Part shown: positions 1 through 64,000 of the stretch, in pieces
Layout of the letters: each line of letters opens with the position of its first letter
Position numbering within the stretch: position 1 is the stretch's first letter
NCBI RefSeq assembly: GCF_000213805.1
Contig: NC_015556.1
Coordinates: forward strand, 4,045,001-4,109,000
Reading direction: 5' to 3'
Length of the DNA stretch: 64,000 bases
Source of the DNA: Pseudomonas fulva 12-X
GTDB taxonomy: Bacteria; Pseudomonadota; Gammaproteobacteria; Pseudomonadales; Pseudomonadaceae
Notes under the pieces: model-generated
Told to the model about the DNA's origin: nothing
Database searches by the model: none
The model's input: the letters and a program-made list of their open reading frames with translations, nothing else
Position numbers and translations under genes: made by a program

Positions 1-2
1 GT

Positions 3-125
3 CTTATCTCGAATGAAATGGCGCCTTTCGGAGGCATTAAACAGTCAGGGTTGGGCCGTGAAGGCTCGTCTTACGGTATCGAGGATTACCTAGAAGTAAA
101 ATATATCTGCGTCGGAGGAATTTGA
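3..125 (+). CDS. gabD: Aldehyde dehydrogenase (succinate-semialdehyde dehydrogenase-like), C-terminal end, cut by window edge
   Basis: Only the last 40 residues lie in the window. They end in a TGA stop and carry the segment [16 protein letters not shown] followed by [11 protein letters not shown]. This is the conserved C-terminal signature of the NAD(P)-dependent aldehyde dehydrogenase family and matches the GabD subgroup best. GabD oxidises succinate semialdehyde to succinate in GABA catabolism. The fragment is in frame up to the window edge, so whether the whole gene is intact cannot be judged. Everything downstream to about 1085 is decayed, and a MocR/GabR-type regulator follows, so a former GABA or amino-acid catabolic locus is plausible. 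The substrate assignment is inferred from these few residues. Confidence 0.7.
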
Positions 126-172
126 CGCGGGCGTGAAACGTAAATGCTGTTGTGTGAACTAAAGAGCTTGGG

Positions 173-742
173 GTGTTCTTCGGCCCAGTAATCGCAGCGG
201 GTTGCATGGCGCACGCTCCAGTGCTAAGGAACCTGCTGCGAGCGTATGTTACGTTCGCACGGGCCACCCCAGGTTACGTTGACGTGATTTCTATTTTTGT
301 CAGCTCCTACTTATTGGAGTTGAAATCAATAGATTTGCGGCGACCACCCTGTCATTAACCATTGATACAGCTGCTTTTAGTGCGGAAATATGGCGATCTG
401 CATTGTCAGGTTTTTTTCAAATGAGCAGCGAGAAGCGGCGCAAGCTTGCGCAATGATACCTTGAGTACCTTTTCGAAGAATAATGTCTCCTCAGGTAGTA
501 ATCAGCAGCCTTCCTCACCTCGTGAGTGAGATGTCTTTTTTGATAAAGGCAAGCCCGGCTGTGGCGGTCATTGGAGCCGTTGACCTAACTCGTGTCACTA
601 ATCGTATACCTTCTTGACGTACGAACCACTCCCTCCCATTTTGGCGGCTGCCGTACTTTAACGCTGGTAATTGGCAGCTTACTCAAGATTCCGTCACTGA
701 CTGAAGCTAAAGCCAATCGCTTGGCGATGCATGGAGAGCACC
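173..742 (+). pseudogene. Amino-acid ABC transporter permease (HisQ/HisM type), frameshifted remnant
   Basis: Pieces of one inner-membrane permease appear in order but in different frames. From about 190 one frame reads LRNLLRAYVTFARATP, which resembles the segment before the first periplasmic loop of HisQ/HisM permeases. A second frame, about 301-456, reads RFAATTLSLTIDTAAFSAEI, the segment before the EAA loop. A third frame, 483-617, reads PQVVISSLPHLVSEMS and VIGAVDLTRVTNRI, which follow the EAA loop. A fourth, from about 617, reads TYEPLPPILAAAVL, the last membrane helix. At least three frame changes and several stops separate them. No single frame can make the protein. The homology was assigned by eye from family motifs; order and spacing make it convincing. 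Confidence 0.75.
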
Positions 743-853
743 ATGAACGAATGGCTGATCGTATGGGAGTCCAGAGATGGTTTTATAAAAGGGCTGGATG
801 ATACAGCCCCTCTGTTCGCACTCTCATTTGTAGGTGCATTTGTAGTTGGCTGA
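743..853 (+). pseudogene. Second amino-acid ABC permease, N-terminal stub fused to ATPase remnant
   Basis: An ATG at 743 opens a short frame starting MNEWLIVWESRDGF and running into a hydrophobic stretch (LFALSFVGAFVVG) before a TGA. This resembles the start of the second permease (HisM position) in a polar amino-acid transporter operon. It begins where the preceding permease remnant ends, as in intact operons. Almost all of the usual 220-240 residues are missing. The next recognisable sequence, 7 bases before the stop, belongs to the ATPase gene, so a large internal deletion is inferred. The assignment rests mainly on position and the hydrophobic start and is weaker than that of its two neighbours. 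Confidence 0.5.
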
Positions 854-1085
854 TATTCGCACTAAAACAGCTATGGTATTTCAGAGTTTCAATTGCTGGG
901 CTCACCTTACGGTCCTCCAAAATGTCATGGAGGCTCCCATAAGGGTCAAAGGTATCGCGCGTTCTCAGGCCCTTCAACATGCTAATGAACTACTCGCTAA
1001 AGTAGCATGGCAGATAAGGCTAGGGGGCATGAAACTTCTCTGCCCAAGCACTCGAGTAGAGTATGCTTGCGCTGATAGCGCTAGA
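846..1085 (+). pseudogene. Amino-acid ABC transporter ATP-binding subunit (HisP/GlnQ type), remnant
   Basis: The reading frame from 846 gives RTKTAMVFQSFNCWAHLTVL followed by QNVMEAPIRVKG. This is the Q-loop region and following helix of HisP/OccP-type ATPases that energise uptake of basic or opine-like amino acids. The Walker A part is absent, because the fragment starts after it. Near 1005 the homology moves to another frame (ADKARGHETSL), where the ABC signature motif is degenerate, and Walker B and the H-loop are missing. It cannot be functional. It completes a permease-permease-ATPase order with the two upstream remnants. The following MocR gene starts three bases beyond it. Confidence 0.8.
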
Positions 1086-1087
1086 AC

Positions 1088-2575
1088 ATGAGGTTGAACA
1101 TGCTGCCGTCTTTAATCGGTGAGCGAATTCAGGATCAGCTGGATAGGAGCTCAGCGATATCGCTGCAACAGCAGCTGTATCGCCTGTTACGATCATTAAT
1201 TGAGGACGGCACGCTAAGGCCTTCATCGCGCCTTCCTTCGACGCGAAGTCTTGCCAGCCAAATTGGTGTGTCGAGAATTACCGCGGTGGCTGCCTTTGAC
1301 ATGCTGACAGCTGATGGTTATCTGGTAGGCAACATCGGTAGTGGGACTTTCGTGGTGGAGCGTCCGCCTACGCGTTCTGCAGTGTCGGCCGCTCTGGTAA
1401 TTGCCCCAGATGAAATTTCATTAAGGGGCCGATTAATAATGTCTGGCGCGTCCGGCCTGCAAGAGCGTGAGGGGGCATTTCTGCCAGGAGTGCCCGATGT
1501 AGCCGAGTTCCCATACTCTACATGGCAACGATTACAGACTCAGTACCTTGGGAAATATCTATCCCAACTAAGTGGATACGCAAATGGAGGTGGGTATCTG
1601 CCTCTGCGCCGATCGCTTGCGGACTATTTAAGAGTCGCGCGTGGTGTCAGGTGCACACCTGATCAGGTACTGATAACTATGGGCACACAGCAATCTCTGG
1701 ATCTGATCCTGAGGCTGCTAACTGACTTTAACGATCAGGTCTGTATTGAGAATCCCTCACACTGGGCAAGTGCGCTGATGCTTAAGTCGCTCGGTGTGCG
1801 ATCTATCGCGGTGCCTGTAGATCATGAAGGTATAGCGATGTCCGATGAACACTTCGCCATGAATCCTAAACTCGTGTTCGTAACGCCCTCCCATCAGTTT
1901 CCTATGGGAAGCATACTTTCAACTGCTCGTCGCGAGCGCCTCTTGCAGGAAGCGGAGAGGCGTAATTTCTGGATTGTCGAGGATGATTACGACAGTGAGC
2001 TGCGCTACGACGCTGCGCCTACACCCTCCTTGCAGGGAGCAGATAGAGCTGGCCGGGTGATCTACTTGGGCACGTTTAGCAAGGTCATGTATCCCGGTTT
2101 GCGTATGAGCTACATGGTTGTACCGCCCTCGCTAAGCGAGTCGATGGTAAAAGGGTTGCTCAGCCTCTATCGACCAGGGCATTTACCACTACAGGCGGCG
2201 CTGGCCGACTTTATCAATGACGGTCACTTGACGCGTCACTTGATAAATGTTCGGCCACTATATGCATCGCGCCAAGCCGAGTTGCGCAAGTGCTTAGTAG
2301 AGGCCTTTGGCGCCGACATCCTGCTGAGTGGCGGGTTCGCTGGCCTACACCTAACTGTAAGATTCAAAGACTTTCTGGACCTTGATCTTTTGCAGGCAGA
2401 ATCTTCGCGGCGCGATGTGTTGCTGCGCAGGCTAAGTGCTTTCAATCACTCCGCTGGGCCATTCGACGACGGTTTCGTACTTGGCTATGGCGCTTTAAAT
2501 AAAGTTGACATCAGTTCTGCTGTGACACGTTTTCACCAAGCTTATCTTTATGTTAAGTCGGCTAACAGACGATAA
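1088..2575 (+). CDS. MocR/GabR-family transcriptional regulator (GntR winged helix fused to aminotransferase-like domain)
   Basis: The 495-residue protein has an N-terminal GntR-type winged helix (about residues 20-90; LPSTRSLASQIGVSR and GSGTFVVE) joined to a fold-type I aminotransferase domain (about 130-490). The PLP-lysine region reads YLGTFSKVMYPGLR and the aspartate region VEDDYDSELRY. Length and domain order are typical of MocR regulators such as GabR, PdxR and TauR, which bind PLP and control amine, GABA, taurine or vitamin B6 genes. The frame is intact although both flanks are decayed. An alternative start lies four codons downstream (ATG at 1100). Its target is unknown; the GabD-like tail and amino-acid transporter remnants upstream make an amine/GABA regulator the natural guess. 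Codon use is less GC-rich than in the core genes after 3300. Confidence 0.9.
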   Translation: MRLNMLPSLIGERIQDQLDRSSAISLQQQLYRLLRSLIEDGTLRPSSRLPSTRSLASQIGVSRITAVAAFDMLTADGYLVGNIGSGTFVVERPPTRSAVSAALVIAPDEISLRGRLIMSGASGLQEREGAFLPGVPDVAEFPYSTWQRLQTQYLGKYLSQLSGYANGGGYLPLRRSLADYLRVARGVRCTPDQVLITMGTQQSLDLILRLLTDFNDQVCIENPSHWASALMLKSLGVRSIAVPVDHEGIAMSDEHFAMNPKLVFVTPSHQFPMGSILSTARRERLLQEAERRNFWIVEDDYDSELRYDAAPTPSLQGADRAGRVIYLGTFSKVMYPGLRMSYMVVPPSLSESMVKGLLSLYRPGHLPLQAALADFINDGHLTRHLINVRPLYASRQAELRKCLVEAFGADILLSGGFAGLHLTVRFKDFLDLDLLQAESSRRDVLLRRLSAFNHSAGPFDDGFVLGYGALNKVDISSAVTRFHQAYLYVKSANRR

Positions 2576-2903
2576 TCTGCTCGCTCTGGGCAACCTTCAG
2601 GTAATAATTTTTGGCCGTTGCATTCAGTTGTAGCTCTCCGAGTTCCCTGAGTGCACGCAACTTGATTGAGGTCGCTCGCTCATGTCCTGGTTCCAGCGCC
2701 AGCACGTAATCACTGAGCTCGGCTGCCCATTGGGGTTCCTCCGGCAGCGCGCGTTGCGCACGATCCAGTACATCCTGTTTGCCGCCGGCCATGGAAACGA
2801 TTTGCTTCGCCCTGACCTTGTTGGGGAGGAAAAATATGTGCGTGGGGTTGCCGTCAAACCAGCCGGCCTGCTGGGCATAGATGCCTCGCACCGCCCAGGC
2901 GAC
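2562..2903 (-). pseudogene. Alkyl sulfatase C-terminal fragment, truncated by an IS3-family end
   Basis: The minus-strand frame reads YAQQAGWFDGNPTHIFFLPN followed by QWAAELSDYVLALEPGHERA. This matches the alkyl-sulfatase dimerisation domain of SdsA1/Yjcs-type enzymes, which are periplasmic or secreted metallo-beta-lactamase-fold hydrolases of about 650 residues that cleave alkyl sulfates such as SDS. Only about 113 residues remain. The metal-binding N-terminal domain is absent, so it is non-functional. Homology stops at 2904, exactly where an insertion-sequence inverted repeat begins; the open frame continues into the IS by chance. The last 14 bases overlap the convergent MocR gene. Confidence 0.8.
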
Positions 2904-3080
2904 TGAACCGCCCCTAGTTTGGTAGACACCTCCAAGCCTCATAATGAGGCCCATTAGAGGTGCCATGAGCAACCAGCGTTACCCCAAAAGAACTCGAGAC
3001 CGAAGCGGCCAAGCAAGTGACCGAGCGTGGCCTTCCTGTAGCCGAGGTGGCGGCGCGGTTAGGTATGTCGGTGCACAGCC
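2904..3080 (+). mobile_element. IS3-family insertion sequence, left-end fragment with truncated, frameshifted orfA
   Basis: The fragment begins with a terminal-repeat-like TGAACCGCCCCTAGTTTGG typical of IS3-family elements. About 60 bases later comes the start of orfA (ATG at 2965: MSNQRYPK). After a one-base frameshift near 2988 the homology continues as AAKQVTERGLPVAEVAARLG and MSVHS, the helix-turn-helix of IS3-family OrfA. Homology ends near 3080 and no orfB (DDE transposase) is present, so the element is dead. It interrupts the sulfatase gene and marks one junction of the decayed patch. The right terminal repeat was not found before the tRNA gene. Confidence 0.8.
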
Positions 3081-3127
3081 CGGGTACCTAAGGGATATCT
3101 GAACGGTGACCATTTTTTGCTTTGACC

Positions 3128-3160
3128 ACAAAAAAGAAAAAGCCAGCTCAATGGCTGGCT
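3128..3160 (-). terminator. Rho-independent terminator after the CAT-anticodon tRNA gene
   Basis: A 7-bp perfect stem (AGCCAGC with GCTGGCT, arms 3141-3147 and 3154-3160, 6-nt loop) is followed on the minus strand by a T-rich run (complement of the A-rich 3129-3140). It lies just downstream of the tRNA gene. Confidence 0.8.
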
Positions 3161-3177
3161 TAAGTCTTTCATTTTAT

Positions 3178-3254
3178 TGGTGGGCCCACACGGACTCGAA
3201 CCGTGGACCAAAGGATTATGAGTCCTCTGCTCTAACCAACTGAGCTATAGGCCC
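3178..3254 (-). tRNA. tRNA with CAT anticodon (tRNA-Ile2 more likely than elongator tRNA-Met)
   Basis: The minus strand folds into a full cloverleaf. The acceptor stem GGGCCTA pairs with TGGGCCC, the D arm reads AGCTCAGTTGGTTAGAGC, the anticodon loop is CTCATAA (anticodon CAT), the T arm contains GGTTCGAGTCC, and the CCA end is encoded. A CAT anticodon fits elongator Met, or Ile2 after lysidine modification by TilS. The acceptor stem has C4:G69 and C5:G68, pairs known to favour TilS recognition in E. coli, and it lacks initiator features, so Ile2 is the better guess. The 3' end faces the decayed accessory patch at 1-3100, a common position for integration scars. Confidence 0.9.
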
Positions 3255-3349
3255 CCAGAAGGCTGGCGCAGTATACCGATGCGCTCTGTCGAGTGCCAAT
3301 CCGATACGCCACCTGGCTGCTTCGCTATTACGTCCGTAGAGCTAAGCGC

Positions 3350-4348
3350 TTACAGCCAACCTTTGATCTGACGTGCCACGGCCTCTGTGGATATGCCATA
3401 GCGGTCATGCAGGGTCGGCAATGCACCGGCATCCAGGAAGGCATCCGGCAGGGCGATCTGCCGGAAGGTCGGCGTCACGCCGTTGCGCAGCAGCACCCCG
3501 GCGACCGCCTCGCCCAATCCACCGATGATCGAGTGGTTCTCGGCCGTGACAACCAGGCGCCCAGGCTTACGGGCTTCGGCGAGGATGGTCGCCTCGTCCA
3601 GTGGCTTGATGGTCGGCACATGCAGAACGGCGACGTCCACACCGTCAGCCTGTAGCTTTTCCGCGGCTTCGAGCGCACGCATGGTCATCAGGCCGGTGGC
3701 GATGATCAGCACCTCGCGGCCGGTGCGCAGCGTCTTGGCCTTGCCGATCTCGAAGCGATAGTCGTACTGATCGAGCACCAACGGCACGTTGCCACGCAGC
3801 AAGCGCATGTACACCGGCCCCTGGTGCGCAGCGATGGCCGGCACGGCCTGTTCGATCTCATGCGCATCGCAGGGGTCGACGATCATCAGGTTGGGCATCG
3901 CCCGGAAGATCGCCAGGTCGTCGGTGGCCTGGTGGCTGGGCCCGTAGCCAGTGGTGAGGCCCGGCAGGCCGCAGACGATCTTCACGTTGAGGTTCTCTTC
4001 GGCGATGGCCATGCAGATGAAGTCGTAAGCGCGCCGTGAAGCGAACACGGCGTAAGTGGTGGCGAACGGCGTCAGCCCTTCACGGGCCATGCCCGCCGCT
4101 GCGCTCATCAGCAATTGCTCGGCCATGCCCATCTGGTAGAAGCGGTCCGGGTGGGCCTTGGCGAAGATATGCAGATCCGTGTACTTGGACAGGTCGGCCG
4201 ACAAGCCGACGATGTCCTTGCGCTGCTCGGCCAGCGCGGCAAGGGCGTGACCGAAGGGCGCCGCGCGCGTAGCCTGCCCTTCAGCGGCTATGGAGGCGAT
4301 CATCGCCGAGGTGGTAAGGCGCTTCTTGGCGGTGGTGGCGGTATTCAT
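3350..4348 (-). CDS. Split transketolase, C-terminal subunit (pyrimidine-binding plus C-terminal domains)
   Basis: The 332-residue protein has the transketolase pyrimidine-binding domain (GLSADLSKYTDLHIFAKAHP, then FYQMGMAEQLLMSAAAGMA with the catalytic glutamate of the MAEQ motif) and the C-terminal domain (VLIIATGLMTMRALEAAE). Together with the upstream gene it forms a two-subunit thiamin-diphosphate transketolase that moves a two-carbon ketol unit between sugars. The ATG at 4348 is chosen because it overlaps the upstream stop codon (ATGA), indicating translational coupling; a longer frame to 4390 is unlikely. It is last in the SDR-MFS-transketolase operon. Split transketolases in such operons usually serve a dedicated sugar pathway (for example apulose-phosphate), not the pentose-phosphate cycle. 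The substrate here is unknown. Confidence 0.9.
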   Translation of the reverse strand: MNTATTAKKRLTTSAMIASIAAEGQATRAAPFGHALAALAEQRKDIVGLSADLSKYTDLHIFAKAHPDRFYQMGMAEQLLMSAAAGMAREGLTPFATTYAVFASRRAYDFICMAIAEENLNVKIVCGLPGLTTGYGPSHQATDDLAIFRAMPNLMIVDPCDAHEIEQAVPAIAAHQGPVYMRLLRGNVPLVLDQYDYRFEIGKAKTLRTGREVLIIATGLMTMRALEAAEKLQADGVDVAVLHVPTIKPLDEATILAEARKPGRLVVTAENHSIIGGLGEAVAGVLLRNGVTPTFRQIALPDAFLDAGALPTLHDRYGISTEAVARQIKGWL

Positions 4349-5193
4349 GGCTGGCTCCCAGCGTCGAGCATATCCAGGGCAAGATCCCATTCGCGTTCAT
4401 CCACGCGGATGAAGTGAGTCTTCTCGCGGTTTTCGAGGAAGGGCACACCCTTGCCCATGCGGGTGTCGCAAATGATCACGCGCGGTTGCGGGCCGGGGTG
4501 CTGGCGGGCGGCATCGAAGGCCGTGACCAGTGCGTCGATGTCGTTGCCATCGACGCGCTGGGTAAACCAGCCGAACGCCTGCCAGCGGTCAACGATGGGC
4601 TCGAAGGCGAGCACCTCGCTGGAGTAGCCATCGGCCTGCTGGTTGTTCACATCGACCAAAGCGATCAGGTTGTCGAGCTTCCAGTGCGAAGCGGACATCG
4701 CCGCCTCCCAGGTCGAGCCTTCGTTGAGTTCGCCGTCGGACAGCAGGTTGTAGACGAAGCGATCCGAGCCCTTGCGCTTGAGACCCAGACAGGCACCTAC
4801 CGCGATGCCCAGGCCGTGGCCCAATGAGCCACCGGTGATCTCCATGCCCGGCGTGTAGGCGGCCATGCCCGACATGGGTAGGCGGCTGTCGTCGCTGCCG
4901 TAGGTCTCCAACTCGTCTTCGGGGACGATGCCGGCCTCGATCAGCGCCGCATACAGGGCGATGGCGTAGTGACCGATGGACAGATAAAAGCGATCACGCC
5001 CTTCCCACTCAGGGTTGGCAGGCTGATAACGCAGGGCATGAAAATAGGCGACGGCAAGCAAGTCGGCAGCGCCCAGCGCCTGGCCGATATAGCCTTGCCC
5101 CTGAACCTGCCCCATGCGCAGCGCATGGCGACGGATGTTCTGGGCGCGCCTGGCCAGTGACGGCACGCCCGAGGCAGTGGATGCGGAATTCAT
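4345..5193 (-). CDS. Split transketolase, N-terminal subunit (thiamin-diphosphate-binding domain)
   Basis: The 282-residue protein matches the N-terminal third of transketolase. It has the substrate/cofactor loop GGSLGHGLGIAVGACLGLKR and the ThDP-binding motif from DGELNEGSTWEAAMSA through ALVDVNNQQADG (GDG...NN type). It binds thiamin diphosphate through the diphosphate and Mg and needs the adjacent C-terminal subunit for activity. The ATG at 5193 follows the MFS gene by 12 bases and its end overlaps the next subunit by 4 bases, so the two are coupled in one operon. Split transketolases are common in bacterial sugar-acid or branched-sugar operons. Which sugar phosphate is used cannot be read from the sequence. 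Confidence 0.9.
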   Translation of the reverse strand: MNSASTASGVPSLARRAQNIRRHALRMGQVQGQGYIGQALGAADLLAVAYFHALRYQPANPEWEGRDRFYLSIGHYAIALYAALIEAGIVPEDELETYGSDDSRLPMSGMAAYTPGMEITGGSLGHGLGIAVGACLGLKRKGSDRFVYNLLSDGELNEGSTWEAAMSASHWKLDNLIALVDVNNQQADGYSSEVLAFEPIVDRWQAFGWFTQRVDGNDIDALVTAFDAARQHPGPQPRVIICDTRMGKGVPFLENREKTHFIRVDEREWDLALDMLDAGSQP

Positions 5194-5205
5194 CGTGGTG
5201 ACTCC

Positions 5206-6504
5206 TTAGCGATTGACTTGATGGGCGGGAACGCGGGACACCAGGAACGCACCGAATGCCAGCACGCCGGTGATCAGGTACATGCCCACGGCGCTACTGC
5301 CGAGCGTGGTGGTGACCCAGCCGATCAGGTACGGCGAGCAGAAGCCGGCCAGGTTGGCGAAGCTGTTGATGGCGGCGATGCCGGCCGCGGCGGACACCCC
5401 GCCCAGCAGCGTGGTCGGCAACATCCAGAACAGCGAGGAAGCGGCGAGAATCCCGGAGGCCGCCAGGCACAGGCTGAGGATCGACAGGGTCACGTTGCTG
5501 CCCAGCGCCGCTGCCAGGCTCAGGCCTAATGCACCGGCGAGCATGGGAATAGCCAGGTGCCAGCGTCGCTCCTGGTGTTTGTCGCCACTGCGCGCGACCA
5601 GCAGCATGGCGAAGATGGCGCACAGGTAAGGCAGGCTGGTGAGCAGGCCGATGTGCAGCGGCTCGGCGACACCGGCATTGCGCACCAGCGTCGGCAGCCA
5701 GAAGGTGATCGCGTACTGGCCCATCACCACGCAGAAATAAATGCCGGCCAGCAACCACAGACGGCGGTCGCGGATGAACGCACCAGCCGAGGCGTGCTGA
5801 ACCTTGTGCTGATTGTCCTCGGCCAGCTCCTGGCGGATCAGCGCCTTCTCTTCATCGTTGAGCCAGGTGGCCTGGTCCACGCTGTCTTTCAGGTAACTGA
5901 GCACCAGGATCCCGACCAGCACGGTGGGAATGGCCTCCAGCACGAACATCCACTGCCAGCCTGCCCAGCCGTGCACGCCGGCGAAGCGCTCCATGATCCA
6001 GCCAGACAGTGGCCCGCCGATCATGCCCGACAGTGGAATGGCCACGAACCACAGCGCGGTCATCTTGGCGCGCCGGTAGGACGGAAACCAGTAGGTGAGA
6101 TACAGCAGCAGGCCAGGCGCCAGGCCTGCTTCGGCGACGCCGAGCAGAAAACGCAGCACGTAGAACTGCGTAGCTGTTTCGACGAAAGCGAACATCCCGG
6201 AAATGATGCCCCAGGTGATCATGATTCGCGCGATCCAGCGGCGCGCACCCACACGGTGGAGAATCACGTTGCTGGGCACTTCGAATAGGAAGTAGCCAAT
6301 GAAGAACATGCCGGCACCCAGGCCGTAAACGGCCTCGCTCAGCGCCAGGTCATCCATCATCTGCAACTTGGCGAAGCCGACGTTGACACGATCCAGATAC
6401 GCGCACAGGTAGCACAGCATCAGAAACGGCATCAGCCGCCAGGCGGTCTTGCGGTAAGCATTGCTGCGAGCGGTCGAAGCCGCATCGAGGGCGATGGTGG
6501 TCAT
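5206..6504 (-). CDS. MFS transporter, anion:cation symporter (ACS) family
   Basis: The 432-residue protein has about 12 hydrophobic segments. Its first helix region reads YLDRVNVGFAKLQM, the YxDRxNxxxA signature of the ACS family (phthalate, galactonate, tartrate and glucarate porters). The loop between helices 2 and 3 includes FEVPSNVILHRVGARRWIAR, also characteristic. It sits in the inner membrane and imports an organic acid or sugar acid with protons. The gene lies between an SDR dehydrogenase and the split transketolase on one strand, so it probably imports the substrate of that pathway. It resembles the second MFS gene at 11973-13367 in family and context, but the two differ in sequence. 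Confidence 0.9.
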   Translation of the reverse strand: MTTIALDAASTARSNAYRKTAWRLMPFLMLCYLCAYLDRVNVGFAKLQMMDDLALSEAVYGLGAGMFFIGYFLFEVPSNVILHRVGARRWIARIMITWGIISGMFAFVETATQFYVLRFLLGVAEAGLAPGLLLYLTYWFPSYRRAKMTALWFVAIPLSGMIGGPLSGWIMERFAGVHGWAGWQWMFVLEAIPTVLVGILVLSYLKDSVDQATWLNDEEKALIRQELAEDNQHKVQHASAGAFIRDRRLWLLAGIYFCVVMGQYAITFWLPTLVRNAGVAEPLHIGLLTSLPYLCAIFAMLLVARSGDKHQERRWHLAIPMLAGALGLSLAAALGSNVTLSILSLCLAASGILAASSLFWMLPTTLLGGVSAAAGIAAINSFANLAGFCSPYLIGWVTTTLGSSAVGMYLITGVLAFGAFLVSRVPAHQVNR

Positions 6505-6585
6505 GGTGATCTGATCTCTTGTTTTTATTCATATGCCTGGCGGGCGAGCGCCAGGCTGCAGATACAGAACGAACGGCTTATGGCA

Positions 6586-7335
6586 TCAGTGAATCAGCAT
6601 GCCGCCGTTCACATCCAGAGTGATGCCAGTGAGGTAGCTGGACAGATCGCTGGCCAGGAACAGCGCGGCATTGGCCACGTCGCGTGCATCACCGAGGCGC
6701 CCCAGGGGAATACCGTCGATGATCGCGTGGCGGCGTTCGTCGTGAATCAGCCCACCGGTAATATCGGTCTGAATCAGCCCTGGGGTAAGCGAGTTGACGC
6801 GTACGTTGTCAGCACCGAACTCGCGTGCCATGGCCTTGGCCAGGCCCAGAACACCGGCCTTGGCCGCGCTGTAATGTGGCCCGCCGAAGATACCGCCGCC
6901 ACGCTGGGCCGACACCGACGACATGCAGATGATGCTGCCGGCCTTCTGGCTGCGCATTGCCGGCAGCACGGCCTGGGACATCAGCAGAGTGCCACGCAGA
7001 TTGACGTCGAGAATGCGATCGTAGTCCTTGCCGGTGATTTCGAGTGTCTTCACCGGCTGGGTGATACCGGCATTGTTGACCAGCACGTCGATGCGCCCGT
7101 AATGGCCGAGCGCCTGAGCCACTGCATCGCGCACCTGAGCTTCATCGGCGACATTGGCAGCCAGGCCGAGGTGGCCCTCGCCGAGCTGTGCAGCGGCTTC
7201 GCGGGCGGCAGTGAGATCAAGATCGATAATGATGACGCGGGCGCCCTGTTCGGCGAAGGCCTGGGCGGTGGCGCGGCCAATTCCACGCGGCGAGGCGGCT
7301 CCGGTGACGATTGCAATTTTGCCTTGAAGTAGCAT
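6586..7335 (-). CDS. Short-chain dehydrogenase/reductase (SDR), sugar or polyol oxidising candidate
   Basis: The 249-residue classical SDR has the cofactor motif VTGAASPRGIGRA (a two-residue-expanded TGxxxGxG), the structural motif NNAG, catalytic Ser in SSVSAQ and the YSAAK catalytic Tyr-Lys pair. The ATG at 7335 gives a normal SDR length; the longer open frame to 7668 runs through the promoter region and the start of the divergent regulator and is not credible. It is the first gene of the SDR-MFS-transketolase operon and probably oxidises the imported sugar, polyol or derivative before the transketolase step. An aspartate after the second beta strand (IIIDLD) suggests NAD preference. The true substrate is unknown. 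Confidence 0.9.
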   Translation of the reverse strand: MLLQGKIAIVTGAASPRGIGRATAQAFAEQGARVIIIDLDLTAAREAAAQLGEGHLGLAANVADEAQVRDAVAQALGHYGRIDVLVNNAGITQPVKTLEITGKDYDRILDVNLRGTLLMSQAVLPAMRSQKAGSIICMSSVSAQRGGGIFGGPHYSAAKAGVLGLAKAMAREFGADNVRVNSLTPGLIQTDITGGLIHDERRHAIIDGIPLGRLGDARDVANAALFLASDLSSYLTGITLDVNGGMLIH

Positions 7336-7441
7336 TGTGTGTGCTCCGACTTTTGTTTTTATGGTCAGCGGCTCATGGCGAACCGATGGGCAAAGAGTCG
7401 GCTTGACGAGTAAGCGGAGCAACGCAGCTTGCCTCACCCGA

Positions 7442-7460
7442 TGCTGAAAAAAATTCAGCA
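7442..7460. promoter_or_regulatory. Inverted repeat, candidate LysR operator
   Basis: A perfect palindrome TGCTGAA-N5-TTCAGCA lies in the 195-bp gap between the divergent SDR operon and LysR gene. Arm length, 5-nt spacer and T-N11-A geometry are typical of LysR recognition sites. Function is inferred from position. Confidence 0.6.
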
Positions 7461-7530
7461 CTGCAGCCGCCGACAAACAAAACGGCGCAGTAGGATAGGA
7501 GCGAATCACAAGTATTTTGCAGGTAAGCCA

Positions 7531-8454
7531 ATGTCCAACGACTGGGGCAGGAAACCAACATCCCTTCCACCGCTGAAAGCCATTCAGTCCTTCGAGCAAG
7601 TGGCACGCTTCGGCAATGTCGCCCGTGCGGCCGAACAGCTGAACCTCACGCCTTCGGCTGTCAGCCATCAGATCGCCAATCTGGAAGCCCTTATCGGTCG
7701 TCCATTGTTCCTTCGCAACGCCCGCGGCGTGACCTTGACGCCGGCGGGCGAGCAGTACCTGCGTGACGTCACCGGCGTGCTGCAGAACCTAGCCTTGGCT
7801 ACACAGCGGGCCGGCAACGATATCAGTGCCGATAGCCTGCGCCTGCATTCGGCGCCGAGTTTCGGTCTGCTGTGGCTATTACCTCGTTTGGAGCGTTTTC
7901 GCGAGAGCCACCCGGATATACAGATCAACCTGTCTTGCTCATACGAATCGCTGCACTTCGGCCGCAGCCAGATCGATCTCGACATCCGCCACGGCTACCC
8001 CAACTGGCCAAGCCTGGAGGTGCGAACCATCCGCCACGAGCACCTGGCCGTACTGGCATCGCCTGCGTTGCTGGCACGCCACCCGATAAGCGAACCGCAG
8101 GATCTGCTTTCCCAGGACCTCATCCTTTCCGAAGCCGCCCTGGTGCAATGGCCCCAGTGGTTCGCCCATCAGGGTGTGTCACTGCCCGAAGCACCGTTTG
8201 CGCTGAGCTTCGACCGCTCTTATATGAGCTTGGAAGCTGCCAGCCATGGCTTCGGCTTTGCGTTGGAAAGCTCCTTGCTGTCTCAGGATTACATTCGGCA
8301 AGGCCGCCTGGTGCCGGTGTTCGGTGAGCAGCGAAGCAGCGCGGTCAGCGCTCATCACCTGGTATTTCCACGCACCAATGCCAACCTGCCGCGAGTTGCG
8401 CGCTTCCTGCAATGGATGCAGCAGCAGTTGGGGCACGACCTCAACTATGGGTAA
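7531..8454 (+). CDS. LysR-family transcriptional regulator (GcvA-like), regulator of the SDR-transketolase operon
   Basis: The protein of about 307 residues has an N-terminal LysR winged helix (LPPLKAIQSFEQVARFGNVA, then AAEQLNLTPSAVSHQIANLE) and a periplasmic-binding-like effector domain. The layout resembles the GcvA/AmpR subgroup. The ATG at 7531 is preferred over 7429: it follows AGGTAAG with good spacing, while the longer frame would run across the putative operator at 7442. The gene is divergent from the SDR-MFS-transketolase operon, the standard arrangement for a LysR protein that controls its neighbours. The effector is presumably the substrate of that pathway or an intermediate. Confidence 0.9.
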   Translation: MSNDWGRKPTSLPPLKAIQSFEQVARFGNVARAAEQLNLTPSAVSHQIANLEALIGRPLFLRNARGVTLTPAGEQYLRDVTGVLQNLALATQRAGNDISADSLRLHSAPSFGLLWLLPRLERFRESHPDIQINLSCSYESLHFGRSQIDLDIRHGYPNWPSLEVRTIRHEHLAVLASPALLARHPISEPQDLLSQDLILSEAALVQWPQWFAHQGVSLPEAPFALSFDRSYMSLEAASHGFGFALESSLLSQDYIRQGRLVPVFGEQRSSAVSAHHLVFPRTNANLPRVARFLQWMQQQLGHDLNYG

Positions 8455-8596
8455 GCGATATAGCGAGTAGCATGGCCCGGCCCAGCAAAACCGCGTGCAA
8501 TCTCGCTGTCGCTTTGTACATAATTTGCGCGACGTTCCTATCCCGCCGTGCCTCACGCTGACGATACGAGCCAACCAGCCGAGCCGGGCCCGTATC

Positions 8597-10135
8597 GTGA
8601 AGAGCCAGAACTCCAAAATCACTCACCTCAGACGCCTGGTCGCGATCATGACCAGTGTGGTGGGTGTGGCCGTGCTGTTGCTTACCTACATGCAGGTCGA
8701 ATGGGACAGGCGCGAGTCGCTGCGCCAGCATGTGGCCGATATGGAGAACCTGGCGACGGCGTTGACCCGCCAGGCGGAGTCGACCATCCGCGATGCCCAT
8801 ACCGTGCTGCTCGGCATGCAGCGCACCTTGCAGGCCTCCCGTTATGACGCTGAAAGCCTGAACGAGGTGCTGGAGGTGGCGCGGGCGCAGTCGGCGATTC
8901 TCACCGACGTGCAGGGCTTCACGGTGCTGAGTGCCGAGGGACGACCGCTGATCACCACGGTGCCCAACCCGGTCACCAATTACTCCGCTCAGGACCGCGA
9001 GTATTTCGCGATGCAGCGCGACAACAAGGCAACGGGCCTGTACATCGGCGCGCCCGTACAGAGCCGCATGAGTGGCGAGTGGGTGATTTCCCTGACGCTG
9101 CGCCTCAGTGATGCCAATGGCGAGTTTCACGGCGTGGTGATGGCCACGCTGCTGGTCCAGCACTTCGTGGATTTCTACAAGAGCATCAACGTGGGCAGTC
9201 AGGGTGTGATCGGTATGACCAAGCGTGACGGTACGCTGCTGGTCAGGTCGAAGGATTCCGATCAGCACGCCGGCCTCAACATGTCGAAGAGCCCGGTGCT
9301 GCGTGCGGTAAATGAAAACGGTGTGACGCGCGGCAATATGGTGCTCACGGCGATGATCGACGGCGTGAAGCGCATCTATGGCTTCGATACCAGCGATGAG
9401 TACCCGATTCTGGTCGCTGCCTCCCTGGGTGAAGAAGAGGCGATGGCCGCCTGGCGCAATCGCACACTGCAGAACTGGTCACTGGCTGCCGGCGTGCTGG
9501 TCATCCTGTTCTCCATGGGTTGGCTGATCTGGCGCGCACTGGGCCGCCAGGGGCGCATGGAGGCGCGGCTGCAGAGCATGCACCGCGATCTGGCGCTGGC
9601 CAACCATGCGCTGGAGATCATGGCCGGCGAAGACGCCCTGACCGGCCTGGCAAACCGTCGCCGTCTGGACGAAGCGTTACGTGCGGCCTTCCAGTCCGCC
9701 GCCGCCCAGGGCCAGCCACTGTCGTTCGTGCTGCTGGATGTGGACCACTTCAAGCGCTTCAACGACCAGTACGGCCACCCAGCCGGTGACGAGGCGCTCA
9801 AACAGGTGGCGGCCGTGCTCAAGCGCCACGCCAAGCGCAGCGCGGATACCACAGCGCGCTACGGCGGCGAAGAGCTGGCGTTGATACTTCCGGGCGCCGA
9901 AAGCGCGGCGGCGATGGCCGTGGCCGAGCGCATCCGCGCCGATGTCGAGGCTCTGGCCATCGTCAATCAGGGCTCGCCCTACGCCTGCCTGACGCTCAGC
10001 ATTGGCGTTGCAGCCTGCCTGCCAGGGCGCGACATGCAGGCGCCTGGCGAGCTGGTCGCCGCCGCCGACGTCGCGCTCTACGCGGCCAAAAGCGCCGGCC
10101 GCAACCGCGTGACCCTCGCCGCACAGCCCGCCTGA
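8597..10135 (+). CDS. Membrane-anchored diguanylate cyclase with periplasmic Cache sensor
   Basis: Near the N-terminus there is a membrane segment (VAIMTSVVGVAVLLLTYM), then a periplasmic dCache-type sensor of about 250 residues (VLLGMQRTL...DREYFAMQRDNKA), a second membrane segment (LAAGVLVILFSMGWLIW) and a C-terminal GGDEF domain. The domain has LTGLANRRRLDEAL, the active-site motif GGEEL and, five residues before it, RSAD, which fits the RxxD inhibitory site. It should make c-di-GMP from GTP in response to an external ligand, with product feedback. The start is uncertain: GTG at 8597 puts the helix near the N-terminus, and another GTG at 8495 is possible. It stands alone between two LysR-linked loci. 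A PilZ protein is encoded at 56696. Confidence 0.9.
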   Translation: MKSQNSKITHLRRLVAIMTSVVGVAVLLLTYMQVEWDRRESLRQHVADMENLATALTRQAESTIRDAHTVLLGMQRTLQASRYDAESLNEVLEVARAQSAILTDVQGFTVLSAEGRPLITTVPNPVTNYSAQDREYFAMQRDNKATGLYIGAPVQSRMSGEWVISLTLRLSDANGEFHGVVMATLLVQHFVDFYKSINVGSQGVIGMTKRDGTLLVRSKDSDQHAGLNMSKSPVLRAVNENGVTRGNMVLTAMIDGVKRIYGFDTSDEYPILVAASLGEEEAMAAWRNRTLQNWSLAAGVLVILFSMGWLIWRALGRQGRMEARLQSMHRDLALANHALEIMAGEDALTGLANRRRLDEALRAAFQSAAAQGQPLSFVLLDVDHFKRFNDQYGHPAGDEALKQVAAVLKRHAKRSADTTARYGGEELALILPGAESAAAMAVAERIRADVEALAIVNQGSPYACLTLSIGVAACLPGRDMQAPGELVAAADVALYAAKSAGRNRVTLAAQPA

Positions 10136-10316
10136 TACGCCCTGCAGCCGTGCCCAGCTTCTTGCTGGGCAACGACGCCATCGTGGAGCACGCCGGTACA
10201 TGCGGATTGCAAATGAATCTATGCGGCGACGCCCTTACCGAAAGCAGAGTGCTGGACCATCACAAATGATAAGCACCTAGGGCGCTCCGCAGACTGAGTA
10301 CCTGCCGAAACGCAAA

Positions 10317-10342
10317 AGAAAGGGGCCTTGCGGCCCCTTTCC
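10317..10342 (-). terminator. Rho-independent terminator of the MFS-SDR-FAH operon
   Basis: A GC-rich stem (AAAGGGGCC with GGCCCCTTT, 4-nt loop) lies 11 bases beyond the stop of the FAH gene, followed on the minus strand by a short T-rich run. The plus-strand gene ending at 10135 may also use it. Confidence 0.75.
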
Positions 10343-10352
10343 CGTGTCCGCC

Positions 10353-11201
10353 TCAGTCAGCCTGTACGGTGACCTGCTGCTGTTCACCCAGCCCGGCGAT
10401 GCCAAGCCTGATGGTCTGCCCGGCGCGCAGGAATACCGGGTTGGGCTTGATGCCAAGGCCCACGCCCGGCGGGGTGCCGGTGGAGATCACGTCGCCCGGC
10501 TGCAGGCTCATGCAGCGGCTCAGGTAGGCGATTAGTTGCGGCACGTTGAAGATCAGCGTGCGCGTGTTGCCCTGCTGGTAGCGGTGGCCGTCGACCTCCA
10601 GCCACATGTCCAGATTGTGCGGATCGGCGATTTCGTCACGGGTCACCAGCCACGGGCCGAGCGGGCCGAAGGTGTCGAAGCCCTTGCCCTTGTCCCAACT
10701 GCCGCCGCGTTCGAGCTGCCATTCGCGCTCGGACACGTCGTTGATCACGCAGTAGCCGGCGACGTGGTCCATGGCGTTGGCCTCGTCGATGTAACGTCCG
10801 CCCTTGCCGATCACCACGCCCAGCTCGACTTCCCAGTCGGTCTTGGTCGAGCCGCGGGGAATCTCGACTGCGTCGTTGGGGCCGCAGATGGCGCTGGTCC
10901 ATTTGTTGAAGATGATCGGCTCCTTGGGCACGTCCATACCCGACTCGGCGGCGTGGTCGGCGTAGTTGAGGCCGATGCACACGAACTTGCCGACCTGGCC
11001 GACGCAGGCGCCAATGCGCGGGTTGCCGGTCACGACTGGCAGGCTGGCCACATCGATCTTCGTCAGCGCGGCGAGGCCCGCCGGCGTCAGCACGTCGCCG
11101 GCGATATCGGCCACATGCCCGGAGAGGTCACGAATCTGGTTGTCGGCATCCAGCAGGCCTGGCTTTTCCGCGCCCTTGGCGCCGTAACGTAGCAGTTTCA
11201 T
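10353..11201 (-). CDS. Fumarylacetoacetate hydrolase-family protein, probable 2,4-diketo-3-deoxy sugar-acid hydrolase
   Basis: The 282-residue FAH-fold protein contains FVCIGLNYADHAAESG, the metal-site region TDWEVELGVVIGKGG and the catalytic region NDVSEREWQ. Homologues with this pattern include ureidoglycolate lyase-like proteins and hydrolases of 2,4-diketo-3-deoxy-L-fuconate or -rhamnonate, which cleave a C-C bond to give pyruvate and a hydroxy acid. The second role is favoured because an SDR of the 2-keto-3-deoxy sugar-acid dehydrogenase type is immediately upstream, followed by an aldonate-type porter and, on the other strand, an aldonate dehydratase. For a pentonate the products would be pyruvate and glycolate. 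The family call is firm; the exact substrate is inferred from context. Confidence 0.85.
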   Translation of the reverse strand: MKLLRYGAKGAEKPGLLDADNQIRDLSGHVADIAGDVLTPAGLAALTKIDVASLPVVTGNPRIGACVGQVGKFVCIGLNYADHAAESGMDVPKEPIIFNKWTSAICGPNDAVEIPRGSTKTDWEVELGVVIGKGGRYIDEANAMDHVAGYCVINDVSEREWQLERGGSWDKGKGFDTFGPLGPWLVTRDEIADPHNLDMWLEVDGHRYQQGNTRTLIFNVPQLIAYLSRCMSLQPGDVISTGTPPGVGLGIKPNPVFLRAGQTIRLGIAGLGEQQQVTVQAD

Positions 11202-11232
11202 GTGGGGTCCTTGTTCAGGTTCAAGACGTGGC

Positions 11233-11976
11233 TCAGATGCTCATGCCGCCATCGATCACATGCAGCGCACCGGTGGTATAGGAAGACGCATCGGAGCCGA
11301 GGTAAAGCACCAACCGGGCAATTTCATCGGCGCTACCGAGGCGGCCCATGGGCTGGCGGGCAACGAACTGGCCGTACACCTGCTCCTCGGCCACGCCCTG
11401 CAGCGCCGCCTGTTCGGCGATGCGCGAACGCAGCGAGGGCGAGTCGACGGTGCCTGGGCAGATGGCATTGCAGCGAATGCCCTGGGCGATGTAGTCGGCG
11501 GCCACCGCCTTGGTCAGGCCGACCACCGCGGCCTTGCTGGCGGTGTAGGCGCAGCGGTTGGGCACGCCCTTGATGCTCGACGCCACCGAGGCCATGTTGA
11601 TGATCGAGCCGCCGCCGCGGGCCAGCATGCCCGGCAGTGTGGCGCGAATCATCCGGTACATGGCGGTGACGTTGAGCTGCAGCGAGCGCTCCCAGGCGGC
11701 CTCGTCGCAGTCCAGAATGCTGCCGGCGTGCACGTAGCCGGCGCAGTTGAACAGCACGTCCACCGCACCGACCTGCTCGCTGAGCGCGGCGATGGCCTGG
11801 GCCGAGGTGACGTCCAGCTGCAGGGCGGTAAGGCCCGGCTCATCCTGCAATGCGCCAATCGCGATATCGGTGGCGATCACCTCGGCACCCGCGGCCGCGA
11901 AGGCCCGGGCGCTGGCCAGGCCGATGCCCTGGCCGGCTGCGGTGATCAGCACGCGTTTGCCGTGCATCTCGCTCAT
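11233..11976 (-). CDS. SDR dehydrogenase, 2-keto-3-deoxy sugar-acid 4-dehydrogenase-like
   Basis: The 247-residue SDR has cofactor motif TAAGQGIGLASARAFA, the structural motif NCAG, catalytic residues in MASVASS and YTASK, and TD after the second strand, indicating NAD. Overall pattern and length resemble 2-keto-3-deoxy-L-fuconate or -rhamnonate dehydrogenases and the related DHRS6 group, which oxidise C4 to give a 2,4-diketo acid. The next gene encodes an FAH-type hydrolase that would cleave such a product, so the pair forms a two-step route. The ATG at 11976 overlaps the stop of the upstream MFS gene (ATGA). The chain length of the natural substrate is not visible. Confidence 0.85.
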   Translation of the reverse strand: MSEMHGKRVLITAAGQGIGLASARAFAAAGAEVIATDIAIGALQDEPGLTALQLDVTSAQAIAALSEQVGAVDVLFNCAGYVHAGSILDCDEAAWERSLQLNVTAMYRMIRATLPGMLARGGGSIINMASVASSIKGVPNRCAYTASKAAVVGLTKAVAADYIAQGIRCNAICPGTVDSPSLRSRIAEQAALQGVAEEQVYGQFVARQPMGRLGSADEIARLVLYLGSDASSYTTGALHVIDGGMSI

Positions 11977-13367
11977 GCTTTCTCCAGGGTCAGGCTGCCG
12001 GTAGGCGTGGCGACCGGCGTGCGGCTGGGCGTGCCGAGCATGCTGCGCGGGATGGCCATGATCAGCGCGCCGCTGACGAACAGGCAGGCGGCCAGCACGT
12101 AGGTGCCGTTGTTGATGTCGCCGGTCATGGTTTCCGCCATGGCGGTGATCATCGAGCCGGTGAAGCCGGACAGGTTGCCGAACGAGTTGATGATGCCGAT
12201 GCCGGCCGCCGCGGCGATGCCGGACAGCACGGTGCCGGGCAGCGTCCAGTAGATCGGCATCAGGCTGAGAATGCCGGAGGCGGCGACGCTCAGGAACAGC
12301 ACCGAAAGCACGATGTTGTGGGCGAAGTAGGCGCTGAGCATCAGCCCGACACCGCCGATGAATGCCGGGATCGCGGCATGCAGACGGCGCTCGCCGGTGC
12401 GGTTGGAATGGCGGGCGTTGAGCAGCATCGCCACGGCGGCTACGCCGTAGGGAATGGCGGTCAGTAGGCCGATGTGCAGGCTGCTGGTGATACCGGCGCT
12501 CTTGATGATCGACGGCATCCAGAACGCCAGCCCGTAGAAGCCGGTGTTGAAGGTAAGCAGAATTAGTACCAGCAGCCACACGCGCGGGTTGAGGAAGGCT
12601 TCGCTGAGGCGCGAGGCCTTGCCGGTGTTGTCCTGCTGCAGGTTGGCCTTGAGCAGGGTCTTCTCGGCGGCGGACAGCCACTTGGCCTTGTCGATGTTGT
12701 CGCACAGGCAGACGATCACCACGACCGCCATGACGATCGACGGCAGGCCTTCGATCAGCAGCATCCACTGCCAGCCGGACAGCCCGTGCACGCCCTGCAT
12801 GGCGGTCATCAACCAACCGGAAAGCATGCCGCCGATGACCAGGCTGATCGGCAGCGCCAGCAGAAAGCCGGACATCACGCGGCTCTGCCGGTGGGTCGGA
12901 AACCAGTAGTTGAGGTACAGAATCACGCCCGGGAAGAAACCGGCTTCACAGATGCCGAGCAGAAAACGCAGGGTGTAGAACATGGTGCTCGACTGGATGC
13001 CGAAGAACTGCGCCAGCGGCACGGTGAACGCCACGGCCATCGACACCAGTGCCCAGGTGAACATGATGCGAGCGATCCAGAAGCGCGCGCCGAGGCGGTG
13101 CAGCAACAGGTTGCTCGGCACTTCGAACAGGAAGTAGCCCCAGAAGAACATGCTCGCGCCCAGGGCGTAGACGGTGTTGCTGAACTGCAGGTCTTCGAGC
13201 ATATCCAGCTTGGCGAAGCCGATATTGACGCGGTCCAGATAGGCCGCCATGTAGCACAGCAGCAGGATGGGCAGGATGCGCAGGATGACCTTGCGGTAGG
13301 TGCGGTCCTCGAAGGAACTGTCGTGGTCGCGTGCTGGCGCGGCCGATTGCTCGGTACGTGGTTGCAT
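11973..13367 (-). CDS. MFS transporter, ACS family, probable sugar-acid importer
   Basis: The protein of about 464 residues has roughly 12 membrane helices. It shows the ACS signature YLDRVNIGFAKLDM and the loop FEVPSNLLLHRLGARFWIAR. The start at 13367 is preferred over 13394 because AAGGGT lies at a good distance upstream. It is first in an operon with the SDR and FAH hydrolase genes and overlaps the SDR gene by 4 bases. Given the aldonate dehydratases encoded on the other side of the LysR gene, import of a pentonate or related sugar acid is likely. An operator-like palindrome lies about 235 bp upstream at 13603. Confidence 0.9.
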   Translation of the reverse strand: MQPRTEQSAAPARDHDSSFEDRTYRKVILRILPILLLCYMAAYLDRVNIGFAKLDMLEDLQFSNTVYALGASMFFWGYFLFEVPSNLLLHRLGARFWIARIMFTWALVSMAVAFTVPLAQFFGIQSSTMFYTLRFLLGICEAGFFPGVILYLNYWFPTHRQSRVMSGFLLALPISLVIGGMLSGWLMTAMQGVHGLSGWQWMLLIEGLPSIVMAVVVIVCLCDNIDKAKWLSAAEKTLLKANLQQDNTGKASRLSEAFLNPRVWLLVLILLTFNTGFYGLAFWMPSIIKSAGITSSLHIGLLTAIPYGVAAVAMLLNARHSNRTGERRLHAAIPAFIGGVGLMLSAYFAHNIVLSVLFLSVAASGILSLMPIYWTLPGTVLSGIAAAAGIGIINSFGNLSGFTGSMITAMAETMTGDINNGTYVLAACLFVSGALIMAIPRSMLGTPSRTPVATPTGSLTLEKA

Positions 13368-13602
13368 GGTGGTGACCCTTGGGCATGCGCGCATGCCTGA
13401 TTGTTTTTATTGAAATGGGCTTCGCTGGGCGGCGCCTGGCGACACAGCAGTGGTTACAGCGGTGAGGCTCCCTGACGGTGAATGGGCCACCCGGCAGCTT
13501 GGCGTGCCGGGCTCGACGGCCGGGCGCTTGCCCGACCGCAGTGGCGATGGCCGGTAATCTATGCCGCGGATCGATTCAATCCCAATGGCATTTGCTGATT
13601 AA

Positions 13603-13623
13603 TCGATAACGTTGCGTTATCGA
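13603..13623. promoter_or_regulatory. Inverted repeat, candidate operator for the aldonate-locus LysR protein (copy 1)
   Basis: The perfect 8-bp palindrome TCGATAAC-N5-GTTATCGA sits just past the LysR stop codon, upstream of the minus-strand MFS-SDR-FAH operon. It matches the palindrome at 14583-14603 in 14 of 16 arm bases with the same spacer length, which suggests one protein binds both. Confidence 0.7.
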
Positions 13624-13624
13624 A

Positions 13625-14566
13625 TCAGTCACGCTCGCGCTGCGCATTGGCGAGCAGGATGTCGGCGAATTCCCGGGCCGGGCCCAGCAGCTGATCACCC
13701 TTGCGGGTGAGAATCCCGTAGTCCTGGGGCATCAGGTAGAACGGCGTGTCGAGCTTCTTCAGCAGGCCACTGCCCAGGTGCTCCAGCACCATGGCCTCGG
13801 GCAACATGCCGATCATCGGCCCGCCCTGCAGCACCTTGAGGAAGGTCTGCATGGAGATGGTTTCGATGGTGTTGCGCGGCACCTCTACCTTGGCCTTGGC
13901 GAACACTTCTTCCATACGCCCGCGAATCGGCGTGCCCTTGGGGTAGAGAATCCACGGCCAAGTCACCAGTTGCTCCAGGGTCATGGGCCCAGCCTCGCAT
14001 AGCGGGTGACGGCTGTTGACCACGATGCAGAACGGCTCCGGCGCCAGGGGCTGGAAGTCATAGCGCTGCTGCTGGCTCTGCTCGGTGAAGCGGCCGATGG
14101 CCAGGTCCAGGTTGCGTTCTTCGAGCATTTCCATCAGGTGGTCGCTGGTCTGCTCGACCACTTCGATGGCCAGCAGTGGCCAGCGCTGCTTGATCTGCAC
14201 AATGGCCTCGGGCAGCGCCACCGCCGTGGCGGCGAAGATGCCGCCGACCTTGAGGTGACCATGGCCGCCGGCGCTGAGGTTGTTGATCTGCTCGACGAAG
14301 GTGCGCGCATCGTTCAACGCCAGGTGCGCGTAACGCAGCACCTGGGCGCCCAGCGGCGTGGGCTGCATGCTGCGCGGCAGGCGCTCGAACACGGCGAAGC
14401 CGAGCAGGCTCTCGATCTCCTTGAGCATCTTGCTCAGTGCCGGCTGGCTGAGGTTCATCTGCTGCGCCGCCAGGTGCATGTTGCGGGTGCGACCCAGGGT
14501 GTCGAGGAGCGTCAGGTGACGGAATTTCAGCCAGTTGCAGAAGCTCGAGAACGACAGATCCGACAT
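13625..14566 (-). CDS. LysR-family regulator (GbpR-like) of the aldonate locus
   Basis: The 313-residue protein has a LysR DNA-binding domain (FRHLTLLDTLGRTRNMHLAA, then QQMNLSQPALSKMLKEIESL) and a substrate-binding-like domain. The sequence style is that of GbpR, CbbR and GalR-type LysR proteins associated with sugar and sugar-acid loci. It is transcribed away from the dehydratase operon (start 14682) and lies upstream of the MFS-SDR-FAH operon, so it sits between the two gene sets it most likely controls. Similar palindromes lie at both of its ends (13603 and 14583). The effector is presumably an aldonate or 2-keto-3-deoxy intermediate. Confidence 0.9.
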   Translation of the reverse strand: MSDLSFSSFCNWLKFRHLTLLDTLGRTRNMHLAAQQMNLSQPALSKMLKEIESLLGFAVFERLPRSMQPTPLGAQVLRYAHLALNDARTFVEQINNLSAGGHGHLKVGGIFAATAVALPEAIVQIKQRWPLLAIEVVEQTSDHLMEMLEERNLDLAIGRFTEQSQQQRYDFQPLAPEPFCIVVNSRHPLCEAGPMTLEQLVTWPWILYPKGTPIRGRMEEVFAKAKVEVPRNTIETISMQTFLKVLQGGPMIGMLPEAMVLEHLGSGLLKKLDTPFYLMPQDYGILTRKGDQLLGPAREFADILLANAQRERD

Positions 14567-14582
14567 GGGCAGCTCCAGGCAT

Positions 14583-14603
14583 TCAATAACGCCAGGTTAT
14601 TGA
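14583..14603. promoter_or_regulatory. Inverted repeat, candidate LysR operator (copy 2)
   Basis: The perfect palindrome TCAATAAC-N5-GTTATTGA is placed 17 bp upstream of the LysR start and about 80 bp upstream of the XylX-like gene. This fits autoregulation plus activation of the divergent operon. It is a near copy of the palindrome at 13603. Confidence 0.7.
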
Positions 14604-14681
14604 TAATTGAAAATATGCCATTGGAGTTTATCCACATCGCCGCCTAGCGTGCAGCTTTCATGCACCCCGGAATTCATCGCC

Positions 14682-15860
14682 ATGTCGATCCGCCTGACCC
14701 CTGAAAACACCCTGCCTGCCGACGCTGCCACGGCCACGTTGATCGGCCGCGCCTGGATTCCCGGCGCCATCGCCGGCCCTTCACCCATCGTGCTGCGTGC
14801 CGACGGCGTGTTCGATCTGTCCGCGCGCTTCGCCACCCTCAGCCAGTTGCTGGAACTCGATGATCCGCTGCAGGCGGTGCGCGACACGCCCGGCACCTTC
14901 GTCGGCAGCATCGAGGCGCTGCTGGCCAACACCGGCGCCCACGCCGACCCGAGCCAGGCGTACCTGCTGGCACCTGCCGACCTGCAGGTGATCAAGGCCG
15001 CCGGGGTGACCTTCGCCGCCAGCATGATCGAGCGGGTGATCGAGGAAAAAGCCGCCGGCGACGCCGCCAAGGCGCAGAGCGTGCGGGCCATCGTGCGTGA
15101 GGCCATCGGCGACAACCTGCGCGCCGTGCAGCCCGGCTCGCCCCAGGCGATGCGTCTCAAGGAGCTGCTGATCGAGCAGAACATGTGGTCGCAGTACCTG
15201 GAGGTCGGCATCGGCCCGGATGCGGAGATCTTCACCAAGGCGCCGATTCTGGCCGCCGTGGGCAGCGCCAGCGAGATCGGCATCCACCCGATTTCCCAGT
15301 GGAACAACCCGGAGCCGGAGGTGGTGCTGGCGGTCAACAGCCGCGGGCAGATTCACGGCGCCACCCTGGGCAACGACGTCAACCTGCGTGACGTGGAAGG
15401 CCGCAGCGCTCTCTTGCTCAGCAAGGCCAAGGACAACAACGCCTCCTGCGCTATCGGCCCGTTCATCCGCCTATTCGACGAACACTTCGACCTGGATGCG
15501 GTGCGCAACTGCGTGGTCGAGCTGGAGGTTGAAGGCACCGACGGCTACCGGCTCACCGGCTCCAGCTCCATGGACCAGATCAGCCGCGACCCGCAGAACC
15601 TGGCGAGCCAGACACTCAACGCCTCGCACCAGTACCCGGACGGTTTCCTGCTGTTTCTCGGCACCCTGTTCGCGCCCACCGAGGACCGCGACCACCCCGG
15701 CAGCGGCTTTACCCATAAAATCGGCGACCGCGTGAGCATCAGCAGCCCGCGCCTCGGCGCCCTGCACAACCAGGTGACCACCAGCGACAAGGCCGCTCCG
15801 TGGACCTTCGGCATCACCGCGCTGATCAACAACCTCAGCGCCCGCGGCCTGCTGGGCTAA
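14682..15860 (+). CDS. xylX: 2-keto-3-deoxy-pentonate dehydratase (XylX-like, FAH superfamily)
   Basis: The 392-residue protein closely follows the Caulobacter XylX pattern. Shared blocks include LQVIKAAGVTFAASMIERVI, LWSQYLEVGIGPDAEIFTK-type sequence (here MWSQYLEVGIGPDAEIFTK), WNNPEPEVVL, GNDVNLRDVEGRSALLLSKA and KDNNASCAIGPF. XylX dehydrates 2-keto-3-deoxy-xylonate or -arabinonate to 2-oxoglutarate semialdehyde in the oxidative non-phosphorylative (Weimberg) pathway. The ATG at 14682 gives the family length. It is first in an operon with a XylD-type aldonate dehydratase, whose product it would use. No 2-oxoglutarate-semialdehyde dehydrogenase gene is in the window, so the final step must be encoded elsewhere. 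D-xylonate versus L-arabinonate cannot be distinguished here. Confidence 0.85.
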   Translation: MSIRLTPENTLPADAATATLIGRAWIPGAIAGPSPIVLRADGVFDLSARFATLSQLLELDDPLQAVRDTPGTFVGSIEALLANTGAHADPSQAYLLAPADLQVIKAAGVTFAASMIERVIEEKAAGDAAKAQSVRAIVREAIGDNLRAVQPGSPQAMRLKELLIEQNMWSQYLEVGIGPDAEIFTKAPILAAVGSASEIGIHPISQWNNPEPEVVLAVNSRGQIHGATLGNDVNLRDVEGRSALLLSKAKDNNASCAIGPFIRLFDEHFDLDAVRNCVVELEVEGTDGYRLTGSSSMDQISRDPQNLASQTLNASHQYPDGFLLFLGTLFAPTEDRDHPGSGFTHKIGDRVSISSPRLGALHNQVTTSDKAAPWTFGITALINNLSARGLLG

Positions 15861-15913
15861 TCCTCGCCGTATCCAGCGCCACGCGATTCATTCAAGAACA
15901 AGAGAAACGAATC

Positions 15914-17698
15914 ATGACCGACCTTAAACGCCCGCTGCGCAGCCAGCAGTGGTTCGATGATCCCGACCACGCCGACATGACTGCCATCTATGTCGAGCGC
16001 TACATGAACTACGGGCTGACCCGCGCCGAGCTGCAGTCGGGCCGGCCGATCATCGGCATCGCCCAGACCGGCAGCGACCTGACGCCCTGCAACCGCCATC
16101 ACCTGGAGCTGGCCCAGCGGGTCAAGGCCGGTATCCGCGATGCCGGCGGCATTCCCATGGAATTTCCGGTGCACCCGATCGCCGAGCAGAGCCGCCGCCC
16201 CACTGCCGCCCTGGATCGCAACCTGGCCTACCTGGGCCTGGTGGAAATCCTCCACGGCTATCCGCTCGACGGCGTGGTGCTGACCACCGGCTGCGACAAG
16301 ACCACGCCGGCCTGCCTGATGGCCGCGGCCACCACCGACCTGCCGGCCATCGTGCTGTCCGGTGGGCCGATGCTCGACGGCCACCACAAGGGCGAGCTGA
16401 TCGGCTCGGGCACCGTGCTCTGGCACGCGCGCAAATTGATGGCCGCGGGCGAGATCGACTACGAAGGCTTCATGGAAATGACCACCGCCGCCTCGCCGTC
16501 GGTGGGCCACTGCAACACCATGGGCACGGCCCTGTCGATGAACGCCCTGGCCGAAGCGCTGGGCATGTCGCTGACCGGCTGCGCGAGCATTCCCGCGCCC
16601 TACCGCGAACGCGGGCAGATGGCCTACGCCACCGGCAAGCGCATCTGCGAACTGGTGATGCAGGACGTACGCCCCTCGCAGATCATGACCCGCGAAGCCT
16701 TCGAGAACGCCATCGCCGTGGCCTCGGCCCTCGGCGCCTCGAGCAACTGCCCGCCGCACCTGATCGCCATCGCCCGACATATGGGCATCGAGCTGAGCCT
16801 CGAAGACTGGCAACGCATCGGCGAGAGCGTGCCGCTGCTGGTCAACTGCATGCCGGCCGGCAAGTACCTCGGCGAAGGCTTCCACCACGCCGGCGGCGTG
16901 CCGGCTGTGATGCACGAGCTGCAAAAGGCCGGGCGCCTGCACGAGGGCTGCATGACCGTCAGCGGCCGCAGCATCGGCGAGATCGTTGCCGACAAGGTGA
17001 CCGGCAACCGCGAGGTGATCCTGCCCTACGACGAGCCGCTCAAGCACAGCGCCGGTTTCATCGTGCTCAGCGGCAACTTCTTCGACAGCGCGATCATGAA
17101 GATGTCGGTGGTTGGCGAAGCCTTCCGCAAGACCTATCTCTCCGAGCCTGGCAAGGAAAATTGCTTCGAAGCGCGGGCCATCGTCTTCGAGGGCCCCGAG
17201 GACTACCACGCACGGATCAACGATCCGGCGCTGGATATCGACGAGCGCTGCATTCTGGTAGTGCGCGGCGCCGGGCCGGTGGGTTACCCGGGCAGTGCCG
17301 AGGTGGTCAACATGGACCCGCCGGCGGCGCTGATCAAACAGGGCGTCACTTCCCTGCCCTGCCTGGGCGATGGTCGGCAGAGCGGCACCTCGGCCAGCCC
17401 GTCGATTCTCAACATGTCGCCAGAGGCAGCGGTGGGCGGTGGTCTGGCGCTGCTGCAGACCAACGACGTGCTGCGCGTCGACCTCAACGCCCGCTCGGTG
17501 AACCTGCTGATCGACGACGAGGAAATGCAGCGCCGTCGCGCCGCCTGGAAGCCCAGCTACCCGGCCTCGCAAACGCCCTGGCAGGAGCTGTACCGCCAAC
17601 TGGTCGGCCAGCTCTCCACCGGCGGCTGCCTGGAGCCGGCCACCCTGCACATGCGCATCATCGCGCGCAGCGGCGGTATGCCGCGGCATTCGCACTGA
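15914..17698 (+). CDS. xylD: Aldonate dehydratase of the IlvD/Edd family (XylD-like pentonate dehydratase)
   Basis: The 594-residue protein matches Caulobacter xylonate dehydratase throughout. Blocks include GIAQTGSDLTPCNRHHLELA, TTGCDKTTPACLMAA, SVGHCNTMGTALSMNALAEA, TGCASIPAPYRERGQMAY, ERCILVVRGAGPVGYPGSAE and GDGRQSGTSASPSILN. Cysteines in the CNRHH, GCDKT and GHCNTMGTA motifs are the expected iron-sulfur cluster ligands of the family. It removes water from a sugar acid (D-xylonate, L-arabinonate or a close relative) to give the 2-keto-3-deoxy acid. It lies 53 bases after the XylX-like gene, in the same operon. The substrate range of this subgroup is broad, so the symbol refers to family resemblance. 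Confidence 0.88.
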   Translation: MTDLKRPLRSQQWFDDPDHADMTAIYVERYMNYGLTRAELQSGRPIIGIAQTGSDLTPCNRHHLELAQRVKAGIRDAGGIPMEFPVHPIAEQSRRPTAALDRNLAYLGLVEILHGYPLDGVVLTTGCDKTTPACLMAAATTDLPAIVLSGGPMLDGHHKGELIGSGTVLWHARKLMAAGEIDYEGFMEMTTAASPSVGHCNTMGTALSMNALAEALGMSLTGCASIPAPYRERGQMAYATGKRICELVMQDVRPSQIMTREAFENAIAVASALGASSNCPPHLIAIARHMGIELSLEDWQRIGESVPLLVNCMPAGKYLGEGFHHAGGVPAVMHELQKAGRLHEGCMTVSGRSIGEIVADKVTGNREVILPYDEPLKHSAGFIVLSGNFFDSAIMKMSVVGEAFRKTYLSEPGKENCFEARAIVFEGPEDYHARINDPALDIDERCILVVRGAGPVGYPGSAEVVNMDPPAALIKQGVTSLPCLGDGRQSGTSASPSILNMSPEAAVGGGLALLQTNDVLRVDLNARSVNLLIDDEEMQRRRAAWKPSYPASQTPWQELYRQLVGQLSTGGCLEPATLHMRIIARSGGMPRHSH

Positions 17699-17716
17699 GG
17701 GCTTTCGGCGGGCATG

Positions 17717-17752
17717 AAAAAGGGGCGCACCTTCGCAGGTGCGCCCCTTTTT
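17717..17752. terminator. Bidirectional rho-independent terminator
   Basis: A 16-bp perfect stem (AAAAAGGGGCGCACCT with its complement, TCGC loop) with A/T flanks lies between the convergent dehydratase operon and amino-acid permease gene. Confidence 0.9.
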
Positions 17753-17770
17753 TCGATCACCGCTTTGCGG

Positions 17771-19180
17771 TCAGCGAGCGAGCTTCTTCGCGCGCATATG
17801 CACCAGCATACCCAGCGCCACCACCACGGCAGCCGCCGCGCCGGTGGAGATGACCAGCACCTGATATTCCTCGACGAACGCCATGGTCACCAGAGAACCG
17901 ATGATGAACAGGATCACCAGGTAGGTCAGCCAGGGGAACAGCCACATTTTCAGGCGGATGTCCTTGCCCTCGGCTTCCAGCTTGCGGCGCATGCGCAGCT
18001 GCGAGAAGGCGATCACCAGGTACACCAAGAGGGCGATCATGCCGGTGGTGTTCATCAGGGTGTCGAGCACGTCTTTCGGGCGCAGGGTTTCGCTGAAGTT
18101 GATCAGCGCCACGAAGATGGCCACCGAGCAGGAGGCGATGATCGCGAACACCGGCACGCCGGTTCCGGTACGGGTGATCTTCAGGAAGCGCGGCGCGTCG
18201 CCACGGGTGGACAGCGAGAACAGCATGCGCGAGGCGGTGTAGTGCGCCGAGATCATGCAGCTGCTCACCGAGGTCAGCACCACGAAGTTCATCACTAGCT
18301 CGGCGTAGGGAATGCCCAGCAGTTCCAGGGTGCGGCGGTAGGAGCCGTAGCCGGACTGCGCCATCATCGGGTCATTCCACGGCACCAGGCAGACGATCAG
18401 GAAGATCGAGCCGATATAGAACAGGCACACGCGCCAGACCACCGAGTTGGTCGCCTTGACGATCTGGTTGGCCGGATCCTTCGCCTCCGAGGCGGCGATG
18501 GTGACAATCTCGGCGCCCAGGAAAGCGAACATCACGCCCAGAATGGCTACGACAACGGACTCGATACCGTTGGGCATGAAGCCCTGGGCGGTCAGGTTGC
18601 TGAAGCCGCGCGCCTCGCCCATCGGCCACAGGCTGAGCACGGCCAGGCTGCATACGGCCAGGAAGCAGATGATCGCCACCACCTTGATCAGCGCGAACCA
18701 GAACTCGAACTCGCCGTAATTCTTGACGTTGAAGAAGTTGATGCTGATCAGCACCAGGGTAGCGGCCAGCACGAAGACGTTGACGCTGACCTCCGGGAAC
18801 CAGCCATTGAGGATGGTGCCCGCCACGTAGGCTTCCCAGGCCATGAGGATGACCCAGAACCACCAGTACAACCAGCCGATGGTAAAACCGGCCCAGCGGC
18901 CGATGGCGCGCTCGGCATAGGTGGAGAACGACCCGGTGTCCGGCGACGAGGTGGCCATTTCGCCGAGCATGCGCATGATCAGCACGACCAGAATGCCGCC
19001 CGCCAGGTAGGCCAGTACTGCAGCCGGCCCGGCGCTGTGGATCACGCTGCCGGAGCCGACGAACAACGCCCCGCCGATCACGCCGGCAATGGACATCATG
19101 GTGAGGTGCCGGGGCTTCAATGACGCACTGAGCTTGCTCTCAGGCTCCTGCTTTGCCTGTTCGGCGGATACCGCATCCAT
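17771..19180 (-). CDS. Amino-acid permease, APC superfamily (GabP/AAT type)
   Basis: The protein of about 469 residues has some 12 membrane helices. Family motifs include LKPRHLTMMSIAGVIGGALF at the start of helix 1, GPAAVLAYLAGG, MLGEMA, and GAEIVTIAASEAKDPANQI. This places it with AAT-type permeases close to GabP (GABA), CycA and proline permeases, which import amino acids by proton symport. The ATG at 19180 is preceded by AGGTAG; the longer frame to 19345 would add an unlikely non-membrane extension. It is monocistronic and shares the terminator at 17717 with the convergent dehydratase operon. Substrate is not determined. The altered first motif GGALFVGSGS, in place of GTGLFLGSG, is shared with GabP-like proteins. 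Confidence 0.88.
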   Translation of the reverse strand: MDAVSAEQAKQEPESKLSASLKPRHLTMMSIAGVIGGALFVGSGSVIHSAGPAAVLAYLAGGILVVLIMRMLGEMATSSPDTGSFSTYAERAIGRWAGFTIGWLYWWFWVILMAWEAYVAGTILNGWFPEVSVNVFVLAATLVLISINFFNVKNYGEFEFWFALIKVVAIICFLAVCSLAVLSLWPMGEARGFSNLTAQGFMPNGIESVVVAILGVMFAFLGAEIVTIAASEAKDPANQIVKATNSVVWRVCLFYIGSIFLIVCLVPWNDPMMAQSGYGSYRRTLELLGIPYAELVMNFVVLTSVSSCMISAHYTASRMLFSLSTRGDAPRFLKITRTGTGVPVFAIIASCSVAIFVALINFSETLRPKDVLDTLMNTTGMIALLVYLVIAFSQLRMRRKLEAEGKDIRLKMWLFPWLTYLVILFIIGSLVTMAFVEEYQVLVISTGAAAAVVVALGMLVHMRAKKLAR

Positions 19181-19750
19181 AGAAGGACTACCTCTTATTG
19201 ATTTTGCTGGAAACAGTTGAAGCCAGGCCGCTGCGCATACCGCCAGGCGGCGCGCCAGCAGGCTTCGCTGCGTGATCGCATTCCATGTGAGCGTTTCCGG
19301 ATCCGGCGAACCGGTCTCGGGCAACAGTTCCTTGCCGAAATCCATCCGGTTGAAGCAGAGAAAGCTCCGTCAAAAACCCTGACTGCCGAGCCATTTAACG
19401 CCGCAGTGCTGCCTGCAAAAACGCCGACGCACCGATTTGAATGTTCGTTTTACTCCACAACTCGCTCGAAACCAGGCCCTTTTCAGCTCGGCTTTCGCCG
19501 CTGAAACCAGCGCCACCAGCAGGTGGAAATCCCAGTAGAGACAGCCACTAACGGCGTTAAATCCACCGCCACACAGGCGAATGAAACCCGTTCGTTAAAT
19601 TCAACGGGGCCGGATGGTAACGGAAAATTTACATTTGGGAATACTCTGCTCGTGCGACGAACAGATGGGTGGCATGGCGAACAGGCGTCTGCCGGTGCCT
19701 GATCCGGGCCGTTTCTTAAGGAGACCGGAGCGCGTAGTCGTAGGAGGGGT

Positions 19751-19860
19751 CTGCCTTTGTGGGGAGCGCGCCATGAGCGCGAATCGCGGGCATGAACTAG
19801 CTCCGTAGGATGGGTGCAACCCATCGAAACTTGATGGGTTTCACCCATCCTACGAGGCTG
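19751..19860. repeat. 110-bp direct repeat, copy 1, containing a long palindrome
   Basis: It begins CTGCCTTTGTGGGGAGCGCG and ends in GAGGCTG. The second half (from 19805) is an inverted repeat, GTAGGATGGGT...ACCCATCCTAC, with an inner pair around GAAACTT. It is nearly identical to 19976-20085. The palindrome core recurs in part at 53794-53817. Confidence 0.85.
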
Positions 19861-19975
19861 CCGATGCCAAAGAACGGCTGAGTTGTAGGGGCGAATGACG
19901 TTTCATCCGCTTTTCCCCAACCACCGCTCCTATCACCGCAATGGTGGACAAAAAGAGCGTTATCCAGCCTACGAC

Positions 19976-20085
19976 CTGCCTTTGTGGGAGCGCGCCATGC
20001 GCGCGAATCGCGGGGCATGAACTAACTCTGTAGGATGGGTGCAACCCATCGAAACTTGATGGGTTTCACCCATCCTACGAGGCTG
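19976..20085. repeat. 110-bp direct repeat, copy 2
   Basis: The last 56 bases (20030-20085) are identical to copy 1; the first half differs by two single-base indels and a few substitutions. Extragenic palindromes of this kind are common between Pseudomonas genes. Confidence 0.85.
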
Positions 20086-20144
20086 AAAGGCCTGCGGAGA
20101 CGATTCGCATTTAGTATCGCAAGCGTCAGACAGCCAGAAATCAC

Positions 20145-22094
20145 CTACTTAGATCTGCCCCCTGCGGCGCTAGCACCTGCACGCTTGGCCGATGCAGCCT
20201 TCTTGCGCGAGGCGCCTTTTCGCTTGCCCTTCCAAGCCGGCCTGCCACCCGGCGGCGGGCCGCTGATGGTCAGTTGCAGGCCACGGCAGCGCTCGATCTG
20301 CCTGGCCATCCAAGCAGATTGCTTGGCAACGAATTCGTCCAGGGGCATCTCGCCGCTCTGCACCATATCCAGCGCCTGCTCCCAGATCGCCGTGGTGCCG
20401 GGGTCGGCGATAGCGCGGGGCACCGCATCGATCAGGCCGAAGGCTGCCGAGGTGGCGGCCAGGGTCTTGCCCTGCTTGGTCAGGTAACCGCGGTCGAGCA
20501 GGCCCTGGATGATGCCGGCGCGGGTGGCTTCGGTGCCGATGCCAGTGGTGTCCTTGAGCTTCTGCTTCAGAAGCGGGTCCTCGACCAGCCGCGCGACGTT
20601 CTTCATGGCCTGGATTAGGTCGCCCTCGGTGAACGGCTTGGGCGGCTGAGTGAATTGATCCTTGAGCGTCACTTCACGCACCGCGCACGTCTGGCCTTCA
20701 TGCAGTGCGGGCAAGGCCTGGGGCGCAGGCGCCTCACGGCCCTTGCTCGGAGCCAGGGCTTCGGGCAGCGCGCGTTTCCAGCCCGGCTCGACGATCTGTT
20801 TGCCGACCGCACGCAGGTCATGGCCGGCGCAGTCGAAGTCGGCCTGGGTGCGATCGTATTCGTGGTTGGGCAGAAACTGCGCCAGATAGCGGGCACGGAT
20901 CAGTTCATAAACCGCACGCGGCCGGCCGCTCAGTCGAGTCAGCCCTCCAGCCGCCAGGGTCGGGATGATGCCGTGGTGGGCGCTGACCTTGGCATCGTTC
21001 CAGGCCCGCGAGCGGCGCTGCGTCTGGGTATGCGCCAGCACTTCACGCAATGTCGGATCGGCCTGCCCCAGCGCGGCTAAAATGGCCGGTGCCTCGGCGT
21101 GCTGGCTGAGCGGCAGGTAACCGCAATCGCTGCGCGGATAGGTGATCAGCTTGTCTGTCTCGTAGAGTTTCTGGGCGATGTCCAGGGTTTCCTGGGCGCC
21201 CAGGCCGAGCTTCTTCGAGCACACCTGCTGCAGCGTACCGAGGTCGAACAGCAACGGCGGCGCCTCACGCATGCGCTCGGTCTTCAACTTCTCCAGCACG
21301 GCATGCTCGGCGCCCTGCATGGCCTCGGCGGCGCGCTGCGCCACTTCCTGCTTCAGGCAGCGGCCCTGCTCGTCGCAATCGTCCTGGGGCGCGCGCCACA
21401 CGGCGGTAAACGGAATGCCATTGCCGTCGAGCGTCACGTCGATGGCCCAGAACGGCACCGGCACGAAGTCGGCGATGCTGCGGTCGCGGTCGACCACCAG
21501 GCGCAGGGTCGGCGTCTGCACGCGGCCGACCGGCAGCACGCCCTGATAACCGGACTTGCGCCCCAGCAGGGTGAACAGGCGGCTCATGTTCATGCCGATC
21601 AGCCAGTCGGCCCGCGAGCGACCGAGCGCCGACTGATAGAGGTTGTAGGTGCTGGCGCCCGGTTTGAGCGCCGCCAGGGCCTTGCGGATCGAGGCGTCGT
21701 CCAGCGCCGACAGCCACAAACGCTGGATCGGCCCGCGGTAGCGGCAATGCTCGAGCAACTCGCGAGCGATCATCTCGCCCTCGCGATCCGCGTCGGTGGC
21801 GATCACCAGCTCGCTGGCCTCGCCAAGCAGGCGCTTGATGGCCTTGAACTGAGCGGCGGTATTGGCTTTGACGCGCATTTTCCACTGCTGCGGGACGATG
21901 GGCAGGTCGTCCAGCACCCAGCGCTTGTAGCGCGCGTCGTAGGCATCCGGTGGCGCGGTTTCGAGCAAATGGCCGATGCACCAGGTGACCGTCACGCCGT
22001 TGCCCAGCCAGCAGCCGTCGCCACGCCGCGTGGCACCAAGCACGCTGGCGATGTCTTTGGCTTGGGAGGGCTTTTCGCAGAGAAACAGACGCAT
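20145..22094 (-). CDS. topB: DNA topoisomerase III
   Basis: The 649-residue type IA topoisomerase has the N-terminal TOPRIM domain (LCEKPSQAKDIASVLG; acidic motif ATDADREGEMIARE), the conserved GRVQTPTL segment and the catalytic tyrosine Y319 in KLITYPRSDC. The C-terminal tail is rich in Lys, Arg and Ala, a usual DNA-binding tail. It makes a transient single-strand break and decatenates replication intermediates. The ATG at 22094 starts with MRLFLCEKPSQAKD, matching the family start. It is divergent from xseB. It is a core gene, not the shorter or divergent homologue seen on integrative elements. Confidence 0.95.
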   Translation of the reverse strand: MRLFLCEKPSQAKDIASVLGATRRGDGCWLGNGVTVTWCIGHLLETAPPDAYDARYKRWVLDDLPIVPQQWKMRVKANTAAQFKAIKRLLGEASELVIATDADREGEMIARELLEHCRYRGPIQRLWLSALDDASIRKALAALKPGASTYNLYQSALGRSRADWLIGMNMSRLFTLLGRKSGYQGVLPVGRVQTPTLRLVVDRDRSIADFVPVPFWAIDVTLDGNGIPFTAVWRAPQDDCDEQGRCLKQEVAQRAAEAMQGAEHAVLEKLKTERMREAPPLLFDLGTLQQVCSKKLGLGAQETLDIAQKLYETDKLITYPRSDCGYLPLSQHAEAPAILAALGQADPTLREVLAHTQTQRRSRAWNDAKVSAHHGIIPTLAAGGLTRLSGRPRAVYELIRARYLAQFLPNHEYDRTQADFDCAGHDLRAVGKQIVEPGWKRALPEALAPSKGREAPAPQALPALHEGQTCAVREVTLKDQFTQPPKPFTEGDLIQAMKNVARLVEDPLLKQKLKDTTGIGTEATRAGIIQGLLDRGYLTKQGKTLAATSAAFGLIDAVPRAIADPGTTAIWEQALDMVQSGEMPLDEFVAKQSAWMARQIERCRGLQLTISGPPPGGRPAWKGKRKGASRKKAASAKRAGASAAGGRSK

Positions 22095-22233
22095 CGGCTA
22101 GGGCCAGCAGGAAATGAATAACGGCAAGAATACTGTATATCCATCCAAATCGCCCAGCCGCGCTGATTTGCTCGCGAAAGAGCCCTCTGCTAGTGTCGCG
22201 GCGACCGCGAACCCCGCCTGAGACCTGCTGACC

Positions 22234-22476
22234 ATGGCCCGCAAGAAAGCCGCGCTCGACTTCGAGCAATCCCTCACCGAACTGCAAACCATTGTCGAGC
22301 GCCTGGAAAACGGCGAGCTGTCGCTGGAAGAGTCGCTGAGCGCCTTCGAGCAAGGCATCGGCCTGACCCGCGAATGCCAGGCGGCCCTGACCCAGGCCGA
22401 GCAGAAGGTGCAGATCCTCCTGGAGCGCGACGGTGCCCTGGAAGCGGCGCCGTTCGAAACGGACGAGCCGCTATGA
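22234..22476 (+). CDS. xseB: Exodeoxyribonuclease VII small subunit
   Basis: The 80-residue protein has the XseB pattern: [20 protein letters not shown], then [20 protein letters not shown], a two-helix coiled-coil. It combines with XseA in exonuclease VII, which degrades single-stranded DNA. The stop overlaps the ispA start (ATGA), so the two are translated as a coupled pair; xseB-ispA-dxs is the standard gammaproteobacterial order. Confidence 0.95.
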
Positions 22477-23360
22477 TCGCCGCCTACCAGGCACGCTGCC
22501 AGAAGCAGGTCGACGCCGCCCTCGAACCGCTGTTCACCGCGCCACGTGCCGAACTCGAACGCCTTTATGCCGCCATGCGCTACAGCGTGTTCAACGGTGG
22601 CAAGCGCGTGCGCCCGTTGCTCGCCTATGCCGCCTGCGAAGCCCTAGGCGGTGCACCGGCTCAGGCCGACGGCGCTGCCTGCGCAGTGGAGCTGATCCAC
22701 GCCTATTCCCTGGTGCACGACGACCTGCCGGCCATGGACGACGACGACCTGCGCCGCGGCCAGCCGACCACCCATATCGCCTTCGACGAAGCCACCGCCA
22801 TCCTTGCCGGCGACGGTTTGCAGAGCCTGGCTTTCGACGTGCTCGCCAACACCCGCCACAACCCGCACAGCGCCGAGATTCGCCTGAGTATGTTCCAGGC
22901 CCTGGCCCAGGCCGCAGGCCCGGCCGGCATGGTCGGCGGCCAGGCCATCGACCTCGGCTCGGTGGGCCAGCAGTTGCAGCAACCGGCGCTGGAAGTCATG
23001 CACCGCCACAAGACCGGCGCGCTGATCGAAGCCGCCGTGCGCCTCGGCGCCCTGGCCAGCGGCCGCGCCGACGAGCAGGCGCTGACCGCGCTGAGCACCT
23101 ACGCCCGCGCCGTCGGCCTGGCCTTCCAGGTGCAGGACGACATCCTCGACGTGGAAAGCGATACGGCGACGCTGGGCAAGACCCAGGGCAAGGACCAGGC
23201 GAACGACAAGCCCACCTACCCGGCGCTGCTCGGCATGGCCGCGGCCAAGGCCTACGCCTTGGAGCTGCGCGACCAGGCACTGCAGGCCCTGCAGCCCTTC
23301 GACGACGCCGCCGAGCCGCTGCGCGAGCTGGCGCGTTATATCGTCGAACGGCGTAACTGA
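22473..23360 (+). CDS. ispA: Farnesyl diphosphate synthase (polyprenyl synthetase)
   Basis: The 295-residue protein has both aspartate-rich motifs of trans-prenyltransferases: [10 protein letters not shown] (first, about residue 85) and DDILD (second, about residue 225). GGKRVRPLL is near the N-terminus. It condenses isopentenyl and dimethylallyl diphosphate to farnesyl diphosphate in the cytoplasm, supplying quinone and undecaprenyl carrier synthesis. It starts inside the xseB stop codon and is followed by dxs after 119 bases, which groups early and middle isoprenoid steps together. Confidence 0.95.
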
Positions 23361-23479
23361 AACGCTGTCTATCTGACATCGCTGCTGCGGCAACCGCGCC
23401 CAAGTCCTCCCTTGGGCACAGGTGATCGCATCAGGTAGACTGCCCCACTTATTTTCGAATTCTTATAACGACTCGCCTG

Positions 23480-25366
23480 ATGCCGACGACTTTCCACGAG
23501 ATTCCCCGCGAACGCCCGCTGACGCCGCTGCTGGACCGCGCCAACACGCCGGATGAGTTGCGCCGCCTCGGCGAGGCCGAGCTGGAAACCCTGGCGGATG
23601 AACTGCGCCAGTACCTGCTCTACACGGTCGGCCAGACCGGCGGGCATTTCGGTGCCGGCCTCGGGGTGATCGAGCTGACCGTCGCCCTTCACTACGTCTT
23701 CGATACGCCCGAAGACCGCCTGGTATGGGACGTCGGCCATCAGGCCTACCCGCACAAGATTCTTACCGGCCGCCGCGAGCGCATGGGCAGCCTGCGCCAG
23801 AAGGACGGCATCGCCGCCTTTCCGCGTCGCTCGGAAAGCGAGTACGACACCTTTGGCGTCGGCCATTCCAGCACCTCGATCAGCGCCGCATTGGGCATGG
23901 CCATCGCCGCCCAGCGCCAGGGCAGCAAACGCAAATCGGTGGCGGTGATCGGTGACGGCGCACTGACCGCGGGTATGGCCTTCGAAGCCCTCAACCACGC
24001 GGCGGACGTGAAGGCCAACATGCTCGTGGTGCTCAACGACAACGACATGTCGATTTCCAAGAACGTTGGCGGCCTGTCCAACTACCTGGCCAAGATTCTC
24101 TCCAGCCGCACCTATGCCAACGTGCGCGAAGGCAGCAAGAAGGTGCTGTCCAAGCTGCCGGGCGCCTGGGAAATCGCCCGCAAGACCGAAGAGCACGCCA
24201 AGGGCATGCTGGTCTCCGGCACCATGTTCGAAGAGCTGGGCTGGAACTACATCGGCCCCATCGACGGCCACGACCTGCCGACCCTGCTGGCCACCCTGCG
24301 CAACATGCGCGACCTGGAGGGTTTGCAGTTCCTCCACGTGGTCACCAAGAAGGGCAAGGGTTTCGCGCCCGCCGAAGTCGACCCGATCGTCTACCACGCC
24401 ATCACCAAGCTGGAGCCGATCAACGCGCCGGCCAAGGTGAAGGCGCCGTCCGGCCCGAAATACTCCAGCGTGTTCGGCCAGTGGCTGTGCGAAATGGCCG
24501 CCCATGACGAACGCCTGATGGCCATCACCCCAGCCATGAAGGAAGGCTCGGACCTGGTCGCCTTCAGCGAACACCACCCGGATCGCTACTTCGACGTCGC
24601 CATCGCCGAACAGCACGCGGTGACGCTCGCCGCCGGCATGGCCTGCGAAGGGGCCAAGCCGGTGGTGGCGATCTACTCGACCTTCCTGCAGCGCGCCTAC
24701 GACCAGCTGATCCACGACGTCGCGGTGCAGAACCTCGACGTGCTGTTCGCCATCGACCGCGCCGGCCTGGTCGGCGAAGACGGCCCGACCCACGCGGGCA
24801 GCTTCGACCTCTCCTACCTGCGTTGCATCCCCGGCATGCTGATCATGACGCCGAGCGATGAAAACGAGCTGCACCACATGCTCACCACCGGTTACCAGTT
24901 CACTGGCCCGGCGGCGGTGCGCTACCCCCGCGGCAGTGGCCCCAACGCGCCGATCGACCGCGAACTCTCGCCGCTGCCGATTGGCAAGGGCGTGGTGCGT
25001 CGCCAGGGCAAGGGCGTAGCTCTCTTGGTGTTCGGCGTGCAATTGGCCGAAGCTCTGCGCGTTGGCGGAACCCTGGACGCCACCGTGGTCGACATGCGCT
25101 TCGTCAAACCCCTCGACGAAGCGCTGGTCAGCGAACTGGCCGCCAGCCACGACCTGCTGGTGACCATCGAGGAAAACAGCGTGATGGGTGGCGCCGGCAG
25201 CGCCGTCAGCGAATTCCTCGCCAGTCAGGGTACGCTCAAACCGATGCTGCACCTGGGCCTGCCCGACTACTACGTCGAGCATGCACGGCCCGATCAGATG
25301 CTCGCCGAATGCGGCCTGGACGAAGCCGGTATCGAGAAGGCCATCCGCGCCCGCCTGAAAGGCTGA
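23480..25366 (+). CDS. dxs: 1-deoxy-D-xylulose-5-phosphate synthase
   Basis: The 628-residue thiamin-diphosphate enzyme has the DXS fingerprints: [35 protein letters not shown], the cofactor motif [17 protein letters not shown] with [10 protein letters not shown], the catalytic-glutamate region [16 protein letters not shown], and [12 protein letters not shown]. It condenses pyruvate and glyceraldehyde-3-phosphate, the first step of the methylerythritol phosphate pathway. Length is normal for the family. It is downstream of ispA, probably in the same transcript or with a promoter in the 119-bp gap. Confidence 0.97.
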
Positions 25367-25465
25367 CGACACGCAAGCTCCGAACCGACGAACGGCTCAC
25401 ATTTTGCATCAATTTCTCGCCGAAATTGGGCATATGTAGACCATCGTTCGATGGCCGGAGTCTGT

Positions 25466-27694
25466 ATGCAACTGCGTAGCCATAAAATGGATTTTCACGG
25501 CCGCGAACGTCGCTGGCTGCCCTGGTTCGGCAAGGCAGGCAAGTTCGCCATGCGCTGGTCCTGCCTGCTCAATGCCGGGCAGATGGCCCAGGTGGAGAAA
25601 ACCTTCGCCGGATTGGCGCAGACTCGCGTCGATCTGCTCCTCAACTGGGCTCAGCAGCACTGGCAGGCACTCGAAGTGCTGGGCAGTGGCCTGACTTCAG
25701 CCTGGCCCGCCATCGCCCCCGGCAGCCTGCAACGGGCCCTGACCCACATGCCCGAAGCTTCCGAGCTGTTCGTGGTCGACACCACCGGACATATCCTCGC
25801 CTCCACCCATGCCCCGCGCCAGGGCGCCCGCTACGATGCCCAGGCCCTGGCCGCCGGGCTGCGCGCTCCGTTCCTGCTGGGCCCGTACAGCGACGAGCTG
25901 ACCCTGCAACTGGGCGCCACCACCTCGAAGTTTCACGACGCGGTCACCCTGATGTTCCATCAGCCGCTGAGCCATGCCGGCCAGGTGGTCGGCTGCCTGT
26001 GCGCGCGGATTCCCAACGACGTGATGAGCGACCTGATCCAGCGCGAGGCCGGCCACGTCTACCGCGACTCTGGTGACAACTACCTGTTCATGGTGCAAAG
26101 CGCCTACAACCCGGCCATCGCCCAGGGCACCGCGCTGTCGCGTTCGCGCTTCGAGGACGATGCCTTCACCGGCGGTGACAACCTGAAACAGGGCATCCCG
26201 ACGCCGTTCGGCACCGTAAAGGTGCGCAAACACACCGAATTCGAGCTGCGCTTCACCGCTCCGGCCACCGGCGAACTGCATCCGGGCGTGCGGGAAACCA
26301 TCCGCCACGGCAGCAACCTGTTCGTGCTCTACCCCGGTTACCCCGATTACCGCCACGTACCGGTAGTGGGCGCCGGCCTGACCCTGCGCATGCCCGGCTC
26401 ACCGGACACCTGGGGGCTGATGTGCGAGGGCGATCTGGAAGAGGTCTACCGCCAGCGCAGCCTGAGCTTCTCGCTGGCCAGCCAGCTACTGGCCGGCCTG
26501 GCCCTGCTGGGCGGCCTGCAATGGTGGCTGACGCAACAAATGCCCGAACATGCCGCGCCCCTGACCTTCGCCGCCGCCAGCGGGCTGCTGCTGGCCTTCT
26601 GGGCATTCAGCCTGCGCGCGCGGGCGCGCTCGCTGCAATCGCTGTCGGACTTCTTTCTGGACACCGCCGAATGCGGCGCGCCGCTGAGCAATCGCCTGGC
26701 GCTGGAACGTTTCGCCAGCGATGAGGCCGGCACCCTGGCCGGCTGGGTGAACAGTTTCGTCGACAAGATGGACCACACCATGCAGGGCATCGTCACGGCC
26801 GGTAACGCCCTGCAGCACACCTCCACCGGGCTGAGCGGTACCGCCGGTAACGCCAGTCAGTGCGCCGCCCAGGGCCAAGCCGCCGCGGTGTCCACCGCAA
26901 GGGCGATGCTCGACGTCAATCACAGCATCGGCGAGGTCGCCCAGCACATTCACGACAGCGAGCACGCCTCCCGCCAGGCCCTGACCCTGACGCGTCAAGG
27001 CGCCAGCGCGGTGCAGCACAATGCCGATGACGTAGCTCAGCTGGCCAGCCGCATTGAGCAGTCCAGCCAGGCCCTAGAAGCGCTGAGCCGGCAGACCGAG
27101 CAGATCCAGCACATCAGCGAAGCCATCCGCGGCATCGCCGACCAGACCAACCTGTTGGCCCTCAATGCCGCCATCGAAGCGGCACGCGCCGGCGACAGTG
27201 GCCGCGGCTTCGCGGTGGTCGCCGACGAGGTGCGCGGTCTGGCCAGACGCACCGCCCAGGCCACCCAGGAGATCGCCACCACGCTGAGCAGCGTTCGCCA
27301 GCAGACCCTCGATACCCAAACGGCCATGCACAGCTGCCAGCAAGCCGCGCAGAGCAGCGTGGCGCGTTCGGGTGAAGCCAACGAGGCGCTGGAACGTATC
27401 GAACAGGAAGTGGCCGGCATGCAGGATCGCCTCGGCCAGATCAGCGCGGCAATGAAGCTGCAGTTGAGCCAGGTGCAGGCGGTCAACGGCCAGGCTCAGG
27501 CGATCACCGGGGCCGCCGAGCGCAGCAGCCAGAGCGCCGGCGAAACCCTGCAGGCCGCGCAATCACTGGCCCAGCTGGTGCTCGATCTGCACAAGACAGC
27601 CAGCCGCCTGAGCCGTCAGGAAAAGCCCGGCGGCAACAGCGCATCACCCCTCGGACAGCCAACAGCGTTCAAACTCAACGTAATTGCGCACTAG
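25466..27694 (+). CDS. Methyl-accepting chemotaxis protein with an unusual N-terminal sensor lacking a leading membrane helix
   Basis: The protein of about 742 residues ends in a typical chemoreceptor signalling domain; the hairpin tip reads [20 protein letters not shown], followed by [17 protein letters not shown]. The first roughly 330 residues form a Cache-like sensor ([27 protein letters not shown]). There is no clear hydrophobic helix before it, unlike normal MCPs. Two membrane segments ([17 protein letters not shown] and [19 protein letters not shown]) follow the sensor instead. The sensor may therefore be cytoplasmic. The ATG at 25466 is preferred to 25451 because a GGAG lies just upstream. 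The C-terminus lacks an NWE(T/S)F-type pentapeptide. The ligand is unknown and no che genes are nearby. Confidence 0.88.
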
Positions 27695-27718
27695 CACTTC
27701 CGAAGATCGCCATGGCTC

Positions 27719-27788
27719 GTAGCCTGGCGTTGAGCGCAGCGATACCCAGGTCGATTCCCCGGGTATCGCTCTGCTCAACCCAGGCTAC
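27719..27788. repeat. Extragenic palindromic repeat (GTAGCCTGG family)
   Basis: An imperfect 70-bp inverted repeat runs from GTAGCCTGGCGTTGAGCGCA to TCTGCTCAACCCAGGCTAC, between convergent genes. Related units occur at 32334-32427, near 32493, near 43310 and near 50700. In RNA it would form a long hairpin and may help terminate both genes. Confidence 0.75.
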
Positions 27789-27811
27789 CACCAGCCACGG
27801 TAATGCCTGGC

Positions 27812-28822
27812 CTACACCCAGCCCTGGGCCTTGAACTCGCTCTTCACGTAGGCGTAGTAGACCGGCGCTGCCACCAGCCCGGCGATGCCGAAGGCCGCCT
27901 CGAATACCAGCATTACCAGCAGCAGCTCCCAGGCCCGCGCCTTGATCTGCCCGCCGACGATGCGCGCGTTGAGGAAATATTCGACCTTGTGGATGAAGAT
28001 CAGATAAGCCAGCGCCCCAAGCGCGACCCAGATCGACAGCGACAGGCCGACCACGAAGATCGCGGTATTGGAGATCAGGTTGCCGACCACCGGCAGCAGA
28101 CCGGCCAGGAAGGTGATCAGGATCAGCGTCTTGGTCAGCGGCAGGTGCACGCCGAACAGTGGCAGCACGCCGATCAGGAAGATCGCGGTAAAGGTGGTAT
28201 TGAGCAGGGAGATCTTGATCTGCGCGAAGACGATGTTGCGAAACGCCTCGACGAAGCGCTGCACGCGGGTCAGCAAGGCGCCAGCCAGGGGCTTGAGCTG
28301 ATCCGGCTCGGGCACGTTCTGCAGCGCGATCACCGCGCCGAGGATCATGCCGATCAGAATGGTCACGAACATGTGCACGGCGCCCTTGCCGAGCAGCTGC
28401 AGTTCGCTGATATGCCCGCGCAGCCAGTCGTGCAGTGCCACGCGGATATCGTCGACGTTGGCCGGCAGGTAGGCCACCAGGGCCTCGGGCAGTTGCTCAC
28501 GGGCGCGGTCGACCACACCTAGCAGCTTGCCCATCATCCGCCCGGGGTTGTTGAGCTCGTGCATCAGCAGGGAAAAGCCGCCGGCGAAGATCAGGCCGAG
28601 CACGGCGATCACCAGCACACTGAGCACGCCAACGGCCAGCACACGCCCCATGTGGCCGGCCAGCAGGCGCTGCATCGGCCGCGCCAGACGGTTGACCAGC
28701 TCGAACACCAAAAGGCCAGCCAGCAGACTGGGCAGCAATTTCAGAGGGAAGACCAGCAGGAGCGCGGCGCCAACGATCAGGGCGCTGGCTGGGGAAAACC
28801 AGGGGGATACGGGGGCTTTCAT
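27812..28822 (-). CDS. AI-2E/PerM-family membrane protein
   Basis: The protein of about 336 residues has six to eight membrane helices, including a hydrophobic pair near the N-terminus (ALIVGAALLLVFPL) and the conserved C-terminal block LPVVGNLISNTAIFVVGLSL. Family members include TqsA-like AI-2 exporters and PerM permeases; most have no proven substrate. The ATG at 28822 is chosen over the TTG at 28852, although neither has a strong ribosome-binding site. It faces the chemoreceptor gene and precedes no obvious partner. A more exact function cannot be given. Confidence 0.85.
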   Translation of the reverse strand: MKAPVSPWFSPASALIVGAALLLVFPLKLLPSLLAGLLVFELVNRLARPMQRLLAGHMGRVLAVGVLSVLVIAVLGLIFAGGFSLLMHELNNPGRMMGKLLGVVDRAREQLPEALVAYLPANVDDIRVALHDWLRGHISELQLLGKGAVHMFVTILIGMILGAVIALQNVPEPDQLKPLAGALLTRVQRFVEAFRNIVFAQIKISLLNTTFTAIFLIGVLPLFGVHLPLTKTLILITFLAGLLPVVGNLISNTAIFVVGLSLSIWVALGALAYLIFIHKVEYFLNARIVGGQIKARAWELLLVMLVFEAAFGIAGLVAAPVYYAYVKSEFKAQGWV

Positions 28823-28956
28823 AACGTCTGCAATGAACCGGAAGGCGTTCAATCTGCCAGTTGCCGGCGCGCTTTACCAGTGTCATCGCACAACCCGAGC
28901 GCGAGCCCTGACGGCGATCAACAGGCAGGCGGCAGCCCTTCGCCAGGCGACAAAAG

Positions 28957-29370
28957 TCAGAGCTGCCTGGGAATGCGATATAGGTAGAGAACGACGATAC
29001 TGGCCAGCGCCAGCAGGATCTGCGGCACCGCTTCCAGCCCGGCGAATACCGCCAGAGCGGCGATCCAGGCCGGTAATCCGGCACCGAGCAAGGCAGGACG
29101 CCGGCGCTCGGCCAAGGTCAGCCAGGCGGCGGGCTCGTCAGCGGTATTCAGCGCTTTCACAGTGGCGAACAGCGCACGCTTGTAGGCGCTGAACAGCGGC
29201 AGGCTGACGAACAGCGAGGCCAGCCCGGCGATGAACAGCGGCATGGCCAGCACGCCGGGTTGGCGCCCGGCACCGAATAGCAGATTGATCACAAACAGCG
29301 GGGCCAGGGTCAGTGCCAGTTGCCGCCACCAGAGCAGGGCCAACCGGCGCTTGACCGCGGCACGGGTCAA
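28957..29370 (-). CDS. Small four-helix inner-membrane protein, coupled to ribA, function unknown
   Basis: The 137-residue protein has four probable membrane segments ([61 protein letters not shown]) and basic ends. No catalytic motif is visible. The only in-frame start near the upstream gene is TTG at 29370, overlapping the ribA stop codon (TTGA), so translation is probably coupled to ribA. The gene is downstream of ribA in the same orientation. I do not recognise a function and infer nothing about riboflavin from position alone. Confidence 0.75.
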
Positions 29371-29984
29371 GGCTGCTCGACCTCGCCCTGGTGCAGCTTG
29401 CCGAGCATGTGCCCGAGCTTGCCGGCCTTGGTGGCCAGGTATTTGCTGTTGTGCGGGTTGTGGCCCAGTTGCAGCGGCACGCGGTTGGCTACCGGAATGC
29501 CCATGTCGCCCAGCGCCTTGACCTTGCGCGGGTTGTTGGTCATCAGCTTGAGCGAGCCGATGCCCAGGTGCTTGAGCATCGGCAGGCAGATGGCGTAATC
29601 ACGCATGTCGGCACCGAAGCCCAGGCGCTCGTTGGCTTCGACGGTGTCGGCGCCGCCATCCTGCAGCTCGTAGGCGCGGATCTTGTTGAGCAGGCCGATG
29701 CCGCGACCTTCCTGGCGCAGATAGAGCAGCACGCCGCGGCCCTCCTCGGCGATGGCGCGCAGGGCGCCCTCGAGCTGGAAGCCGCAGTCACAGCGCAGGC
29801 TGAACAGCGCATCACCGGTCAGGCACTCGGAATGCAGGCGCCCCAGCACCGGCTCGCCGTCGGCCACGTTGCCGAAGGTCAGCGCGACATGCTCCTTGCC
29901 CGTGGCCTCTTCGAGAAAGCCATGCATGGTGAACACACCGAACGGCGTCGGCAGTTGGGAGGCGGCGACGAACACGACAGACAC
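29367..29984 (-). CDS. ribA: GTP cyclohydrolase II
   Basis: The 205-residue protein has the zinc-binding cysteines in [20 protein letters not shown], the GTP-binding [20 protein letters not shown] and the conserved LMTNNPRKV. It converts GTP to 2,5-diamino-6-ribosylamino-pyrimidinone phosphate, the first committed riboflavin step. The GTG at 29984 (protein start [16 protein letters not shown]) is selected because AGGAG lies seven bases upstream and it gives the usual length; the open frame continuing to 30050 is not supported. The protein is stand-alone, without a fused RibB domain. Confidence 0.95.
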
Positions 29985-30094
29985 CGGATGCTCCTGGTAG
30001 CGGAAAGGGATGGGGATTTGCGAGGGGTGATAGTGTAACAGCAGCGTCAAGAGCCGCGTCAGCCGAATTAACGATCAAAAGGATCGAGAGCCGA

Positions 30095-30526
30095 TCAGCC
30101 TTCGGCGTAGTCACAGTCGATGTTCACGCGACTGCCGACCACCACACCAAGGCCGGCGAATTCGCCCCTGGCGACCTCGATGATATAGCGCACCGGCTCA
30201 TCCGAGGCGTGGCGCTGCAGGCTGAAGGGGCGCATGTCGACCAGCTTGCGCACCGTGCCGCCGTTATCGATGAAGGCGGCCGACAGCGCGACGCGGGTGT
30301 CCTTCATCCACAGCTCGCGCAGCCCGTCATGGGGCCAGGCGAAGAGCATGCCGTCGCCAACGTCATCACGACCGGACAATCCGATGGTGCGCGCATCAGG
30401 TGTGGCCGCCAGCGGCAAATCACGAGCCTGGTCCGACGGGAAAACAACCCGGCATTCGGGCAGCTGCGCCAGCGCCATGTTCGAGGCAAGGCCCAAGGCG
30501 ACGGACAAAAGAGCGGAATGTTTCAT
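30095..30526 (-). CDS. DUF192-family exported protein
   Basis: The 143-residue protein begins with a signal peptide (MKHSALLSVALGLASNMALA, cleavage after ALA). The mature part has the DUF192 pattern: TIGLSGRDDVGDGMLFAWP, LWMKDTRVALSAAFID and RYIIEVARGEFAGLGV. DUF192 proteins form a small beta barrel; their function is not established. Location is likely periplasmic. The gene is separated from ribA by 110 bases and read in the same direction; a shared transcript is possible but not shown. Confidence 0.88.
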   Translation of the reverse strand: MKHSALLSVALGLASNMALAQLPECRVVFPSDQARDLPLAATPDARTIGLSGRDDVGDGMLFAWPHDGLRELWMKDTRVALSAAFIDNGGTVRKLVDMRPFSLQRHASDEPVRYIIEVARGEFAGLGVVVGSRVNIDCDYAEG

Positions 30527-30691
30527 GCCAATCCAATGCGAGAACAGAGCGCCGATCTTACGTCATTCGTCGCAGCGGTGACGCGACAGACGTGCGCAGC
30601 GGATGCCCCAGCGCCTGTGCATTTGCCGCTATAATCGCGCATTTTTCCGGGCCGCCCTGGCCCGCTCACGCTTTCAAGCAGGCACGCATCC

Positions 30692-32275
<1,584 letters not shown>

Positions 32276-32296
32276 TCGCGCTTTTCATGCTCAATG

Positions 32297-32321
32297 AAAA
32301 CGGCCCTGAGTGGGCCGTTTT
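32297..32321 (+). terminator. Rho-independent terminator of prfC
   Basis: A 10-bp stem AAAACGGCCC/GGGCCGTTTT with a 5-nt loop (TGAGT) and a T run lies about 20 bases past the prfC stop. It is nearly identical to the terminator at 32454. Confidence 0.92.
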
Positions 32322-32333
32322 TTATGGGTGTTT

Positions 32334-32427
32334 CGTAGCCCGGGCCGAGCGCAGCGACACCCGGGAACTCCGGTTCACGCCTGCGGGCCTTGTCCCGGGT
32401 TACGCCTTCGGCTAACCCAGGCTACGG
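32334..32427. repeat. Extragenic palindromic repeat (GTAGCC family)
   Basis: A roughly 90-bp imperfect inverted repeat runs from GTAGCCCGGGCCGAGCGCAG to GGCTAACCCAGGCTACG. It is the same family as the unit at 27719 and lies between two near-identical terminators. A further half-unit starts near 32493 (GTAGCCTGGGTCGAGCGAAG). Confidence 0.75.
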
Positions 32428-32453
32428 ATCGGCTGATTTCGCCTTCAGGTAAC

Positions 32454-32480
32454 AAAAACGGCCCTTAGTGGGCCGTTTTT
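32454..32480 (-). terminator. Rho-independent terminator, symmetric, serving gcd
   Basis: An 11-bp stem AAAAACGGCCC/GGGCCGTTTTT with a 5-nt loop and A/T flanks on both sides lies 55 bases past the gcd stop on the minus strand. Confidence 0.85.
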
Positions 32481-32534
32481 CTTGGTTGCATGTCGTAGCC
32501 TGGGTCGAGCGAAGCGACACCCGGGGCTCGCTGC

Positions 32535-34937
32535 TTATTTATCCTCAGGCAACGCCCAGGCCGTTACCGAATCGCCGATTTTGGTGCCGAACGAGCCATG
32601 CCCACCGGCCATTTGCACCACGTACTGCCTGCCGGTCTTTTCGGACACGTAGGTCATCGGTGTCGCTTGGCCGCCAGCCGGCAGACGGCCTTTCCACAGC
32701 TCCTTGCCGGTCTTCAGGTCATAGGCGCGCAGGTAGTAATCCAGCGTACCGCTCATAAAGGCCACCCCGCCGGCCGTGATGATCGGTCCGCCAAGCGCCG
32801 GCGTTCCGACCGGGAACGGCAGGCCCAGCGGCGCGCTGTCGCGACTGGTGCCGTTCTTGTGCATCCACACCTTCTTCATGGTGCGCAGATCGACGGCAGT
32901 CACGTAGCCCCAAGGCGGCGACTGGCACGGCAAGCCCAACACCGAGAGGAACGGCTGCAAACGCACCATATACGGTGCCCCAAGATTCGGTTGCAGGCCG
33001 GTTTCACCACCACCCATTTGCTCGTCAGGGTCGACTTCGCTGCGCTTGACCATCTGCGAGATGAACGCCAGGTAGTTGGGCGCGCCGAACAGCAATTGGC
33101 GATTCGGATCCACCGCCACCGATGGCCAGTTGAATACCCCGACGTTGCCCGGATAGATCAGCGAACCGCCCTGGGACGGCGGCGTGAAATCGCCCTCGTA
33201 GCGCAGCTTGCGGAACTGGATGCGGCACAGCATCTGGTCGATCGGCGTACCGCCCCACATGTCGCGCTCGCGCAGCGGCTCCTGCGGCGCGTAGCTCAGC
33301 GCCGATGTCGGCTGAGTGGCGGCGGTGGTGTCGCCGTAGTCGGTACCCTGAGGCACTGGCATCTCGTTGACTGGCACGATGGGTTCGCCGGTACGGCGGT
33401 CGAGCACATACAGATCGCCGCGCTTGGTCGGCTGGATAAGCGCGGGTACCTTGCCCTGCGGGCCGTCGATATCCACCAGGGTCGGTTGCGAGGGTAGGTC
33501 ACGGTCCCAGAGATCGTGGTGCACGGTCTTGAATTCCCAACGCACCTTGCCGGTTGCAAGGTCCAGCGCCAGTACCGTGTCGGTGAAACGCTCAGCCAGT
33601 TCATCACGCGGGATCGACCACTGATCCGGCGTCTGGTTGCCAGTGGGGATATACACCAGGCCCAGCGCTTCGTCGGCCGTAGGGATCGTCCAGGAATTGG
33701 GCGTGCTGCGCACATAGGTTTCGCCCGGCGCTAGCGGTTCGGTGGCATCCGGCTTGCCCGGATCGAAATTCCACACCAGTTCACCGGTCTTCACGTCATA
33801 GGCGCGAATCACGCCGCCGGGTGAATCCACCGAGCCGTTATCGGTTATCGAACCGCCCTGAATCACCAGCTTGCTGGTCACCACAGGTGGCGAGGTGGGC
33901 AGGTAGACACCGAGCGCGCCCTCACCCAGACCAGCCTTGAGATCGACCGTGCCGGCATCGCCGAAGTCTTCGCACGGTTGGCCGTCATTCACATCCAGGG
34001 CGATCAGGGTGGCGTCGTTGGTCGGCAGGAACAGACGCTTCTCACACCGCGCAGCCGGCTGATCAGGCTGCTCGACCGCATTGGCAGTCGCCCCCGCAGC
34101 CGCACCATCGTGATAAGCCAGGCCACGGCAGGTCATATGCTGGTAGTACCCAGCGTCCCGGTTGATGCTCGGATCAAACCGCCAGCGCACCTCGCCGGTG
34201 TCCCCATCCAGCGCAATCGCCACGCTGTGCGGCGTGCAGATAAACAGGGTATTGCCGACCTTCAGCGGAGTGACCTGATTGGTCAGCTCATGGGGATCGC
34301 CCTCCCCCGGCAAATCTCCAGTATGAAACTCCCAGGCCTTTTCCAGCTTGCCGGCATTCTCGGGAGTAATCAGATCGGCCGTCGAATACCGATCACTGTG
34401 CCTGGAGCCACCATAGGCCGGCCACTCACTCGGCGAGCGCTGCGCAACGTCACTAGCCGCCTCACCCTGCATCTGCGCATCGCTGAACTCACCATTGATG
34501 GAGTGGTAATCCTGGGTCAGCGAATAACCGGCCATCGCAGCACCAGCCAAAAGCCCTACGCCCAAAACGCCGGTGGCGCCGTCACGCCAGACGCCATTAC
34601 GCCCGACATGCCGATTGACGAAGGGCAGGAACAGCCAAAGACCGAGAATGCACCAGAGGTCGATGCGCGGCGCCAATTGCCACCAGTCGAGGCGAACTTC
34701 GTATAGGGCCCAGGCGAGGGTGCCTAGAAGGAGGAGTCCGTAGAGTGTTATGGCGGAGCGGCGACCGGTAAGCAGCAAGCCGCCCACTATCAACAGCCCC
34801 AAACCAGCTATGAGGTAATACCAGGAGCCCCCCAAGCTCTTCAGGTAGCCCCCGCCAGAAGCCATGACTGCGCCCAGCAGCAAAACCGACAAAGCGGTAA
34901 GACTGACCCAAAACGGGCGACGGTATTCAATACTCAT
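32535..34937 (-). CDS. gcd: Membrane-bound PQQ-dependent glucose dehydrogenase
   Basis: The 800-residue protein has five N-terminal membrane helices (about residues 10-140) and a periplasmic eight-bladed PQQ propeller. Typical blocks are SEWPAYGGSRHSDRYS, GEVRWRFDP, DLWDRDLPSQPTLVDI, VYIPTGNQTPDQW and PWGYVTAVDLRTMKKVW. It oxidises glucose (and other aldoses, including some pentoses) to the lactone in the periplasm and passes electrons to ubiquinone. The ATG at 34937 is chosen because AGGGGAG lies just upstream; the frame extends to 34961. It ends the core block before the glycan island. It could feed sugar acids to the aldonate locus at 10353-17698, but that link is inference. Confidence 0.95.
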   Translation of the reverse strand: MSIEYRRPFWVSLTALSVLLLGAVMASGGGYLKSLGGSWYYLIAGLGLLIVGGLLLTGRRSAITLYGLLLLGTLAWALYEVRLDWWQLAPRIDLWCILGLWLFLPFVNRHVGRNGVWRDGATGVLGVGLLAGAAMAGYSLTQDYHSINGEFSDAQMQGEAASDVAQRSPSEWPAYGGSRHSDRYSTADLITPENAGKLEKAWEFHTGDLPGEGDPHELTNQVTPLKVGNTLFICTPHSVAIALDGDTGEVRWRFDPSINRDAGYYQHMTCRGLAYHDGAAAGATANAVEQPDQPAARCEKRLFLPTNDATLIALDVNDGQPCEDFGDAGTVDLKAGLGEGALGVYLPTSPPVVTSKLVIQGGSITDNGSVDSPGGVIRAYDVKTGELVWNFDPGKPDATEPLAPGETYVRSTPNSWTIPTADEALGLVYIPTGNQTPDQWSIPRDELAERFTDTVLALDLATGKVRWEFKTVHHDLWDRDLPSQPTLVDIDGPQGKVPALIQPTKRGDLYVLDRRTGEPIVPVNEMPVPQGTDYGDTTAATQPTSALSYAPQEPLRERDMWGGTPIDQMLCRIQFRKLRYEGDFTPPSQGGSLIYPGNVGVFNWPSVAVDPNRQLLFGAPNYLAFISQMVKRSEVDPDEQMGGGETGLQPNLGAPYMVRLQPFLSVLGLPCQSPPWGYVTAVDLRTMKKVWMHKNGTSRDSAPLGLPFPVGTPALGGPIITAGGVAFMSGTLDYYLRAYDLKTGKELWKGRLPAGGQATPMTYVSEKTGRQYVVQMAGGHGSFGTKIGDSVTAWALPEDK

Positions 34938-35274
34938 GGCGCACTCCCCTACGATCGTCACATCTGACGTAGCGAAATTTTAAGCAACAAAGGCTAGGTC
35001 AGAGAGCAGTGGAGTAAGGGCGGCGTGGTTGGTTCAGGTTTTCGGGGAAAAGTAGGCAGGCAATGAAGCTGGCATCCCTAGCGGGTCACCATCCAGCATA
35101 CGAAATCTTCAAACTGGCCCGAAAGCCAAACGTTGAGTTTGGCATGCTAGCGCGAGCTCCATGATGACTTACTAGATTTTGTATTCCTAAGAAGCGTGAC
35201 TGAGCACACTGCAGTTACCAATGATCTTCTGGCATTATGCGGGACCAATACCACTATAGAGCCGAGCAATCCAA
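34938..35274. other. 337-bp intergenic boundary between gcd and the glycan island
   Basis: The region is divergent, so it must contain promoters for gcd (leftward) and the glycan genes (rightward). I see no clear promoter, tRNA, inverted repeat or gene. Base composition becomes AT-richer from about 35100, marking the entry to the island. Confidence 0.5.
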
Positions 35275-36585
35275 GTGAGCGAATTCCTCAGCACCTTGCG
35301 CGATCGGGTAACCTCGGGCACAGCCATCGTTGGTATCTACGGCCTGGGCTATGTAGGATTGCCACTAGCGTTACGCTTTTCTGAAGTAGGAATCAAGGTT
35401 ATAGGCTTTGACGTCGATCAAACTAAGGTCGACACCCTTCTGGCTGGGAAAAGCTATATAGAAAGACTGACGCCTGACCGGATAAAAGAAGCCCTCAAAC
35501 ATGGATTCGACGCAACCGTCGATTTCTCCAGAACTACTGAGGCTGACGCACTTATAATTTGCGTGCCCACACCACTTAATAGTCACCGAGAGCCCGATCT
35601 AAGCTATGTCATAAAGACGGTAGAGGCGATACTTCCTCACTTCCGAAAAGGTCAATTGCTTTCTTTAGAAAGTACTACTTGGCCCGGAACGACTGACGAA
35701 GAACTGGCACCCAGGCTCTTGGCAAGCGGTTTCATTCCTGGCGAAAATTGCGCACTGGTGTTCTCACCAGAGCGTGAAGATCCAGGAAACCCGCACTATG
35801 GCACTCAAGACATCCCCAAGATAATAGGGGGAATGAGTACAAGCTGCATTGAGATCGGCCAAGCGCTCTATCAGCACGCTATTCGGACGTTAGTTCCCGT
35901 GAGCAATACCCGCACCGCTGAAATGACCAAACTGCTGGAAAATATTCATAGAGCAGTGAATATTGGGCTGGTCAATGAAATGAAGATCGTGGCTGATAAG
36001 ATGAGCATCGATATACACGAAGTCATCCGTGCGGCGGCCACTAAGCCCTTTGGCTTCACACCTTATTATCCAGGCCCAGGTCTTGGTGGGCACTGCATTC
36101 CCATTGATCCCTTTTACCTTACTTGGAAGGCAAAGGAATATGGAATTAACACAAGATTTATCGAGCTTGCAGGTGAAATCAATCACTACATGCCACGATG
36201 GGTAGTACAAAAGGTAGCAGATGCCCTCAATGATCATGGCAAATCAGTTAAAGGCAGCCGTATCCTGATCTTAGGACTCGCATACAAGAAAAATATCGAC
36301 GACAGTCGTGAGTCTCCGGCCGTTGAAATCATGGAACTGCTACAGGGAAAAGGAGCATTAATCGAATATTGTGATCCACATGTGCCGAACTTTCCAAAAA
36401 AGCGCGACCACCATTTTGATCTTAACTCAGTAACACTGGATGCCGAGCGCATTGTCAGCTACGACTGTATTGTTCTAGCCACCGATCATGATGCCTTTGA
36501 TTATCCCCTGCTGCAGAGTCATGCCAGACTTCTAATCGACACCCGGGGTAGGCTGACGGGGGCTGCAAATGTCATCCCAGCCTGA
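35275..36585 (+). CDS. Nucleotide-sugar dehydrogenase (WbpA-like, UDP-N-acetylglucosamine 6-dehydrogenase type)
   Basis: The 436-residue protein has an N-terminal Rossmann motif ([20 protein letters not shown]), TPLN in the substrate region, the [17 protein letters not shown] helix and the catalytic cysteine in [20 protein letters not shown]. The sequence is closer to WbpA and Vi-antigen-type UDP-HexNAc dehydrogenases than to UDP-glucose dehydrogenase. It makes a uronic-acid nucleotide sugar with two NAD. The GTG start at 35275 gives the usual length. It heads a plus-strand glycan operon, and the next gene overlaps its end by 17 bases. Codon use is noticeably AT-richer than in the core genes, suggesting transfer. 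Confidence 0.88.
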
Positions 36586-37741
36586 GACACATACTCGCAA
36601 GCCAAAAATTCTGATCGTTACCCGCAATCTACCACCACTAGTGGGCGGTATGGAGCGGCTGAATTGGCATATGGCTGATGAGCTCAGCAAGCAGGCTAGT
36701 GTTCGCGTGGTTGGCCCCGCCGGTGCTGCAGCACTGAAACCCGAGACGGTAACCTTGGACGAGGTACCACTCAACCCCCTGCCGCTGTTCCTGCTGCTGA
36801 GTTTTCTCAAGGGATTATGGACTGCCCTACGCTGGAAACCCGATGTTATTCTTGCCGGCAGCGGACTGACGGCTCCGACTGCCAGGCTGTTGAGCAAGTT
36901 GTGTGGCGCTCGCTCGGCAGCCTACCTGCATGGCTTCGACATCACAGTCAATCACGGCACGTATCGCAGGCTCTGGCGACCGACCTTCAAGAAGCTGGAT
37001 CGGGTCATCGTCAACAGCACACCCACGCAAGCATTGGCTATCGCTGCCGGTGTCAGCCAAAACAGCATCAGCATTGTCCATCCAGGTGTGAGCCTGCCAG
37101 AAGTGTCACAGCCGGCAGAAAGCATCGCTGCGTTTAAAGAAAAGTACGGGCTAACCGGCAAAAAAATCCTGCTGTCCGTGGGGCGCCTGACCACTCGCAA
37201 AGGCCTGCGCGAATTCGTAGAGCTGGCCCTGCCCGCCATCGTCCAGGCCGAACCTGATGCCATGCTGCTGGTGATTGGAGAAGCCCCAAAGAACTCCCTG
37301 GGCGCAGGCATCCAAAGCGTGGAAAGCATTCAGGAACAAGCTGAAAAGTCAGCCGTTATTGGGCATATCAGATTCCTTGGGGTTATAACCGAGAGCCTGC
37401 TGGCGACTGCATACGAAGCCGCCAATGTGCATGTATTCCCAGTACGTCACATTCCAGATGACCCGGAAGGCTTTGGCATGGTGGCCATTGAGGCTGCGGC
37501 ACACGGGCTACCTACAGTGGCCTTTGCCACGGGAGGAGTGGTTGATGCGGTTGCCGAGGGGCAGTCCGGACATCTTGTTGAGTCAGAAGACTATGCGAAG
37601 CTGGCTCAGGCAGCACTGCAGATTCTTACCAGTGGCAAGACAGCAGAGCACACCAACACAACAACCCTTTTTGCTCAAGAGTTTGCATGGTCATATTTTG
37701 GCCAACGTATAGCTACCGCTTTAATGGCTGACTCAAAATGA
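36569..37741 (+). CDS. Glycosyltransferase family 4 (GT-B fold)
   Basis: The 390-residue protein has an N-terminal acceptor domain starting [20 protein letters not shown] and a C-terminal donor domain with [20 protein letters not shown] and the EX7E-type motif in [20 protein letters not shown], the GT4 hallmark. It should transfer a sugar from a nucleotide donor to a lipid-linked or glycan acceptor at the inner face of the cytoplasmic membrane. The start overlaps the dehydrogenase gene by 17 bases and the end overlaps the next gene (ATGA), so the operon is tightly packed. Donor and acceptor are unknown; a uronic-acid sugar from the previous gene is one option. Confidence 0.88.
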
Positions 37742-38694
37742 CCACGTCCCAACCTTCCCCATCTGAGCTGATCTGTATCACAGCTACAGCTCCCGGAGAC
37801 TTGGCGACAGTTACCGTGACCTTCAACCCCTCCCTGGCAGAGCTTCAAGCGCAATTGCACGTCTTACCCGCACGCTGCATCAAGGTCATTGTGGACAACG
37901 CATCCAAGCCGGATATCTGGGAAGAAGTTGCAGCTCTCGCCGGCAAGTTTCAAAACATCCATCTGATACGAAGTGAAACCAATCTTGGTCTTGCAGCCGC
38001 CCTCAACTACGGTGTTGATTGGTTGGCCACATTGACACCCACTCCCCAATTCGTGCTCTTGCTCGATCAGGACAGCGAGCCGAAGCCAGGCAGCATTGCA
38101 ACGCTGCTTGCTGGATTCGCTCAGTTGCGGGCCAAAGGGCACAAGGTGGGTTGCGTGGGACCGTTGCTGGCCGACCCAGACACCGGCCTTACGCACGGTT
38201 TTCACCAAAGCACCCGCTGGCGCTGGACACGGGCCTACCCACTTGCAGGTACTGCCACGCCCGTACCGTGCGCCAACCTCAACGGAAGCGGCACGCTGGT
38301 ACCACTGGCCCTATTTCAGCAGCTAGGCGGACTCGATGAGGCCTTATTCATCGACCATGTGGACACTGAATGGGCATTCCGCGTCATTGCTCATGGCTAC
38401 AGCCTATGGGGCATCCCGGGCGCGGTGTTCGCGCACAGTATGGGCCAGGCCAGCGTGCGCTTCTGGCTGCTGGGATGGCGAGTGTGGCCAGTACGCTCGC
38501 CACACCGGCATTACTATCTATACCGCAACGCGGCCATGCTGATGAAACGCCCCTACGTGCCCGTGGTGTGGAAAACCTGGGCCGCGATAAAGCTACTGTT
38601 CACCACCATCGTCATGGCGATATCAGGACCGTCACGCTGGCAGCAAATCAAAAACATGTGGCACGGATTACGACAAGGACTTGGCAAAAGATGA
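37738..38694 (+). CDS. Glycosyltransferase family 2 (rhamnosyltransferase-like)
   Basis: The 318-residue protein has the GT-A nucleotide-binding region (KVIVDNASKPDIWEE), NLGLAAALNYGVDWL and the metal-site LLDQDSEPKPG. NLNGSGTLVPLALFQQLGGL and the acidic block FIDHVDTEWAFR follow, as in WbbL/RfbN-type rhamnosyltransferases. It probably adds one sugar during assembly of a lipid-linked oligosaccharide. The start overlaps the GT4 stop by 4 bases and its own stop overlaps the methyltransferase start (ATGA). The donor sugar cannot be fixed; no rhamnose biosynthesis genes are in the window. Confidence 0.88.
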   Translation: MTTSQPSPSELICITATAPGDLATVTVTFNPSLAELQAQLHVLPARCIKVIVDNASKPDIWEEVAALAGKFQNIHLIRSETNLGLAAALNYGVDWLATLTPTPQFVLLLDQDSEPKPGSIATLLAGFAQLRAKGHKVGCVGPLLADPDTGLTHGFHQSTRWRWTRAYPLAGTATPVPCANLNGSGTLVPLALFQQLGGLDEALFIDHVDTEWAFRVIAHGYSLWGIPGAVFAHSMGQASVRFWLLGWRVWPVRSPHRHYYLYRNAAMLMKRPYVPVVWKTWAAIKLLFTTIVMAISGPSRWQQIKNMWHGLRQGLGKR

Positions 38695-39734
38695 ACATTG
38701 CTCAGCAAAACCAATGGTCACGCGGCCAACTGGAATCCGTTGCAAACTGCCCTGCCTGCAGTAGCGAGAATCGTGCTGTAGCCAACTTCACACGTCGCGA
38801 CAACGAAGGTGCTATGCCCGACCTATGGCGCATGGTGCAGTGCGTCGATTGCCAGTCCATCTGGCTTGACCCGCGTCCGGATGCGCAATCGTTGCCGCGC
38901 GCCTATGACGATTACTACACACACAACACCGAGGCCGACGATGTGCCGCAGAACGGCGGCAGCGGTCTAGCGTGGAGGCTGATCAACGGCTACCTCAACC
39001 GGCGCTTTGGCATGCACCGCCAACCTGAATCTGGATGGGGGTATGCCATTTTCTCGCTCATTGAGCCTTGGCGGCTCAAGCTCGATTACTACGGCAGGCA
39101 CCTGACATACAACCGCATCGGTAGGCCCGGATGTTTACTAGACATCGGCTGCGGCAATGGTGCTTTTCTGGATCGTGCCAAGACCATGGGATGGCGGGTT
39201 CACGGCTGCGAGATCGATCCCAAAGCCGTTGCCGCCTGCCGCAGCATTGGCCTTGACGTGATCGAAGGCGATTCCTTTGCGCCGCAACTGGTCGAACAAT
39301 CGTTCGACGTCATTACTATGAGCCATGTGATTGAGCATGTGCATGACCAGCCGGCCCTGCTGCAGCGCGCTCATGACCTACTTCGTCCTGGCGGCTGGCT
39401 CTGGTTGGCAGTGCCCAACCCTCAGAGCATTGGGCTTTTCGTAGCCAACTCAGCTTGGCATGCCTTGCACCCGCCTTATCACCTGTGTATTCCCAGCCGA
39501 GCTATCCTTACGAACTGGCTCAAGGAACAAGGTTTCTCCGAGATACAACTCTTAAGGCGTGGTGCGCATGTTCGTCAGATATGGCGAGTCTCCCAAGCCA
39601 TTGCTCAACGAGAAGTCATTGTCGCTCCATCGCCTGGCCGCTTGTTCGCTTGGCGCTTGCTCGCTGATGCCTTGGCAACAATCAGCCCGTACCGAGCTGA
39701 AGAAACAGTGCTATTAGCGCGAAAGCCGGATTGA
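38691..39734 (+). CDS. Class I SAM-dependent methyltransferase with N-terminal zinc ribbon
   Basis: The 347-residue protein begins with a zinc-ribbon-like pair of CxxC motifs (NCPACSSE near residue 19 and QCVDCQS near residue 50) and continues with a class I methyltransferase fold: motif I LLDIGCGNGAFLDRAK, then GCEIDPKAVAACRSIGLDVI and FDVITMSHVIEHVHDQP. Proteins of this type are common in O-antigen and capsule clusters, where they methylate a sugar or glycan end. The ATG at 38691 overlaps the previous stop, so the longer open frame from 38370 is discarded. A four-base gap separates it from the next glycosyltransferase. The acceptor is unknown; glycan O-methylation is inferred from context. 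Confidence 0.85.
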   Translation: MNIAQQNQWSRGQLESVANCPACSSENRAVANFTRRDNEGAMPDLWRMVQCVDCQSIWLDPRPDAQSLPRAYDDYYTHNTEADDVPQNGGSGLAWRLINGYLNRRFGMHRQPESGWGYAIFSLIEPWRLKLDYYGRHLTYNRIGRPGCLLDIGCGNGAFLDRAKTMGWRVHGCEIDPKAVAACRSIGLDVIEGDSFAPQLVEQSFDVITMSHVIEHVHDQPALLQRAHDLLRPGGWLWLAVPNPQSIGLFVANSAWHALHPPYHLCIPSRAILTNWLKEQGFSEIQLLRRGAHVRQIWRVSQAIAQREVIVAPSPGRLFAWRLLADALATISPYRAEETVLLARKPD

Positions 39735-39738
39735 TTCG

Positions 39739-40668
39739 ATGAAGGCAAATACCAACACACCAATCACCGGTCTTGTTCTTCACTTTCGCACACCAGAAAA
39801 AACACTGGCCTGTCTACGATCCCTTCAGCGGGAAGGTATCCGCAAGGTCATCGTCGTAGACAACTCAGAAGACGATGGTCAATCCATCACAGCCATGCAG
39901 GGCGATCTGGATGCGCTGCACAACACCGGGTTTGATACCGAGGTATTGAACCCTAGGCGCAACCTCGGCTTTGCAGCAGGCGTCAATATGGGGCTTGCAC
40001 ATATTGCCGCCAGCCAAGCCAGCCACGTACTGCTAATCAACTCAGATGCACAACTGACCCCCAGCGCACTTCGCCACATGCGCCGTGCGCTGCAAACCGC
40101 CGCCATCGTTGCGCCGCGCATTGCGCAAGGCAATGAAGCGCATACATCACCCTTCGCCTACTACGACCGCTTACTAGGTCTGATCACACGCAAGCCCTAC
40201 GTCATGCCATTGCGCCATGCCAGCGGCTGCTGCATCTTGGTTCATGTCGATCAAGCGCATGTACCGCTGCTTGACCAAGATTTCTTCTTCTATGGTGAGG
40301 ACGTCATGCTTGGCTTTACTACAGAGCAAAGCAACATCGCCAAACAGGAATGCCCGCAAGCCAGGGCATCGCACGCCACCTCAACCAGCGCCAGGAACGG
40401 CTCGCTGTTCTACGAATACCACATGAACCGCGCGCATTGGCTGCTTGCCAAAAAGCTGGCTCGCAACCACCTGGAACTGTGCGCGTTCATCGCAGGCCGG
40501 TGCATGATGCTACCTTTACGCGCCCTGATACGGAGTTTGCGCTTTCGGTCACTAGTCGCCTGGAAGGGCTTAATTATGGCGACCTTCGATGTATTACGTG
40601 GAAGATGCCGAAGTCTTACGCCACCGGCGATTACAACAAACCCGCACCACCAACTCACTCCCCAATAA
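39739..40668 (+). CDS. Glycosyltransferase family 2
   Basis: The 309-residue protein has GT-A features: GLVLHFRTPEKTLACLRSLQ, VIVVDNSEDDG, NLGFAAGVNMGLAHIA, the acidic motif LLINSDAQL and a C-terminal FFFYGEDVMLGF acceptor/catalytic block. A hydrophobic C-terminal segment may attach it to the membrane. It ends the plus-strand run of glycan genes. Its last 75 bases overlap the convergent flippase gene, an arrangement that usually results from recombination of cassettes. Donor and acceptor are unknown. Confidence 0.85.
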   Translation: MKANTNTPITGLVLHFRTPEKTLACLRSLQREGIRKVIVVDNSEDDGQSITAMQGDLDALHNTGFDTEVLNPRRNLGFAAGVNMGLAHIAASQASHVLLINSDAQLTPSALRHMRRALQTAAIVAPRIAQGNEAHTSPFAYYDRLLGLITRKPYVMPLRHASGCCILVHVDQAHVPLLDQDFFFYGEDVMLGFTTEQSNIAKQECPQARASHATSTSARNGSLFYEYHMNRAHWLLAKKLARNHLELCAFIAGRCMMLPLRALIRSLRFRSLVAWKGLIMATFDVLRGRCRSLTPPAITTNPHHQLTPQ

Positions 40669-41859
40669 CGCCATTGCCCATTCGGAACACACCAGCGCCA
40701 AGGCCATACCATATATGCCTATATACGCCGTCAGCAGCATGGCCGCCACGCTCAACACCACCAAACCAGCCACCTCAAACCCTGCTCGCATCCAGGGCTT
40801 GCCCAGCGCCATCAGCGCATTGCCAGCCGCAATGCGCAGGGCCATACCGGGAACGGCAAGGCACAACCAGCGGATCACCTCATCTACCCCTTCGTACTTT
40901 CCCCCCAGCAGCCAGGCGAATAACGGCGCACAGCACCAAAGCACCACCGCCAGCCCCATACCGTAAAGAGCTGTAGCACCAAAAATCCAACGTAAAAGGC
41001 GCGCGGTACGTTGCGGTTGCTCATGCCCTTCGCGGAACAAGCGAGGCAATGCCGATAGCATCAAGGCAATCACAGGCAGTGTGACGGCCCCTACCACACG
41101 TGCAGCCGCCGCGTATAAGCCCGCAGCAGGCAAGGGCAGCAATCTGATAGCCAGCGTCTTGTCTAGCTCTGCCGGCCCAATCGCCGAGATATTGAGCGCG
41201 GCATAACTGGCCGCCTCACGCAGCTCCTGCCCACTCGGCCGGCGCCACACACGTGGGTGCGGCCAGCGGAGCGGGAGGCACGCCAGCATCACCAGCAAAC
41301 CAATCGCAGTCGCCATACAGTAACCATAGCCATAGACCGCCAATGGATCTGCCGGTGCCAGCCAGCCCACAGCTACGGCCACCACCAGGCGCAGCGCCAA
41401 TGGTAGTGTCTGCAACAATTGGGAGCGCGCCGTATGTTCAGCCGCCAGAACTTCCACCACCGCCAAGGCCGACAGCGGCATCAGCAGCATCTCTGCCACA
41501 CCAAGCGCCAACAACACGCCCCAACCCACGCCACTGGCATGCAGTAGCTGGGTACAAATCAACATAAAGACGATCAGCAACGCGCCGCCGCACAGCAAGG
41601 TGGTCGGCAAAGCATACGGCAGTATTTGTGCCCGTCTGACTGGGTCTTTAGACATCGCGCCCAACAGCACCAGATGCATACCGAAGGTAGACAGCGTGCC
41701 CAGCAGCACCCCTAACGCAGCGACACCGACAAAGCCGCCAAACTGCTCGGGACCAAGCATCCGCGCCACCAACAACAAGGTGCCGGCCTGCACGATCAGG
41801 CGCAGCCCCAGTACCACACTGGTGCGTAGAGCGGCTAAAGCGATCGGACCTCTAAACAT
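40594..41859 (-). CDS. Wzx-type oligosaccharide flippase (MOP superfamily)
   Basis: The 421-residue protein has about 12 membrane helices and the start GLRLIVQAGTLLLVARMLGP followed by EQFGGFVGVAALGVLLG, the pattern of polysaccharide flippases that move undecaprenyl-linked oligosaccharides across the cytoplasmic membrane. The ATG at 41859 starts two bases after the stop of the broken upstream gene. It runs opposite to the glycosyltransferases and overlaps the last one by 75 bases at its 3' end. No Wzy polymerase or O-antigen ligase is visible nearby, so the product may be a single repeat unit, or these are encoded elsewhere. Confidence 0.85.
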   Translation of the reverse strand: MFRGPIALAALRTSVVLGLRLIVQAGTLLLVARMLGPEQFGGFVGVAALGVLLGTLSTFGMHLVLLGAMSKDPVRRAQILPYALPTTLLCGGALLIVFMLICTQLLHASGVGWGVLLALGVAEMLLMPLSALAVVEVLAAEHTARSQLLQTLPLALRLVVAVAVGWLAPADPLAVYGYGYCMATAIGLLVMLACLPLRWPHPRVWRRPSGQELREAASYAALNISAIGPAELDKTLAIRLLPLPAAGLYAAAARVVGAVTLPVIALMLSALPRLFREGHEQPQRTARLLRWIFGATALYGMGLAVVLWCCAPLFAWLLGGKYEGVDEVIRWLCLAVPGMALRIAAGNALMALGKPWMRAGFEVAGLVVLSVAAMLLTAYIGIYGMALALVCSEWAMALLGSELVVRVCCNRRWRKTSASST

Positions 41860-41861
41860 GG

Positions 41862-43229
41862 TCAGTGTTCTTTTACGAAGTAGCCACCCGTTTTAGGTGC
41901 GCTCTGAAATTCTATGCCCCCTTGCTCGCACAGTTTTTTTAGCCGGCGCCCAATGACTCGTTGAGTCACCTGCAGATAACGGACAGCTATTGCGCTTGCG
42001 TTAACGGGTTGATTGGCCGTAATGAATTCCAGCAACTCTTTTACACCGACATTTACACCGAGACTCACGCTCTCGTTAGCCCCTGCAATAGATACCCCTT
42101 GCTCGGATACCCCGTGAATATGCGCCTCTGCATAGCGAAACGTCACCCACAGGCCACCCGGCTCGATCTCCCACTGCGGCAGCGGGTGATTATCCTGCCT
42201 ACAGGCCTCAATGATGCGCTCGATGCCCCGGCCCCAGGACTTGATGAGGCCGGCCCGAGAAAACGTATCAGCGATATCCGGACTAAACGGGCACGAAGCA
42301 TATTTGGCAATATGCTTGCCCAGCGTCCAGTTATCCGACAGCTGGCCTGGGTTCCAGATCATGAGTTTGGCAGGATAAGCGCTGATCTGCACCGCCACGG
42401 CACGGGCGTAATCCTTGTGAACTACCGCATTCAGCATGGCTTTGCGCAAGGCCGCCATGGGCACTGGGTAACGCATTTTTTGGTACAGGTCGTCGTAGCT
42501 GATCAAAGCCAAGGTATTTGAGCTTGAGCACCTCAATAGCCGTGTCCGCTTGGGTGAATAGGTTGCCGGTGATTTCATCCTGATGGAGCAGACTAGCATT
42601 GCTGCTGCCAATAGCCCCCTATTTTAATCTGCGCGGAGGAAACGAAATGTTCGGGGTCGTTGTGAAACAGCAGGGCCGCAGCGCGCTCCAGCCTGTCGCC
42701 GAGCATGAGTCGCAGGTGCTCCAGCAATAGTTCGGTGCTCTCCTGCAGGATCGTTTCGGGTAAGCGCTGGCTGTGAATAGCTTGCTGGCCGAAGCGCCTG
42801 ATAATGCATTGATCCAACTCGCTGGATACAAGGTATTGCAGGGGTACCGCATCCCAGTGCAAGCCTTGTTTTTTCAGCAAAAATCGATCGAAGATCGCGC
42901 CTTTGAGCTCCTGCTTGGTACTGCCGCTACGGTAGTGATGCTCACCCTTGTAACTGACTGGATAGGGGTAGGCTGGCACCTGGATTTGCAGGGTCTCCAA
43001 GCGCACCGTGCAACTGCAGATTCACGTCGATCACGATAGCCTGTGCGTCGCGCACTTCGTTCGGAATGTCTTCCAGCATTTTTTGCACGTTCAGGATACC
43101 TACAACCTGACCTTGATCATCGTAACCCACTAGCATCGCACCGCCTTCTGCATTGTTGAAGGCACTTATCCATTTGAGCAGATCGTCTTTCCACTGGCGC
43201 TTGAGCTCTATACGCTAGGATTCTTGCAT
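41862..43229 (-). pseudogene. AlbA_2-domain ATP-binding/transcriptional regulator family gene, broken by a stop and two frameshifts
   Basis: The pieces read in order on the minus strand. ATG at 43229 gives MQES followed by a TAG, then RIELKRQWKDDLLKWISAFN and EGGAMLVGYDDQGQVVG (AlbA_2 domain). After a frameshift near 42980 comes AYPYPVSYKGEHHYRSGSTK. After another near 42600 comes ALRKAMLNAVVHKDYARAV, WNPGQLSDNW and SWGRGIERIIEACRQ, the divergent HATPase C-terminal part, with a winged helix near the end. Intact members are about 450-480 residues and often occur in defence or mobile regions. The three lesions make it non-functional, unless sequencing errors are responsible. Confidence 0.85.
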
Positions 43230-43364
43230 GGCGTAAGTCCTCTGCGATCGTAGGATGGGATCGGGGCGCGCAGACTAGCCAAGCGTAATCCGACAGTTTG
43301 CCCCCGCGGATTACGCCTGAGGCTAATCCAGGCTACGGTCTGGCTTTCTGCTCGTATGCCGAGC

Positions 43365-44216
43365 TCAGCCCTTGTCCTTGTACATCAAGGCCGTGATCTG
43401 CTCGGAGATCAGCCCCATCAAGAACACCATCACCGCACCGCTATAAAGCAAGGCACTCATATTGGTAAAGCGACCCTCCGTGCTGAGCGTATAACCGTAC
43501 CAACCGGAGGCCAGCATGAACATGGTCAACGCCACGGGCGCAAATATCTTTAACGGTGAAAACAACGTGCCGATCTTGAAAATAATCAACAAAAAACGTG
43601 AGCCATCGTGCAACAAGCGGATATGGCTTTTGCCGATACGCCTGGCCGCATGAATCGGCACATAGGCAACAGAGTAACCGGCACGAAAAAAGGCCATGGT
43701 ACTGGTAGTGGGGTAGGAAAACCCGTTGGGTAGCAGATAGAGAAACTCGCGGAATTTATTTGCCCGTACAGCGCGAAAACCCGACGTTAGGTCTTCAACT
43801 CGGTGCCCCGTCATCCAACTTGCAAGGCGGTTGTACAGGCCATTGGCAAACCCGCGCCCAATGCTGGCTTGCGAGCCTTTCTGACGCGCACCCACTACCA
43901 TGTCGTGTCCCTGCTCAGTCAACACCAGCATACGGGGGATATCCGCTGGATCATGCTGGCCGTCGGCGTCCATAAACACAATTACCTCGCCCACGGCGGC
44001 ACGAGCCCCGCTCTTGATTGCAGCACCATTACCCTTGCTGTAGGGGTGATGCACAACCCTGGCTCCCGCTGCGGCAGCAACCTCTGCCGTGCTGTCAGTG
44101 GAGCCGTCATTGACCACAATCACCTCGGCATCCGGGTAAAACTGGCGAATGCCAGCCACAGTTGCACCAATGGCTAACGCCTCATTTTTGGCGGGGAGGA
44201 CGATGCTTATATTCAT
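43365..44216 (-). CDS. Glycosyltransferase family 2, polyprenyl-phosphate sugar synthase type, with C-terminal membrane helices
   Basis: The 283-residue protein has a DPM1/GtrB-like GT-A domain: ISIVLPAKNEALAIGATVAG, VIVVNDGSTDST, YSKGNGAAIKSGARAA, the metal-binding DxD in VFMDADGQHDP and DLTSGFRAVRANKFREFL. Two C-terminal membrane helices follow (IFAPVALTMFMLASGWYGY; SGAVMVFLMGLISEQI). Such enzymes move a sugar from a nucleotide donor to undecaprenyl or dolichyl phosphate on the cytoplasmic face. The start overlaps the stop of the GT-C gene upstream (ATGA), so the two proteins are made together. The product would be a suitable donor for a GT-C enzyme. The sugar is unknown. Confidence 0.88.
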   Translation of the reverse strand: MNISIVLPAKNEALAIGATVAGIRQFYPDAEVIVVNDGSTDSTAEVAAAAGARVVHHPYSKGNGAAIKSGARAAVGEVIVFMDADGQHDPADIPRMLVLTEQGHDMVVGARQKGSQASIGRGFANGLYNRLASWMTGHRVEDLTSGFRAVRANKFREFLYLLPNGFSYPTTSTMAFFRAGYSVAYVPIHAARRIGKSHIRLLHDGSRFLLIIFKIGTLFSPLKIFAPVALTMFMLASGWYGYTLSTEGRFTNMSALLYSGAVMVFLMGLISEQITALMYKDKG

Positions 44217-46138
44217 GGCGCTTCCGTAGCAGGGTTCTCGGTTTTTATTGCCTCTTTCAAGGCGCTATCCAGATAGGCTATATCTCGCTCATAGGAAGTA
44301 CGCGAACGCTTCAGCTTGCGCGAATCCTGCTGTGCCAACACTTGGGTAGCTTGCTCAAGCAGGGCTAATGCCTCTTTGGGGTGTCCACCAGACGCCACTT
44401 CCGACACCATGGCTAAGGCTGCATCGGTTTCCTGGTAGAGACTCATCGCCAGGCTGTAGTATTCATATGCTTGGGCAGTATCACCAAGATGCAGGTAAAT
44501 CTGGGCACGCAGGTAAGCCACCAAGCGAATAAACAAGGGAAATTGATTGTAGACAATACTGCTATCCATCGCACCCAATAAATTCAAGGTATAGCGAACA
44601 TACTCTGGCGAGTTACTTTCCAGCACCGCCTCAACAATGGTGCGCAAGCCTTTCACAGTTTGCGCATCAAACTGCTGCACCTTGAGCCGCTCGCCAGCTT
44701 TAATAAAGTCCTGCTCTGAAGCCACTCCTACATATACCTTTTGCAGCAAGAGACGGACTGTTAGCAGTGAGCTATTGGACAACCGCTCACTTTCCGCAAG
44801 CAAATACTCGTTAGCTTTCTCGTACTGCCCATTACTCATGTAATAGGCTGCCATACTGTTGATGGCGCGCGGCGATTCAGTGGCAGCCTGCATCCAGTAC
44901 AGCTCCAGCTTTTCGTTATTACTCCAAAGCGATGCGCGCAGCCAAGTCATGGAGGCCAGAACACCAAGAATAGCAACCGCAACGACTGGCAGCAGTTTGA
45001 AGCGGCCACTCAAAATGACACAGTAATAGGCCAACGGTAGAAATAGAAACAGGGCTGCCAAATGATTGCGGTGCTCAAAATACAACTCCAGCCCAACCAC
45101 TGTGGACTCCATCAAGTGGGCCGCAAAGAAAAACAGAATAGCCAGACTGATCAGAGGTGTTTTTTTACGCAACAAGAGGGCAAATACAACAAGAGCAAAC
45201 AGAAAAACAATGGCAAAAAAAGTACTAACCGGCTCAAACAACCCTTTGGAAATAACGTAACCATCCTGATACAGGCCATTGCCTTCAATTCTGGGCACAA
45301 ACAGATGAAGCAGGTACTCACAGACAATTCGGGCTTCGGTTAGCAGACGCTCAACCTGATTAAAGTTGCGACTCGGCCACGGGTTATCGGCAAAGTCAAT
45401 GTAGCGGGCCAATAGAACGGCGATAGCAACGGAGGGAAGCCAGAGAAATACAGCCCGCCACTGCCAGACAGGCTTGCCATCCTTCGGCAGACAGAACTCA
45501 ATAACCAGAACAAGCAACGGCAGCAAAGCACCATTTTCCTTACTGAAAGTAGCCAGCAGCGTGCCTGCACCTATCGCCAACGTCATCAGCACATAGGCAC
45601 GCCCAGTGCGTATAGCCATCTGCAAGCGCGCATACAGGTAAAGCAAAATTCCCACCAGGCAGAACAGCGTGGCCAGTTGCGCCATACGTTGCACCACATA
45701 CAGCGTGGTAGACACCATATAGGGGTGCAATACCCAAAGCGCACAGGCCAGAACGGCAATCCATTGTGCCTGCCGCTCACTGACTGACTTGAAATTGCGC
45801 ATCAGCAATAGTGTTGCCCAACACAGCAACAAGCCGCACAGTATATGAATCAGCAAATTGGTGTATTTGAACCAAGGCGCGTAACTTGGCCAGGTATTGT
45901 CATCCAGCAAAAAGCTGGCTAGCGATAAAGGGCGCCCTGTCGGACCGGACCAGCCACTAAAAACAAAAGCCCGAAAGGTTTCTAAGTTGCTTACGCCACC
46001 GAGATCTCCCATTGTCTCGAGGTTGGGCTGATCATCAAATAAAAAACCACCACTTAGACCAGGCCAATAGACAAAGCAGGCACTTAGCAACACGACAGAC
46101 AGCAACAAAAATGGCTGCACCACAAATATATTCTTCAT
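44213..46138 (-). CDS. GT-C-fold membrane glycosyltransferase with TPR-like C-terminus, candidate pilin O-glycosyltransferase
   Basis: The protein of about 641 residues has some 10-12 membrane helices in the first 400 residues and a soluble helical region after about 420 with TPR-like repeats (AINSMAAYYMSNGQYEKANE; YLRAQIYLHLGDTAQAYEYY). The first loop after helix 1 has FLFDDQPNL, an acidic pair (D35, D36) where GT-C enzymes, including the TMTC O-mannosyltransferases, carry the catalytic or metal site. The ATG at 46138 is preferred; a TTG further up lies inside the pilA terminator. The gene lies 58 bases after pilA in the same direction and overlaps the polyprenyl-phosphate sugar synthase gene. 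Glycosylation of PilA outside the cytoplasmic membrane is inferred from context; no Wzy_C (TfpO/PilO) motif was recognised. Confidence 0.75.
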   Translation of the reverse strand: MKNIFVVQPFLLLSVVLLSACFVYWPGLSGGFLFDDQPNLETMGDLGGVSNLETFRAFVFSGWSGPTGRPLSLASFLLDDNTWPSYAPWFKYTNLLIHILCGLLLCWATLLLMRNFKSVSERQAQWIAVLACALWVLHPYMVSTTLYVVQRMAQLATLFCLVGILLYLYARLQMAIRTGRAYVLMTLAIGAGTLLATFSKENGALLPLLVLVIEFCLPKDGKPVWQWRAVFLWLPSVAIAVLLARYIDFADNPWPSRNFNQVERLLTEARIVCEYLLHLFVPRIEGNGLYQDGYVISKGLFEPVSTFFAIVFLFALVVFALLLRKKTPLISLAILFFFAAHLMESTVVGLELYFEHRNHLAALFLFLPLAYYCVILSGRFKLLPVVAVAILGVLASMTWLRASLWSNNEKLELYWMQAATESPRAINSMAAYYMSNGQYEKANEYLLAESERLSNSSLLTVRLLLQKVYVGVASEQDFIKAGERLKVQQFDAQTVKGLRTIVEAVLESNSPEYVRYTLNLLGAMDSSIVYNQFPLFIRLVAYLRAQIYLHLGDTAQAYEYYSLAMSLYQETDAALAMVSEVASGGHPKEALALLEQATQVLAQQDSRKLKRSRTSYERDIAYLDSALKEAIKTENPATEAP

Positions 46139-46148
46139 AAAAATAAAA

Positions 46149-46176
46149 AGGCGATGCTTATAAATAAGCATCGCCT
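46149..46176 (-). terminator. Rho-independent terminator between pilA and the glycosyltransferase gene
   Basis: A 12-bp perfect stem (AGGCGATGCTTA with TAAGCATCGCCT, TAAA loop) is followed on the minus strand by a long T-rich run. It lies 20 bases after the pilA stop and would separate high pilA transcription from lower read-through into the glycosyltransferase pair. Confidence 0.92.
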
Positions 46177-46195
46177 CCCTCTGAACCCTACGATA

Positions 46196-46624
46196 TTATC
46201 GGCAGTTCGAAGGAATGAATTTTGTATCGATCGGAGTGCTGGCGCCTGGCTTGCATTTCCAGCGAATACCACCAGCATTAGTAGTTGGACTCAGCGCCAA
46301 GGTAGCGCCACTGGATACCTTATCATTAAAAGCGATGGTGATAAGGCCATTCGCAACAGTAACGCTAGTAACAGCATTGCCTGTGATGGACGTATTGGTA
46401 GCCAGCCCAGCGGAGGCATTGTTCGTAGGATAACGATTGTTGCTGGACAAGAACTCGGATACGGAAGCCTTGGCACCACCAGCGAGGCTCAGGCCTTCGG
46501 AAACGTGAGAACGCTTGGTGTAATCCTGGTAAGCAGGCAGCGCAATGGCAGCCAAAATACCGATGATCGCAACAACGATCATCAATTCAATCAGGGTAAA
46601 ACCCTTTTGCATTTGAGCTTTCAT
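46196..46624 (-). CDS. pilA: Type IV pilus major pilin
   Basis: The 142-residue type IVa prepilin has a short basic leader ending in glycine (MKAQMQKG), cleaved and methylated by PilD before F9. The mature start [20 protein letters not shown] has the essential Glu5 and the hydrophobic assembly helix. The C-terminal disulfide loop is formed by C124 and C141 (WKCKPGAST to SNCR). The protein polymerises into the pilus driven by PilB and PilC, encoded divergently. A sigma-54 promoter precedes it and a strong terminator follows. Serine and threonine are abundant in the variable region ([15 protein letters not shown]), so O-glycosylation sites are available; which one is used is unknown. Confidence 0.96.
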
Positions 46625-46645
46625 GTAACTCTCCAGTCATTAAGT

Positions 46646-46665
46646 GTCAGGCAGACAAGCCTGAC
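46646..46665 (-). other. Stem-loop at the predicted 5' end of pilA mRNA
   Basis: A perfect 7-bp inverted repeat GTCAGGC-N6-GCCTGAC. The sigma-54 promoter predicts a start near 46663, so the hairpin would form the very 5' end of the transcript and could protect it from decay. The role is inference. Confidence 0.6.
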
Positions 46666-46672
46666 GATGACA

Positions 46673-46690
46673 TAGCAGAAGCCGTGCCAA
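46673..46690 (-). promoter_or_regulatory. Sigma-54 (RpoN) promoter of pilA
   Basis: The minus strand reads TTGGCACGGCTTCTGCTA. GG at -24 and GC at -12 are separated by exactly 10 bases, matching the RpoN consensus. pilA transcription in Pseudomonas is known to depend on RpoN and PilSR. Confidence 0.92.
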
Positions 46691-46884
46691 GTTTTGAGCG
46701 CCGGCCTCTGGCCACAATTACTGCCAACGCCTTCACAAAATCACCGATTCCGCCGAAGTAACGACCATTACACCAAGTACCTTGATGCGCACCTTGTGAC
46801 ACTTTCCGTCACCTCGGAATTGGCAATTTGGCAGCCCCTAGCATCTACGCTATAACGCACCCATCTACTGATGCCGAGGTACTC

Positions 46885-48585
46885 ATGAGCGAGAACATTC
46901 CCCTTTCCGGCCTGGCCAAGCAGGTGGTGCTGGCTGAGCTGCTGGACGAGAAGGCCGCTCAGCAAGCGCAGGTGCAAGCCAAACGCAACAAGCTCTCCCT
47001 TGTTCATTATCTGGCTCAGAACAAGCTGGTAAAAAGCCGCGCGCTGGCGGAGCTGACGGCGGATCAGTTCGGCATCGCTTATTTCGACCTCAGCGCCCTA
47101 GATAAGGAGAGCCAACCAAAAGATCTAGTTAGTGAGAAGCTGGTGCGTCAGCACCGCGCCCTGCCCTTGTGGCGCCGCGGCAACAAGCTCTTTATCGGCA
47201 TCTCCGACCCCTCCAACCACCAGGTGGTTACCGATATTCAGTTCAGCACCGGCCTTTCTACGGAGGCGCTGCTGGTCGAAGACGACAAGCTAGGCGACGC
47301 CATCGAGAAGTTCTTCGATACTGGCCATACCGGCCTGGAAGACATGGGCGACGTTGATCTCGATGGCCTGGAAACCGAAAGCGTCGACGACGACAAGAAG
47401 CCAGAGGGTGGTCAGGATGCCGATGACGCTCCGGTAGTGCGCTTCGTCAACAAGATGCTGCTCGATGCCATCAAAGGCGGCTCCTCCGATCTGCACTTCG
47501 AGCCTTACGAGCGTACCTATCGCGTGCGCTTTCGTACAGACGGAATTTTACATGAGACGGCACGCCCGCCGATCCAGTTGGCACCGCGTATTTCTGCGCG
47601 TTTGAAGGTAATGGCAGGCCTTGATATCTCCGAGCGGCGTAAGCCACAGGACGGCCGTATCAAGATGAAGATTTCCAAGAGCAAATCCATCGACTTTCGC
47701 GTTAACACCCTGCCGACGCTGTGGGGCGAAAAGATCGTGATGCGGATTCTCGATTCTTCCAGCGCGCAGATGGGCATCGACGCCCTAGGTTACGAGGAAG
47801 ACCAGAAGGAGCTGTACCTCAACGCCCTTAAACAGCCACAGGGCATGATTTTGGTGACCGGCCCGACCGGCTCGGGCAAGACGGTATCTCTGTATACCGG
47901 CCTCAATATTCTCAACACCCCGGACGTGAATATTTCCACGGCTGAAGACCCTGTGGAAATCAACCTAGAAGGCATCAACCAGGTCAACGTCAACCCCAAA
48001 CAGGGGATGGACTTTACCCAGGCACTGCGCGCCTTTCTGCGCCAGGACCCGGACATCATCATGGTCGGTGAGATTCGTGATCTGGACACCGCTTCCATCG
48101 CCATCAAGGCCGCGCAGACAGGCCATATGGTGATGTCGACCCTGCATACCAATAGCGCTGCGGAGACGCTAACTCGCCTACGTAATATGGGTGTGCCCTC
48201 GTTCAACATTGCCACCTCGGTCAACCTGATCATTGCTCAACGTCTGGCGCGCAAGCTGTGTTCGTCCTGCAAAAAGGAAGTCGATATCCCGCGCGAAGCA
48301 TTGCTGGAGGAAGGCTTTCCGGAGGACAAGATAGGTAGCTTCAAGATCTACGGCCCGGTTGGCTGCGAAAACTGCAAAGGCGGCTATAAAGGTCGTGTCG
48401 GTATTTATGAAGTGGTTAAAAACACGCCAAGCCTGCAGCGGATTATCATGGAGGAAGGCAACTCCATCGATATTGCCGCGCAAATGCGCAAAGACGGCTT
48501 TAACGACCTGCGCACCTCGGCCCTTGTGAAGGCCATGCAAGGCGTGACCAGCCTTGAGGAAGTCAACCGCGTGACCAAGGATTAA
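46885..48585 (+). CDS. pilB: Type IV pilus assembly ATPase
   Basis: The 566-residue protein aligns with P. aeruginosa PilB along its length. It has the N-terminal GspE/MshEN domain (about residues 1-150), then Walker A GPTGSGKTVSLYTG, Asp box and Walker B in RQDPDIIMVGEIRD, the His box TGHMVMSTLHTNSAAETLTR and the tetracysteine zinc motif (CSSCKK and CENCKGG). It powers pilus extension from the cytoplasmic face. The ATG at 46885 (MSENIPLSGLAKQ) is preferred to the TTG at 46828 by homology. It is divergent from pilA and begins the pilB-pilC-pilD block, with pilC starting two bases after its stop. Confidence 0.97.
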   Translation: MSENIPLSGLAKQVVLAELLDEKAAQQAQVQAKRNKLSLVHYLAQNKLVKSRALAELTADQFGIAYFDLSALDKESQPKDLVSEKLVRQHRALPLWRRGNKLFIGISDPSNHQVVTDIQFSTGLSTEALLVEDDKLGDAIEKFFDTGHTGLEDMGDVDLDGLETESVDDDKKPEGGQDADDAPVVRFVNKMLLDAIKGGSSDLHFEPYERTYRVRFRTDGILHETARPPIQLAPRISARLKVMAGLDISERRKPQDGRIKMKISKSKSIDFRVNTLPTLWGEKIVMRILDSSSAQMGIDALGYEEDQKELYLNALKQPQGMILVTGPTGSGKTVSLYTGLNILNTPDVNISTAEDPVEINLEGINQVNVNPKQGMDFTQALRAFLRQDPDIIMVGEIRDLDTASIAIKAAQTGHMVMSTLHTNSAAETLTRLRNMGVPSFNIATSVNLIIAQRLARKLCSSCKKEVDIPREALLEEGFPEDKIGSFKIYGPVGCENCKGGYKGRVGIYEVVKNTPSLQRIIMEEGNSIDIAAQMRKDGFNDLRTSALVKAMQGVTSLEEVNRVTKD

Positions 48586-48587
48586 CC

Positions 48588-49811
48588 ATGGCAGCAGCAA
48601 CAAAAGCGCCCAAGACCAGCACCTTCGTCTGGGAAGGCAAAGATCGCAAGGGCAGCATCGTCAAGGGCGAGCTCAGCGGCCAGAACCCGGCACTGGTCAA
48701 AGCGCAATTGCGCAAACAAGGCATCAATCCGACAAAGGTGCGCAAGAAAGGCATGAGCCTGGGCGGCACCGGCAAAAAGATCAAACCGCTGGATATCGCC
48801 CTGTTTGCCCGCCAGATGGCCACCATGATGAAGGCTGGCGTCCCGCTGCTGCAGTCGTTCGACATCATCGCTGACGGAGTGGAAAAGCCCGCTATGCGCA
48901 AGCTGGTGGACGAGCTCAAACAACACGTGGCGGCAGGTAACAGCTTTGCTGCCGCGCTACGCACCAAGCCTCAGTATTTCGACGATCTGTTCTGCAACCT
49001 GGTTGATGCGGGTGAGCAATCTGGTGCACTGGAGAGCCTCCTTGACCGAGTGGCTACCTATAAAGAGAAAACCGAAGCACTGAAGGCCAAAATCAAGAAA
49101 GCCATGAACTATCCGATTGCCGTTATCGCGGTGGCAATCATTGTTTCGTGTATCTTGCTTATTAAGGTGGTGCCGCAGTTCAAAGAGGTCTTCTCCAGTT
49201 TTGGCGCCGAGCTGCCGGCCTTTACGCTCTTTGTTATTGGTATATCCGAAGGGCTGCAGGAATGGTGGTTCATCTTCTTGATTGCCCTGATTGGAGCAGG
49301 CTACGCCTTCATGCAGGCCAAGCAACGTTCGGAAAAATTCCGTGATGCCTTGGATCGCACCATTCTCAAGGCTCCCATCGTAGGCAATATCGTCTACAAA
49401 GCTGCGGTTGCTCGTTATGCGCGCACGCTATCGACAACCTTCGCAGCCGGTGTTCCTCTTGTCGAAGCGCTCGACTCCGTTTCTGGTGCGACCGGCAACG
49501 TGGTTTTCCGCAATGCTGTTGCCAAGGTAAAGCAGGATGTCACCAGCGGTATGCAGTTGAACTTTTCCATGCGCACGACTAATGCCTTCCCAGCCATGGC
49601 CGTTCAAATGACCGCTATTGGTGAGGAGTCCGGGGCGCTGGACTCCATGCTCGATAAAGTGGCGAGCTACTACGAGGCCGAAGTGGATAACGCGGTAGAT
49701 GGCCTCACTTCGCTAATGGAGCCCTTGATCATGTCCGTCCTTGGCGTTCTGGTGGGCGGCCTGATCATTGCGATGTACCTGCCGATCTTCCAGCTCGGCT
49801 CCGTTGTCTAG
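48588..49811 (+). CDS. pilC: Type IV pilus inner-membrane platform protein
   Basis: The 407-residue GspF/PilC-family protein has two cytoplasmic domains and three membrane segments (VIAVAIIVSCILLIKVVP, WWFIFLIALIGAGYAFM and a C-terminal SVLGVLVGGLIIAMYLPIF). GspF signature sequences are FARQMATMMKAGVPLLQSFD and VGEQSGAL-like motifs (DAGEQSGALESLLDRV; AIGEESGALDSMLDKVASYY). It anchors the PilB and PilT motors and organises pilin assembly. It lies between pilB and pilD with gaps of two and three bases, so one operon is certain by structure. Confidence 0.97.
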   Translation: MAAATKAPKTSTFVWEGKDRKGSIVKGELSGQNPALVKAQLRKQGINPTKVRKKGMSLGGTGKKIKPLDIALFARQMATMMKAGVPLLQSFDIIADGVEKPAMRKLVDELKQHVAAGNSFAAALRTKPQYFDDLFCNLVDAGEQSGALESLLDRVATYKEKTEALKAKIKKAMNYPIAVIAVAIIVSCILLIKVVPQFKEVFSSFGAELPAFTLFVIGISEGLQEWWFIFLIALIGAGYAFMQAKQRSEKFRDALDRTILKAPIVGNIVYKAAVARYARTLSTTFAAGVPLVEALDSVSGATGNVVFRNAVAKVKQDVTSGMQLNFSMRTTNAFPAMAVQMTAIGEESGALDSMLDKVASYYEAEVDNAVDGLTSLMEPLIMSVLGVLVGGLIIAMYLPIFQLGSVV

Positions 49812-49814
49812 TCC

Positions 49815-50687
49815 ATGACCATATATGACTTCTTGGCCGGCAATACACCGGCCTTTGTTTTCTGCGCACTTCTAATCGGCCTACTGGTTGGCAGCTTCCT
49901 CAACGTGGTGATTCATCGCCTGCCGAAGATGATGTTGCGCGACTGGCGCATCCAAGCGCGGGAACTGCTGGAGCTGCCCGCCGAGCCGGCAGGCGAAACC
50001 TACAATCTGGTGCTGCCCAACTCCAGCTGCCCCCACTGCCAACATGAAATCCGCCCTTGGGAAAACATCCCAGTGGTCAGCTATGTGTTTCTGCGCGGCA
50101 AATGCTCTGGCTGCCAGGCAAAGATCAGCCTGCGTTATCCACTGGTCGAGCTGAGCTGCGGCCTTATCTCGGCCTATATCGCCTGGCATTTTGGATTTGG
50201 CTGGCAAGCAGTAGGCATGCTGGTGCTTGCCTGGGGTCTCCTGGCGATGAGCCTGATCGATGCCGATCACCAGCTGCTGCCAGACGTGCTGGTGTTGCCG
50301 CTGCTGTGGCTGGGTTTGATCACCAACAATTTTGGGCTGTTTACCAGCCTGGAAGACGCCTTGTGGGGCGCCGTCGCGGGCTACCTGAGCCTGTGGTCGG
50401 TGTTCTGGCTGTTCAAGCTGGTCACCGGCAAGGAAGGAATGGGATATGGCGACTTCAAGCTGCTCGCCATGCTCGGCGCCTGGGGCGGCTGGCAGATTCT
50501 GCCACTGACCATTCTGCTATCTTCGGTGGTCGGTGCCGTGCTCGGGGTGATCATGCTGCGCTTACGCGATGCCAGCACCAGTACGCCGATTCCCTTTGGC
50601 CCTTATCTGGCCATTGCAGGCTTTATCGCGCTGCTGTGGGGCAAGCAGATTACCGCGGGTTACTTGCAATTCGCAGGTTTCAACTAA
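49815..50687 (+). CDS. pilD: Type IV prepilin peptidase / N-methyltransferase
   Basis: The 290-residue polytopic aspartyl protease has the N-terminal cysteine pairs in SSCPHCQHEIRPWENIPVVS and GKCSGCQAK (the zinc-binding methyltransferase-associated domain) and the two catalytic aspartates in SLIDADHQLLPD and EGMGYGDFKLLAMLG. It removes the leader peptides of PilA and other pseudopilins, including type II secretion ones, and methylates the new N-terminus. It is the last pil gene here; coaE follows 116 bases later, after part of an extragenic repeat (near 50700). Confidence 0.97.
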   Translation: MTIYDFLAGNTPAFVFCALLIGLLVGSFLNVVIHRLPKMMLRDWRIQARELLELPAEPAGETYNLVLPNSSCPHCQHEIRPWENIPVVSYVFLRGKCSGCQAKISLRYPLVELSCGLISAYIAWHFGFGWQAVGMLVLAWGLLAMSLIDADHQLLPDVLVLPLLWLGLITNNFGLFTSLEDALWGAVAGYLSLWSVFWLFKLVTGKEGMGYGDFKLLAMLGAWGGWQILPLTILLSSVVGAVLGVIMLRLRDASTSTPIPFGPYLAIAGFIALLWGKQITAGYLQFAGFN

Positions 50688-50803
50688 GGCGTCCCAACTT
50701 CCCCGGGTATCGCTTCGCTCAATCCAGGCTACTGCCGACTGATTCGCCACACACGCCCGACTCACTTACAATCCGCCCCTGATTTTCTAAGGGGCAGCTC
50801 ACA

Positions 50804-51412
50804 ATGAAACCCTGGACGCTCGGGCTTACCGGCGGCATCGGCAGCGGCAAAAGCGCCGTGGCCGCGCAATTCGCTGCACTGGGCGTGGATGTAGTCGATG
50901 CCGATCAGGCCGCCCGCTGGGTCGTCGAACCGGGCCGCCCTGCCCTGGCGGCCATAGCCGAGCACTTCGGCGAACAGGTGCTGCAGGCCGACGGTCAATT
51001 GAACCGTTCAGCACTGCGTGAGCTGATTTTCCAAGCGCCTGCCGAGCGGGGTTGGCTGGAAAGATTGCTGCATCCATTGATCGCCGCAGAAACCGCGCAG
51101 TTTCTGGCCAATGCCAAGCCGCCCTACGCCATCATGGTCTCGCCGCTGCTGATCGAATCCGGCCAGTACAAACTGACCCAGCGCATCCTAGTAGTCGATG
51201 TGCCTGAGCAACTGCAAATCGAACGCACCATGCAGCGCGATCGGTTGTCTGCCGAACAGGTGCAGGCCATCATGGCGGCCCAGGCTACGCGCGAGACACG
51301 CCTGAGCCATGCCAATGACATCCTGGTAAACGACCGTGACCTGGCCTGGGTCGAGCGGGAGGTCGAACGCTTGCATACCTTTTACCTGACCCTCAATGGA
51401 GGCCGACCATGA
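50804..51412 (+). CDS. coaE: Dephospho-CoA kinase
   Basis: The 202-residue P-loop kinase has Walker [33 protein letters not shown] and LLHPLIAAE, and the QMxRDxLS-like block [19 protein letters not shown]. It phosphorylates dephospho-CoA in the last step of CoA synthesis. Its position after pilD and before yacG is conserved in Pseudomonas. The stop overlaps the yacG start (ATGA). Confidence 0.96.
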
Positions 51413-51609
51413 CAGCTCCCACACTCGTCGCCTGCCCGACCTGCGCAGCTCCCGTGGAATGGGGCCCGCAAAGCCCAAGCCGGCCTTTCTGCTCCGAACG
51501 CTGCAAGCTGATCGACCTGGGCGCCTGGGCATCGGAAGAGCACGCGATTCCCGGTAACCCGCTGGAGGACGATCTGTTCTCCGACGACCTGCCGCCCAGC
51601 CGACACTGA
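51409..51609 (+). CDS. yacG: DNA gyrase inhibitor / zinc-binding protein YacG
   Basis: The 66-residue protein has the four zinc-binding cysteines ([10 protein letters not shown] near the N-terminus and [18 protein letters not shown]) of the YacG family. The E. coli homologue binds GyrB and inhibits DNA gyrase. The C-terminal tail is acidic. It overlaps coaE by 4 bases, as in other gammaproteobacteria. Confidence 0.94.
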
Positions 51610-51648
51610 ATCAACGCTTTATGCCTATCGATACAGCGGAGCCTTGCC

Positions 51649-52176
51649 TTGCGGCCTGAGCCCTACTCGACCAGTCCCTTGCAGGCGCTGATCGCGGCGG
51701 TACCGCAGCGCGGGCAGGTCCGCTGGATAGGCGTGCGCCCCGATAAGCGCGGCGACATGCTGATCCTCGATGCGGTCGAGGCGCGCCGTGAAGCGGGCCT
51801 GACCGGCGATTACTCCAGGCCCGGCCCGCGCAACGCCCGCCAGGTCACGCTGATCCAGTGGGAACACCTGGCCGTGATCAGCGCCCTGCTCAGCCGCGAT
51901 GCTCAGCACCCGATAATGCCCGAGGACCTAAGGCGCAATATCGCCGTCAGCGGCATCAACCTGTTCAGCCTCAAAGGCCGACGCTTTCGCATCGGCCAGG
52001 CGATTCTGGAAACCACCGGCTGGTGCCAACCCTGCGCCAAGCTCGAGCAACGCTTGGGGCTGGGTACCTTTCAGGCCGTTCGAGGCCATGGCGGGATTAC
52101 CGCCCGGGTGCTCCACAGTGGAATCATTCGCCTAGGCGATCCGCTCGAAGTCGAGCAGCTGGAATACGTCGAATAA
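51649..52176 (+). CDS. MOSC-domain protein
   Basis: The protein of about 175 residues has the MOSC pattern: DYSRPGPRNARQVTLIQWEH, RRNIAVSGINLFSLKGRRF, GWCQPCAKLE with the conserved cysteine, and RGHGGITARVLHSGIIRLGD. MOSC domains occur in molybdenum-cofactor sulfurases and YiiM-type enzymes that reduce hydroxylated purines; this single-domain form is of the latter size. The start is uncertain: TTG at 51649, with GGAG about seven bases upstream, fits best and no in-frame ATG lies near. It follows yacG in the same direction after 39 bases. Function beyond the family is not clear. A molybdopterin oxidoreductase is encoded at 58024. Confidence 0.82.
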   Translation: MRPEPYSTSPLQALIAAVPQRGQVRWIGVRPDKRGDMLILDAVEARREAGLTGDYSRPGPRNARQVTLIQWEHLAVISALLSRDAQHPIMPEDLRRNIAVSGINLFSLKGRRFRIGQAILETTGWCQPCAKLEQRLGLGTFQAVRGHGGITARVLHSGIIRLGDPLEVEQLEYVE

Positions 52177-52407
52177 CCATACCGTCTCAGCCGTGGCGCA
52201 CGCCACGCTGCTAGAATGCGCGCACCGATTGAACCCAAGCGGTCGGCTTTCTGTCGATGAGTTGACGCAACACACGCATCCTCGATGCAGCACCACCCGA
52301 TTTCTGACGCGCAGGCACAGGCCTTCGCGGATTGGCCTGAGTCGCCCGGCGCTGGAGCATCGCTCGCCCGGACTCACCACCGATTTCCTAGCCTTGTGAG
52401 ACTCACC

Positions 52408-53706
52408 ATGACCCATCGAATCGTCATTGTCGGCGGCGGCGCCGGCGGCCTGGAGCTGGCTACCCGCCTGGGCCAGAAGCTCGGCAAACGCGGTAAAGCG
52501 CACATTACCCTGGCCGATGCCAACCTCACCCATATCTGGAAACCGCTGCTGCACGAAGTGGCCGCCGGCTCGCTGAACTCCACGGAGAACGAGCTGAACT
52601 ACGTGGCCCAGGCCAAGTGGAACCACTTCGAGTTCCAACTCGGGCGCATGAGCGGACTGGACCGCGAGCGCAAGACCATTCAGCTGGCCGCCACCCTGGA
52701 CGAAGATAACCGTGAACTGGTGCCCGCCCGCGAGCTGCCCTACGACACGCTGGTGATTTCAGTGGGCAGCACCACCAACGATTTCGGTACCGAGGGGGCA
52801 GCCAACCACTGTATCTTCCTCGATACTCGTGAGCAGGCCGAACGCTTTCACCGCAAGATGCTCAGCCATTACCTGCGCGCCCACGCGGGCAAAGGCGATA
52901 ACGATCAGATCAGCGTCGCCATCGTCGGCGCTGGCGCCACCGGCGTGGAGCTGGCCGCCGAGTTGCACCACGCCGCACGCGAGCTGGCGGCCTATGGCCT
53001 GGACCGCATTCGCCCGGAAAACATGCGCATCAGTCTGGTCGAAGCCGGGCCGCGGGTATTGCCTGCCCTGCCAGAGCGCATCAGCGCCCCGGTGCACAGG
53101 ACCTTGCAAAAGCTTGGCGTGAACGTCATGACCGGCGCGGCGGTTAAAGAAGTCACCGCCGATGGCCTGATACTGGCCAACGGCGAAACCATCTCCGCCA
53201 GTCTCAAGGTGTGGGCCGCCGGTATCCGTGCTCCGGCCTTTCTCAAGGACTTGGATGGCCTTGAGAGCAACCGCATCAACCAGTTGGTCGTCACCAGCAC
53301 GTTGCAGACCACACGCGACGAGAACATCTTTGCCTTTGGCGACTGCGCGGCCTGCCCGATGGGCAATGGTAGCGAGCGCAACGTGCCGCCGCGCGCCCAA
53401 GCAGCCCATCAGCAGGCTTCGCTGCTGGTCAAGTCACTGACGCTTCGCCTGCAGAACCAACCGCTGCCAAGCTACACCTACAAGGATTACGGCTCGCTCA
53501 TCTCCCTGTCGAGCTTCAGCGCCGTCGGCAATCTGATGGGTAACCTGATGGGCAGCGTGAAGCTTGAGGGCTGGCTGGCGCGGATGTTCTACGTATCGCT
53601 GTATCGCATGCACCAGATGGCGCTGTACGGCCCCTTCCGCACACTGCTGCTGATGCTAAGCGACCGTATTGGCCGTAGCACCGATCCGCGGTTGAAGCTG
53701 CATTAA
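52408..53706 (+). CDS. ndh: Type II NADH dehydrogenase
   Basis: The 432-residue flavoprotein has two nucleotide-binding motifs: VGGGAGGLELATRLGQ for FAD at the start and VGAGATGVELAAELHH for NADH near residue 175. ENIFAFGDCAACP and a C-terminal amphipathic membrane-binding part follow. It transfers electrons from NADH to ubiquinone without pumping protons. The ATG at 52408 (MTHRIVIVGGGAGG) is chosen; the frame is open upstream to 52285 but without family similarity. In Pseudomonas ndh is core and often close to this tRNA cluster. Confidence 0.93.
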   Translation: MTHRIVIVGGGAGGLELATRLGQKLGKRGKAHITLADANLTHIWKPLLHEVAAGSLNSTENELNYVAQAKWNHFEFQLGRMSGLDRERKTIQLAATLDEDNRELVPARELPYDTLVISVGSTTNDFGTEGAANHCIFLDTREQAERFHRKMLSHYLRAHAGKGDNDQISVAIVGAGATGVELAAELHHAARELAAYGLDRIRPENMRISLVEAGPRVLPALPERISAPVHRTLQKLGVNVMTGAAVKEVTADGLILANGETISASLKVWAAGIRAPAFLKDLDGLESNRINQLVVTSTLQTTRDENIFAFGDCAACPMGNGSERNVPPRAQAAHQQASLLVKSLTLRLQNQPLPSYTYKDYGSLISLSSFSAVGNLMGNLMGSVKLEGWLARMFYVSLYRMHQMALYGPFRTLLLMLSDRIGRSTDPRLKLH

Positions 53707-53950
53707 CTCTGCGAGGCGCCGAGCGGCAGGCTCGGCGCCATTACAGCGAGAGCGGCACGTTGTAGATCAAGCTAGGTAGCGAAGACATCGGTGATTGATG
53801 GGTTTCACCCATCCTACCAACCGCGGCGCTATACCCGTCGCTTCGCGAGCATGACCTGCTCCCACATGAGCGCGACTGCCCGTCGAACCGTAGGGTGCCA
53901 GCCACGCGGTGCAGGACTGTGCGTAACTTAAAAAACAAAGCCCAGAAAGC
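53707..53950. other. Intergenic region with a partial extragenic repeat, no gene
   Basis: The region between ndh and the tRNA terminator contains TTGATGGGTTTCACCCATCC at 53795-53814, which is half of the 110-bp repeat unit at 19751, followed by another imperfect palindromic sequence. Open frames here are short and only reflect the repeat. Confidence 0.65.
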
Positions 53951-53977
53951 AAAAAACCCGCCTTTTGGCGGGTTCTT
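53951..53977 (-). terminator. Rho-independent terminator of the tRNA cluster
   Basis: An 8-bp stem AACCCGCC/GGCGGGTT with a TTTT loop, followed on the minus strand by a T run, lies 21 bases after the tRNA-Lys gene. Confidence 0.9.
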
Positions 53978-53997
53978 TACTCAAGCAGTGCTTGAAA

Positions 53998-54073
53998 TGG
54001 TGGGTCGTGTAGGATTCGAACCTACGACCAATTGGTTAAAAGCCAACTGCTCTACCAACTGAGCTAACGACCC
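53998..54073 (-). tRNA. tRNA-Lys (TTT)
   Basis: A complete cloverleaf on the minus strand: acceptor GGGTCGT/ACGACCC, D arm AGCTCAGTTGGTAGAGC, anticodon loop CTTTTAA (TTT), T arm GTAGGTTCGAATCCTAC, encoded CCA. It is the last of three tandem tRNA genes. Confidence 0.97.
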
Positions 54074-54078
54074 AAATA

Positions 54079-54155
54079 TGGTCGGGGTGAGGGGATTCGA
54101 ACTCCTGACATCCTGCTCCCAAAGCAGGCGCGCTACCGGACTGCGCTACACCCCG
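54079..54155 (-). tRNA. tRNA-Pro (TGG)
   Basis: Minus-strand cloverleaf: acceptor CGGGGTG/CACCCCG, D arm AGCGCAGTCCGGTAGCGC, anticodon loop TTTGGGA (TGG), T arm AGGAGTTCGAATCCCCT, encoded CCA. It lies five bases from tRNA-Lys in one cluster. Confidence 0.97.
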
Positions 54156-54164
54156 AGGAAAGAT

Positions 54165-54240
54165 TGGCTCCGCGACCTGGACTCGAACCAGGGACCCAAT
54201 GATTAACAGTCATTTGCTCTACCGACTGAGCTATCGCGGA
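54165..54240 (-). tRNA. tRNA-Asn (GTT)
   Basis: Minus-strand cloverleaf: acceptor TCCGCGA/TCGCGGA, anticodon loop CTGTTAA (GTT), T arm CTGGTTCGAGTCCAG, discriminator G and encoded CCA. It is the first gene of the cluster, transcribed towards ndh. Confidence 0.97.
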
Positions 54241-54430
54241 ACTATGCTCTTTCTTTTCTCTGTTTGCGTTGCCGCTGCAGAGGCGCGCCATTTTACGGTT
54301 TCGCAAACCGCTGTCAACCCCCTAAATTGCTTTTATGACAATGCTTTGCGAACGGGTAGCCATTTGCTTTACCTTCGAGGCATACCTGCACAGCCTGGCA
54401 CACCGCGTCGGGCCTTAATCAGGATCAAAG

Positions 54431-56686
54431 ATGAGCACTCAGGGCACGCCGCCATCCCCCGGCATCTCCAGCACGCTGGCCAGCAGAGGCATCCAGCCGC
54501 GCTTCGGCGAACTGGGGCAGAGCTGCCGCAAGCTGGTGCTCAATTATCTAGCGGATCATCTGACGCGCACCTTCGCCCAGGTCGACGACACCCTCTTTCA
54601 ATGCGCCGAGCAGGCGGAGAACAATCAGGTGCAGGCCATGTTCTTCGACAGCATGCGCGAGGTGCGCAGGCTCAGGCCGCAGATTGAGCGCCACTATCAT
54701 CTAAATATCTCTAAAGGCATCGCCGACTTCCTTGACGGCAAGCTGGTCGGCAGCCAGCCCACAGATGTGCCGACCGAAGATTTGGCGCTGATCGACAACG
54801 AAGCCTACGAGGAAGCGCTGCAAGTCACCAATATGGCCCAGCAGGTACAGACGCGCTGCTCTCAGGCGCTGTTCGCGCTGGACAAGCGCCTGGCGCTGCT
54901 CAACAACGGCCAGCCCGTGCCTGCCGAACTCAATCCGTTTTCTCCGAAGAACATTGCCCACGCTCTGCTGACCGCACTACAACCGAGCCAATTACCGTTG
55001 CGAATCAAGCTGGTGCTCTACGGCCTGTTTGACAAACAATTGATGCACGGGCTGGACGCGCTCTATGAAGCCCTTAATAGTCGGCTGATCGAAGCAGGCG
55101 TGCTGCCCAACCTCAAATTCTCGGCGGTGCGTAATCCGCAGTCGCCTTCACCTGCCGCAAGCAGCCCCGCAGCCAATACGCCACAGGCCGCAGCCGTCGA
55201 CTTGGCGGCGAACCCACCCGGTGATGCCACGCAACTGGCCGAAGGGCTCGACCGCTTGCTAGCCGAATACCGCAAACAGCAGCACGCCATAGGTCCACTC
55301 TACGGCTCGCCGAGCATGGCCAGCTTTGCGCCGCCAGGTGCCAGGCGTAGCTACGAGGCAAGCGAGCTGCTCGACGCCCTCAATCGGTTGCAACAGGCCT
55401 CCGCCGCCGACCTCATGCAGCACCCGGATCGTCCGCTGCAGGTGACTGACCTGAAAACCGAGCTTCATCGCCAACTCGCCAGCCAGAGCGAAGCGCCTCA
55501 GCAGCACCGTGTCGGCAGCCATGAAACCGATGTCATCGACCTGGTCGGGATGATCTTCGACTTCATCCTCGATGACGAGAACCTGCCGCAACCCTATAAG
55601 GTCGCCCTCTCCCACCTGCACACGCCCTGCCTGAAAGTGGCGCTACTGGATCGTGCGCTATTCAGTCAGCCTCACCACCCGGCGCGCCGACTGATCAATG
55701 CCATGGCCCAGGCCGGCGTGCTGTACGGCGCCCAAGAAGATACCTACGGCTTGCTGAGCAAGGTGCAGTGGATGGTTCGCCAAGTGGTTCAGCAGTTCCG
55801 TGGCGACCTGCATCTGTTCGAGGCCTTGTTAGGCGAGTTCGACGAGTTCACCCGGGGTATCAAGCAGCGCGTGGAGCTTCAGGAGCGCCGCGCCGTGGAA
55901 ACGGCCAAGGGTCGCGACAAGCTGCTCGGCGCCCGCCATAACGCCGCGCAGGCCATCGCCCAAGCCCTGGCTAGACGCTCGCCGCCGCCGATCATCCGCC
56001 AATTTCTCGAACGCACATGGATCGATGTGCTGGTCTTCGTGCAGCTACGCCACGGCGCCGACAGCCATGAATGGCAGCGCGCCAGTGAAACAGCCGAGAA
56101 TCTGGCCTGGAGCGGCACCCTGCTCGATGCGGCGCAACGTGATCGCCTGCAGCGCCTGCGCATCGAGATGCTCGACGAGCTGCGTAATGGCCTGATGCTG
56201 CTCGGCGGTTATCACGAAGATGATATTCGCCGTCTGCTGCAGGACCTGGTGGCCTGTCAGCACGCCGTCCAGGCCGGGCAGCCGCAGCTGGCCTCCAAGC
56301 TGAGCCTGCCGCCAAGCCCCAACGCCCTGGGCGCCATGCTGGATGACGAGGCGGCGCTGCTGGCCACGGCACGCAAGCGCCAGCCGGCCGATCAGCGCCT
56401 GGTCAGCCAGCTGGAAAAACTGGAGTTCGGCACCTGGTTCGACTTCATCCTGGGCGGCAAACGGCAAACCCTGAAGCTATCCTGGTACAGCCCCACCACC
56501 CATAACTGCATGTTCGTCGACCGCAACGGCCAGCGGGCCGCGGTCAAATCGGTGGAACAACTGGCCGAGGAACTGCAGCAGGGTACGGCGCGGCGCAGTA
56601 AGCCCGAACGCTCGGCGCCGATGGTCGATCGCGCCCTGCAGGCCGTCTACCGTGTGCTCCAGCAACTGACCGGACGAACCACCTGA
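54431..56686 (+). CDS. DUF1631-family protein
   Basis: The 751-residue, mostly helical soluble protein matches the DUF1631 family, which is widespread in Pseudomonas and other gammaproteobacteria and sometimes mis-annotated as thymidine phosphorylase. Features: an N-terminal helical region (FGELGQSCRKLVLNYLADHL), a low-complexity Ala/Pro/Ser linker around residue 235-260 (PSPAASSPAANTPQAAAVD), and a conserved C-terminal segment after about residue 650 (EFGTWFDFILGGKRQTLKLS and NCMFVDRNGQRAAVKSVEQL) that looks like a PilZ-type beta-barrel edge. A genuine PilZ gene starts 10 bases after its stop. The biochemical function is unknown; a link to c-di-GMP signalling is inference from the neighbour and the C-terminus. 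Confidence 0.85.
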   Translation: MSTQGTPPSPGISSTLASRGIQPRFGELGQSCRKLVLNYLADHLTRTFAQVDDTLFQCAEQAENNQVQAMFFDSMREVRRLRPQIERHYHLNISKGIADFLDGKLVGSQPTDVPTEDLALIDNEAYEEALQVTNMAQQVQTRCSQALFALDKRLALLNNGQPVPAELNPFSPKNIAHALLTALQPSQLPLRIKLVLYGLFDKQLMHGLDALYEALNSRLIEAGVLPNLKFSAVRNPQSPSPAASSPAANTPQAAAVDLAANPPGDATQLAEGLDRLLAEYRKQQHAIGPLYGSPSMASFAPPGARRSYEASELLDALNRLQQASAADLMQHPDRPLQVTDLKTELHRQLASQSEAPQQHRVGSHETDVIDLVGMIFDFILDDENLPQPYKVALSHLHTPCLKVALLDRALFSQPHHPARRLINAMAQAGVLYGAQEDTYGLLSKVQWMVRQVVQQFRGDLHLFEALLGEFDEFTRGIKQRVELQERRAVETAKGRDKLLGARHNAAQAIAQALARRSPPPIIRQFLERTWIDVLVFVQLRHGADSHEWQRASETAENLAWSGTLLDAAQRDRLQRLRIEMLDELRNGLMLLGGYHEDDIRRLLQDLVACQHAVQAGQPQLASKLSLPPSPNALGAMLDDEAALLATARKRQPADQRLVSQLEKLEFGTWFDFILGGKRQTLKLSWYSPTTHNCMFVDRNGQRAAVKSVEQLAEELQQGTARRSKPERSAPMVDRALQAVYRVLQQLTGRTT

Positions 56687-56695
56687 GGCCTCCGT

Positions 56696-57028
56696 ATGGA
56701 TGACCGTCGCCAGCACCCTCGCTACCCGGCCGCCGCGCTGCTCGAACTCTACGAGCAACACGGCGAAACCTGCCTGGGGCGCATCGCTGATCTGTCCAGC
56801 GAAGGCTTCATGCTATGCAGCAGCACACCGCAGACCGCCGATACGCTGGTCGAGTGCCGCCTGGTGGGCGATGGAGTGGGTGAACTGCGCTTTACCGCCG
56901 ATTGCCTGTGGAGCCGCGAAGGCGAGGCTGGCCAGCCGTCCTGGGCGGGCTATCACATCATTGACATAGACGCGCTCAATATCCAGAAGCTGCAGAAGCT
57001 TCTCAAGCAGCTGCAGGCTTCTAGCTAA
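56696..57028 (+). CDS. PilZ-domain protein, probable c-di-GMP receptor
   Basis: The 110-residue protein is a single PilZ domain with both ligand-binding motifs: RRQHPR near the N-terminus (RxxxR) and DLSSEG near residue 31 (D/NxSxxG). c-di-GMP binding is therefore expected. It has no output domain, so it probably acts on a partner protein; the DUF1631 gene, 10 bases upstream in the same operon, is the first candidate. The diguanylate cyclase at 8597 could contribute to its ligand pool, but that connection is speculative. Confidence 0.9.
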   Translation: MDDRRQHPRYPAAALLELYEQHGETCLGRIADLSSEGFMLCSSTPQTADTLVECRLVGDGVGELRFTADCLWSREGEAGQPSWAGYHIIDIDALNIQKLQKLLKQLQASS

Positions 57029-57175
57029 CCGCGTCGCATCTCAATAACGGCGCCATAGAACGTTTTCTGCATGCTCGATAAACGAAATCGATCACAGTAT
57101 CGGCAACAGCGATTAGACGCTTGCCCGGTAAACGCCTAGGCTTCTCTGTGTCAATCCGCCGCAGGGGAGCTTGCC

Positions 57176-58023
57176 GTGCCCCGGTCAGCCGAGATGTCCG
57201 CCATTTCCAGTCATAACGATGCTGCCGACCAGCAGCCGCAAGGTTATGCCTATGCCCAGCTTGGCAGCCCGGAAAATCAGGGCTCTGCCGTTCTGGCCCA
57301 GGAAAGCGCACTGGCCATCAGCTACAACGGCATCAGCCATGCCGTGATGATGGTGTCGCCCACGGCGGTCGAGGATTTCATTGCCGGCTTCAGCCTGAGC
57401 AGCGCGGTAGTCGACTCCATCGATGATATTTATGACATCCGCCTGCACCATCTCGGCCCAGCCATCAGCGCCGAAGTGGAAATCAGCAGCCGCGCCTTCT
57501 GGGCGATGAAGCAGCAGCGCAGGCAACTGGCCGGCACCAGCGGTTGCGGCCTGTGTGGCGTGGAAGCGCTTGACCAGGCGCTGCCGCAGCTGGCCACTCT
57601 GGAGAAAGCCGAGCTGCCGGACGCCGCGCACCTGGTCGATCTACGCGAGCGCATCGCCGCCGTGCAGGACCTGGCGCGGCGCAGCGGCGCGCTGCATGCC
57701 GCGCTGTATGTCGACGCAAGCGGCGAGATCAAAGCCTGCCGAGAAGACATCGGCCGGCACAACGCGCTGGACAAGCTGATCGGCGCGTTGCTGCGCGAGA
57801 AACACGATGTGCGCCAGGGCTTTGCGGTGGTTACCAGCCGCTGCAGCCTGGAACTGATTCACAAGGCGGTCAGAGCCGGCATCGGCAATCTGGTCAGCCT
57901 GTCGGCCCCGACCGCCCTGACCGTGCAATGGGCGCGCCGGCACAACCTCAACCTGATTCATTTGCCCCACCACAGCGCGCCGCGGGTCTACAGCCCCGCT
58001 CCGCCTGCAAGAGAAGAACAGCC

Positions 58024-58027
<4 letters not shown>
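57176..58027 (+). CDS. fdhD: Formate dehydrogenase accessory sulfurtransferase
   Basis: The 283-residue protein has the FdhD signature: AVMMVSPTAVEDFIAGFSLS, the cysteine loop GTSGCGLCGVEAL, CREDIGRHNALDKLIGALL and FAVVTSRCSLELIHKAVRAG. FdhD carries sulfur from IscS to the molybdenum cofactor, which active formate dehydrogenases require. The GTG at 57176 is preceded by AGGGGAG; an ATG at 57194 is the alternative. Its stop overlaps the start of the oxidoreductase gene (ATGA), so factor and client are co-produced. Confidence 0.94.
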
Positions 58028-60345
<2,318 letters not shown>

Positions 60346-60360
60346 ACGCGACCACACTTT

Positions 60361-60391
60361 CTTCACCTCGGGCCACCAGCCCGAGGTGAAG
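60361..60391 (+). terminator. Strong hairpin after the oxidoreductase gene, probable terminator
   Basis: A 13-bp perfect stem CTTCACCTCGGGC/GCCCGAGGTGAAG with a 5-nt loop lies 16 bases past the stop. There is no T run on the plus strand, so it may act as a 3' stabiliser instead. The rest of the gap to 60656 shows only a ribosome-binding site (GGGAGGG) before the next gene. Confidence 0.6.
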
Positions 60392-60656
60392 GGCTCTTAC
60401 CTCGATTCCTAGAAAAAGCTGCAGTTCGTCGGAAATTGGGCACTTATCGACGAAAATCCCCCTCTGATGTCCCTTTGCCGTTATCCGCCTCGGTTAACGT
60501 GTCCCCCAAGCGCTCAGTCGAAGCGCGTAGTTGCGCCCAAGCCACGACGTGGCCCTTCGGGTTTCTGCCAAACCAGTGACAACCGTGCCATTGACTGCCA
60601 GGCCTCTCTGAGCCGCCCGGCATCGACGTCATTGGCCAGCAACGGGAGGGAATACC

Positions 60657-61376
60657 ATGCGGTTTTCATCTGCCGTCCTGCTTGGGGCGGCGCTGCTCAG
60701 CCTGAATGCCCAGGCAGCACTCATGGAGCGTGAGCTGGGCGACTACGAACTGACGTTGGGCACCACGCCGAGCCGCAGCATGGCGCAAGGGCTGGTCAAA
60801 CCCGAGAGCGGCGGCACCTTTCATGGTGGGCTCGACCTGAGCCACCCGAGCGGCTGGTATCTGGGCCAGTGGTCGCCCAGCCTGGGCATCAGCCCGGGCA
60901 GCAAGATGGAAATCAACAGCTATGTCGGCTACCGCCAGCAGTTCGTCGACTCGCTCGGCTATGAAGTCGGCACCATCCGTTACAGTCACCCGGGCTACAG
61001 CTATCTGGACAGCCAGGACCTGTACGCCGGCCTGACCTACGACAAGCGCCGCTTCGGCTTCTCCTTCAGCAATGACCCTAACCTCTTCAACAGCACGATG
61101 CTGGCTGATCTTGGCCGTGTGAAGCTATTGGGCATGTCGGTGATCGTGCGCTACGGCAATCATTTGCTCGAGACGCCCAAGCAGATCGCCGGCGGCGGGC
61201 GAGTCAGCTCGTTCAATGACTGGTCAATGAGCCTCTCTCGCCCCTGGAAAGGCATAGATTTCGACTTTTCCTATTCGGACTCGACCCTGAGCGGCGACGC
61301 CTGCGCGGCCTATTCGGGCCACAACACCGAGTGCGAGGGCTGGTTCTCGATCAAAGCGTCGCGATCCCTTTTCTAG
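60657..61376 (+). CDS. TorF-family putative outer-membrane porin
   Basis: The 239-residue protein has a clear signal peptide (MRFSSAVLLGAALLSLNAQA). The mature part is rich in alternating hydrophobic beta-strand segments and resembles the TorF (Gcw_chp) family: GGLDLSHPSGWYLGQWSPSL, MEINSYVGYRQQFVDSLGYE and LDSQDLYAGLTYDKRRFGFS, with a C-terminal aromatic residue (SLF) as in outer-membrane barrels. It probably forms a small porin, but its solute is unknown. A GGGAGGG ribosome-binding site precedes the ATG. It is monocistronic. Confidence 0.82.
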   Translation: MRFSSAVLLGAALLSLNAQAALMERELGDYELTLGTTPSRSMAQGLVKPESGGTFHGGLDLSHPSGWYLGQWSPSLGISPGSKMEINSYVGYRQQFVDSLGYEVGTIRYSHPGYSYLDSQDLYAGLTYDKRRFGFSFSNDPNLFNSTMLADLGRVKLLGMSVIVRYGNHLLETPKQIAGGGRVSSFNDWSMSLSRPWKGIDFDFSYSDSTLSGDACAAYSGHNTECEGWFSIKASRSLF

Positions 61377-61580
61377 ACGCTTCGGCTGGCCAATACCTCG
61401 GCAAGCAACTGAACTTTAAACACATCTTGATACATTCGTCCGTGTATCTTTAATGCCGCTCAAGGGAATTTCGTACGCGCGCCCGCTCTAAGGAGATGTC
61501 ATCGGCACTGTTCGATGACCGTTGGAACCATGGCCATGCCATGGGCTACGCCCGCAAGGGTCATCTTCGAGGGTTACGCG

Positions 61581-62012
61581 ATGCGTACATTCCTTAGCGC
61601 ACTGGCCTTCAGTGCAATGATTTCTCCCCTGGCTTATGCCGATACCACCAAGACTGCCATTGGCAGCGGGGTTGGCGGCGCGCTGGGCAATATTGTCGGT
61701 CAGCAGTTGGGAGGCAGCACAGGCGCTGCAATCGGTGCTGGCCTGGGTGGCGCCGCTGGTGGCGCCATCAGCTCACGCAACAAGACCGAAGCCGCGCTGG
61801 GCGGTGGCCTGGGCGCGGCCGGCGGCTCGGTATTGGGCAACCAGTTTGGCGGCAGCACCGGCTCGACCATCGGTGCTGGCCTGGGCGGCGCAGCCGGTGG
61901 CGCGCTGGCCAATGAGGTGGCGGACAGCAACCGCCATGAAACGCGCTACCGCGACGGCCATCGCCATGGCAAGAAGCACCATAAACGTCACCACAAGCAT
62001 CGTCACCGCTAA
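61581..62012 (+). CDS. Exported glycine-zipper protein with His/Lys-rich tail
   Basis: The 143-residue protein has a signal peptide (MRTFLSALAFSAMISPLAYA), three or four glycine-zipper repeats (IGAGLGGAAGGAISS and IGAGLGGAAGGALAN, with GNIVGQQLGGSTG and GNQFGGSTGSTIGAG) and a strongly basic tail of histidine, lysine and arginine (RHGKKHHKRHHKHRHR). Glycine-zipper segments insert into or pack at membranes; the tail could bind metals or nucleic acids. The ATG at 61581 follows GAGGG; a longer in-frame start at 61515 has no signal peptide. The internal repeats suggest duplication. Function is unknown. Confidence 0.82.
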   Translation: MRTFLSALAFSAMISPLAYADTTKTAIGSGVGGALGNIVGQQLGGSTGAAIGAGLGGAAGGAISSRNKTEAALGGGLGAAGGSVLGNQFGGSTGSTIGAGLGGAAGGALANEVADSNRHETRYRDGHRHGKKHHKRHHKHRHR

Positions 62013-62023
62013 TCATCACTTCA

Positions 62024-62053
62024 CGATCAAGGGCGCTTCGGCGCCCTTGATCG
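62024..62053. terminator. Bidirectional terminator-like hairpin between convergent genes
   Basis: A 13-bp perfect stem CGATCAAGGGCGC/GCGCCCTTGATCG with a TTCG tetraloop. It lies 11 bases after the glycine-zipper gene and one base before the thioesterase stop codon. Confidence 0.8.
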
Positions 62054-62054
62054 T

Positions 62055-62489
62055 TCAGGCTGGCAGCAAGCGCTCCATCGCCTGGCGCAACGCCTGGGGA
62101 ATAGTCACCGGCTGGTTGCTCTGGCGGTCCACGAATACATGCACGAAGCGCCCTGCGGCACAGGCCTGTTGCTGCCCTCCCTTAAAGACCGCGAGCTCGT
62201 ATTGCACCGAGCTGTTGCCCAGCTTGCCGACCCGCAGGCCGACCTCGATGCGCTCGGGAAAGGCAATCGACTCGAAGTAGTCGCAGCTCGAACTCACCAC
62301 GAAACCCACTACCTCGCCACGGTGAATGTCCAGGCAGCCAACCTCGATCAGGTAGCTGTTCACCGCCGTATCGAAATAGCTGTAGTAGGTGACGTTGTTG
62401 ACGTGGCCATACAGATCGTTGTCGTGCCAGCGCGTGGTGATCGGCTGGAAGTGACGATAGTGCTCGCGCAGGTGCTGCGGCTGTTGCAT
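62055..62489 (-). CDS. Acyl-CoA thioesterase, hot-dog fold (4HBT family)
   Basis: The 144-residue single hot-dog protein has the YbgC/4-hydroxybenzoyl-CoA thioesterase motif WHDNDLYGHVNNVTYYSYFD, with the catalytic aspartate of DxxGHVNN, and a conserved strand CDYFESIAFPERIEVGLRVG. It hydrolyses acyl-CoA thioesters in the cytoplasm. The ATG at 62489 gives the family length; upstream in-frame codons to 62573 run into the preceding gene. It follows the iron-dependent alcohol dehydrogenase gene by 73 bases on the same strand. The acyl group is not known. Confidence 0.88.
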   Translation of the reverse strand: MQQPQHLREHYRHFQPITTRWHDNDLYGHVNNVTYYSYFDTAVNSYLIEVGCLDIHRGEVVGFVVSSSCDYFESIAFPERIEVGLRVGKLGNSSVQYELAVFKGGQQQACAAGRFVHVFVDRQSNQPVTIPQALRQAMERLLPA

Positions 62490-62562
62490 GGGTTGCCACC
62501 TCGCAGAAGGACAGGAGCCGGCATGGTGCCGGCCTCCTGCTGAAGTGACAACTGCGCCCTGC

Positions 62563-63726
62563 TCAGTAGGCAACCTGATAGATAGCCAGCGCGTGGGCCT
62601 GGGTCATTTGCCGCGGATTGTTGACCAGCAGCCGCTCATGCAGCATGGCGTCGGTGGCCAGGCGCGGCAGCAGATCCTGCTCGACGCCCACATCACGCAG
62701 ACGCGCGGGCAAACCGCTGCGCTCACTGAGATCGGCCAGTTCGATGATGAACTGCTCGGTGTGATCCGTGGCATCGCCAGCGCGCAGGCGTTCGCCCAAC
62801 AGCAGCGGCGCCAGCTCCTCGTAGAGCGGCGCCGCTACCGAAGCGTTGAAGCCCAATACATGGGGCAGCAGCACTGCCGTGCTGACGCCATGGGGTACCT
62901 GACAATGCCCGCCCAATGGATACGCCAGCGCATGCACTGCCGCCAGCGGCGCATTGGCATAGGCCTGCCCGGCCAGGCATGCGCCAAGCAGCATGGCCTG
63001 TCGCGCCTCGAGATTGGTGCCGTTATGCACCGCTTCGTCCAGGTTCGCGCCCAGCAGGCTCAAGGCTTCACGGGCGAGCATGTCGGAAAGCGGGTTCTTG
63101 CGCCGCGCGCCTGTGTAGGCCTCCACAGCATGCCCCATGGCCAACATGCCGCAGGCGGCAGTGACCGGCGCCGGCAACTGCAGGGTGAGCTCGGCATCGA
63201 GCAAGGCGAGATCCGGCAACAGCCGCGCAGAAACAACCGCGACCCGCGTCGCGTGTCTGGTAGTCACCACGGCGATGGGCGTGACTTCGGAACCGCTGCC
63301 GGCAGTGGTCGGCACCTGGATCAATGGCAGACGCTGCCCCGCCACCTTGTCGACGCCATAGAGATCACTCAGGGTTTGCCGACAATCAGGGTGGGCCAAT
63401 TGAGCGACCAGCTTAGCCACATCCAGCGAGCTGCCGCCGCCAAAGCCGATCACCAGATTGCCCTGAACCTCCCGGGCGAATTGCGCGGCCTTGTCGATCA
63501 CGGTTTCCGGCGCCTGCGCCACCACGCCATCGAATACGTGCAGCGCCACCCCGCTCCTGGCGAAGGCGCTACGCACCTCCTCGAAGAAATCCTGCCGGGC
63601 CACGCCGGCGTCGGTCACCAACACCACGGAGCGCGCGCCCCAGGCCTGGCATAACGGCACGAGCCGCTGAACGGCTCCGGGTTCGCAGATGAGATGGGCG
63701 GCTGTCGCAAAGCTGAATGGCTGCAT
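62563..63726 (-). CDS. Iron-containing alcohol dehydrogenase (group III)
   Basis: The 387-residue protein has the NAD-binding motif VIGFGGGSSLDVAKLVAQLA, PTTAGSGSEVTPIAVV, and iron-ligand histidines in MGHAVEAYTGARR, AVHALAYPLGGHCQVPHGVS. Family members such as YiaY, EutG and maleylacetate reductase relatives oxidise alcohols or reduce aldehydes in the cytoplasm. GAGGAA precedes the ATG at 63726. It may share a transcript with the thioesterase gene downstream. The substrate is not evident. Confidence 0.9.
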   Translation of the reverse strand: MQPFSFATAAHLICEPGAVQRLVPLCQAWGARSVVLVTDAGVARQDFFEEVRSAFARSGVALHVFDGVVAQAPETVIDKAAQFAREVQGNLVIGFGGGSSLDVAKLVAQLAHPDCRQTLSDLYGVDKVAGQRLPLIQVPTTAGSGSEVTPIAVVTTRHATRVAVVSARLLPDLALLDAELTLQLPAPVTAACGMLAMGHAVEAYTGARRKNPLSDMLAREALSLLGANLDEAVHNGTNLEARQAMLLGACLAGQAYANAPLAAVHALAYPLGGHCQVPHGVSTAVLLPHVLGFNASVAAPLYEELAPLLLGERLRAGDATDHTEQFIIELADLSERSGLPARLRDVGVEQDLLPRLATDAMLHERLLVNNPRQMTQAHALAIYQVAY

Positions 63727-64000
63727 GGCGCGTTCCTCGTTCTGTGCGGCGCGCTGTCGCGCGCAAGAAAGACCGTGCCCCTGTCACCCTCGCATCGCAG
63801 CGTCCCGGCAAGGCCTCTGTTCATAGTAGGCCCTGAGCCCATATCTGCCCGGAAAAGCACGCAGCAGTTGCCATTCGTCGATTGGTTGGCCGCCGCCGAT
63901 AAGCGCTTGGCTCAAGGGACGCCGGCACGCCTGGCAAACGGTTGACTCGGGCAATATCACGCAGCCCAGCAAATACGCGGCTTTCCAGCATATGGGCGAA
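63727..64000. other. Window-end region, no gene supported
   Basis: It contains the upstream region of the alcohol dehydrogenase gene. Minus-strand frames are open towards the window edge (for example one reading CQACRRPLSQALIGGG, ending at 63784), so the end of a gene lying beyond 64000 cannot be excluded, but no family motif was recognised. Confidence 0.4.

Follow-up and report, generated by a model that had tools for sequence, protein, structure and literature searches.

The locus considered here lies in a window of 64,000 nucleotides from contig NC_015556.1 of Pseudomonas fulva 12-X, and its elements are listed in Table 1 together with a flippase gene nearby. The earlier note on this DNA had described pilA, then a GT-C gene with a TPR-like tail, then a DPM1/GtrB-like GT2 gene overlapping it by ATGA, and this order is confirmed. 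PilA begins with the prepilin leader MKAQMQKG followed by FTLIE, and carries a Cys pair at its C-terminus; pilBCD are oriented divergently from pilA. The longest ORF of the GT-C gene spans 44213-46171 (652 aa). The hairpin in the spacer between pilA and the GT-C gene is far more stable than expected (z -6.33), its stability being equalled in 0 of 200 shuffles, and a scan of positions 43000-46900 for sigma-70-like promoters gave no match. PilA is the presumed acceptor of a sugar, the GT-C/TPR protein the presumed periplasmic transferase that places it there, and the GT2 protein the presumed maker of the lipid-linked donor.

Table 1. Positions of the cassette elements and the nearby flippase gene within the window
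Feature	Position	Strand	Basis or remark
pilA, type IVa major pilin, 142 aa	46196..46624	-	ORF; PF00114 E 6.5e-24, PF07963 E 4.1e-10
Rho-independent terminator-like hairpin, pilA/GT-C gene spacer	46145..46180	-	16-bp stem, U-run, then ATG
GT-C glycosyltransferase with C-terminal TPR domain	44213..46138	-	likely true extent, 641 aa
GT2 polyprenyl-phosphate-sugar synthase (DPM1/ArnC-like), 283 aa	43365..44216	-	PF00535
Wzx-like flippase (Polysacc_synt)	40594..41859	-	PF01943

The GT2 protein belongs with the DPM1/GtrB/ArnC enzymes by its GT2 domain, its DXD motif and its homology to solved members. Its best solved relatives are ArnC (2.1e-15), dolichol monophosphate mannose synthase (8.8e-11) and sll0501 (1.4e-6), and the aspartates of the DXD motif, D83 and D85, are each present in all 64 aligned sequences, the window's own included. 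A search of the same genome revealed no second strong homologue.

For the GT-C protein, AlphaFold predicts a confident GT-C core followed by a TPR tail. Searched as a single query against PDB sequences, the protein gave nothing at E<=1. With its model, a plain Foldseek search placed TPR and further helical-repeat proteins in most of the first ranks and PglB in rank 12; GT-C enzymes rank first only in a second structural comparison that was confined to Foldseek's own candidates. ArnT is not among the 50 Foldseek matches listed for the model, which is no evidence of a difference. The outcome that the earlier note had set against its own proposal, a grouping of the protein with enzymes of lipid A or teichoic acid, was not seen; most homologues examined adjoin pilins.

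The catalytic residues are essentially invariant across 107 aligned homologues. The acidic pair following helix 1 is D46 (107/107) and D47 (106/107); R162 (107/107) is preceded by an invariant Q and followed at +2 by T, A, N or S in 106 of the 107; K211 is present in all and E212 in 102; and R368 is again invariant (107/107). This conservation bears on the idea that the protein is mainly a pilus-assembly factor whose glycosyltransferase activity has been lost or is secondary. A precedent is TfpY, which according to the accessible text of PMC11841053 is encoded beside pilA and promotes pilus assembly, its pilins being unmodified. Near-invariant catalytic residues and a highly conserved donor synthase that travels with the GT-C protein make such a role very improbable here.

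The recurrence of the arrangement speaks for a link to pilins. Of 369 genomes sampled from the class, 107 encode a homologue of the GT-C protein, as do 13 genomes sampled from other classes of the phylum; in the eight other genomes matched in one search, the cassette sits at the pilA-pilB locus. A class sample of 80 homologous clusters from 74 genomes was scored for neighbours, a cluster being assessable on a given side if enough DNA was available there, whether or not a neighbour was found. Of 65 assessable clusters, 51 have a pilin no more than 400 bp upstream of the GT-C gene, whereas among other large ORFs of these regions 4 of 260 have one so placed; the same GT2 lies downstream, at a distance of up to 1 kb, in 52 of 72 clusters, and 36 of the 58 clusters assessable on both sides have both neighbours. 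Conversely, 11/65 have no pilin within 1.2 kb, 20/72 no GT2 within 1 kb, and 4/58 neither. A looser rule, under which finding a neighbour sufficed for a cluster at a contig end to be counted, gives 55/69 for a pilin within 400 bp, 58/69 within 1.2 kb, 54/74 for GT2 and 42/64 for both; this rule favours the cassette reading, and we use the strict recount, which drops L034, L048, L084 and L089 upstream and L077 and L087 downstream. Tandem arrays of two to four GT-C genes are found in 18 of the 80 clusters, and the P. fulva genome has a single GT-C of this family. Of 69 cassettes, 54 have a terminator-like hairpin after the pilin; when each of the 69 spacers was given one plain base shuffle, none showed such a hairpin. 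Such a terminator is a described feature of Pseudomonas pilin cassettes in the portion of PMC11841053 available to us. The conserved order of pilin, GT-C and GT2, the catalytic residues, the fold and several TMTC motifs together support what had been proposed from the window alone, namely that a lipid-linked-sugar synthase and a GT-C enzyme form a pair linked to the pilin.

Could the pair instead modify another envelope glycan, such as LPS or exopolysaccharide, in the manner of GtrABC/GT136 systems, with its place beside pilA a by-product of an exchange hot spot? Three-component systems do pair a polyprenyl-phosphate-sugar synthase with a GT-C enzyme (PMC11127046, as far as its available text goes), and the cassette adjoins a polysaccharide island with a UDP-sugar dehydrogenase, glycosyltransferases and the Wzx-like gene. 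This explanation is unlikely, given that 41 of the 51 families inspected adjoin a pilin, that most cassettes have a terminator after the pilin, and that the 80 class-sample regions yielded no relative of the window's flippase (E<1e-3).

The last result also concerns the flippase itself. The earlier note had regarded its island as separate, which is now doubtful: the absence of relatives from the class sample is in keeping with separateness, whereas in two relatives, at loci L004 and L001 (the latter from Pseudomonas argentinensis LMG 22563), the flippase gene follows GT2 on the same strand, after gaps of about 260 bp and 340 bp, respectively. The same orientation downstream of GT2 is seen in the window, in L002/L017 (divergent, with no Pfam match) and in L018 (broken); in L003 the flippase is on the opposite strand. 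The link is met in Pseudomonas loci only, and a search of the P. fulva genome for the small flippase GtrA (PF04138) gave no match. The Wzx-like protein is a candidate, though unproven, third component of the cassette.

We consider it likely that the GT2/GT-C pair and PilA constitute a pilin-glycosylation cassette operating as follows, and the pair very probably makes a lipid-carried sugar and attaches it to the pilin. At the cytoplasmic face, the GT2 enzyme would load undecaprenyl phosphate with one sugar taken from a nucleotide donor; this sugar is probably a hexose or N-acetylhexosamine. The charged lipid would next be flipped, for which the Wzx-like protein encoded nearby is a candidate, and in the periplasm the predicted GT-C active site (DD/RP/QR/KE/R) would transfer the single sugar to a Ser/Thr residue of PilA. 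The TPR tail, the fastest-changing part, may recognise the partner pilin: identity falls from 57.8% in GT2 to 34.3% in the GT-C core and 17.2% in the tail, as would be expected if the donor stays constant while the acceptor changes. The terminator after pilA may hold the enzymes low relative to the pilin. Similarity to kin is lost inside pilA, and in close kin the slot of the GT-C gene is taken by a Wzy_C-class gene; strains may exchange the block, with recombination at the conserved 5′ end of pilA as the probable mechanism.

Some observations count against the cassette reading. Cassette pilins show no enrichment in Ser/Thr; their content (0.233, n=69) differs in the opposite direction from that of 20 pilins at loci L129-L148 without a large membrane-protein neighbour (0.254, n=20; Mann-Whitney P 0.015). 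To this are added the 11/65 clusters without a pilin, the 20/72 without GT2, the absence of GtrA and the restriction of the flippase link to Pseudomonas.

In a broader form, which we hold to be about evenly balanced, the cassettes would be a class of pilin-glycosylation systems in which a highly conserved single-sugar synthase supplies a single GT-C enzyme or several of them, each fast-evolving TPR tail reads its own pilin, and tandem GT-Cs modify different sites. If true, the spread noted above (107/369 genomes of the class and 13 from other classes) could place it among the commonest pilin modification systems. The position of this compact cassette beside pilins in 41/51 families predicts glycosylated pili in many organisms. 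In Pseudomonas aeruginosa, the text of PMC11841053 at our disposal links pilin glycosylation to evasion of pilus-specific phages. The cassette may offer a simple single-sugar system for studying acceptor choice by GT-C enzymes, and it provides a bacterial GT-C with a TPR tail to compare with the TMTC enzymes of eukaryotes. No description of a pilin-linked GT-C/TPR and GT2 cassette was found in the searched part of the open-licence PMC literature, which is weak evidence of absence.

Parallels with known systems are of several kinds. TMTC1-4 are eukaryotic GT-C O-mannosyltransferases with a TPR tail, and the window protein shares their order of GT-C core and C-terminal TPR domain. Of the TMTC motifs given in the available text of PMC7801869, M1 DD (EL1), M4 KE (EL3) and the M7 arginine (EL5) are matched by the window family, M2 is matched only in its RP part, and the aspartate of M3 RxD (EL2) is absent. 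The Pfam TMTC domain did not match the window protein at E<=0.5; the Pfam scan of 67 members listed the 25 commonest of 66 families. TfpO and PglL, O-oligosaccharyltransferases acting on pilins or other proteins, belong to the Wzy_C family and use Und-PP oligosaccharides. In 16 of the 24 other Pseudomonas loci whose membrane proteins were scanned, the slot after pilA holds a Wzy_C-class gene; the window GT-C has no Wzy_C match, and a Wzy_C search of its genome found none. Three-component periplasmic systems (Gtr/GT136; PMC11127046, in its accessible part) resemble the window pair in combining a synthase with a GT-C transferase, but the window pair is linked to a pilin rather than to O antigen, and the dedicated flippase GtrA is unmatched in its genome.

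The closest parallel is TfpW, the GT-C arabinosyltransferase of the group IV pilin of Pseudomonas paraeruginosa PA7/Pa5196, which is reported to add arabinofuranose homopolymers (PMC11841053, available text). A homology search alone gave two Pseudomonas aeruginosa-group proteins, P0158 and P0142 (639-646 aa), modelled as a GT-C core with a helical tail; their family is probably TfpW, its identity being unproven. Two other routes to TfpW were set aside: the arabinose-pathway domain ALO (PF04030) is present in 119 of 398 genus genomes, too many to discriminate (the P. fulva genome has no match at E<=1e-5), and the pilB-side regions of candidate genomes gave no candidate. HHalign aligns the window GT-C family with the P0158/P0142 family over 594 columns (probability 100, E 9e-46, 17% identity). 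With this near full-length match, the idea that a GT-C with TPR domain is unlike every described pilin modifier is not supported, and the novelty of the architecture is weakened because the probable TfpW family shares it. The shared architecture, with the reported homopolymers and the tandem GT-C genes of 18/80 clusters, also gives some weight to an alternative in which one GT-C, or several in tandem, elongates a short sugar chain on the pilin. We regard chain elongation as possible and less probable than transfer of single residues, since P. fulva has one GT-C of the family and the adjoining synthase is a GT2 of monosaccharide type. Like TfpW, the single-sugar cassette that we favour has its GT-C gene directly after pilA with a terminator between, together with the GT-C fold and the acidic pair after helix 1, and the DD, RP, KE and R motifs are common to the window GT-C and P0158/P0142. 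The window family differs in lacking the RxD aspartate and in having the invariant Q before R162. It differs also in its adjacent donor synthase, a GT2; in PA7 the D-Araf genes (PSPA7_6245-6251) lie away from pilA-tfpW-tfpX (PSPA7_5161-5159; PMC12369383, available part). From these comparisons, the cassette appears to be of the TfpW kind, in a widespread variant in which the donor synthase is encoded alongside.

The gene order reported in the earlier note, with pilA followed by a GT-C membrane protein gene and then by a GT2 gene, was confirmed from the ORFs, as was the ATGA overlap. The closest named relative of the locus is that of Pseudomonas argentinensis, whose GT-C protein is 96% identical. 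A Pfam scan of the membrane protein gave TPR models and, weakly, two helical-repeat families, and no glycosyltransferase family. The GT2 protein matches PF00535, and its PDB relatives are ArnC, dolichol monophosphate mannose synthase and sll0501, known as GtrB. Its top NCBIfam model, AglJ, scores far under the cut-off (112 versus 325 bits), too low to name the sugar.

Features of the pilA locus and its surroundings in the window
Feature	Coordinates	Strand	Remarks
Glycan island	35275-40668	plus	UDP-sugar dehydrogenase, GT4, GT2, methyltransferase, GT2
Wzx-like gene	40594-41859	same as GT2	downstream of GT2
ATPase/HTH gene remnants	41862-43006		in GT2-flippase interval
HATPase_c_4 remnant	41862-42611		PF13749
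Further remnant	42593-43006		no Pfam match
GT2 gene	43365-44216	minus
GT-C gene, longest ORF	44213-46171	minus	3′ of pilA
Hairpin and U-run	46145-46180		pilA 3′ spacer
pilA	46196-46624	minus	Pilin PF00114 and N_methyl matches
pilBCD	from 46828	opposite to pilA

The true GT-C enzyme is probably 641 aa long, because the ATG of the longest ORF (46171) sits within the pilA terminator hairpin, the next in-frame ATG (46138) lies past the U-run, and pLDDT is below 50 for residues 1-12. Database relatives occur at both 652 and ~641 aa. The hairpin has a 16-bp stem (z -6.33), and none of 200 shuffles was as stable. A terminator 3′ of the pilin gene is stated to be a common feature of Pseudomonas pilin-accessory cassettes in the part of PMC11841053 consulted. 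Among 69 cassettes (55 from the class sample and 14 others, with L002 and L017 being the same contig), 54 have a terminator-like hairpin after the pilin, versus 0 of the 69 spacers after one plain shuffle each.

With the window's own genome counted each time, GT-C homologues are present in 3 of 398 genus genomes, 9 of 57 relatives' genomes, 107 of 369 class genomes (85 of 272 genera) and 23 of 299 phylum genomes, 13 of these outside the class. All three genus genes are flanked by GT2 and by a pilin gene adjoining pilB. The eight other matching genomes among the relatives all belong to other families of the order and carry GT-C at the pilA-pilB locus; two of these loci are truncated by a contig end, in one the pilin is 1.1 kb off, and one genome bears an additional copy with no pilin beside it (L023). 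Neighbours were counted in the class only. For this, 80 regions were taken by descending score from 74 of the 106 matching genomes other than the window's own, and clusters were excluded where too little DNA preceded a contig end (15 of 80 upstream, 8 of 80 downstream). Of the 65 clusters assessable upstream of GT-C, 51 have a pilin motif with its hydrophobic helix at a distance of at most 400 bp (54 within 1.2 kb), against 4 of 260 other ORFs of at least 350 aa in the same regions with a pilin within 400 bp. On the downstream side, 52 of 72 have a GT2 homologue no more than 1 kb away. Both sides could be assessed for 58 clusters: 36 of them have both neighbours, 12 the pilin only, 6 GT2 only and 4 neither. 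Of the 51 families covered, 41 include a cluster adjoining a pilin, 34 with GT2 as well, and 18 of the 80 clusters contain 2-4 tandem GT-C genes.

We consider it quite probable that the pair glycosylates pilin, and because of this pilin link PilA is the likely acceptor. By analogy with the Gtr and GT136 three-component systems, as described in the consulted part of PMC11127046, GT2 would make a lipid-linked monosaccharide, which GT-C would move to the acceptor outside the cytoplasm. Pairwise comparison within the class sample gives mean identities of 57.8% for GT2 (n=51), 34.3% for the GT-C core and 17.2% for its tail (n=91). This gradient fits one common sugar donor combined with acceptor recognition by the tail; alternatively, the tail may just be under less constraint. 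Ser/Thr enrichment of cassette pilins was not found (0.233, n=69, versus 0.254, n=20), which neither supports nor rules out glycosylation.

The flipping step has a candidate in Pseudomonas, the Wzx-like protein, although it is no fixed part of the cassette. No GtrA match was found in the genome. The gap between GT2 and flippase is ~340 bp in L001 (P. argentinensis) and ~260 bp in L004; the window holds ~1 kb more than L001 here, in the stretch of gene remnants. Elsewhere the flippase gene is broken into two ORFs next to the cassette (L018:10234-11504), divergent and without a Pfam match (L002/L017) or on the other strand (L003). A single-sequence search (E<1e-3) found relatives of the window flippase in 0 of the 80 class regions, several of which have downstream multi-TM genes of no assigned identity. 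The adjacent glycan island falls within a block that differs from the close kin L149 and L150.

In other Pseudomonas, the slot after pilA appears to be exchanged. DNA similarity to the window ends within pilA at 46512-46521 in eight loci (L149, L150, L152, L153, L154, L157, L162, L165) and somewhat deeper, at 46476-46491, in L151, L173, L183 and L201. In L149 and L150, PilB is 97% identical, and similarity returns inside a PQQ-dehydrogenase gene (34745 and 34724, respectively); in both, a Wzy_C-class gene (products of 522 aa and 546 aa, the latter matching PglL_A and Wzy_C_2) fills the slot, together with another pilin end. Recombination within the 5′ part of pilA is a tentative reading, because the conserved pilin N terminus alone would sustain similarity to about there. 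The G+C content of pilA and the GT-C gene is 49.4%, versus 60.9% for the window. Within the genus, 225 genomes match PilB strongly; in a survey of 7-8 kb pilB-side regions from 100 of them, the window-type cassette occurred in none; six loci (L110, L112, L114, L117, L125, L151) have a distant GT-C relative, and 16 of the 24 loci whose membrane proteins were Pfam-scanned have a Wzy_C protein.

Other contents of this position were also observed. In the first five of those six loci, a shorter GT-C relative (548-572 aa) adjoins pilA and precedes a second multi-TM gene, which in L110 is Wzy_C; the three relatives scanned (L110, L112, L125) have TPR matches. L151:2392-6290 carries two unlike GT-C-like genes in tandem 3′ of pilA, one of the probably-TfpW family and the other with PMT_2. 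Sulfatase-fold membrane proteins (PF00884) encoded next, or nearly next, to pilA in other Pseudomonas genomes (L155:4464-6350, L167:4441-6363, L180:4432-5847) are possibly pilin phospho-form transferases, which is a guess. A three-gene block near pilB, in pilin-accessory position, includes two ABC transporter genes (L163:3414-5970); blocks matched by gene size and membrane segments only recur in L166, L169, L170, L178, L179, L186, L187, L198-L200, L203, L204 and L206-L208.

The GT-C active site was compared with known enzymes, using 107 sequences of at least 590 aa out of 121 matches, the window and close relatives included. Ten positions show no variation (D46, R80, W146, P150, Q161, R162, K211, L361, R368 and S433), and 106 of the sequences have D47. 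With the TMTC motifs, as given in the consulted part of PMC7801869, the family shares the M1 DD, the RP end of M2, the M4 KE and the M7 arginine, but it lacks the aspartate of the M3 RxD, having T/A/N/S there in 106 of 107 sequences; an invariant Q immediately precedes the M3-position arginine. In contrast, the family that includes the P. aeruginosa-group proteins P0158 and P0142, and that is probably TfpW, retains RxD (R154, F155 and D156 invariant, n=46). The role in pilin modification proposed in the earlier note is largely supported, with the cassette read as a widespread variation on a kind that is probably TfpW, not as a wholly new architecture.
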